Shown here in pieces: positions 1 to 37,683 of a stretch of 37,683 bases of DNA. This DNA comes from Phycisphaerae bacterium. Its GTDB lineage: Bacteria; Planctomycetota; Phycisphaerae; Phycisphaerales; SM1A02. Each line of letters opens with the position of its first letter. Position 1 is the stretch's first letter. The notes below the pieces were generated by a model. That model saw only the letters and a program-made list of their open reading frames with translations. It was not told where the DNA came from and searched no databases. Location: positions 1-37,683 of the forward strand of contig JAERSY010000038.1 of NCBI GenBank assembly GCA_016845245.1, read 5' to 3'. The position numbers and the translations under genes are program-made.

Positions 1-48
1 AACAAATGGTGATTTTCCAAACAATCTTGACATTGCATTGATAGCCAT
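1..48 (-). CDS. Start of a DUF47/PhoU-like phosphate transport regulator (partial, cut by window edge)
   Basis: Only the first 16 codons are present, reading MAINAMSRLFGKSPF followed by Val. This start resembles the N-terminus of the DUF47 (PhoU-like, TIGR00153) family, in which a short helix is followed by a FxKSPF-type motif. A GGAG ribosome-binding site lies about 8 bases upstream of the ATG. DUF47 proteins usually sit next to PiT-type phosphate permeases and are thought to regulate them. Here the gene follows an OprO/P-type porin on the same strand, which agrees with a phosphate role. The call rests on a very short stretch and on context; the rest of the gene lies outside the window. Confidence 0.5.
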   Translation of the reverse strand, partial: MAINAMSRLFGKSPFV

Positions 49-66
49 GTGTGTCTCCAAAAATGT

Positions 67-86
67 GAAGGGAGGTATAGCCCTTC
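67..86 (-). terminator. Possible hairpin terminator or attenuator after the porin gene
   Basis: GAAGGG and CCCTTC form a 6-bp stem with an 8-base loop between the porin stop and the next start. On the minus strand it is followed by ACATTTTTGG, so the U-run is short and displaced by three bases. It could attenuate read-through from porin into the DUF47 gene. Weak evidence. Confidence 0.3.
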
Positions 87-130
87 AAAAACTCATAATG
101 TGTGAGTAGATTTCCTTAGTATTTTCTTTA

Positions 131-1471
131 TTAGAACAGCAATTGAAGTTGCGTGCGTAAGAGGAATTGGTCGTCGTTTAGACCTGTGTCCCCTCTCCAG
201 CCATTTCCTGATGATGTCCAGTCTGCAGAACTTGCACCAGAGCCAGCTCCATCAGCAAGTGAGTCACCTGCCCATGCGACGTCTGTGGTCCATTTCACTG
301 CATTGCTTCCAGCAATTGGCCAGTAATTAAAGCCGACGCGGACAGCTGACATATCAGCTGAGCCATTTGCGAAGGTTGGATTACCGTCCAACGTACCTTC
401 TTGCACTTGAGCAAAGAGTTCTGTGTTGTCATTGATGAGGAAACCGCCTTGAATCAACCAACCGGATGAATCTTGCGTCACGCCGCTTGCTTTGACTTCA
501 CCCTCAGTTTCTACGCCGTACGCAAAGATGTTCCAGCCATCACCACGAAGCGTCGCGTCAACAGTCCAGCCCGTGCTTTTATCAATTTGAGCGTTTCCGT
601 ATTCAAGTGTGCCACCATCTGTGTCAAGTGACTGATAGCCAACGCCGACAAGGAGTCCTTGTTCACCGCCTGCTTTTGAAGTGAGCGTTCCAAAATCTTT
701 CCAACTCGCGCCGCCAAACTTGAACTCAGCACGTAGAAGCCAAGCGTCAGTTCCTGCGCCAAGTGCTTGCCCGTTGGCACTGTTTGGACCATCGAGGTAT
801 TGGATGTCCATTTTAAAATCGTCGTTGTTCCAACCGTAGTTAACCCCTTGAACCCAACCGTAAGTAAACGCGTTATCAAGCATGGTTCGTTCAACGCCGA
901 GTTGTTTGCTTGATGAAACGATGCTCTCTCGAAGGAATGTGCCTTTGAACTGACCCATTTTGAACCACGCGCCATCATCAAACGTTTTTGCGATGTACGC
1001 GTCTTCCATGTTTGAGCCGCCGTTTCGCCCCCACGTGTGTGTGAGTTTGTACTGCCACGAAGGGTCGCCAATGTGACCTGAGAATCTGACTTTCGTACGT
1101 CGTTCTTCAAATCCGTCTTGGGTGGCTTGTCCTTCAGCGTCGTTGCTGAGCCAGCGAGCTTGAATCTGCCCACTGATTTTTAACTTCATTGTGCCGTCAG
1201 CTGATGCAAGGAAGAATCCCTTGTCCCAACCAGCAGTTGCGCCAGAGCCCTGAAGCGATGTACGACTATCTGCGTCCATGAGGACATCTTGAACGATCAG
1301 CCGAATTTCTTCCGCTCGCTGCGCAGTGATCCAATTGTGCTCTTTGTCGTTTTTGAGTTCTGCGACTTCTTCTTGAAGGTCAATGACGAGGTTTCTTAAC
1401 TCTTTAACTTCGTCAGCAGGTACTCCGTTGACCGCAATGAGTGCGGCTAATCCAATTAAATTTTCTACCAT
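131..1471 (-). CDS. Outer-membrane porin, OprO/OprP (phosphate-selective) type
   Basis: 446 residues. A short hydrophobic N-terminus (about residues 5-18, ending near GVPA) looks like a signal peptide. A coiled-coil segment with heptad Val/Leu spacing follows (about 22-42), as in trimeric OprO/P porins. The remainder is Gly-, Trp- and Asp-rich alternating beta sequence and ends in a C-terminal Phe (LQLLF), the usual signal for beta-barrel assembly. The family transports anions or phosphate across the outer membrane; true phosphate specificity cannot be judged from sequence alone. A GGAG ribosome-binding site at 1479-1482 supports this ATG. The next gene on the strand looks like a DUF47 phosphate regulator, so the pair may be a phosphate-uptake unit. 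Confidence 0.82.
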   Translation of the reverse strand: MVENLIGLAALIAVNGVPADEVKELRNLVIDLQEEVAELKNDKEHNWITAQRAEEIRLIVQDVLMDADSRTSLQGSGATAGWDKGFFLASADGTMKLKISGQIQARWLSNDAEGQATQDGFEERRTKVRFSGHIGDPSWQYKLTHTWGRNGGSNMEDAYIAKTFDDGAWFKMGQFKGTFLRESIVSSSKQLGVERTMLDNAFTYGWVQGVNYGWNNDDFKMDIQYLDGPNSANGQALGAGTDAWLLRAEFKFGGASWKDFGTLTSKAGGEQGLLVGVGYQSLDTDGGTLEYGNAQIDKSTGWTVDATLRGDGWNIFAYGVETEGEVKASGVTQDSSGWLIQGGFLINDNTELFAQVQEGTLDGNPTFANGSADMSAVRVGFNYWPIAGSNAVKWTTDVAWAGDSLADGAGSGASSADWTSSGNGWRGDTGLNDDQFLLRTQLQLLF

Positions 1472-1573
1472 CTTTTTTCTCCATTTTTCTAAATTCGCGA
1501 GGAATATAACACAGAAAATTCTTCGTGTGGGGTGTGAAAAAAAAACAGTTTTATTCCTTTAATTCTCTCTAGG

Positions 1574-1602
1574 TTGCGTATCGAATTGAGCCGAAGTATC
1601 CT
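1574..1602 (+). promoter_or_regulatory. Candidate sigma70 promoter for tRNA-Cys
   Basis: TTGCGT (1574-1579) and TATCCT (1597-1602) are separated by exactly 17 bases. Transcription would begin near 1609, giving a leader of about 9 bases before the tRNA. Read from sequence only. Confidence 0.5.
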
Positions 1603-1617
1603 GCGTAACCCCCTCAT

Positions 1618-1691
1618 GGCCGAGTACCCAAGTGGACTAAGGGAACGGATTGCAAATCCGTGATTCGTGGGTTCGAATCCCACCTCGGCCT
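1618..1691 (+). tRNA. tRNA-Cys (GCA)
   Basis: A 74-base cloverleaf. The acceptor GGCCGAG (1618-1624) pairs fully with CTCGGCC (1684-1690). The anticodon stem ACGGA/TCCGT encloses loop TTGCAAA, giving anticodon GCA. The T-arm is GTGGG-TTCGAAT-CCCAC. The discriminator base is T (U73), the identity base for cysteine tRNA. The 3' CCA is not encoded and must be added after transcription. Confidence 0.96.
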
Positions 1692-1725
1692 TTGTTTGGG
1701 AACCATTAGTTTTTAAAGCGTAACC

Positions 1726-2700
1726 TTAGTGTTGAGGCGGTGTTCCCGCTCTCATATCGCCGCTGTTCGGAAATGGAGATTTCGACAACGTCGCGCCAGT
1801 GAGTGATTCATACACTGCGGGCTTTGAAAGCAGCCAGCCAGTACATGAGCCCCAGAACCCTTTCTCAATTCTGAGCCGCAAAGGCCGGCCAAAATCGTCA
1901 TCCATCGCGATGTATTCACCTGTTGCTGCGTTGGCTACACCAACATAGTAGATGCCACCATCGACGAGTTGCTCGCCATCATCAACCTCAACGGAGCGGC
2001 TTCCATCTGTAAATGATGCAATTCGAGCAACACCAGGTACGGACGCCCTGATTGCTGCAAGTTGATGAACTGCCGTATTGATGACTTCAGTCGATGCTCG
2101 TCCAAGTGGTGTTGACCAGAATAGATACGAACCCATCTCGAGTGAACCATATTGGTCTTCTACTTCATCTCCAGCGGGCACAGTTGCAACGAGTTGGTCT
2201 GAATAAAGAATGCGACCTGTTTGCAAACTGATTGCCGTGAGTTCAATTGCAACGAGAGCGTCATTTGCGGTCTCAAGCCAACGCATTCGTTGAACGGAAC
2301 CTGGTGCATCAGTAGTATGCAAAAAGTCTGTGACATTTCCTGTGACGTAAAAACCGTAATCTGCGCCAAGCGCGCGGAGTTCGCGGTGAAGGGACGCCGT
2401 TCGCTCTGAACCGTGCGATTCTAAGATTGAGCGGATGTCTGCGTTTAATGAGTCATCCTGAATCAACTCAAATTTTCCAGTCTTGACGAGTGCTCTTCCA
2501 ATCGCTTTTTTCATTTCAGGGGCAATCTCGGGAAAACGTGGTGAAACGTTGGAAGACGCTTCAAAGTCACCAAGCAGAATCACTGGTTTTGTTGCTGCTT
2601 CACTGCCGATAGGACCTTGGCCTGGAGCACTGTTGTACGCCCAAGGGTTCCCCGAACAGCCCACAAGGGTTAAAAACGTAATCAAGACTATTAAACGCAT
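1726..2700 (-). CDS. CsgG/FlgT-like envelope lipoprotein
   Basis: 324 residues. The N-terminus has a lipoprotein signal with a plausible lipobox (LVGC, Cys15). The region from about residue 38 to 215 has the pattern of CsgG/TolB-N-like domains: a strand opening with KPVILLGDFEA, a helix, then a TGNVTDF strand and an ISLQTGRILYSDQ hairpin. The C-terminal 90 residues are beta-rich with conserved-looking Gly and Trp (GIYYVGV, FWGSCTGWLL), resembling the SH3-like C-terminal domain of FlgT. No secreted curli-type substrate is visible nearby, so a CsgG pore function should not be assumed. The gene faces tRNA-Cys tail to tail and is divergent from the next gene with only about 51-60 bases between starts. 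Family call moderate, function unknown. Confidence 0.5.
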   Translation of the reverse strand: MRLIVLITFLTLVGCSGNPWAYNSAPGQGPIGSEAATKPVILLGDFEASSNVSPRFPEIAPEMKKAIGRALVKTGKFELIQDDSLNADIRSILESHGSERTASLHRELRALGADYGFYVTGNVTDFLHTTDAPGSVQRMRWLETANDALVAIELTAISLQTGRILYSDQLVATVPAGDEVEDQYGSLEMGSYLFWSTPLGRASTEVINTAVHQLAAIRASVPGVARIASFTDGSRSVEVDDGEQLVDGGIYYVGVANAATGEYIAMDDDFGRPLRLRIEKGFWGSCTGWLLSKPAVYESLTGATLSKSPFPNSGDMRAGTPPQH

Positions 2701-2751
2701 GTTTTCATATCGTCAACACATTGTCTTTTTCCACTGTTTTTACAGTACTAT

Positions 2752-3573
2752 ATGGTGCTCATGAAATTGTTTCACTCTATCGCTCTGCATGCTGTAACGC
2801 TCGTAATGCTAATGACTTGCGGCGTAGTTTCTGCGCAGCAGCGAGCGGGGACTCTCCTTAAGGAGGGAACCGTCATTCATGAGGCATCATGCGTTGTTGT
2901 CAAGGAAGACAAAGATGGTCCATTGACGGTTGTCATCGACAGCACAGATGATTCGCCTAACCACTCGCTCATCGTCCTTCCGAACAAGCGCTTAGAGGAA
3001 ATTGAGCAAACACTTCTCGAAACGCCCGATGCACGATTTCAGATGACTGGCAAAGTCTATACCTATGACAATAAACAGTACATCCTTCTCAGAGAAGCAT
3101 TGCTCCTCAGCGATTTTTCTGAACGTGAACATCCTTCCTTTACCCCGATTCACCCTGAGGCAGAGGCGCTTCCAGATGACGCCTCAAGCGACTCGATTGA
3201 TGACATCGTTCGTGATTTAGAACGCTCAACAGGATCTCTTGTGAAAAGCATTCGAAACGCTGCAAAGAATCCCATCGAAGTGAGCGATGAAGTCAAAGAA
3301 GGTCGCAGAGTTCACGCACGAAGATGTTTTTTACGACGAAACAACAAGGGCGCGTGGATAGCAGTCTTTGTCTCTGACGCAACAGGGCTCAGTGACCCAC
3401 CATGTACCGTGTTGCCAAGTGAGCGATTTAACGCACTCACAAAGTGGGCACGAAACGCTGAGCCGTCCACACCGGTTTTACTTACAGGTGAAATGACGAA
3501 TTACTACGGTCATTCATTTTTGATTCTTGATGGGTGGAGAAAAGTTCACACAACTGACAAGTTGCCAAACTAA
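2752..3573 (+). CDS. Secreted protein with two tandem OB-like repeats, function unknown
   Basis: 273 residues from this ATG, or 270 from the ATG at 2761. The latter fits better if the TACTAT at 2746-2751 is a -10 element. A signal peptide ends near VSAQQ (about residue 30). Two related segments follow, about 34-118 and 183-270. Each runs: EG, a short charged stretch, VH or IH, a Cys, beta strands, VLP, a helix, then TG(K/E)(V/M)xxYxxxxxxL and a final strand. The pattern suggests small OB-like beta barrels, and the shared order indicates an internal duplication. An acidic linker joins them. The stop codon overlaps that of the convergent cyclophilin gene by three bases. I do not recognise a named family. 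Confidence 0.6.
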   Translation: MVLMKLFHSIALHAVTLVMLMTCGVVSAQQRAGTLLKEGTVIHEASCVVVKEDKDGPLTVVIDSTDDSPNHSLIVLPNKRLEEIEQTLLETPDARFQMTGKVYTYDNKQYILLREALLLSDFSEREHPSFTPIHPEAEALPDDASSDSIDDIVRDLERSTGSLVKSIRNAAKNPIEVSDEVKEGRRVHARRCFLRRNNKGAWIAVFVSDATGLSDPPCTVLPSERFNALTKWARNAEPSTPVLLTGEMTNYYGHSFLILDGWRKVHTTDKLPN

Positions 3574-4532
3574 TCGCCTTTGGTGAGTGGCGATTTCGCT
3601 TCAACACATTCAAACTCAACAGCGCGCACGACCGGTGCTTCTTTGGGCTTACCCATTAACGCGTCTTCAAGCGGAGTGGCGGCAATCTTTTGAATGACAT
3701 CGATGCCTTCTACAGTCTGCCCAAAAGAACAATATTGCCCATCGAGCCTAGCTGTGCCGCCTCTTGATAAACAAAAGAAGAATTGAGAGCCCGCTGAGTC
3801 AGGGTGCATGGCGCGAGCCATCGAAATGACCCCAAGATCGTGCGGAAGCGTGCTGTTTTCGATAGGAAGCCACCAGCCCGGGCCACCCGAGCCAGTCCCC
3901 GTTGGGTCACCGCCTTGAATGACAAACGGGAAGCCCTTACTTGTCATTGGCACAATGCGGTGAAATGGTGTTTCGTTGTAGTAGCCATTCTTAGATAGTT
4001 CTAAGAAATTCCAAACGGTGTTCGGAGCTTCATCCGGTCTAAACTTGATTCGGATGTCGCCCTCACTCGTTTTCATGATGGCGTACTCGTCTGGATACAC
4101 TCTGAAACCGCTAACAAATGGCGACTCCGTTGAGTCGTCGTTCGCTTCATTTTCCCAGCCGATGATTTTTGTGTAAGTCGTCTGTCCATCCCCCGTGGGC
4201 TCTTCCTTCGTCACTGGAACATCTCTAGAAAGCATCGGTGATATGACAAGCGGCGAACCGACCGATTCACCATCAACAGAGAGTTGAAGCCAGACCGCCT
4301 CATCGACATTTGCGATCTCTTGAATACGGCGAGTAACGTCGTGCGTTCCGTTAGTCACAACCGCTTCGTTTCCAATTTGGTTGCATGCGTGATCAAGGAG
4401 GAGTAGTTCTCCTGTGTCGTGCCCCTCAGGGAGTGCAACATTCACGATGATGCCTTGATTCAATCCAAAATATGTTTGGACTGGTTCAAGTGTTTGGCAA
4501 GGGATTAGTGAGCAAAGAAATGTAACGAGCAT
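3570..4532 (-). CDS. Secreted cyclophilin-type peptidyl-prolyl cis-trans isomerase with N-terminal extension
   Basis: From the ATG at 4532 the product is 320 residues; a GTG at 4544 overlapping the gatB stop (TAGTG) is an alternative start. The N-terminus is hydrophobic (MLVTFLCSLIPCQT), so export is likely. An unassigned beta-rich segment of about 130 residues precedes the cyclophilin domain, which occupies about residues 138-310. Visible cyclophilin motifs are FHRIV (catalytic Arg), QGGDPTGTGSGGPG, SQFFFCLS and LDGQYCSFG. The enzyme would assist proline isomerisation in exported proteins. It is the last gene of a pyrE-gatB-ppi run with overlapping ends, an odd mix of pyrimidine synthesis, tRNA charging and folding. 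Confidence 0.85.
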   Translation of the reverse strand: MLVTFLCSLIPCQTLEPVQTYFGLNQGIIVNVALPEGHDTGELLLLDHACNQIGNEAVVTNGTHDVTRRIQEIANVDEAVWLQLSVDGESVGSPLVISPMLSRDVPVTKEEPTGDGQTTYTKIIGWENEANDDSTESPFVSGFRVYPDEYAIMKTSEGDIRIKFRPDEAPNTVWNFLELSKNGYYNETPFHRIVPMTSKGFPFVIQGGDPTGTGSGGPGWWLPIENSTLPHDLGVISMARAMHPDSAGSQFFFCLSRGGTARLDGQYCSFGQTVEGIDVIQKIAATPLEDALMGKPKEAPVVRAVEFECVEAKSPLTKGD

Positions 4533-4543
4533 GTGTGACTCCA

Positions 4544-6031
4544 CTAACCTCGGAGTGTTGAAAGAATAAGTTCACGAACCGCACCTGCGTCTGCAGAACC
4601 ACCACTACGCTTCATTACTTCTCCAATGATTCGACCAATCGCAGCATCTTTTCCATTTTTCACATCATCTGCCGCTTGGGGCTGCGCCTCAATTGCACTC
4701 TTCACCCATTCCAAAATTGCAGATTCATCATTCACTTGCAACAAGCCCTCTTCTTCGGCGAGTGCTTTTGCTGTTAAATCGCTCTTGCAAAGGAGGCCGA
4801 AGAGTTTGTCTGCTGCTGAAGATCCAATCTCATTGCTTGCGCGAAGTGCGATGATGTCTTGAATTTGCTGCGGTGTAATACCGAGCTCAGACACTGAAAT
4901 CTGTAAATCATTGGCATGCTTCGAAGCCGTGTTTAAGAGGAACTTTGCAATTGCATTCCCTTGGTCACTTCCATGGACGCAAGATTCAAAAAACAAACAG
5001 AAGTTGGGTTCCGCCGTAATCGCTGACGCGTCTTTTGTTGATAAGTCAAACTCTTTTTGATACCGCATTCTTCGCGATTGCGGCAACTCTGGAATCGTTT
5101 TGTTGACTTCATCAATCCAGTCATTAGATATTGTTAGTGGAACTAAGTCTGGGTCTGGAAAGTACCGGTAGTCGTGCGCGTCTTCTTTTTCGCGTTGCAA
5201 CACCGTAACAAGTTTTTGGTCATCCCAACCGCGAGTGCTTTTTGCGCCCGGGCCCATGACCTTGCCATCCTCTTGCCACGCTTCAACTTGTCGATTCGCC
5301 TCAAACTCAATTGCGCCATGAAGTGCTCTAAACGAATTTAGGTTTTTCACTTCAACAATTGGCGTTTTGAAAACCTCGCCATCTTCGGTTGTAATCACAA
5401 CATTGATGTTTGGTTCAAAACGCATATGCCCTCTTTGCATAATGCCTTCACTCACACCAAGAAATCTGCAGATATCGCGAACAGCTTGACCATATGCAAC
5501 CGCTTCATCTGCGCTATGTATGTCTGGTTCGCTCACAATTTCAAGAAGCGGCGTTCCCGCTCGATTGAAGTCAACAAGTGAGCCATCGTAATGCTCGCCT
5601 CCGGGAAGTTCATGGCCAAGTTTGCCGGTGTCTTCTTCAAGGTGAGCTCTTGTGATTCGAATTGGTTTAAGTCCCTCAGACGTTTCAATTTCAAGAACGC
5701 CGTCGATACAGAGGGGCTTGTCATATTGACTAATTTGATACCCCTTGGGCAAATCAGGATAGAAATAGTTCTTTCTATCCCACTTTGTAAAGTTCGCAAT
5801 CGTGCAGTTAAGCGCAAGCCCAACACGCATCGACATCACGACCGCTCGTTTGTTGATGACTGGCAATGAACCGGGGAGTGCAATGACGAGCGGGTCGCAC
5901 AGTGTGTTTGGTTCAGCTTCGTACTCTTCAGGATGTGCCGCGTTGGGTGCACCTGTGAACATTTTGCTTTGAGTCGCAAGTTCAACATGAATCTCCATTC
6001 CAACAACAAGTTGCGTGTGCTGAATCTTCAT
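4544..6031 (-). CDS. gatB: Aspartyl/glutamyl-tRNA(Asn/Gln) amidotransferase subunit B
   Basis: 495 residues, the usual GatB length. The signature VGMEIHVELATQSKMFTGAP lies at the N-terminus, followed by the kinase-like core with YFYPDLPKGYQISQYD and the HLEEDTGK motif. The C-terminal YqeY-like tail domain is complete and includes GRIIGEVMKRSGG. GatB phosphorylates mischarged Glu-tRNA(Gln) or Asp-tRNA(Asn) before amidation and acts with GatA and GatC in the cytoplasm. Neither partner is in this window, so the gatCAB genes are dispersed. The start overlaps the pyrE stop by four bases (ATGA), and its stop touches the next reading frame, indicating translational coupling. Confidence 0.97.
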   Translation of the reverse strand: MKIQHTQLVVGMEIHVELATQSKMFTGAPNAAHPEEYEAEPNTLCDPLVIALPGSLPVINKRAVVMSMRVGLALNCTIANFTKWDRKNYFYPDLPKGYQISQYDKPLCIDGVLEIETSEGLKPIRITRAHLEEDTGKLGHELPGGEHYDGSLVDFNRAGTPLLEIVSEPDIHSADEAVAYGQAVRDICRFLGVSEGIMQRGHMRFEPNINVVITTEDGEVFKTPIVEVKNLNSFRALHGAIEFEANRQVEAWQEDGKVMGPGAKSTRGWDDQKLVTVLQREKEDAHDYRYFPDPDLVPLTISNDWIDEVNKTIPELPQSRRMRYQKEFDLSTKDASAITAEPNFCLFFESCVHGSDQGNAIAKFLLNTASKHANDLQISVSELGITPQQIQDIIALRASNEIGSSAADKLFGLLCKSDLTAKALAEEEGLLQVNDESAILEWVKSAIEAQPQAADDVKNGKDAAIGRIIGEVMKRSGGSADAGAVRELILSTLRG

Positions 6032-6558
6032 GCTTCTGTCTTCACTCCTAAATCAGATGTTGTAAACAGCGATTGAAATGAATAGCCAGCGCCTTCGATG
6101 TTCTCTCTTGCGCCTTCTTCGCGGTCAATGACCGCAATGATTGTAAGCACTTCTGCCCCGAGCGAAGAAATGGTTTCAGCTGCTTCAAGGACCTGACCAC
6201 CAGTTGTTGCAATGTCTTCGACGATGACGACCCTATCTGAGTCAGACAGCTTGCCTTCTAACTGCTTTGCTGTTCCATATTCTTTCTTTTGGTTGCGGAT
6301 AAAAATGCAAGGAAGGTTGCTTTCAATGGCAGCTGTCGTCACGAGTGGAATGCCGCCAAGTTCTGCGCCTGCTAGTAGCGTTGCGCCTTCCGGTATCGCT
6401 TGTGCAAATAGTTCACCGAGACTTTTCAAAATGTCTGGTTGCGTCGTAAACAGATACTTATCGATGTACCAAGTGCTTGTTCTTCCACTTCGTAGCGTAA
6501 ACTCGCCGTGGAGAATGGCTGTTTCTGCAATACGCGATGCAACCTCTTGTTTATCCAT
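6028..6558 (-). CDS. pyrE: Orotate phosphoribosyltransferase
   Basis: 176 residues, typical of the short bacterial class. The PRPP-binding motif VVIVEDIATTGGQ is complete, and the N-terminal GEFTLRSGRTSTWYIDKY stretch matches the family substrate-binding segment. The enzyme joins orotate to PRPP to make OMP in pyrimidine synthesis. It overlaps gatB by four bases. There is no Shine-Dalgarno sequence; instead a TACCAT box lies six bases before the ATG, suggesting a leaderless transcript. The upstream TPR gene ends 42 bases away on the same strand, so read-through is also possible. Confidence 0.94.
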   Translation of the reverse strand: MDKQEVASRIAETAILHGEFTLRSGRTSTWYIDKYLFTTQPDILKSLGELFAQAIPEGATLLAGAELGGIPLVTTAAIESNLPCIFIRNQKKEYGTAKQLEGKLSDSDRVVIVEDIATTGGQVLEAAETISSLGAEVLTIIAVIDREEGARENIEGAGYSFQSLFTTSDLGVKTEA

Positions 6559-6564
6559 TTGCGT

Positions 6565-6570
6565 ATGGTA
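6565..6570 (-). promoter_or_regulatory. Candidate -10 box (TACCAT) for leaderless pyrE mRNA
   Basis: TACCAT on the minus strand ends six bases before the pyrE ATG. Transcription would start at or next to the A of ATG. No clear -35 is visible. It matches the TANNNT arrangement seen before several other genes here. Confidence 0.35.
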
Positions 6571-6600
6571 TCGCAGAGCGAACTTAAAGTGTTAAACACC

Positions 6601-9117
6601 CTAGCGAACTGGCAGTGCGAGCTCTCGCTCAGCACGCACCTTAACAACGAGTTGAATTCGTTCATAAATCCATTTTGCGATGTACTGTACTGATTCGTTT
6701 TCAGACTGCAGTGCACTTAGAATTCCAGCATCATCTAATGCTTCATCTGGGACATTTGGATGATTAAACCGTAACAACCAAGCGATTTGAGCGTCGATGT
6801 TTTCATGCTCGTTCGCCATATTTAGCACTGCATGGATCGAAGGTTCATCTGCCATCGCGAATATAAACCACGCTTGACCCATTGGTCCAAGTTTGGGGAA
6901 CGTTGAGAGGATAAGCGTGACTGCTTCATCTTGCTGTGGGACTCGCGTTGGACCTTGCGCCAAAGTTACTTCTGTTTCACCCTCTGGCGGAATTGGGGGC
7001 TCAACAATGCGAACGACGACTTCGTCATCAATCATAAATGTCAGTAACACCATGTCCGTGAGTGACTCGACAGAATTGAACGCTTGTGCGGATTGAAACG
7101 CGGAGTCAAGCCACTCATCTGTCATCCTGAATCCATTGACTCTGAAGTACTCAGAGTCATATCTAATCCCAGTTCGGCTTGGCTCATGCACCACTAAAAC
7201 ATTTTGTCCATCTCTCGTTGTTTGCCTAGCTGAAAAGTTTGCAATCGACCGCAAATGTATTGATGCGCCCTGAAGAGGGTATCGATTGAGTGTACTGCCC
7301 AGCCAGTACTGTCTCAAATCAGCAGTGAATGACACAGACCCTCGCGATGGAATGCTTATTTCATTGTTGATAGGGACAATCATTGCAATTGGATTGCTCA
7401 CTGTAGAAGTCGATACATCAACTAATGTTTCAATAAGTATAAGCGGTTGGATTGCCCCGCTTCGTTCAATTGTCAGTGGAACTGTCGTGTTATTTTTTAA
7501 CTCAATGTCAACAATGATGGGTTCGTAGGGTTTGAACTCAGATTTAACTGGCTCAACACGCAGCGCATAAGGAGGCCTTGGATCGTTTTTGATGAGGTAA
7601 AAAGTGTCAACGATTTGTTCACCAAGTGGCCGTAATAATGCAACTTCATCTCTCACATCAAAAGATTGCTCAACGATGAGTTGTAATCTGTTTCTTGCCC
7701 ATACACCAAGAATTGTGCCGCCCTGCATTCTTGCGATTTCTAGAAAATTCTTTGCTGCTTCCTTGATGTTTCCAGTTGATTGGAGTGCAAGCGCTACGCC
7801 AGCTTTTGCTGCAGAATCATGCGTAAGTGGCGAAAGCAGTTGCAATGCCAACTCGAGGTCCCCCTTCCTTAAAGCAATCCAACCCTCAAAACGTTGTGCT
7901 TCGTCGCTATCCATTTGTGCATGTTTTGCTGCTTCATCTAAGAAACTCTGCGCTGTCTCAACATCATCCCCAAGCCAAAGCGTAAGCCAGGCAGCTTGAA
8001 TGAAATGCTCAGCAGCACGCAACTTCGCACTGCCTGTGTCCTGCTGAAGACTGATTGTTGCGACCAGTGCACATGTGTCTGCTGCTGCTTCAAGTGAGAT
8101 CGCAGCAGACGCTTCGTCTTCTAACTCAGCATAGATGGCTGCTCGTATCGTCGATAGTTTTGGAACGAGCGGCGCATGAATTCTCGCCAGTTCAAGTGGA
8201 GTCATTCTTGGTTGCTGCGCTTTTATATTTTGACGGTACGACTTATCGACTTCAATTTGACGCGTTAATATTGCATCTAAGCCGGCGATCGGATCCCCGT
8301 CTGCCCAATGACTTAACACGATGTCTGCGAGCAATCCGTCACTTATTCGATCGACATTTGCTGCGTCTTCATCAAGAATGAAGTCATAGAGCCGTCTTGC
8401 ATTTTGGTAATCACCATACGCAAGAAGAAACTCCGCTAATGCAATTTGTTGTGTGACATCAAGTGGGTTTGCTAATGCTGCAGCGCCAAGTAGCTCAAGG
8501 CGTTGCACAGGGTCTGCTGATTCATCACCAAAGAAGCCAACGCCAAGTGAAAGCGCTTTAGGATTTGCTGGGTCAAGTGCGATTGACTCTGCAAGCCAGA
8601 CTGCAAACGATTCAACATCACCAAGACTTCTGTGTAACAACGCAGCGTCGTATGCAAGTCTTGATGCCACTCTTGCGTCAAGTTTAGATTTGCCCTCTGG
8701 CGACAGGAGCTGGTTATAGATTTGTTGGCGTTCGGGCGCTGTTTGAAGTGCGTCGATTGCACTTCTAAGTCGAGCCAATTGAAATGCCGAACTTTCTGGG
8801 TCTAGGCGAAGCATGGCTTGAATGCTCTCGCTGATGAGGGCATCATCCTCAACCATCCTTGCAACCTCAATCACTGCTTGCCAGACTGAGAGGTCAACTG
8901 GCTTTAGCTCAATGCACCGTTTTAGGAGCACAAGAGAAGCTTTAATTGTGTCTGGAGTCAGTGGACCAACAACTGTGATTGAGCGAGCTTCCCTGATGTA
9001 CCCTTCCACAAGACGTGCAGTGGCAGCATCTTCAATCTCGTCGCCATGTGTGATTGGAGCCGGAAGAAGTGCGAAGGTCAGTACAAATGGAATGATGAGG
9101 GAGAAAAAACGAGTCAT
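6601..9117 (-). CDS. Large secreted TPR-repeat protein with C-terminal beta and helical-repeat regions
   Basis: The start is placed at ATG 9117, giving 838 residues, because this yields a clean signal peptide (MTRFFSLIIPFVLTFALLPA, cleavage near THG). The upstream in-frame extension crosses the divergent promoter region and is unlikely to be translated. Residues about 30-500 are TPR-like helical repeats with recurrent Ala/Leu spacing (for example LARLRSAIDAL, ALAEFLLAYGDYQNARRLYDFIL). Residues about 520-640 look like an Ig-like beta domain opening at YALRVEPVKSEFKPYEPIIV. The last 90 residues are helical. TPR proteins mediate protein-protein contacts; no enzymatic motif is seen. It is divergent from another secreted helical-repeat protein and may work with it. 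Specific function unknown. Confidence 0.65.
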   Translation of the reverse strand: MTRFFSLIIPFVLTFALLPAPITHGDEIEDAATARLVEGYIREARSITVVGPLTPDTIKASLVLLKRCIELKPVDLSVWQAVIEVARMVEDDALISESIQAMLRLDPESSAFQLARLRSAIDALQTAPERQQIYNQLLSPEGKSKLDARVASRLAYDAALLHRSLGDVESFAVWLAESIALDPANPKALSLGVGFFGDESADPVQRLELLGAAALANPLDVTQQIALAEFLLAYGDYQNARRLYDFILDEDAANVDRISDGLLADIVLSHWADGDPIAGLDAILTRQIEVDKSYRQNIKAQQPRMTPLELARIHAPLVPKLSTIRAAIYAELEDEASAAISLEAAADTCALVATISLQQDTGSAKLRAAEHFIQAAWLTLWLGDDVETAQSFLDEAAKHAQMDSDEAQRFEGWIALRKGDLELALQLLSPLTHDSAAKAGVALALQSTGNIKEAAKNFLEIARMQGGTILGVWARNRLQLIVEQSFDVRDEVALLRPLGEQIVDTFYLIKNDPRPPYALRVEPVKSEFKPYEPIIVDIELKNNTTVPLTIERSGAIQPLILIETLVDVSTSTVSNPIAMIVPINNEISIPSRGSVSFTADLRQYWLGSTLNRYPLQGASIHLRSIANFSARQTTRDGQNVLVVHEPSRTGIRYDSEYFRVNGFRMTDEWLDSAFQSAQAFNSVESLTDMVLLTFMIDDEVVVRIVEPPIPPEGETEVTLAQGPTRVPQQDEAVTLILSTFPKLGPMGQAWFIFAMADEPSIHAVLNMANEHENIDAQIAWLLRFNHPNVPDEALDDAGILSALQSENESVQYIAKWIYERIQLVVKVRAERELALPVR

Positions 9118-9193
9118 GAGTATCTCTTTTCGGCACTGTAGCACGGTTTTGTGCTCAATTTTGAGGTGACTTTTTAAGTATGATGTACAGGCG

Positions 9194-9222
9194 TTGACAC
9201 TCCACTCAATGAGTGGTAATTT
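9194..9222 (+). promoter_or_regulatory. Consensus sigma70 promoter with a palindrome filling the spacer
   Basis: TTGACA (9194-9199), a 17-base spacer and TAATTT (9217-9222) form a near-consensus promoter for the gene at 9246. The spacer carries the perfect inverted repeat CCACTCA-A-TGAGTGG (9202-9216), which ends directly against the -10 box. A dimeric repressor bound here would block RNA polymerase. The regulator is unknown. Confidence 0.72.
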
Positions 9223-9245
9223 CGTCAATCTAAAGGTTATTTTTT

Positions 9246-10280
9246 ATGCAAAAGAATTGTTTTATCATCCTCATTTTGGCAGTCGTATGTAGTTATGACG
9301 CGGTTGCTCAGCCAAAGTTCAGCATCTCAAAAATTGTTGGTCGAAACTCTATCAATGATGCAGATGCAAGCAAAATTGAGCAGTACGCTCAAGGGTGGGC
9401 TGAAGCGCTCTACACCACGGACGCTCTCGAGCTTTATGAAGCTCAGCGACACCTCATTGAACCACTTGAGGAAGATTCAGCAATGTCCCCATACGCTCGG
9501 TCGCTCTATGGCAAAGCCCTGAGGGATGGCTTTGAGGCGATTCTTGATGAGAACAATACGAACGAGATGGCTGCGGTCAATGCATTGCAAGTCATCTCTC
9601 TTTTGGGAACTGAACAAGGGTGTGGCTTGCTACTCAATCACGCAGACACTTCAACCGAAGAGCGAGCGTCACTGAGGCACTGGGCATCAATCGGGCTCGG
9701 TAAATCTTTTAAGCAAGGCATTCTTCCTGAGCGGCGCATCTCATCGATTGCAAACACAGTTGCAGATTTTGCATCTCGCGAGCCAGTCTGGTACATCATT
9801 TCAAGACAGTTCAGTTCGCTTGCAGCATTACAAGACATTCCAGACCTCGATACCAGACAACAAGAAGAACTTGAAGCACTTTCAGTTGAGTTACAGATTA
9901 GAGCGCTATCTGAATTGCTCACTGAAATTGCGAAATCCGATGAAGCCGACGAACGAGTTCGCGCGCTTCCTTTTGTACTTGCGTCACTCCGATTGCAACT
10001 CATCGAGCCGGGTCTCAACGAAGACGCACGAAAAGCGGGCGACAAAGTGATTGCTCCACTTTTAACACAGTTTGCAGACATCGCATTGAAACATGCTGCA
10101 ACCGCAAAAGCGAATAATGAGTTGTATACCGCTTACGGCGAATCACTCCAATCTGGCAGTTTCATAGTCGAACGAATACTAAAACTCGATTCCTCCGACA
10201 CGTCAATGCTCGAAATTTGGAGTGAGGGCAATTATCCTGAGGTCACAAGCCGTCTGAACGGTTGGAAGAACGCACAGTAA
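9246..10280 (+). CDS. Secreted helical-repeat (HEAT-like) protein, function unknown
   Basis: 344 residues. A signal peptide (MQKNCFIILILAVVCSYDAVAQ) is followed by an almost entirely helical sequence rich in Ala, Glu and Leu, with HEAT-like segments such as AAVNALQVISLLGTEQG and RASLRHWASIGLGKSF. No catalytic motif is evident. An AAAGG ribosome-binding site lies about nine bases before the ATG, and a strong promoter sits at 9194-9222. The gene is divergent from a large periplasmic TPR protein and lies 21 bases before an oligopeptide-binding lipoprotein, so it may be co-transcribed with that gene. I do not recognise the family. Confidence 0.55.
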   Translation: MQKNCFIILILAVVCSYDAVAQPKFSISKIVGRNSINDADASKIEQYAQGWAEALYTTDALELYEAQRHLIEPLEEDSAMSPYARSLYGKALRDGFEAILDENNTNEMAAVNALQVISLLGTEQGCGLLLNHADTSTEERASLRHWASIGLGKSFKQGILPERRISSIANTVADFASREPVWYIISRQFSSLAALQDIPDLDTRQQEELEALSVELQIRALSELLTEIAKSDEADERVRALPFVLASLRLQLIEPGLNEDARKAGDKVIAPLLTQFADIALKHAATAKANNELYTAYGESLQSGSFIVERILKLDSSDTSMLEIWSEGNYPEVTSRLNGWKNAQ

Positions 10281-10289
10281 CGAATTCGA

Positions 10290-10295
10290 TACAGT
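10290..10295 (+). promoter_or_regulatory. Candidate -10 box (TACAGT) for leaderless oppA-like mRNA
   Basis: TACAGT ends six bases before ATG 10302, in the 21-base gap after the preceding stop. No Shine-Dalgarno sequence precedes the ATG. A matching -35 is not clear. Confidence 0.35.
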
Positions 10296-12108
10296 ACCGT
10301 TATGGTGCGTCTTTCTATTGCTGCCCTTTGCTTGTTTGCGGTGTTTGGCATCGCAACATGCAATCAAGAAACTGAAAAGAAAGCAGACTTTGTCTTTGTC
10401 AATCGCGGGGATGTCTTTACGCTTGATCCTGGACGAATGAGTTGGCTTACAGACATGCAGGCCGCTTATTGCTTGTATGAAGGGCTTGTTCGGTGGAATC
10501 CCGATGACTTTTCGATTGAACCCGCAGCAGCAGAACAAGTCACGTTAAGCGAAGACAATACAACGTACGTGTTTGAACTCAGAGAAGATGCAAAATGGAG
10601 TAACGGCGCGCCGGTGACTGCACACGACTTTAAGTTTGCGTGGATGAGGTTACTGACTCCAGACACCGCTTCAGATTACTCCGGTTTTCTTTTTTCTGTT
10701 CAAGGAGCCACCGCGTTTTGGGAGTGGCGTTCAGACAAACTCAAACATCAAGAATATGTCACGCTCGATGCAATGCAAGACAAGTTTGATGAACTTGTTG
10801 CAATCAATGTTCTTGGCGACCATCTTCTTGAAGTCACGTTAGAACAGCCCGTCCCCTACTTTCTTGATCAAATCGCGCTCGCTGTGTGTAGTCCCGTATA
10901 TAGGCCTGCGGTGGAGGGCTGGGAGCTAAGTAAGCACGAGCAACAACAATTGATTGACGAAGGGTGGCACACGATGCCAATTCCAGACCCACGTTCCATG
11001 AAGTGGTTGTCGATTGATGATGAAACTGGGCGTTTAAAGTACAAGTATTATTGGGCACGGCCAGAAACGCTCGTCTGCAATGGGCCATTTCAGTTAGATA
11101 AATGGCGATACAAACGTGACATGCGCTTTACAAGAAACCCGCACTACCACTCGCCAGAGCTTTCTACGTTAGATTCAATTCAAGCCATCACGATGGAAGA
11201 TCCTAACACCGCTGTGTTCGCGTTTGAAGCAGGTGAAGTTGATTGGCTCAATGGCGTCAATGTTGACTACCAATCCGACATGCTCATTGAAAAAGCTGAA
11301 GGAAAACGAACGAACATTCACGCATTCCCGACGTTTGGCACAGACTTTTTCTCATTTAACTGCAGGGAAACACTGAATAATGGTGAACTGAATCCCTTCA
11401 GTGATGCAGCCGTTCGGCGTGCGTTTGTGTATGCAACGAATCGAGACGCAATCGTCAAACATGCAACTCGGCTTCAAGAACCCGTCGTGACTGCATTTGT
11501 GCCGCCCCATTCAATCAGTGGATATGCACCTGTTGAAGGCATTAACTTTAACCCCGAGCTTGCAAAGGAAGAACTTGCATCGGCGGGCTGGATTGATCGA
11601 GATGGAGATGGGGTTGTGGAAAATGAGGAGGGTGTCCCCTTCCCACCAATTGACTTGCTCTACACGACGAACACAAACCGGTATAAATGGATTTCGCTCT
11701 TGCTTCGCGACCAATGGCGAAACACGCTAGGTGTACAAACGCAGTTACGTGGCACAGACAACAAACTCTTCAGTCGCGATTTGCGAAGTGGAAACTTCAT
11801 GGTTGCAAGAGGAAGATGGTACGGTGATTATGGCGACCCCTCCACGTTTCTTGACATCTTCCACTCTGAAAACGGAAACAATGACCGGGGTTTTTCACAT
11901 CCAGAGATTGATGCGATGCTTGTTCGTGCGTCCAAAGAAACTGACCCCGTCAAACGATTTGAATTGATGCGTGCGATTGAAACAAAACTGTTCACGAAAG
12001 AAGTTCCGATGCTTGTGGTTTGTCAGTTGTTGCAGTTGTACATGTATGAACCCGACCAGATTGACGGCCTCACATCACACCCTCGGCTCGTGCAACAATT
12101 ATGGCGAG

Positions 12109-15313
<3,205 letters not shown>

Positions 15314-15320
15314 GTGACAG

Positions 15321-16970
15321 TTATGCGTAAGAATGCAATCCTGAAATAGTGAAGTTAATAATAATCCAGTTAAAGAGCATCACCGCGCAACCAATAATTG
15401 CAAGAAGTGCAGTCCAGAGACCCTTGTCTTTGACTTTTATCCGTGTGTGAATGAGCACTGCAAAGACAAGGAACGTATTGAGGGCAAACACTTCTTTTGG
15501 ATCCCACCCCCACGGTCTACCCCACGAATGGTCTGCCCAAATTGCGCCCATCACAATGCCCGCCCACAGCAATATGAATGACATTTCAACAAGAATCATT
15601 GTGGCGCCATCAAGAACCATGCCCATGCTTGATTGGGAGTTGCCCTTTTTAGCTGGTCTCAGTTCAACGACCGATGCAATGCCTCCTGCTTTTGCATATT
15701 CCTGAATACCGCTTTTTCCCTTGAGCTTAAGAAGAAGACGCCGTGCAAGATAAAGCGTTGCAGTGACCGCCGCAACAAAGATGAGGCAGTATGAGAAGAT
15801 GATGAAGTTCACGTGAATGTAGAGCCAAATGTCATGCAGCACTGGCATCTTGTTTGAAACGTGCGGGTTCAGCTCAAGTGGGTAAAGGCGTACGGCAAGG
15901 AGCGCAATCATTGACGCAACCGACGCGCCAAGTGCAAACAGATACTTCATTTGCGTTTTACGCAAGAGTATTTCCATAAGCAATCCAAAGAGACTGCCCA
16001 TCCAAGCAGCTGTTGTGATGGCTTCAAACATATTTGTGTTTGGATAACGACCTGACACATACCAACGCCAGATGACTGCGAGTGTATGAAGCGATGCAGC
16101 TAAGACAAAGAGCCATAACCCTAGTGAGCCCACGCCCTTAAAGCGGTAAACAAACGCCATCAACAGCAATATGACTGCGACGAGATAGACAATCCAGATT
16201 GCCGTGAGGTTTCCAAGCTTAAAGAACATGCTTTCAAGTTGGAGTTTCTTCGCTGGCGGGTAAATGCCTTTTCCTGTTGGAAGAAGTGGTAACAACCCTG
16301 CAATGCGTGCAAGTTTTTCGTTCGCCGTTTCTACTTGACCCGCTTTCCACGCCTCTACCATTTCAGTCCATGATGCAATAATCGCTTCATCTTGAATGTG
16401 TTCGAGCGTAAACCAAGGTGCGTCAAACTGACCGCTTGGTGGCGGAACGACTTGGAGATTTGCCCACATGTTTCTTGGATTGCTTGCATTGAGTGCAACT
16501 TCAATCTGCTCAACAGGTGTTGCAAATCGCATCACGTCGGAACGAAGTGATTGCAACTTTGCGTGGACAGCTGATTCTTGTAAGTATTCCCTTGAAACAA
16601 GACCGCTTTTGACAAATGCGTCCATATCTTCTTTCGCAGACATGTTTGAAGACGTGATGGCATCACTGATGATGGCGCGAACATTCTTGTTCTTCACGTA
16701 AATGATTGGTTTGCCCTCATAGTGTTCAGGGCGAATCATCATGTCTAAGAATGTAAATGTTGCGGGCTGGCCGTCAATCAGTTTTGAGCCCGAGATGTGT
16801 TGCATGTAAGACCGAGCAAACGTTTCATATGATTTCACGCGACCTTCAGTGAACACCGCAACCTGATTACTCCAAGGTGAAATGTCAATCGTCTCAGCAA
16901 TATCATCCCCATGTGCCTGTACGGAGTAGAGGGCTGAACACAAACTGAAAATCAAAAGGATGTGTTTCAT
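15321..16970 (-). CDS. ccsA: Cytochrome c biogenesis protein CcsA (System II), with long periplasmic N-terminal domain
   Basis: 549 residues. After a signal peptide (MKHILLIFSLCSALYSVQA) come about 220 extracytoplasmic residues opening with VAVFTEGRVKSYETFAR, then about eight membrane segments. The haem-handling WWD signature is WADHSWGRPWGWDPKEVFAL. Conserved His residues appear in the segment beginning IHVNFIIFSY and at the C-terminus (GLHSYA). CcsA exports haem and ligates it to CXXCH motifs with ResB/CcsB. The gene overlaps resB by four bases (ATGA). The N-terminal extension resembles those of fused CcsBA proteins in some phyla. Confidence 0.92.
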   Translation of the reverse strand: MKHILLIFSLCSALYSVQAHGDDIAETIDISPWSNQVAVFTEGRVKSYETFARSYMQHISGSKLIDGQPATFTFLDMMIRPEHYEGKPIIYVKNKNVRAIISDAITSSNMSAKEDMDAFVKSGLVSREYLQESAVHAKLQSLRSDVMRFATPVEQIEVALNASNPRNMWANLQVVPPPSGQFDAPWFTLEHIQDEAIIASWTEMVEAWKAGQVETANEKLARIAGLLPLLPTGKGIYPPAKKLQLESMFFKLGNLTAIWIVYLVAVILLLMAFVYRFKGVGSLGLWLFVLAASLHTLAVIWRWYVSGRYPNTNMFEAITTAAWMGSLFGLLMEILLRKTQMKYLFALGASVASMIALLAVRLYPLELNPHVSNKMPVLHDIWLYIHVNFIIFSYCLIFVAAVTATLYLARRLLLKLKGKSGIQEYAKAGGIASVVELRPAKKGNSQSSMGMVLDGATMILVEMSFILLWAGIVMGAIWADHSWGRPWGWDPKEVFALNTFLVFAVLIHTRIKVKDKGLWTALLAIIGCAVMLFNWIIINFTISGLHSYA

Positions 16971-19336
16971 ATATTTGCTCCGTAGACCGCTTGCTGCCGT
17001 TTCCGTTTAATTGTTGGTTTCACAAAGAACGCCCACATCATGCCAAGCACAGTGATACATGTTCCAAGAAGCATCGTAAACACCGCTTCTCTGTTGCCAA
17101 CACCAAGAACCGTATAGTTGAGCCCTTGTGATGTCGCACTTGGTGGATCCCATTGTGATTGGAAGAACCAATACCCTTGATGTGGCTTGGGGTCATTCAC
17201 ACTCACAGCAACGAGGTCGTCTGAAACCTCAGGGAATGAAATCAACGAACGCCAGTTGAGAATCGAAGACGTTCGACCAGAAAATCCGCCAATGTGCGTA
17301 TCAATCTCAAAATCGTTCAACGCAACTGGCGTTGGCAATGGCGCGCGTTCTCTTGAGAACATTAACTCAACAATCTTGCCATTGCTCAATCCAACAATAG
17401 TCGGTTGATACTTAAATCTGTTCACGGTTTGTGCAGTGGATTCAAATGGGTAATGGTGATATGGAAGCCATGCAATCCGCTCATCATCGCCGTCTTTTAG
17501 AACAACACGAATCATGGACATGGTGTTGCTCACGTTTGGATCTCTCTGCTTCTTTGGCACAACAGTTGGTTTTGTTTTGATGTGTGTGTTTGCTTCAAGT
17601 CTATGGACTTTTAACTGAACATCATCAATGATTTGCACTGGCTCATTAAAAGAGATGCGTTGTTGTGTTGGTTTTTCAGAATCAGTCTGTAGCAACATGT
17701 GGATGCCATCAACACCTTCGCCTGCGACAAGCGTAATTGGGGCTGCGCCGGGTTCGTAGGTCAGTTGAATTGATTCATCTACAAAGCTTGAGTCGCGGTG
17801 ATCTGAGGATTCCGTGATGTCTCTGTTCAGTGAGCTGTCTTCAAACACCCAGCGAACCCACTCTTTGTCGCCGTTACTCAACTCAACAATTGCAAGCGAG
17901 ACTGTGATGCCCTCAATCTTGAGGTTGTTCTGAATCGATGTCAGACGATACGCATATCCAGTCTCTCCAATTGGCGTAAACGAATCGGAATTCTGAAGTG
18001 GCAGTACATGAATCGCTCCATCAATGTTTGCTTCTAATGTTGGCAACAAAGACGCTTGGAGTGACTCTAACTCAGACGGTGAATCAATCCATTTAAACAC
18101 CATGAGTGAACTGTCTGTTGTGTTGTTTGCAGGGTCGAATGCAAACATTTTGACTGGCTGAGTAATCTCCCCTCGTTCAATCGTTGCCCACAACACTGGG
18201 TTCAAGTCGGAACCGCCCGGAACAATCCTTGCGTCCATGAAAGCGTATCTCAGATAATCCGTGACCGTGATTGAAAGGTCGTCCTCACATGGGACTTCAA
18301 TTGCAATTGGGTGCTTCGTTGCTTTTTCAGCATCCCAAACTTCGCTGTCTTCACTAACGTAGTCATTGAACCGTGGCAAGTTTGGAATGGGGTGCTCAAT
18401 CCACTCCGTTCGCGGCGTTCCAAACTCATCAAGTTCCCTGAGATAAATAGCAGCACTTTGCGTCACATAAAAGTCTTCTTTCACATCTTGCTCAAGTGAC
18501 ATGGTGATGGATTCATCTACCAGTGCAGTACCGAGCACTTTGATTGCTCGCGCCATCGGTTGTTTTGGATTGTCGGTTTTAATGACATCCTCTGTGTATT
18601 CTGGATAACCGCCAATCAGCTGGCGTGTAAATGACACATCATCTGATGTCATTGAAATCGAAACGGCGTAGGTTCTCTTGCCCTTGTCATCACCTGTGAG
18701 GAGTTCCCAGTTCGGATTGATGTTTGATATCTCACACATGTACGGTCCAACGACAATTGAGTTGCCCGGCGCAACAACCATCGAGGCCTTCTCTTCGCCT
18801 GGAACCTGAATCGTCACTTGATGTCTAGAGATGATGACGTCACCTTCGATTTTTTGCGTGAAGTAGACCAAACATCCAAGCACCAGAACGATGACGCCAG
18901 TGTGAATTGACCAAACACCAAGCGTCAAAATGTTAAACGGGATTCTCCGGATGGTTACGATTGTCATGTTTAAACAAAGAAGTGCGACGAGCCATTTAAA
19001 TGGCCACCAATGAAACCATTCAAACTCTGTGAGTTCGAGACCACGCATTTCACGTAAGCTCACCCAAGTTGTTGGTTCCCAGATTGCATAACTCACGGGA
19101 ATGCCCGACGAGCCAATCGAACAGTAAAAGAACAGTGTGACCAACACGGTGATGCCAAACCACACTGTTGAAAACAAATCGATAAACGCAAAGGCAACAC
19201 ACACGGGAATGAGCAAGTACCACCACATGGAACCCACGAGATTAAACTGCATCATTGCAAACGCGAGAATAGCAAGGGGAAGAAGCCAAAGAAGGCTACC
19301 CGGCCAACTGAAGATCGGGTGTGTCTGCTTCGTCAT
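16967..19336 (-). CDS. resB: Cytochrome c biogenesis protein ResB/CcsB (System II)
   Basis: The start is set at ATG 19336 (789 residues), four bases after the preceding dehydrogenase; an earlier in-frame ATG would run inside that gene. Several membrane segments fill residues about 12-85. The segment FNILTLGVWSIHTGVIVLVLGCLVYF carries the haem-ligand-type His. A very long extracytoplasmic beta-rich region of about 600 residues follows. A final membrane helix (AVFTMLLGTCITVLGMMWAFFV) and a basic tail close the protein. It is larger than most ResB proteins, mainly in the extracytoplasmic part. It works with CcsA, whose gene overlaps its stop by four bases. Confidence 0.83.
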   Translation of the reverse strand: MTKQTHPIFSWPGSLLWLLPLAILAFAMMQFNLVGSMWWYLLIPVCVAFAFIDLFSTVWFGITVLVTLFFYCSIGSSGIPVSYAIWEPTTWVSLREMRGLELTEFEWFHWWPFKWLVALLCLNMTIVTIRRIPFNILTLGVWSIHTGVIVLVLGCLVYFTQKIEGDVIISRHQVTIQVPGEEKASMVVAPGNSIVVGPYMCEISNINPNWELLTGDDKGKRTYAVSISMTSDDVSFTRQLIGGYPEYTEDVIKTDNPKQPMARAIKVLGTALVDESITMSLEQDVKEDFYVTQSAAIYLRELDEFGTPRTEWIEHPIPNLPRFNDYVSEDSEVWDAEKATKHPIAIEVPCEDDLSITVTDYLRYAFMDARIVPGGSDLNPVLWATIERGEITQPVKMFAFDPANNTTDSSLMVFKWIDSPSELESLQASLLPTLEANIDGAIHVLPLQNSDSFTPIGETGYAYRLTSIQNNLKIEGITVSLAIVELSNGDKEWVRWVFEDSSLNRDITESSDHRDSSFVDESIQLTYEPGAAPITLVAGEGVDGIHMLLQTDSEKPTQQRISFNEPVQIIDDVQLKVHRLEANTHIKTKPTVVPKKQRDPNVSNTMSMIRVVLKDGDDERIAWLPYHHYPFESTAQTVNRFKYQPTIVGLSNGKIVELMFSRERAPLPTPVALNDFEIDTHIGGFSGRTSSILNWRSLISFPEVSDDLVAVSVNDPKPHQGYWFFQSQWDPPSATSQGLNYTVLGVGNREAVFTMLLGTCITVLGMMWAFFVKPTIKRKRQQAVYGANI

Positions 19337-19340
19337 GCAA

Positions 19341-20207
19341 TTACTCTTTTGTGTAGTTGTAAACACCCTCACCAGACTTGTCCCCAAGTTTTCCTGCCTC
19401 AACAAGATCGACAAGTTTCTGGTTCGGTAAGTATTTTGGATTTTCGTTTAGACCGTTATACATCACCATCATGATGTCTCTGCAAACATCGAGACCGATG
19501 TAATCCGCAAGGCGAAGTGGTCCCATTGGGAATGCGCAGCCGAGTTTCATGATTGAGTCAATTGCTTCTGGGTCTGCGACCCCATCCTCCCACGCGTGGA
19601 ACGCTTCGTTAATCATTGGCATGAGCACTCTGTTTGAAACGAATCCTGCAAAATCGTTTGCAGGAACTGGAATCTTTCCAAGCGCCTCAGACAACGCAAT
19701 CGTTGCGTTCGTGGTTGCTTCACTGGTTTTCACGCCTTTGATGACTTCAACGAGTTTCATCACTGGCACTGGATTGAAGAAGTGCATTCCAATCACGCGG
19801 TCTTCTGCGCCCTCGACTGCAGTTGCAAGATCTGAAATTGAAATCGAAGATGTGTTCGTTGCAAGCACGACTTCATCATTAAACGTGTCACGCATAAGTT
19901 GGAACAAGGTTTTCTTCACTTCAACATTTTCGGTGGCTGCTTCGATTGCCCAATCAGCGTCTGAAGCATCTCCCATTTCCGTCGTATATGACAAGAGCGA
20001 TTGTGCATTCGTTGCATCCTCAGCACTTAGTTTTTCTTTTGCGACAAGCTTGCTCAGTTGTTTGTCGTGATAGGCGCGCGCTGTTTCAAGTTGTGATTGT
20101 TGAACATCAATCAGCGTGCATTGTTTGCCACCGAGTGCGGAGGTGAGTGCAATGCCTGAGCCCATCGTCCCAGCGCCGATGACTGCGATGTGTGAGACGT
20201 CACTCAT
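19341..20207 (-). CDS. 3-hydroxyacyl-CoA (3-hydroxybutyryl-CoA) dehydrogenase
   Basis: 288 residues. The NAD-binding motif IAVIGAGTMGSGIA opens the protein. The catalytic region shows HFFNPVPVMKLVEVI (catalytic His) with Ser and Asn in LATNTSSISIS. The C-terminal dimerisation domain has DFAGFVSNRVLMPMINEA. It oxidises (S)-3-hydroxyacyl-CoA to 3-oxoacyl-CoA in short-chain fatty-acid or butyrate metabolism. It shares the TAATG overlap with the upstream citrate/methylcitrate synthase, as mmgB sits near mmgD in Bacillus. Stand-alone Hbd type, not fused to a hydratase. Confidence 0.94.
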   Translation of the reverse strand: MSDVSHIAVIGAGTMGSGIALTSALGGKQCTLIDVQQSQLETARAYHDKQLSKLVAKEKLSAEDATNAQSLLSYTTEMGDASDADWAIEAATENVEVKKTLFQLMRDTFNDEVVLATNTSSISISDLATAVEGAEDRVIGMHFFNPVPVMKLVEVIKGVKTSEATTNATIALSEALGKIPVPANDFAGFVSNRVLMPMINEAFHAWEDGVADPEAIDSIMKLGCAFPMGPLRLADYIGLDVCRDIMMVMYNGLNENPKYLPNQKLVDLVEAGKLGDKSGEGVYNYTKE

Positions 20208-21367
20208 TAGCCATCATTCCAATTGCGAATGCCCTCACCCGCATATTGCGCGAGTGGCCTGATGATGCGGTTGTTTTGGTGTTGTTCCATAATATGAGCA
20301 CACCAGCCGGTGATTCGAGATGCAACAAAAATGGGCGTGTACTGTGGAACAGGGATGCCCATTGCAAAGTACGTCATGCCGCATGGGAAATCAACATTTG
20401 GAAAAATGTTCTTGTCCCTAAGCATAATCCCTTGAACTTCGTCACCCAAGTCAAACCAAGCTTTGGCTTCAGGGTTCACTTCTTCGCAATACTTGAGACC
20501 CCAGTCTCTAAGAATACCGGCTCGATGGTCGCCATTTTTATAGACGCGATGTCCAAAGCCCATGAGCTTTTTCTTCGTTTCAAATGCGTGCTGCATATAT
20601 TCGTCAACAGTTTGTCCACCTGATGTTGCTTCCATGATGTCACTGAGCATTTCCATAGCCGCTTCGTTTGCGCCGCCATGCAGGTTGCCCTTGAGTGCGC
20701 CAATGCCGCCGCAGACACACGAGTGCATGTCGCTGTTCGTTGATGCGATGACTCTGCTTGTAAACGTCGATGCATTGAAATCATGTTCTGCGTACAAAAT
20801 GAGTGAGACGTCCATGACTTTTGCTGAAATGTCGTGCGGTTTTTCTCCAGTGATACACCAGAGTAGGTTTGCTGCGTGGCTCAATGATGTATCTGGCTCA
20901 ACGGGTTCTTTCCCGTCAAGTGCTCGCTGGTGTGTTCCAATGCAAGTTGGAATCTTAGCAAGCAGCATCTTTGATTTTAAAAGTTCTGCCTCAGCAGAGT
21001 TATCTTCACAAAGGTCGCAGGTGTGTGAAAGAAGTGAGACTGCAGTTCTTAAGACTGACATTGGATGCGCTTCGGGCGTATCTTTTGCAATCTTGACAAT
21101 TGCGTCTCTTACTGCAGTTGGAATCGCCCTGTAACTTGCGACTTCATCGCTAAACGCTTTGAGCTCTTCAGCATTTGGTTTATGACCTACAAGAAGTACG
21201 TGCGCCACTTCTTCAAACGTGGCATGAGCTGCTAAATCAGCAATTTCATATCCGCGGTACATGAGCTGTGTTTGGTTGACGGCACAGACGGATGTTTCAC
21301 CGATGACCTGCCCTGCTAACCCACGCGAATCTGGTTGTTTCTTTGTTTCTTCTGTTGTTTGAGTCAT
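20207..21367 (-). CDS. Citrate synthase / 2-methylcitrate synthase
   Basis: 386 residues, the length of the short PrpC/CitA-type synthases. The active-site set is visible: His in LHGGANEAAM, His in MGFGHRVYKNGDHR, and Asp in NVDFPCGMTYFAMGIP. IIRPLAQYAG closes the protein. It condenses acetyl-CoA or propionyl-CoA with oxaloacetate. The neighbouring prpB-like lyase suggests a methylcitrate role, but no prpD is present and it could be the TCA-cycle enzyme. An AAGGA ribosome-binding site precedes the ATG, and an extended -10 (TGATAGAAT) lies about 50 bases upstream. First gene of the long minus-strand run. Confidence 0.93.
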   Translation of the reverse strand: MTQTTEETKKQPDSRGLAGQVIGETSVCAVNQTQLMYRGYEIADLAAHATFEEVAHVLLVGHKPNAEELKAFSDEVASYRAIPTAVRDAIVKIAKDTPEAHPMSVLRTAVSLLSHTCDLCEDNSAEAELLKSKMLLAKIPTCIGTHQRALDGKEPVEPDTSLSHAANLLWCITGEKPHDISAKVMDVSLILYAEHDFNASTFTSRVIASTNSDMHSCVCGGIGALKGNLHGGANEAAMEMLSDIMEATSGGQTVDEYMQHAFETKKKLMGFGHRVYKNGDHRAGILRDWGLKYCEEVNPEAKAWFDLGDEVQGIMLRDKNIFPNVDFPCGMTYFAMGIPVPQYTPIFVASRITGWCAHIMEQHQNNRIIRPLAQYAGEGIRNWNDG

Positions 21368-21416
21368 ATTTTTCCTTAGCGAACACGGCCCACCAATGAG
21401 CAGAATCCGTCCCCTT

Positions 21417-21425
21417 ATTCTATCA
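21417..21425 (-). promoter_or_regulatory. Extended -10 promoter (TGATAGAAT) for the synthase operon
   Basis: TG-A-TAGAAT on the minus strand, about 50 bases before the synthase ATG, in the 94-base gap after prpB. Transcription would begin near 21410. The -35 region is weak, as extended -10 promoters allow. Confidence 0.45.
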
Positions 21426-21461
21426 AAAATGGGGTTACAACGCTTTGGCGGGGCGTTTTAG

Positions 21462-22316
21462 CTATTTTGGAAAGGTCCACTCTTCGCCGGGCGTGTATGC
21501 AAGCATGTCGTAGAGCGACGCTCTGGTTTGCATCGAGTCAACAAACCCATCAACAGTGCCTTCTGCTTTCAACTGGTCCAGACATTTCGTCACCGCGCCC
21601 ATCGCAACTCTTTGCATCGTGACTGGGTAAATCACAAGTTGATAGCCCATCTCAGCAAATGTATCAAAGTGGATTGATGACGTTTTGCCAAACTCAGTCA
21701 TGTTTGCGAGCAGTAAGCCGGGACAACCCTGTGCAAACGCTTTGAATTCTTCTTCCGAGTGAAGACCTTCGGGAAAAATCATGTCGGCACCAGCTTCGCG
21801 GTAGGCGTTGCCGCGCTCAATCGCTGCATCAAGACCATCAACACTTCGAGCATCGGTTCTTGCAATGAGTAGAAAATCAGGATGCACTTTGTTTGTTGCT
21901 GCCGCTGACACTTTTGAAGACATCTCTTCAACTGAGATTAATCGTTTACCATCAAGATGTCCACACCGTTTTGGAAACTCTTGATCTTCAATGTGCATGC
22001 CTGCTGCACCATTACGGTCATACTCCACAACTGTGCGTTTCACTGATTCAATTTCGCCATAGCCAGTATCAGCATCAGCAATCACGGGCAATCCACTTGC
22101 GTTCGCGACTTCGCGAATTGTCCTGCACATTTCTGTGAGGGAAATGAGTCCAATGTCTGGGTACCCCGAAGCATTTGCTGTTGCGCCGCCACTGATGTAG
22201 CACGATTGAAATCCTGCTGAGTTGATGGCTCTTGCAACAAGACCGTTCCACGCACCCGGACACATGACAGCACGCTCGCTGAGAAGTTTCCGAAGTGTGG
22301 TGCCTGGGTGAGTCAT
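21462..22316 (-). CDS. prpB: Methylisocitrate lyase-type enzyme (PrpB, isocitrate lyase/PEP mutase family)
   Basis: 284 residues, the usual PrpB size. The lyase active-site motif FPKRCGHLDGK (KRCGH about residues 116-120) holds the catalytic Cys. Asp residues in IADADTGYG bind Mg2+, and LLIARTDAR fits the family. PrpB cleaves 2-methylisocitrate into pyruvate and succinate in propionate breakdown. Its companion synthase begins 94 bases downstream with its own probable promoter. An oxaloacetate decarboxylase-like relative is possible but less likely given KRCGH. No Shine-Dalgarno sequence; TGTTAAAAT lies seven bases before the ATG, suggesting a leaderless mRNA. Confidence 0.85.
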   Translation of the reverse strand: MTHPGTTLRKLLSERAVMCPGAWNGLVARAINSAGFQSCYISGGATANASGYPDIGLISLTEMCRTIREVANASGLPVIADADTGYGEIESVKRTVVEYDRNGAAGMHIEDQEFPKRCGHLDGKRLISVEEMSSKVSAAATNKVHPDFLLIARTDARSVDGLDAAIERGNAYREAGADMIFPEGLHSEEEFKAFAQGCPGLLLANMTEFGKTSSIHFDTFAEMGYQLVIYPVTMQRVAMGAVTKCLDQLKAEGTVDGFVDSMQTRASLYDMLAYTPGEEWTFPK

Positions 22317-22323
22317 TGTTCGT

Positions 22324-22332
22324 ATTTTAACA
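22324..22332 (-). promoter_or_regulatory. Extended -10 promoter (TGTTAAAAT) for leaderless prpB mRNA
   Basis: TG-T-TAAAAT on the minus strand ends seven bases before the prpB ATG, placing the transcription start on the start codon. It is the clearest example of the leaderless arrangement in this window. Confidence 0.5.
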
Positions 22333-22346
22333 GTAGAACCGCCTTG

Positions 22347-23096
22347 CTACATCATCATTTTGATTGCTGCAACGGTAAGCACGATGGCAAGCATGAATCG
22401 AAGACCAGATTGTCCAAGCCGGCGACTCCCAATGTGTGCTCCAACTGCGCCCCCAATCACGACTGCCACAATGAGTGGTATCGAATGTGTTGTCAATGCA
22501 AATGTGTTTGAATCAGTTGAAACCACGCCAATCATTGCTGCAATTGAGTTGCACAAGATAAATGGCGCACTGATTGCTGCTGTTTCTTTTGCGCTTGCGA
22601 AACCGAACAGTAAAAGGATTGGGCTTAAAAAGATGCCCCCGCCGATGCCAATCATTCCACTGATGAGACCAATCGCGGCTCCAAGCACAAGCAGAACACT
22701 GACCCGCGTGTCGCGGCGTTGGTTACCTTTGGGTCGATAGAACAGGCGCACTGCTGCAATTGCCAAAATGACTGCCAGAACCGGTTTATAAACAGCAGGG
22801 TCAAGTTGAATCGTTCCTCCTAGGAACGAACATGGAATACTTGTAAGAATGAGGGGAACAAAGCGTTTCGTCTTTTCTTTGAGGTTGCTGTTAAACGTAA
22901 AAGTTCCGATTGAAGCGACGAATATGTTTAGCGTGAGTGCAAGCGGTCTGAGTGTTTCGGGCGCAAGACCAGCAATTGCGAGTGCTGCCAGATAGCCAGA
23001 ACCGCCACCGTGCCCAACCATTGCATACACCAATGCAAGCAAACAAAGTCCAGAAAGAAGGGTTGTCAGTTCAAGCGGTGAAAATGTTTGGAGCAT
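22347..23096 (-). CDS. TSUP-family membrane permease (TauE/SafE type)
   Basis: 249 residues, almost all hydrophobic, with about eight membrane segments. The TSUP pattern VGHGGGSGYLAAL near the N-terminus and IGLISGMIGIGGGIFLSPILLLFG in the second half form the characteristic duplicated Gly-rich motifs. SRRLGQSGLRFMLAIVLTVAAIKM closes the protein. The family exports sulfite, sulfoacetate or other organosulfur anions; the substrate cannot be predicted here. It follows the SpoIID-like gene with a three-base gap, so the two are probably co-transcribed. Confidence 0.87.
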   Translation of the reverse strand: MLQTFSPLELTTLLSGLCLLALVYAMVGHGGGSGYLAALAIAGLAPETLRPLALTLNIFVASIGTFTFNSNLKEKTKRFVPLILTSIPCSFLGGTIQLDPAVYKPVLAVILAIAAVRLFYRPKGNQRRDTRVSVLLVLGAAIGLISGMIGIGGGIFLSPILLLFGFASAKETAAISAPFILCNSIAAMIGVVSTDSNTFALTTHSIPLIVAVVIGGAVGAHIGSRRLGQSGLRFMLAIVLTVAAIKMMM

Positions 23097-23099
23097 GCA

Positions 23100-24344
23100 T
23101 CAAATCGCTTGAATACTTGCTTGGGGGTAATACCACTGCAAAATGCTTTCCCACGATTTGTTTTGCCCAGCAAGTTCCTGCGCGCCATATTGACACAGAC
23201 CAACGCCATGCCCCATGCCGCGACCTTCAAATGAAAGTTCGTTACCTGATTTAGTACAACTGAGCGTTGAAGACCAAATTGTTTCGGTGGTACTAGGCAG
23301 CGCTGACACCGATGCATTTGCTGCACTCAAAAAATTACGTGCGTTGACGTAATGTCTTTTTCGCCTTCTGTCTCTGATCGCAAGTTTTGTAGGCCTTCCG
23401 TGTTTGTTAAACTCGCACGGCTCAATACTTCGCACTGAACGAAGTGACTCTAACTCAGGAATCTTAAAGCGCTTTGCATAATCGTTCAGCCGCATCCGAA
23501 ACATGCGAGAGCTTCGGGTAGCACGCCACGTTGCCGATTCAAGTGAGTGACAAACATCTTTCCCTTTTCTTCCAAACAGCGGAGGAATCTCATGTTGTGT
23601 TGAGGTGCTGATTGCATCGAGGGCAGATGCGGCGCGTCCCCCGCAGCATGCACTGTAGTACGCTGGCACAACTGTTGAGTCCCAAGCGAGGATGACGCCC
23701 TGTGTTACCTTCGCAGCATTGTGTGCTGCTTCGAGCGTAACGTCGCCAAGAAACATTTGTGATGAAGGGCCATCTGTGACATCAAAGTGACTCTTATCAA
23801 TACGGTTTAAGTGTTGAACAATGGCGTAACTTCTTGCAGCCACTGCTTGGGCAGCAAACGTGTCTGGGTGCCAGTGTGCATATAGCTCGCCTGCGAGAAC
23901 GCCGGGAAGATACTGCTCGATTGGCACATGTGCGACGACATCAAAAGCCGTGTCGTCGTTGTCATTGCACGCATGCACATGCAGCTTGCCCGTCACGATT
24001 TTTTGTTTCTCTCCACTACCAATTGTAAATGTGCTTTTCTTATGACTTACAAAATGGAGATCTTCATCTTTGTTAAACAAATCCTTAATGGAATTTGTGG
24101 TTTGCAATACGCCGTCAATTGCGCGGACTTGACCACCATTAATCGTTGTTCGTTGCCCGTTTCTAAACCGGCCCACACGAACACGAACGAGTACTGGCTC
24201 GGTTGGAATCGTGAGCGGATGAATGGTTTGTTTTTTGTCACTCACAATTTGAGTAAACGCACTCGCGCTCAACACGCCACTCACAGTGACCGCGCTTGCG
24301 CCTAACACAAACTCTCTTCGATTGATTTCATTTCGCGTTGACAC
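23100..24344 (-). CDS. Tat-exported SpoIID/LytB-domain protein (peptidoglycan-associated)
   Basis: 414 residues from a GTG start. The N-terminus carries a twin-arginine signal (NRREFVLGA, Arg9-Arg10) followed by a hydrophobic stretch ending near ASA. The SpoIID core is clear: VPIEQYLPGVLAGELYAHW with the catalytic-type Glu, then FAAQAVAARSYA, VTQGVILAW, AYYSACCGGR and, at the end, GRGMGHGVGLCQYGAQELA. SpoIID-type proteins are lytic transglycosylases, or activate amidases, acting on cell-wall glycan. There is no sign of sporulation genes, so a role in wall remodelling is inferred. No Shine-Dalgarno sequence; a TACACT box lies seven bases before the GTG. Confidence 0.87.
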   Translation of the reverse strand: MSTRNEINRREFVLGASAVTVSGVLSASAFTQIVSDKKQTIHPLTIPTEPVLVRVRVGRFRNGQRTTINGGQVRAIDGVLQTTNSIKDLFNKDEDLHFVSHKKSTFTIGSGEKQKIVTGKLHVHACNDNDDTAFDVVAHVPIEQYLPGVLAGELYAHWHPDTFAAQAVAARSYAIVQHLNRIDKSHFDVTDGPSSQMFLGDVTLEAAHNAAKVTQGVILAWDSTVVPAYYSACCGGRAASALDAISTSTQHEIPPLFGRKGKDVCHSLESATWRATRSSRMFRMRLNDYAKRFKIPELESLRSVRSIEPCEFNKHGRPTKLAIRDRRRKRHYVNARNFLSAANASVSALPSTTETIWSSTLSCTKSGNELSFEGRGMGHGVGLCQYGAQELAGQNKSWESILQWYYPQASIQAI

Positions 24345-24351
24345 AATATGT

Positions 24352-24357
24352 AGTGTA
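24352..24357 (-). promoter_or_regulatory. Candidate -10 box (TACACT) for leaderless spoIID-like mRNA
   Basis: TACACT on the minus strand ends seven bases before GTG 24344, directly after the terminator of the upstream gene. The 21 bases between the terminator U-run and the GTG leave no room for a normal leader. The -35 would have to overlap the terminator hairpin. Confidence 0.35.
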
Positions 24358-24362
24358 CATAG

Positions 24363-24392
24363 AAAAAAGGGTTTTCTATTCAGAAAACCCTT
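24363..24392 (-). terminator. Strong intrinsic terminator of the TPR/alpha-CTD gene
   Basis: A perfect 10-bp stem (AAGGGTTTTC with GAAAACCCTT) and 6-base loop (24367-24392) is followed on the minus strand by an unbroken run of T (24368-24363). It lies 24 bases after the stop codon of the upstream gene and separates it from the spoIID-like gene. Confidence 0.88.
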
Positions 24393-24415
24393 CGTTCAAA
24401 TTCGTAAGTGTTTGA

Positions 24416-25351
24416 TTAGTCAATTTTTCGGAGTTCAAGACCGTGGTTTTGAAGTCCTTCGTTAATCTCGTCAAGACTTGTTGAACCAAAGTTCTTAATG
24501 CCCATGAGTTCTGCTTCTGTTCGAATTGCAAGATCGCCAAGCGTTTGAATGTTGAGCAGTTGAAGCGCTTTACGAGCACGAACTGACAAGCTGAGCGTTG
24601 AAACGGGTTGTTTGAGCACTTGCTCTGGAGCATGGTTTAACAATTCTTTGTAACGGTCTTGGTGAACTTTGGATACGTGACCAGTTTCAGTTGCCTGACC
24701 GAGTCGCAATCCCCTTGCTGTCAACATGTGTTTAATCTCAACAAGTGAGGTTTCGCCAAAGTTTTTATAGCTTAAGAGTTCTGCTTCTGTCACTTTGAGC
24801 AAATCACCAAGTGTTCGGATATCCATCTTCTTTAAACAGTTTCGTGCACGCACTGAAAGTTCAAAGTCAGTCACTGGTGTGTTCATGAGTGCTGCTGTCT
24901 TCGCTGCATCTCGAGCGACTTCTTCGTCATAGTACATTTCTGTAGAAGACTGAACATCAACCATGTAGAGTCGTGCTCTTTCATGGTTTGGGTCAGTGTC
25001 AAGGATTTGTCGTAAGCACTTTTCTGCTGCAGACAATTGACCATTGTCCTCATAAACAACGGCTAAGTTCAAAAGCGCATTGATGTGTGGTCGTTCAGCG
25101 CATGTGATTGATTCGTAAAGCTCAACTGCTTCTCTTTCTTCACCGACTAAATCGAGAAGGTAAGCGAGTTGAAATTTGTGTTCTGGATTTGCGCCTTGTT
25201 GAATTGCTTGTCTAAGTTCTTCAATTGCGCCGATGCGAAAACCGTTTTGTTCGTGTTCCATTGCAGCTTCGTAATGCTTGTTTGCTGCTTCTGGATTGCC
25301 GCCACCAATCATGGTGTCTAATGTTGAATCAAAGTGTTGTGTGTTTTCCAA
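24416..25351 (-). CDS. TPR protein with two tandem RNA-polymerase alpha C-terminal domains
   Basis: 311 residues. Residues about 18-135 form three TPR-like repeats (HYEAAMEHEQNGFRIGAIEE; LNLAVVYEDNGQLSAAEKCL). Two alpha-CTD copies follow, about 156-220 and 246-311, exactly 90 residues apart. Each has LSVRAR, a LGDL turn, TEAEL and KNFGxTSLxEI. Aligned to E. coli RpoA, Arg265 is kept in both (R168, R258), Asn268 in the first (N171; K261 in the second), Gly296 and Ser299 in both, while Lys298 is Thr in both. These residues contact UP-element DNA and activators. The start is TTG with GGAG eight bases upstream; an ATG at 25312 lacks such support. Such proteins are typical of Planctomycetes. It probably binds DNA or RNA polymerase partners, but no function is established to my knowledge. 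Confidence 0.85.
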   Translation of the reverse strand: MENTQHFDSTLDTMIGGGNPEAANKHYEAAMEHEQNGFRIGAIEELRQAIQQGANPEHKFQLAYLLDLVGEEREAVELYESITCAERPHINALLNLAVVYEDNGQLSAAEKCLRQILDTDPNHERARLYMVDVQSSTEMYYDEEVARDAAKTAALMNTPVTDFELSVRARNCLKKMDIRTLGDLLKVTEAELLSYKNFGETSLVEIKHMLTARGLRLGQATETGHVSKVHQDRYKELLNHAPEQVLKQPVSTLSLSVRARKALQLLNIQTLGDLAIRTEAELMGIKNFGSTSLDEINEGLQNHGLELRKID

Positions 25352-25388
25352 TGTTCTAACTCCGTCTTCTACCTAAGTGTGATGGAAG

Positions 25389-25417
25389 ATTGTACAGAAG
25401 ATAATGATTGAGTGCAA
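25389..25417 (-). promoter_or_regulatory. Sigma70-type promoter of the TPR/alpha-CTD gene
   Basis: TTGCAC (25417-25412) and TACAAT (25394-25389) are separated by exactly 17 bases on the minus strand, just after the MATE stop codon. Transcription would start near 25382, about 30 bases before the TTG start codon. Confidence 0.72.
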
Positions 25418-25423
25418 AAGGGG

Positions 25424-26977
25424 TTAAGGTGCAGGGTCCGTAGGATCGACAAAATCGGCGATTGCACCATCCGCTTCGCTTGCTGGGGGGCCGATTGTCA
25501 GTGGTGAAGCGCGTCTTGCTTCATCTTCAATGGTGTTGCGACCAAGCAAATCAATTGACCGCCAACCGCCCTTTTCAAAACGCACCGCCATCGTTAACCC
25601 AATCAAAATGACATAGGTTGATGCCGCAATCCATGGTCCAATTGAACCCAAGTCTGAAAAATACGTCACTGCAATCCATCCGCCCCCGACAATCAAGACC
25701 CAACTATAGATGGCGGTGACAACGCCGGGCCACACCGTATCCCCTGCACCGCGAAGCGCGCCGGTGTACACAATGCCGAGCGCATCAATAGTTTGGAATA
25801 TGGCAACCATGATGAGCATCTTTGCGCCAATCTCAATGATTGCTGCCTTCTCTTCTGGCGGTGTATCGGCGCTACTGACAAACCATGCAATAAAGTCGTG
25901 TCTAAACAGGATGAAGATGGCTGCGCAGACGGACATATAGACAGCCGCCATCGTGACGCCAACGCGCGCTCTCGACACTGCAACTTCAGGATTTCCCGCG
26001 CCAATGTATTTTCCGACAATGGAGTTGACTGCAACGTTGATTCCAATTGCTGGCATAAAACTTAAATGTAAATAACCAAGCGCAATCCAGCCAGCAGCCA
26101 TGTCGTTTGTCCCAAACGCACCAACAAACACTGTCATAAAGAGTGCCCAACAAATAATCTCGTTGCCCCATTGAATTGAGCCAGGCCATCCCAATCGAAA
26201 TATTTCTTTCATAGTCTTTAGGCAGGGACGCCACGCACTTCTCGTGAGATATTGTTTATGAAACTTAGGTCCAGTGAAGATGAGAAATGGAATAAGCATT
26301 TCCATAAACATTCCAATGACGGTTGCAATAGCAGCGCCTTTTAGGCCGAGCGCTGGTGTTCCGGGAATTCCCGGCAATAATGAGGGAATCCCCTCTTCGC
26401 CAAAAATGAGGATGTAGTTGGCTGTGACGTTCACAATGTTCGCAATCACTGTTGAAACTGTGATGATTTTGGGTTTGTGCATCCCGAAGAAATATTGAGA
26501 GAACCCGCGACCAACAAGAAGGAACAAGCTGCCAACCAAAGTGAACACGGCGTATTCGGTTTCAAGCGAAATGAGTTCGTCATTGCCTTTGTGTATATAT
26601 TCAAAGACGAGGTGAATCAAAAATGCCCAAGGCAAGATGATAATGAACCAAAAGAAGACAGCCATCCAGCCAGCAGACCACGCGTACTTTGGACCCTTTT
26701 CAGGAGAGCCCGCACCGAGGTGTTGGCTGACATATGTATTGACAACCGTGACAACCCCCATGACGGTTGCGATGACTGCAAATGCCCACGTGCCCGCGTT
26801 ACCCTGAGCAGCGACTTCAAGGGGACCAACCTTACTCACCATAAGTTTGTCTACAAACTGCATGATGGTGAAACTTGTCATGGTTAAGACAGTTGGCCAT
26901 GCAAGCGACCAAACTTCACGCATTGCTTCGCGAAGTGAATTGTTTTGGTCTTGAGTGTGTGCTTCGGGTTCAGCCAT
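25424..26977 (-). CDS. MATE-family multidrug/sodium antiporter
   Basis: The start is set at ATG 26977 (517 residues), overlapping the stop of the thioredoxin-like gene by eight bases; a start at 27007 would add ten residues inside that gene. Twelve membrane segments are expected. The first MatE domain opens with EVWSLAWPTVLTMTSFTIMQFVDKLMVSKVGPLEVAA and the second with FRLGWPGSIQWGNEIICWALFM. GALRGAGDTVWPGVVT in the second half is a typical MATE motif. The C-terminal 40 residues are polar and cytoplasmic. It would export cationic compounds using Na+ or H+; the substrate is unknown. It is translationally coupled to the redox protein upstream. Confidence 0.9.
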   Translation of the reverse strand: MAEPEAHTQDQNNSLREAMREVWSLAWPTVLTMTSFTIMQFVDKLMVSKVGPLEVAAQGNAGTWAFAVIATVMGVVTVVNTYVSQHLGAGSPEKGPKYAWSAGWMAVFFWFIIILPWAFLIHLVFEYIHKGNDELISLETEYAVFTLVGSLFLLVGRGFSQYFFGMHKPKIITVSTVIANIVNVTANYILIFGEEGIPSLLPGIPGTPALGLKGAAIATVIGMFMEMLIPFLIFTGPKFHKQYLTRSAWRPCLKTMKEIFRLGWPGSIQWGNEIICWALFMTVFVGAFGTNDMAAGWIALGYLHLSFMPAIGINVAVNSIVGKYIGAGNPEVAVSRARVGVTMAAVYMSVCAAIFILFRHDFIAWFVSSADTPPEEKAAIIEIGAKMLIMVAIFQTIDALGIVYTGALRGAGDTVWPGVVTAIYSWVLIVGGGWIAVTYFSDLGSIGPWIAASTYVILIGLTMAVRFEKGGWRSIDLLGRNTIEDEARRASPLTIGPPASEADGAIADFVDPTDPAP

Positions 26978-28082
26978 CAACTTCGGGCTTGACTTTCCAG
27001 CGACCAATTGAGTTTAGGGCTGAGTTCACTGGAAGACCCGCGCCATTATTGGCATCGACAATTTGTTGAACGAGTTCGCTAGTGATGCCCGTTGGATGTC
27101 CTTGCCACCTGACGGTTCCCTCATCACTCACGATAATGGCGTGAGGAATGCCTTTAATGCCGATTAGGTTTTGCATTCGACGTTGTGGATCAACCGCAAC
27201 GTAATAGTCCATTCGCGTATTCTTTTGGAAATCAACAACCTTTTGTTTTTGTTCACTTGAAACGCCAACAACGACAACCTCGTCTTTGAATTCTTTTGCA
27301 ATGTCATTCATGTGAGGGATTGATGCCACACATGGCGGACACCACGTTGCCCAAAACTCAACGATCCGAACTTTTCCGTTGACATCAACTTGTTGAGACA
27401 CCCAATCTTCAACAACAAATGCAGGCGCTGCCTTGCCCTGTATGTTTTTGGAACTGCCTACACTTGTTGAGTGTTTTGGAAATGGAATCTCTTCTCGTTC
27501 AACGCCTTCTGGTACCGGAATAGTTTTAACAACTAGATCTGGATCATACGGTTCTTCAAGAAGTGAGTTTGCCGCCTCTGTAAGCGACTTTACTTTCAGT
27601 CCAACGTGCCGCACTCTTCCTTGCTTATCAAGCATGATGTTGGTTGGCTTTTTATAGAACCCCAGTGAGTTACAAATTGCGCCTGTAGTGTCGACCACAG
27701 TTGGGGATTTCACTCTATTTCGCTGACAATACTTTGCTGCTTTTTCATGTTCGTCTGGAGTGTGCACAAGGATAAGCGCGATGTTTTCCTTTTCTTTAAC
27801 GCGAGTGAGTGTTTTTGACGCAGCACGGATAACGAGTCGTCCACTTGGTGAGTCATTGTTCCAAGATTGCACGATGACAACCTTCCCTTTTAAGTCACTC
27901 CATGTAGGTGCCTCTTCATCATCTTCTGGCAGAATCCAAGTCCCACTTTCACCAAACTCAATTGGGGCATAACCCACAAGCGTTGCCATAGCTTCTCTGT
28001 CGACTTCATCAACTTGGTTGTCTACCCATGCATCTGGTGTAGAAAATGAAACAATCAAACTTGTAAGTAATGAACTAATCAT
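26970..28082 (-). CDS. Exported double thioredoxin-fold protein, second domain TlpA-like, first domain lacking CXXC
   Basis: 370 residues with an N-terminal hydrophobic segment (MISSLLTSLIVSFS). Two thioredoxin-like folds are seen. The second (about 215-345) has FWATWCPPC (Cys248, Cys251) and a cis-Pro in KGIPHA, as in TlpA/ResA proteins that reduce periplasmic disulfides. The first (about 40-165) has the same layout, including cis-Pro in KKPTN, but its active site reads SWNNDSPSG with no cysteine, so it cannot do dithiol chemistry and may bind partners. A role in keeping apocytochrome c thiols reduced would fit with ResB/CcsA but is inference. AAGGA precedes the ATG. Overlaps the MATE gene. 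Confidence 0.85.
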   Translation of the reverse strand: MISSLLTSLIVSFSTPDAWVDNQVDEVDREAMATLVGYAPIEFGESGTWILPEDDEEAPTWSDLKGKVVIVQSWNNDSPSGRLVIRAASKTLTRVKEKENIALILVHTPDEHEKAAKYCQRNRVKSPTVVDTTGAICNSLGFYKKPTNIMLDKQGRVRHVGLKVKSLTEAANSLLEEPYDPDLVVKTIPVPEGVEREEIPFPKHSTSVGSSKNIQGKAAPAFVVEDWVSQQVDVNGKVRIVEFWATWCPPCVASIPHMNDIAKEFKDEVVVVGVSSEQKQKVVDFQKNTRMDYYVAVDPQRRMQNLIGIKGIPHAIIVSDEGTVRWQGHPTGITSELVQQIVDANNGAGLPVNSALNSIGRWKVKPEVDG

Positions 28083-28192
28083 GGTATTCCTTTCGAAATG
28101 CGTCTTCTGAACTTAACCAAGATAACAGACCAATAATCGGTCTTGCGGAATCATTTGGTGAAATGCCCTTTAATGACACAAAAGAGTGGGTT

Positions 28193-29107
28193 ATGATGAT
28201 GGTTATGAAGTATTTGCTCCAACTCATCGCTGTTTGCTTGCTCGCTGGATGTACCTCGACAACCGTGGTGGTGCAGCATCTTGATGATGTGCAAGTTGAA
28301 CTTGAGCACAACCTTGTCATTGAAGATCACCAAGAGAATCCGATGACAACGCCGCAATTCTGGAAGATGGTGGATGATGCTGACGTTATTATTCTTGGGG
28401 AGTTACATGACCATGTTGTTGGTCACGCGTTTCAACGAGAAATTGTAGATAGGGTGATGAGTAATTTTCCAACCAGCACGCTCGCACTTGAGATGCTCGA
28501 ACGAGATGAACAACCAATCATCGATGATTTTATGGATGGGATTATCGATGAAAAACGGTTTGCGACACTTACGCATTCTGAACATTGGTCTGGAAAGGAC
28601 ACGTGGCAAGCGTGGTACCAACCCATCATCGATTGTGTGAAGTCACACAATGGTTCGGTTGTTGGTGCAAATGCGCCTCGAAGGTATGTGTCACTAGCAA
28701 GAACAAATGGGTTTGAAGCAATTGATGCGCTGTCAGAAAGCCGGCGTTCATATGTCACCATCCCGAGCCCCATGGTCGACAACCATTATCAAGAGCGGTT
28801 CTTTGAGTTCGCTGGCATAGAGGATGAAGAAATCGATGATAATCATCGAGTGTATGGCTTCTATAGGTCTCAGCAAGTTTGGGATGCAACGATGGCTAAG
28901 AGTGTTGCACAGTTAAAACCAACTGCATATGCAAAAGTCATTCTTCTCGTTGGTCAGTTTCATGTTGAGTATGAGGGTGGACTTATTCAATTCTTAAAGA
29001 AAGACTTGCCAGATTCAAACATCTTGGTCATCACAGTACACCGAACAAAGCCAGAGATTGAGTTTGAAGACATTCCACTCAGTGATGTCATCGTTTACGA
29101 ACGATAA
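28193..29107 (+). CDS. ChaN-like haem-binding lipoprotein (DUF399)
   Basis: 304 residues from ATG 28193. That start follows AAGAG by a suitable distance; other in-frame ATGs lie at 28163, 28196, 28199 and 28205. The signal peptide ends in a lipobox LAGC. The ChaN signature VIILGELHDHVVGHAFQREI is present, along with TLALEMLERDEQ, VVGANAPRRYVSLA and, near the end, VGQFHVEYEGG. ChaN proteins are iron-regulated membrane lipoproteins that bind haem as dimers. The gene is divergent from the two-domain thioredoxin gene and ends directly against the convergent Sua5 stop with no spacer. Confidence 0.87.
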   Translation: MMMVMKYLLQLIAVCLLAGCTSTTVVVQHLDDVQVELEHNLVIEDHQENPMTTPQFWKMVDDADVIILGELHDHVVGHAFQREIVDRVMSNFPTSTLALEMLERDEQPIIDDFMDGIIDEKRFATLTHSEHWSGKDTWQAWYQPIIDCVKSHNGSVVGANAPRRYVSLARTNGFEAIDALSESRRSYVTIPSPMVDNHYQERFFEFAGIEDEEIDDNHRVYGFYRSQQVWDATMAKSVAQLKPTAYAKVILLVGQFHVEYEGGLIQFLKKDLPDSNILVITVHRTKPEIEFEDIPLSDVIVYER

Positions 29108-30046
29108 CTACGTAGACGCGCGGGCCAAGCGATTTAAAATTGCATTCCACTCGGGCGTTTTGGGTGGCTCTTCAATGTAAATGCCCTGCCCACCAATCGC
29201 GTCAGCATCTCGAAGCGTTGCATAGAGTTTCGCGGCGTACTCCACTGGATTGTCTGGCATCACAAAAACTTGTTTTGTGATGCGAGGCGTGCCATGAATT
29301 GCAATTGCGATGACATCTGGATTTGCCAGCGTGTTCATGAACTCGCGCTCAATAAGTGTAGTTTTCGTATTTGGGGCGTAATGTGTTTTCGCAGTTCCGG
29401 GTGATTCAGATTGCGACGCTTGCTCGACGAGTGCTGTGTTTGGAATGATTTCAACAAGGGACTCGAGTGACACCGAACCCGGTCTTAGAATGGTTGGCTC
29501 GCCAACAAGTGATAACACAGTTGATTCAATACCACAGTCACAGGGACCACCGTCGATGACTGTCACGCCTCCGCCAAACGATTGTTCAACATGAATGGCT
29601 GTCGTTGGGGAGATGTATCCAGACGGGTTTGCAGATGGTGCAGAAATTGGCCCCCCAAACGCTGACAGCAGCGCGAGCGCCGTGGTGTGGTTTGGCATAC
29701 GAATTGCAATCGTGTCAAAGCCGCCGCACGCTGCAAGTGGAACCGATGATTTCTTTGGAACAACAATTGTGAGTGGGCCCGGCCAAAACTTCTTTGCAAG
29801 CACTTCGCAACGCTCGTCCCAATGGTCTGTTAACTGCGCCGCGATTGATTCGTCATGAATGTGCGCAATGGTGGGGTTGTTTTTTGGTCTACCTTTTAAC
29901 TCGTACACCGCCGCAATTCCGTCTTCATTAAACGTGTCGCATCCAAGTCCATACACAGTCTCAGTAGGAAAGGCGATCACCCCCCCTTCTTCTAATATGT
30001 TGACCGCCTGTTGGAGAGAGGCATGTGTTGGATTCACAATCGTCAT
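29108..30046 (-). CDS. L-threonylcarbamoyladenylate synthase (Sua5 type)
   Basis: 312 residues. The YrdC/TsaC core includes GGVIAFPTETVYGLGCD, KGRPKNNPTI, FWPGPLTIVV, IAIRMPNH and SAPSANPSGYISPT. The SPGTAKTHYAPNT linker leads into a C-terminal Sua5 domain, so it is the long Sua5 form rather than short TsaC. The enzyme makes threonylcarbamoyl-AMP from threonine, bicarbonate and ATP for the t6A37 modification of tRNAs reading ANN codons. Its start overlaps the stop of the tolC-type gene by four bases (ATGA), an unusual partnering. Its stop abuts the convergent chaN-like stop. Confidence 0.94.
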   Translation of the reverse strand: MTIVNPTHASLQQAVNILEEGGVIAFPTETVYGLGCDTFNEDGIAAVYELKGRPKNNPTIAHIHDESIAAQLTDHWDERCEVLAKKFWPGPLTIVVPKKSSVPLAACGGFDTIAIRMPNHTTALALLSAFGGPISAPSANPSGYISPTTAIHVEQSFGGGVTVIDGGPCDCGIESTVLSLVGEPTILRPGSVSLESLVEIIPNTALVEQASQSESPGTAKTHYAPNTKTTLIEREFMNTLANPDVIAIAIHGTPRITKQVFVMPDNPVEYAAKLYATLRDADAIGGQGIYIEEPPKTPEWNAILNRLARAST

Positions 30047-31800
30047 GGCGTATTGAGTGTTTGGGTGTGAATATCAATACCATGCATGTTGTTTGTGATG
30101 CCCATTGCCAAGTAGAGGTTTGAAATCGCCTTGTTGTAATTGACAATCGATGAGAGTTCAGCAATCCGAGCAGAAGCAAGACCCGATTGTGTTTGAAGTT
30201 TGAGATTCAAAAACGTTGGGGTAAGACCTGACATTGTTTCCTCTTCAACTTGAAGCGCTCTCATGTTCTCTGCTTGCGCCACTCTATATGCCCTGTTTGC
30301 TTGCATTAACTCAGCATTTGTCACGACATCTCTCAACAATCGTTTGACTTCAACAACAGCGTCTTGAACGCCTTTTCTGAAGCGAGCAGACGAACTCATT
30401 TTTTCGAGACGTTTTGATTGATACTCTGCTTCTGCAGCATGGTTTCCAAGCGGAACTTCAAACGACAATCCGGCAACGTAGTTTAAAAACTCAGCATCAA
30501 ACACCTCGTTGTACCCATTACCTGCAGAATCCCCGAGACCGTAGTATGAAAGTTGCGCTTGCAAATCGAGCTGTGGCAACCGCGCGTTATCTGCGACTTC
30601 AAGTGAAATGTCATTCTTATCGATTTCAAGAGCAAGCCGTCGTAAGTCTGGCCGGTGTTCAATTGCAGTCATCACCGCCTCTCTTAATGAAATTGTGACT
30701 TCGAGCGGCTCGAGTTCCGAAGTTGGCTGGAGCACTGAGTTCGCCTCTAAACCATACGAGTCACTATTCATCAAGGCCTTGAGCACATCAGATGCGCCAT
30801 GCACGAATGAACGCTGAGTAATAACATCGACCCGGCGTTGCTGAAGCGTTGCTACAGCTTGCGCATAATCAGATTCACCAGTGTCATAGCCCCTTCTGAG
30901 TTCAAGAATCTCAACAACTTGTTTTGATTGTTCATACAACCACTCGCGCACTTGCAACGTTTTCCATTGCAAGACCAGGTCTAGGTATGCCACATCAGTT
31001 GCTGTGACTGTATTCATCAACGAGAACTTAAAATCTTCAAGTGATTGACCATGTGCGATAGTTGAAATATTGACTTGCGCGCGAGACACTGACTCGCCAA
31101 AGTTGCGGAGAAGGGGTTGATTCAACCCCACCGTTCCAACAGTCTGCCATGCGGGGTTTGGTTGAAACAAAAAATCTGCGTTGTTGTTTTCCGACTTTGA
31201 TACGTCGGTTGAGACCGTCAGCGTGCCGCCTGAGTAAAAGCGTTTAGATAGCGAACTGTCAATGTTCAGTGTGTCTGTTGATTGTTCGTCGGAACTGAAT
31301 GGGTTGCTAGGAACAGTTTGTTGAGGGATTCTGTTTCGACCAAGCGTCCCATTTAATCCAAACAGAAAATCAAACGCCGCTTCAGACTGCCTGATTGCTT
31401 CTGATGACATGGCTGGTTGGTACGACGCAATCTCGACGTCGAGATTGTTTTTCAAGGCCGTGTTGATGGCGTCCTCTTTTGTTATTGAGAGCACGGACTC
31501 TTCGCCGTCATGTAAATCATTTCCCGCGGTTGCATTCCATGCTCCACTCGGTGGAGCGGGCGATAGCGCGTCCAAAACCTCACGCCTCCCCTGTAGCGCC
31601 GCCTCAACTTCGGTCTGCACTGTGATGGGTAGGGTCAACTCGCCATTTGATTCGTTTGGTTTTGGGGCGTCTTGTTCACCTTGATCTTCTGCGAGGGCTG
31701 ACGGCAAACGTGGCGACAACTCCTCTTGAAACGGTGAATTACAGCCACTTATGAAGGCGACGAGTGTAAAGGTGGGAAAGAAGCGAAAAAATTTCGACAT
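30043..31800 (-). CDS. TolC-family outer-membrane efflux lipoprotein
   Basis: 585 residues from ATG 31800; an ATG at 31821 would add seven residues that weaken the signal. The N-terminus is a lipoprotein signal (MSKFFRFFPTFTLVAFISGC). After a polar linker, two repeats of long alpha-helices with beta strands follow the TolC pattern: INTALKNNLDVEIASYQPAMSSE in the first half, EAVMTAIEHRPDLRRLALEI in the second, and GLSFEVPLGNHAAEAEY as a barrel strand. It would form the outer-membrane channel of a tripartite efflux or type I secretion system; no inner-membrane partner is in the window. No Shine-Dalgarno sequence; TGGTATTCT lies six bases before the ATG. Confidence 0.9.
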   Translation of the reverse strand: MSKFFRFFPTFTLVAFISGCNSPFQEELSPRLPSALAEDQGEQDAPKPNESNGELTLPITVQTEVEAALQGRREVLDALSPAPPSGAWNATAGNDLHDGEESVLSITKEDAINTALKNNLDVEIASYQPAMSSEAIRQSEAAFDFLFGLNGTLGRNRIPQQTVPSNPFSSDEQSTDTLNIDSSLSKRFYSGGTLTVSTDVSKSENNNADFLFQPNPAWQTVGTVGLNQPLLRNFGESVSRAQVNISTIAHGQSLEDFKFSLMNTVTATDVAYLDLVLQWKTLQVREWLYEQSKQVVEILELRRGYDTGESDYAQAVATLQQRRVDVITQRSFVHGASDVLKALMNSDSYGLEANSVLQPTSELEPLEVTISLREAVMTAIEHRPDLRRLALEIDKNDISLEVADNARLPQLDLQAQLSYYGLGDSAGNGYNEVFDAEFLNYVAGLSFEVPLGNHAAEAEYQSKRLEKMSSSARFRKGVQDAVVEVKRLLRDVVTNAELMQANRAYRVAQAENMRALQVEEETMSGLTPTFLNLKLQTQSGLASARIAELSSIVNYNKAISNLYLAMGITNNMHGIDIHTQTLNTP

Positions 31801-31806
31801 GTGTGC

Positions 31807-31815
31807 AGAATACCA
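31807..31815 (-). promoter_or_regulatory. Extended -10 promoter (TGGTATTCT) for leaderless tolC-type mRNA
   Basis: TG-G-TATTCT on the minus strand ends six bases before ATG 31800. It faces the -35 of the divergent promoter 13 bases away, so both could not be occupied together. Confidence 0.48.
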
Positions 31816-31827
31816 TCTCATCTGAGG

Positions 31828-31856
31828 TTGAAAGAACTTCCTGAAGGCGATACGCT
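31828..31856 (+). promoter_or_regulatory. Candidate promoter for the SH3-like secreted protein
   Basis: TTGAAA (31828-31833) and TACGCT (31851-31856) are 17 bases apart. The -35 is good and the -10 moderate. Transcription would begin near 31863, leaving about 40 bases of leader with the strong ribosome-binding site. Confidence 0.45.
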
Positions 31857-31892
31857 CAACATTATCTTAAGGACCTACGGAACACGGAAGTC

Positions 31893-31899
31893 GAGGAGG
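31893..31899 (+). promoter_or_regulatory. Strong Shine-Dalgarno (GAGGAGG) deciding the start at 31906
   Basis: GAGGAGG lies 6 bases before ATG 31906 and only 3 bases before ATG 31903. It is the longest anti-16S match noticed in the window and argues against a GTG start at 31801. Confidence 0.75.
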
Positions 31900-31905
31900 C
31901 CGATG

Positions 31906-33207
31906 ATGCCAACACCTATTCAAACGTTTGGACTCTCAATTGCAGTAACTTTTTCCGCATGTGTAACGCAACATGTTGTTGCGCAAACAGCAACAACCGA
32001 GAGCACGCCAAGTGAAACCGCGGACGATTCATCGTGGATTGGAGTCATTTCGACAACAAGCACGCCGATTCGTTGTGGCGCTAATGAAAGTTACTACCCA
32101 ATTGCGACAGCAAAAGATGGCAACCTCGTTCGCATTGTTGGCAAGCGTCAAGAATGGTTGAAGTGCGAAACGGATGGTAGTGTCTTCCAATCTGCGGTTG
32201 GCTATGTTAAATATCCCGCGACAAGTGTTGGCGCACTCACGATCAGTGACGACACTGGAACCGCGACGATGGAACTCGAAGTGCTTGGAAACAACATCGA
32301 ATCCGAAGAGCTTTATCGTTCTTGGAGACCTGTGTTCCGCCTAAATGAGGGCGATACTATTACAGTTGTTGAAACAATGAACACTGATGCTGGAACACTC
32401 CACAGAGATGCGTACATTGTTCACACTGTTTCGCTTCCATCAAAGGCAATGGGTTGGATTCACCAATCTGCAATCACAAAAGCGAGTGATGAGGTTGCTG
32501 CAACATGGGGTGATTGGACAGAATCAACGACTGTCGCAACAACTGAGCAAACGACGACAGATGACAATGGCGCTGTAGAAGAAACACAAACTACAGAAGT
32601 CGCTAACGCAAATGATGAAACCAGCGAAAGCGAAACTGAAACGGAAACATACACGCCCCTCTCACTTGCTGAACTCGAAGTGAAGTGGAAGCAAATGGCA
32701 GACGAGCCAGTCATGGGTGCTGAAGTGTCTCCTTTGCGGGATATGTATGCGGAGCTTCTTCAGAACAGCGCGGGTGACCTCGTTGTTGAACGAATTGCAA
32801 GCAACCGAATCAAACAACTTGATGTGTGGGCTGGATTGCAATCTCAACGAGTAAAAATTGATCATTTGAAGAACGATCTTGATGAAAAATCTCAGCATGT
32901 CAACGAATATCGTGACGTGTTCGACTCATTTGATGGCTATGCGATTACCGGCAAGTTGTCCCTATCCAACACTTTTGACGGGCGTTTACGTCCCTTCCTC
33001 TACCGAATCCAAGACCCACGAACAGGTCGAACGCTCGGCTATGTCGAAGATGATGAGCACTTTGAATTTGGTGAACTCGTCGGTCAAATCGTTGGGATTA
33101 AGGGCGATGCGAGCTGGGACCCACACTGGAGAATCCAGATGGTAAAAGGCACATCACTAGATCTTGTCTCACCCACTACCGCAACGGTCTCACCTGATAT
33201 ACAATAA
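31906..33207 (+). CDS. Secreted SH3-like domain protein
   Basis: 433 residues from ATG 31906, chosen by the GAGGAGG sequence. The signal peptide ends near VVAQ (about residue 27). Residues about 38-105 resemble a bacterial SH3 domain (WIGVISTTSTPIRCGANESYYPIATAKDGNLVRIVGK). A second beta module follows, then a Thr/Glu-rich low-complexity stretch with repeated ET pairs. A helical segment (about 255-340, with coiled-coil spacing) leads to a C-terminal beta domain ending in GQIVGIKGDASWDPHWRIQMV, also SH3-like. Such proteins often bind cell-wall polymers or partner proteins. It is divergent from the tolC-type gene. Specific function unknown. Confidence 0.62.
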   Translation: MPTPIQTFGLSIAVTFSACVTQHVVAQTATTESTPSETADDSSWIGVISTTSTPIRCGANESYYPIATAKDGNLVRIVGKRQEWLKCETDGSVFQSAVGYVKYPATSVGALTISDDTGTATMELEVLGNNIESEELYRSWRPVFRLNEGDTITVVETMNTDAGTLHRDAYIVHTVSLPSKAMGWIHQSAITKASDEVAATWGDWTESTTVATTEQTTTDDNGAVEETQTTEVANANDETSESETETETYTPLSLAELEVKWKQMADEPVMGAEVSPLRDMYAELLQNSAGDLVVERIASNRIKQLDVWAGLQSQRVKIDHLKNDLDEKSQHVNEYRDVFDSFDGYAITGKLSLSNTFDGRLRPFLYRIQDPRTGRTLGYVEDDEHFEFGELVGQIVGIKGDASWDPHWRIQMVKGTSLDLVSPTTATVSPDIQ

Positions 33208-33268
33208 TCAACTCTCAAAAGATGACTCCATCTTAGACTCCCAACCGGAGCCATCAGAGAGAACCCGT

Positions 33269-33307
33269 CTCCCAGAACACCTTGATTCAAAGGTAAGGTG
33301 GTGGGAG
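33269..33307 (+). other. Long interrupted hairpin just upstream of tRNA-Ala
   Basis: CTCCCA (33269-33274) pairs with TGGGAG (33302-33307), and CACCTT (33278-33283) pairs with AAGGTG (33295-33300). The two stems are separated by GAA on one side and a single G on the other. The loop is 11 bases. It ends five bases before tRNA-Ala and has no U-run, so it is not a typical terminator. It may be a 5' leader structure or processing signal. Confidence 0.5.
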
Positions 33308-33312
33308 CCATT

Positions 33313-33385
33313 GGGGCGTTAGCTCAATTGGGAGAGCACTGCCTTTGCAAGGCAGGGGTTACCGGTTCGAGCCCGGTACGCTCCA
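33313..33385 (+). tRNA. tRNA-Ala (TGC)
   Basis: A 73-base cloverleaf. Acceptor GGGGCGT pairs with ACGCTCC and includes the G3:U70 wobble pair that specifies alanine. The D-arm is GCTC-AATTGGGA-GAGC. The anticodon stem CTGCC/GGCAG encloses TTTGCAA, giving anticodon TGC. The T-arm is ACCGG-TTCGAGC-CCGGT. Discriminator A; CCA is not encoded (the next bases are TTTTT). Confidence 0.97.
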
Positions 33386-33400
33386 TTTTTAGGTGTTTAG

Positions 33401-34186
33401 TCAGTGTGTTGGTTTGAGGTACACCTCATACCGCACCAACTTCCCCTCATACACATGTGCCGGCTTCTGATGATATTGCTGTGCATATGTTGGCCTCTTT
33501 ACAACAACCCTCTTTGTCGCAACTTCAAACGCTTTTTCAAACAGTGCGGCTGTTTCATTTGGAATATCAAATCCAACAAGCGATTGAATATGTTGGATGG
33601 GTCCTGGAGGAAGCGCGCTCTTTTTTCGTTTTGGAGGAAACATCGGATCAAGGTAAACCGCATCGCACGGTTCTGGGGTCAATCCGCTCAGGATGTCTCC
33701 TCTCATGAATGTGAAGTTCAAACCAAATGCTGACCAAAACGCCTCATTTTCCTTTGCTCGACGTAACCCGTCTTCGACGAGCGTTGCGATGACTGGGGAG
33801 CGTTCAATTGCCGTCACTTGATAGCCCATCATTGAAAGTCGAAACGCATCGGCACAAAAACCAGCGGTCACATCCAAGACGCTAGTCGTAGATTGCCCAA
33901 TTGCTTTTGGGAGTGGTTGTTTGCGAGAGAGGTTTCCAGCCCCCGTCCTGCTATCAATCGAGAGGAAGTCAACCTTGTATCCCCTTTGGTTTGGTTTTGA
34001 TGCTTTGCGAAGTTCTACTCCATCATGACCGAAATACACCGCAATGGTTGCGCTTCCATCGTTGTTTGGGAAGCGATTTGAAAGTTCGCTTGCTGCAGCG
34101 TGATGAGCGTCTAGTTCTGAATGAACAATGACTTCAAGGGGTGGATTGTGGTGTACACTGCCTAGTTCGTTCGGAGTTTTAGACAT
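33401..34186 (-). CDS. rsmJ: 16S rRNA (guanine(1516)-N(2))-methyltransferase, RsmJ-like
   Basis: 261 residues from ATG 34186, near the 250 of E. coli RsmJ. The SAM-binding region is SVLDVTAGFCADAFRLSMMG, followed by VTAIERSPVIATLVEDGLRRA. The catalytic region has AVYLDPMFPPKRKKSALPPG, a hallmark of RsmJ, then RVVVKRPTYA. The enzyme methylates G1516 of 16S rRNA. The start codon shares a CATG with the ATG of the divergent lipoprotein, so the 5' signals of each gene lie inside the other. There is no Shine-Dalgarno sequence. A candidate promoter (TTGCTA, 18 bases, TATGTT) lies within the divergent gene. Confidence 0.88.
   Translation of the reverse strand: MSKTPNELGSVHHNPPLEVIVHSELDAHHAAASELSNRFPNNDGSATIAVYFGHDGVELRKASKPNQRGYKVDFLSIDSRTGAGNLSRKQPLPKAIGQSTTSVLDVTAGFCADAFRLSMMGYQVTAIERSPVIATLVEDGLRRAKENEAFWSAFGLNFTFMRGDILSGLTPEPCDAVYLDPMFPPKRKKSALPPGPIQHIQSLVGFDIPNETAALFEKAFEVATKRVVVKRPTYAQQYHQKPAHVYEGKLVRYEVYLKPTH
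34173..34176 (+). promoter_or_regulatory. GGAG ribosome-binding site supporting the start at 34185
   Basis: GGAG lies eight bases before ATG 34185, inside the rsmJ coding region on the other strand. It selects this ATG over the upstream in-frame start at 34128. Confidence 0.55.
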
Positions 34187-34619
34187 GAAACAAGTCCAAC
34201 ATACAGTTCTCTTTGTGATACTAGCAACCTTTTTGTTCTCAGGTTGCTCAAAGAAGATGGATTCCGCGCTCATTCGACCTGCAAAAATCAATCACGTGGT
34301 CTTTTGTGATTTAAAGAACCCAAGTGATACGGAAGCATTTATTGAAGATTGCAATACATATTTAGCTTCGATTGATGGTGTTGTTTCGTATTGGTGTGGG
34401 GTCCACGCAGAATACGGCAGAAGCACTGTTGATAGTGCGTACGATGTTGGGCTGTATGTGGGGTTCAACTCTGACGAAGATTATGAAAACTACGTCATCG
34501 ATCCTAAACATGTGTATCTCGTTGACAAATGGAAACCGCAATTTGATTCATTACGAATCTTTGATGTCCTTGATGAACCAAACATTGGTGATTTAACTCA
34601 AAATGGAGACTTACAATGA
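34185..34619 (+). CDS. Lipoprotein with a Dabb (stress-responsive alpha/beta barrel) domain
   Basis: 144 residues. A lipoprotein signal (MKQVQHTVLFVILATFLFSGC) anchors the protein. The remainder is one Dabb ferredoxin-like domain: INHVVFCDLKNPSDTEAFIED, then IDGVVSYWCG, then YDVGLYVGFNSDEDYENYVIDPKHV and a final FDSLRIFDV strand. Dabb proteins are small dimeric barrels, usually cytoplasmic, of varied or unknown function; a membrane-anchored one is less usual. The stop overlaps the next start by four bases (ATGA), linking it to two M16 peptidase genes. Its ATG shares CATG with divergent rsmJ. Confidence 0.82.
   Translation: MKQVQHTVLFVILATFLFSGCSKKMDSALIRPAKINHVVFCDLKNPSDTEAFIEDCNTYLASIDGVVSYWCGVHAEYGRSTVDSAYDVGLYVGFNSDEDYENYVIDPKHVYLVDKWKPQFDSLRIFDVLDEPNIGDLTQNGDLQ
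34198..34227 (-). promoter_or_regulatory. Candidate rsmJ promoter inside the Dabb gene
   Basis: TTGCTA (34227-34222) and TATGTT (34203-34198) are 18 bases apart on the minus strand, within codons for the lipoprotein signal peptide. The start of transcription would be near 34191, about five bases before the rsmJ ATG. Confidence 0.38.
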
Positions 34620-36613
34620 AGCGACTCCTCGCATTAACCATCGGTCTTTGCATGGCCGCACAATCTGCTGTTGCTCAAGTTGAGCCAGATGTTTTTACAC
34701 TCGATAACGGAATGAAATTCATTGTTCTTCCGAGACACGACGAACCAAATATGGTCGCTGTTGGGTGGGTCGCAAGGGTGGGCTCTGTCAACGAACGACC
34801 AGGAATTACAGGCATAAGCCACTTCTTTGAACACCTTATGTTCAAAGGTACAGACACAATTGGCACGAGTGATGCTGCAACCGATGCAGAGTTCACAAAT
34901 AGAGAGCGTGAGATTAGAAATCAAATGCTTGATTTAATCTGGAACGGTCAATATGAGCGGTACAAACTTGGTGAGATTGATGATCCGTGGAACCCAAGCA
35001 ATGACACGCCACAAATTGCGTCCCTGAGAAAAGAGTTATATAGCACGATGAAAGAACATCGTGATGTCATTGTTAAAGATGAGTTTGACTCGGTGTATCA
35101 AGGCGAAGGCGCAGTTGGAATGAACGCCTTTACAAGTGAAGATGTGACGTTTTACATTAACCAACTCCCCTCCAATAAGTTTGAGTTGTGGTGCTGGATG
35201 GAGTCAGACAGACTTGCGAATAGTGTGTTTAGAGAGTTTTTCTCTGAGCGAGATGTTGTTCACGAAGAACGCCGCATGCGAATTGAATCCACACCAACTG
35301 GCGAGTTTCAAGAACAGTTCAATTCAATGTTTTGGCAAGCGTCGCCATACTCGTGGCCTGTCATTGGTTGGACCAGTGATTTAAACAGTTACACGCTTGA
35401 AGAAGCGCTTCGATATTACGACCTCTACTATCAACCCAGCAATCTTGTTGGTGTTGTTGTTGGTGATGTCGATGCAGGCGCAGTTCGTGAAATGGTGACC
35501 GAGTACTTTGGACGACTTGAAGAGGGACAACAAGAAGTACCGCCAGTTGTGACGATTGAACCCGCACAAATTGCACCACAACGCATGGTCGCTGAAGTTG
35601 ACGCCCAATCATCTGTTGAAGTTCGATACCACGGTGTTCCTTTCAAACACAAGGATTCATACGCCCTTGACGTCATGGCTGGGGTCTTGAACGGTAAAAC
35701 TGGGCGGCTTTACAAGGCATTTGTTGAGCAGGATGAGATTGCGAGCAGCGCTTCATTTAGTGTTGATGGCAAAAAGTATGCGGGCGCGCTTTCGTTTAAG
35801 GCAACTGTGAAGGGTGACGCCACTCCTGAACAACTTGAACTCGCTTGGCTTGAGCAAGTGGACTCGTTGCAATCAGAGCCCGTTTCTGATTACGAGTTAG
35901 AAAAAGTGAAGAACAATATTGTTGCGAGCATTGTCAGACAATCAAAGAGCAACTTCTTTCTTATGATTCAACTTGGCTACGCTGAAGCAATTGGCGGCTG
36001 GGAAGAAATCAACGAAGCAAAAGACAAACTCTTGGCAATCACCGCTGATGATATTCTTGAAGTCGCGAATAAGTACCTTCAACTCAACAATAGTTCTGTT
36101 GCTGTCTACCATCGCGCAGAAGGCGTTGAACCAGTGGACGATGAGCTTGCAGCGTTTTCACCTGAAGAGCAGATGATGATTCAGCAATCCTTGAAAGGTC
36201 TTGAATCGATTCCAGCGTCTGATTTGCCTCAGGTCTATGAACAAATGAAGGGTGACGCGGCGCAAGTCCCACCTGACTTTAAGCCGGTATTTGACTACTT
36301 ATTGAAAAAGCTTGAAGAGCGGATGGCTGAGTCAGCGACCGAAGAAAGCGATATCACTGAAGGGGTCGACACTATTGTTGAACCAGTTGAACCGCCAAGC
36401 GAGCCGCAATCGCAAGCGTTAACTGAGCAGCAACAAGCTCAAGCAGATTTGATGCTCGCCAACCTGATTGATAAACCAATTGGCGAATTGAAAATGGTGC
36501 GAGGCGCATTAATGGCAGCTTCTTCAGGCGTGTCTGATGAAGAGCGTCCAATTCTTGAGTATGTACTCGAAAAACTTGATGCCCACATTACATCGAAAGA
36601 AGGTGGCGAATGA
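34616..36613 (+). CDS. M16-family zinc metallopeptidase, catalytic subunit
   Basis: 665 residues with signal peptide MKRLLALTIGLCMAAQSAVA. The inverted zinc motif HFFEH (His69, Glu72, His73) sits in GISHFFEHLMFKGT. The third ligand Glu is probably in ERDVVHEERRMR. A helical insertion of about 70 residues separates the zinc motif from the GMNAFTSEDVTFYINQLP strand. The second M16 half includes VVVGDVDAGAVREMV. A Glu/Gln-rich tail of about 140 residues extends beyond the usual M16B length. It would degrade or process peptides outside the cytoplasm. It is coupled by four-base overlaps to the Dabb lipoprotein and to the second M16 gene. Confidence 0.93.
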   Translation: MKRLLALTIGLCMAAQSAVAQVEPDVFTLDNGMKFIVLPRHDEPNMVAVGWVARVGSVNERPGITGISHFFEHLMFKGTDTIGTSDAATDAEFTNREREIRNQMLDLIWNGQYERYKLGEIDDPWNPSNDTPQIASLRKELYSTMKEHRDVIVKDEFDSVYQGEGAVGMNAFTSEDVTFYINQLPSNKFELWCWMESDRLANSVFREFFSERDVVHEERRMRIESTPTGEFQEQFNSMFWQASPYSWPVIGWTSDLNSYTLEEALRYYDLYYQPSNLVGVVVGDVDAGAVREMVTEYFGRLEEGQQEVPPVVTIEPAQIAPQRMVAEVDAQSSVEVRYHGVPFKHKDSYALDVMAGVLNGKTGRLYKAFVEQDEIASSASFSVDGKKYAGALSFKATVKGDATPEQLELAWLEQVDSLQSEPVSDYELEKVKNNIVASIVRQSKSNFFLMIQLGYAEAIGGWEEINEAKDKLLAITADDILEVANKYLQLNNSSVAVYHRAEGVEPVDDELAAFSPEEQMMIQQSLKGLESIPASDLPQVYEQMKGDAAQVPPDFKPVFDYLLKKLEERMAESATEESDITEGVDTIVEPVEPPSEPQSQALTEQQQAQADLMLANLIDKPIGELKMVRGALMAASSGVSDEERPILEYVLEKLDAHITSKEGGE

Positions 36614-37683
36614 TTATTACATTACTACTGACAATTCAAGCAGCAATTCCTAACCATCCAAGTGAACTCACCTACCCTGCGTATGAGTTTGTCGTTCCGC
36701 AGTCAGAAGCGTATCGAGAAGAGCTTGATAATGGTGTTGTTGTCTACATTGCTGAGGATAAACAACTCCCACTCATCAATATTGAAGCCGTCTTTGCTGG
36801 TGGAGAATATTTGTGTTCTGATGACCAAGGTGGTTTGGCTGGAGCAACTGCGATGCTCATGAGAGCGGGTGGCACTTCTGCACTTAGCGCAGAAGATCTT
36901 GATGAACGAGTTGAGTTTTTAGGCGCTGAGATTTCAGTTTCTGCATCAGACACATCGAGTTCTGCAACACTCAATTGTTTAACGTCTACGTTTGACGACG
37001 CGTTCGGATTGTTTGTTGATGTGATTCAATCACCTCGCTTTCAAGAGTCAAGAGTAGAACTTGAACGAAACAATTACCTTGAAGCAATGAAGCAGCGAAA
37101 CGACATACCGAGTGCGATTGTTGGAAGAGAGTTAAACAACCTCCTTTATAGTGATTCATACCGAAGCAACGAACCAGTTGAAAGCGAAGTGCTTGCAATG
37201 TCCGTTGAACGGTTGAACGAGATGCATGGCGTCATCTTTAATCCAAACAACCTTATCCTTGCGGTCTCAGGCGATTTTGATCGAGATGACATGCTTCAAA
37301 CGTTAAACGAGGCGTTTGGACAATGGGACGGTGGACCAAGTGTTGATAACCCGCCCAATGTTGAGTCGGATTACGTCCCAGGTGTTTATTACGTTGACCA
37401 AGACATCCCGCAAGGCAGTGTGAGAATTGCAATACGAACCCTCAAGAGAAACGATGATGATGCTGTTGCTGCAATGGTCATGAATCACATTCTTGGTGGT
37501 AGCGGATTTACAAGCAGAATCACACGCCGCGTCCGTAGTGATGAAGGTCTTGCATACAGCGCCCGCTCTAGTTTTAACGCTGGCGTCTGGAGTGATGGTG
37601 CTTGGGTTGGCAGTTTTGATACTAAAAGTTCAACAGTGGCCCTCGCGACACAAATTGTGTTTGAAGAGATTGAGCGAATGAAA
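36610..37683 (+). CDS. M16-family peptidase homologue lacking the zinc motif (partial, runs off window end)
   Basis: 358 codons are visible with no stop before the window ends. The start ATG overlaps the preceding stop (ATGA). A short hydrophobic N-terminus (MIITLLLTIQAAIP) suggests export. At the place of HXXEH the sequence is GLAGATAMLMRAGGT: His, Glu and His are replaced by Gly78, Ala81 and Met82, so zinc cannot bind. The second half keeps the substrate-binding stretch GGSGFTSRITRRVRSDEG followed by LAYS, which holds the Arg/Tyr pair of non-catalytic M16B subunits. It is therefore the likely partner of the upstream catalytic subunit, as in bacterial M16B heterodimers. Confidence 0.88.
   Translation, partial: MIITLLLTIQAAIPNHPSELTYPAYEFVVPQSEAYREELDNGVVVYIAEDKQLPLINIEAVFAGGEYLCSDDQGGLAGATAMLMRAGGTSALSAEDLDERVEFLGAEISVSASDTSSSATLNCLTSTFDDAFGLFVDVIQSPRFQESRVELERNNYLEAMKQRNDIPSAIVGRELNNLLYSDSYRSNEPVESEVLAMSVERLNEMHGVIFNPNNLILAVSGDFDRDDMLQTLNEAFGQWDGGPSVDNPPNVESDYVPGVYYVDQDIPQGSVRIAIRTLKRNDDDAVAAMVMNHILGGSGFTSRITRRVRSDEGLAYSARSSFNAGVWSDGAWVGSFDTKSSTVALATQIVFEEIERMK

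Follow-up and report, generated by a model that had tools for sequence, protein, structure and literature searches.

A TPR protein with two RNA polymerase alpha-CTDs in nearly all sampled Planctomycetota genomes: a candidate DNA-binding accessory factor

Gene and domain architecture

The window (the whole stretch of DNA analysed, 37,683 nucleotides of Phycisphaerae contig JAERSY010000038.1) carries on its minus strand a coding sequence of 311 residues (24416..25351, stop codon included) in which the open reading frame and Pfam together place a TPR domain ahead of two RNA polymerase alpha-CTDs. Translation starts at a TTG with a GGAG Shine-Dalgarno-like motif just ahead of it, and TTG or GTG stands at the matching place in all 5 congeners whose aligned slice covered the start. 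The TPR domain (residues about 20-138; 24938..25294, minus strand) is recognised by Pfam, where TPR families match about residues 73-132 (TPR_14, 36.6 bits against a cut-off of 23.5), by the structure model and its PDB matches, and by conservation of D67, N95, E101, and D102; the protein thus counts as a TPR protein both by its repeats and by its modelled fold. Alpha-CTD copy 1 (residues about 157-219; 24695..24883, minus strand) is supported by PF03118, by sequence matches to the solved alpha-CTDs 1coo, 3k4g, and 1lb2, and by column counts; copy 2 (residues about 248-308; 24428..24610, minus strand) is supported by PF03118, by its own model, and by matches to solved alpha-CTDs. PF03118 (RNA_pol_A_CTD) matches in two stretches with 136.1 bits against a cut-off of 23.8 (whole-protein E 3.2e-40), and in a search of the window's own genome the two copies separately score 76.3 and 66.5 bits; chance is excluded as the source of these matches, and a generic helix-hairpin-helix identity is ruled out by the score of HHH_5 (14.6 bits against 136 for PF03118).

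An earlier note, made from the sequence alone, had described two alpha-CTDs at 90-residue spacing behind a TPR domain and had proposed an HMM search against the alpha-CTD; with both copies over the PF03118 cut-off, that description holds. Membership in the PF03118 family is also borne out by the fold and the DNA-contact residues: R168 and R258 occupy the position of E. coli R265, N171 and K261 that of N268, and T201 and T291 that of K298, just as the note had read them. R168 and R258 lie 90 residues apart, and this spacing is nearly constant in the family (89 or 90 residues in 94 of 133 members, range 84-99). The net charge of the two CTDs in the window is +2 and -1, neither strongly basic, and the protein as a whole is acidic (-16).

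Pfam finds no further polymerase domain in the 311 residues, in agreement with the earlier note, and no alpha-NTD family, the N-terminal assembly and dimerisation part of RpoA, is among its matches; RpoA equivalog models give only 77-134 bits against cut-offs of 228-523, their best stretches lying at the C-terminal ends of the models alone. The comparison with the genome's own rpoA that had been suggested finds a separate gene elsewhere (G000:C47:20592-21485, 345.9 bits over positions 2-297 of 298), and the three PF03118 matches in this 1.91 Mb assembly (93% complete) are the two in the TPR protein and the one in rpoA. The reading frame of this rpoA (L002, L004) extends dozens of mostly acidic residues past its CTD. 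The nearest named relative of the window protein comes from a Phycisphaerales MAG and is 95% identical. Four further proteins, three from outside the class and one from within it, have two PF03118 stretches together with TPR matches in frames of 434-482 residues, so that the window protein is one with a shorter N-terminal part. An RNA element within the gene span was rejected, since Rfam at gathering scores gives only two tRNAs in the window, and no PHROGs family was matched.

Promoter, terminator, and neighboring genes

The promoter claimed in the earlier note, TTGCAC-17-TACAAT (25389..25417, minus strand), consists of TTGCAC at 25417-25412, a 17-nt spacer, and TACAAT at 25394-25389. A plain consensus scan of the window finds 4 promoter-like sites where shuffled sequences give 3.8, and 3 terminator-like sites where they give 5.1; neither is an excess, so a consensus match alone proves nothing. 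Conservation of the hexamers is better evidence: TTTGC and GTACAAT are invariant and constantly spaced in the window and in 7 of 7 congeners (L085-L091, some of them mutually close), while the sequence between them varies. A terminator-like hairpin with a T-rich tail follows the gene (24356..24393, minus strand); its stem at 24393-24366 has 12 pairs (4 of them G-C) around a 4-nt loop rather than the 10 pairs described, and the scan lends it no excess over shuffles; the hairpin is similar in L085, different stem-loops can be made out by eye in L086-L088, and the part of L089-L091 that was aligned shows none.

The gene lies between a MATE transporter gene upstream (PF01554; 25424..27007, minus strand) and a gene for a SpoIID-domain protein downstream (PF08486; 23100..24344, minus strand), both identified by Pfam and the neighbor table. 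We compared 103 loci, comprising 62 of a set of 63 loci (L147 left out), 40 chosen stretches (10 in-class and 30 out-of-class), and the window, with neighboring genes called and clustered by a custom script and RuvA, SpoIID, and MATE each confirmed by Pfam on one representative. On the same strand, the first gene downstream encodes the SpoIID-domain protein in 26 of the 62 loci, in 8 of the 10 in-class stretches, and in the window; the first gene upstream is MATE in 27 of the 62 loci and in the window. A solitary gene in a dedicated single-gene unit, as the earlier note had it, fits the genus, but elsewhere the gene can follow closely behind MATE (gap of 4 nt in L113 and -4 in L116, with starts set by the longest frame) or precede ruvA. 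In 6 of the 7 congeners (L086-L091), an opposite-strand gene is next downstream, ahead of SpoIID where the contig extends that far; in L086 (10958-12829) it encodes an M48 peptidase, and the same cluster recurs in L087-L091.

Outside the class, the gene is followed directly by a same-strand ruvA in 17 of 30 loci (within L178-L213, for example L198-L203), at gaps of 7-68 nt in 13, 114 nt in one, and negative in three, the negative values arising because the longest frame was used. Within four genes, ruvA is absent from the set of 62 loci, from all 10 in-class stretches, and from the window. L190 combines ruvA (+1), an apparent ruvB (+2, named by eye), and SpoIID (+4), and may preserve the older gene order.

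Distribution in Planctomycetota and beyond

With the family alignment as query, 246 of 247 Planctomycetota genomes (those requested as at least 95% complete, together with the window's genome at 93%) gave a match at E <= 1.6e-48, the sole exception being G019 (E 2.3e-17); the phylum survey that had been called for thus returns the protein nearly everywhere, and an oddity of one lineage is ruled out. In samples that overlap with one another, long matches (best E <= 1e-30) were found in 37 of 41 genomes of relatives, 58 of 61 genomes of the class, and 139 of 149 genomes from across the phylum, which varied in quality. A second phylum, which we take to be Cyanobacteriota, gave no equivalent match in 39 genomes (best E 2.3e-18, the best E being complete for each genome), and among the matches listed for these genomes none covers both parts of the protein.

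The genomes without a long match are G006, G016, G019, and G020 among the relatives, and G046, G057, and G061 in the class sample. G006 and G020 also have no SpoIID gene and no close homolog of MATE, which fits a missing block of assembly, and G061 also looks like an assembly gap because its contig stops 428 nt past the SpoIID match; G046 lacks the SpoIID gene. G016 and G019, from the same family (L233, L234), keep the MATE homolog but have no TPR-CTD gene near it and no SpoIID gene, and may have lost the two genes jointly; the G019 contig stops 2.4 kb past MATE.

Spread on plasmids or known phages was considered and rejected: none of 61 plasmid records and none of 9 phage records covers 80% of the query, and among the plasmid matches listed the best 20 of 61 hit the CTD part only, and 8 carry an RNA polymerase alpha annotation. 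Five viral contigs (L236-L240), four of them recovered by a second scan, contain frames with one alpha-CTD-like stretch, among them L237:4797-5228 (143 residues, PF03118 E 8.3e-19) and L238:4923-5258 (111 residues, E 4.8e-17), each lying roughly 1 kb from the gene for a terminase large subunit; the phage contigs reach 205 kb. Two distinct phage sequences (L236/L237 and L238/L239) nest within the clade of copy 2 with support of 0.76-0.87 over about 60 positions, which looks like capture from a planctomycete host; L240 is placed only weakly.

Searches of open-access literature, supplements aside, brought up no TPR plus alpha-CTD protein by name, although annotations of such proteins are probably present in databases; nor is one named in 12 of 14 passages of PMC10632474, whose Planctopirus limnophila essentiality data sit in its supplements.

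Age and divergence of the two copies

In a FastTree phylogeny of 284 domain sequences, CTD1 (125 of 125) and CTD2 (126 of 126) each form one clean clade, with support of 0.989 and 0.853, confirming the earlier suggestion that the copies have diverged. Since each clade spans the phylum and holds both in-class and out-of-class members, the copies split early, before the divergence of those groups; the joint grouping of CTD1 with CTD2 has support of only 0.067, so either one duplication from RpoA or two may have taken place.

Residues were counted in 133 unique family ORFs and 32 RpoA sequences, one of which (L147) is not planctomycete; because the family set leans to Phycisphaerae, the counts were repeated on 43 out-of-class proteins. 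R265 is kept in all 133 members in both copies and in 32 of 32 RpoA. Position 268 is N in 102 and T in 31 for copy 1, but K in 103, R in 24, and N in 4 for copy 2 (K or R in 127 of 133), against N in 30 for RpoA; out of class, copy 1 has N in 41 of 43, so its Thr is mostly an in-class change, and copy 2 has K in 20, R in 12, and N in 5. At position 269, copy 1 has C in 126 and copy 2 A in 115 and C in 17, while all 32 RpoA have C; C269 is found in 43 of 43 and T298 in 42 of 43 out-of-class copies 1. Both copies prefer R at 267 (131 and 123 of 133) where RpoA has S in 17, A in 6, and R in 3, and at 297 copy 1 is acidic throughout (E 116, D 17) and copy 2 mixed, against K in 25 and R in 4 for RpoA (29 of 32). 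N294 (133 and 133), G296 (132 and 133), S299 (132 and 133), and E302 (133 and 129) are almost unchanged in copies 1 and 2; of the DNA-contact set R265, N268, G296, S299, and E302, copy 1 therefore keeps all five in most members and copy 2 all but N268.

Thr in place of K298, listed in the earlier note for both copies, does not set this protein apart: position 298 is T in 96 and S in 28 for copy 1, T in 130 for copy 2, and T in 31 with K in 1 for RpoA. That the copies and the RpoA of the phylum have Thr in common where E. coli has Lys would fit an origin of both copies inside the planctomycete lineage, as judged from this residue. A DNA-contact position has thus changed in planctomycete RNA polymerase itself, with zero entropy in 31 of 31 RpoA once L147 is set aside.

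Copy 1 has D at 259 in 132 of 133 members and E (122) or D (10) at 261, on the surface that in E. coli alpha-CTD faces sigma region 4, and positions 286 and 288, which in E. coli face activators, are E in 133 and 131 and in 120 and 118 of 133 members (copies 1 and 2).

Conservation of the DNA face and the TPR groove

In E. coli alpha-CTD, DNA is contacted by positions 265, 268, 269, 294, 296, 298, 299, and 302. We compared the mean entropy of these eight positions with that of 5000 random eight-position sets: it is 0.25 in RpoA (1 of 5000 sets as low), 0.30 in copy 1 (146 of 5000), and 0.25 in copy 2 (0 of 5000), and among the 43 out-of-class proteins 0.06 in copy 1 (0 of 5000) and 0.68 in copy 2 (3 of 5000). 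The same preference is seen neither for the sigma-facing set (257-259 and 261), where 1781 (copy 1) and 4858 (copy 2) of 5000 random sets are as conserved, nor for the activator-facing set (4178 and 1125 of 5000). Conservation at some of the contact positions may reflect a part in the fold, and the test falls short of proof; preferential conservation of the contact positions nonetheless favors DNA binding by the CTDs, and makes DNA association their best-supported role.

The TPR domain is conserved at N95 (133), D102 (132), E101 (129), and D67 (126 of 133), and out of class at N95 (43), D102 (41), and E101 (39 of 43) but at D67 in only 29. We take D67, E101, and D102 to be positions 12-13 of TPR helix A, lining the concave groove; the ligand of so acidic a groove would be a basic peptide.

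Predicted folds

An AlphaFold2 model of the full protein from a 46-row alignment (mean pLDDT 80.2) predicts the TPR helices at about residues 20-138, followed by two alpha-CTD-like helix sets linked via a helix at 224-240; the relative placement of the domains is unreliable because pTM is only 0.41. VIA-align matched this model to TPR structures at Z 15.6-17.4; as the TPR end (about residues 1-168) took up its whole list, a separate model was built for copy 2 (44 rows, pLDDT 84.1). The predicted fold of copy 2 matches alpha-CTDs of the solved structures 1z3e_B (Z 11.5, 67 aligned residues, 1.2 A, 39% identity), 1lb2_B, with CAP and DNA (Z 10.9, 68 residues, 1.8 A), and 9zum_A, on A+T-rich DNA (Z 10.9, 70 residues, 2.1 A). 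The tool warns that Z below about 13 can be common among helical bundles; we uphold the match because identity in these three is 39-41% (38-42% in 18 of the top 20 rows and 36% in the other two) and because of the HMM score. Foldseek with the full model, which reports no query range, also returned the 9zum chains of Caulobacter alpha-CTD bound to A+T-rich DNA, which align over 64-65 columns at 0.7-0.8 A with 49-50% identity. The earlier note had named helix-hairpin-helix folds unlike alpha-CTD as grounds for rejecting its reading; the model of copy 2 instead agrees with the alpha-CTD fold.

Possible functions

With moderate confidence, we interpret the protein as an accessory factor belonging to the planctomycete core, one that would bind DNA and most likely act in transcription; its tandem CTDs would bind A+T-rich, UP-element-like DNA and its TPR domain would serve as an adaptor. 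R168 and R258, on CTDs whose connecting linker hardly varies in length, would insert into A+T-rich minor grooves, and the pair may sit on adjacent subsites, much as RNA polymerase places one of its two alpha-CTDs on the proximal half of an UP element and the other on the distal half; the TPR groove with its near-invariant acidic residues would hold the basic peptide of a partner and carry it to, or away from, the sites bound by the CTDs. DNA binding, promoter targets, and TPR ligand are here predicted from sequence, and the effect would presumably be activation, repression, or marking. The roles put forward in the earlier note, namely competition with RNA polymerase for UP elements, recruitment of activators to TPR partners, and marking of promoters, are likewise putative. 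Against this interpretation, the acid at 297 in copy 1 and the loss of N268 in copy 2 could change or weaken DNA contact, for which R267 may compensate; neither CTD is strongly basic in the window and the protein is acidic; the sigma-facing and activator-facing sets show no preferential conservation; and D67 is less well kept out of class.

Linkage to ruvA in the out-of-class genomes also suggests a part in DNA repair. A repair or recombination helper, its CTDs serving as HhH clamps on branched or damaged DNA and its TPR domain recruiting RuvA or another repair factor, would account for the 17 out-of-class loci and for the clustering of ruvA, an apparent ruvB, and SpoIID within four genes in L190; we nevertheless consider it unlikely, with no ruvA cluster member that near in any of the 62 loci, the in-class stretches, or the window, and with domains that are specifically alpha-CTD rather than generic HhH. 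Distinctly unlikely, in our judgment, is a decoy whose CTDs need no DNA and mimic the polymerase tail, so that activators or sigma bind the TPR-CTD protein instead: the glutamates at 286 and 288 would suit it, and the single CTD2-like phage proteins could themselves be decoys, but the DNA-contact set is far better conserved than the activator-facing one.

Two likely minor-groove domains per chain in nearly every genome would also befit a nucleoid-associated protein acting on A+T-rich minor grooves genome-wide without a specific promoter role. Nucleoid proteins are usually basic and abundant, however, and at -16 this one is acidic, which leaves such a role only a slim chance. We find it very improbable that the protein is an adaptor bound to RNA polymerase or the ribosome, its CTDs touching a protein such as NusA: alpha-CTD does contact NusA in E. 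coli, and the structures matched by fold are of alpha subunits, a few of which come from complexes that include NusG or NusA (no evidence of contact here), but the best conserved set is the one that contacts DNA.

Near-universal presence of a TPR plus twin-CTD protein in the sampled genomes points to an undescribed core factor on promoters or DNA, and we return to the accessory factor as our preferred interpretation. More tentatively, it could be a phylum-wide second alpha tail, whose CTDs would act in trans on both UP-like halves and set promoter strength together with a dedicated TPR partner, and whose CTD2 large phages might have captured as a takeover or counter device; the phage proteins suggest that the factor was worth capturing. 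The protein is made from RNA polymerase's own DNA-reading domain, and if it does act at promoters, transcription in Planctomycetota has a basal factor missing from model bacteria, and UP-element logic in the phylum must be re-read.

Comparison with known systems

Alpha-CTD-like stretches outside RpoA have several precedents. In BREX PglW, a large kinase, model NF033442 matches the window protein at E 3e-10 over 99 residues and PDLC02512 does so at 1.1e-10 over 76; membership can be rejected, since these models run to about 1400 positions and the window protein, which has no kinase, reaches 38.5 bits against a cut-off of 990 in a best stretch confined to residues 134-232. PRK07758 (NF005841, 95 positions), a stand-alone alpha-CTD-like protein, likewise has its domain detached from RpoA (E 1e-11), but has the length of a single domain and no TPR, and the window protein scores 44.9 bits against a cut-off of 115. 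The RpoC variant PRK14906 (NF011498) has an extra alpha-CTD-like stretch near its end (E 7e-7, best over window residues 255-306), but there the stretch is part of the beta' subunit, and the window protein reaches 26.9 bits where the cut-off is 1437. The PVC signature protein of Lagkouvardos et al. is reportedly a small nucleic-acid-binding protein, much smaller than that of the window. The phage proteins (L236-L239) share the CTD2 clade, and those of L237 and L238 also share the PF03118 match but have one domain and no TPR match in Pfam.

The closest likeness is to the CTD of RpoA itself, with which both copies share fold, HMM score, R265, G296, S299, and E302, as well as the Thr298 of RpoA in this phylum. 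The family in the window differs from RpoA in lacking the alpha-NTD and carrying tandem CTDs on a TPR domain instead, in R at 267, in the acidic residue at 297 of copy 1, and in K or R at 268 of copy 2.
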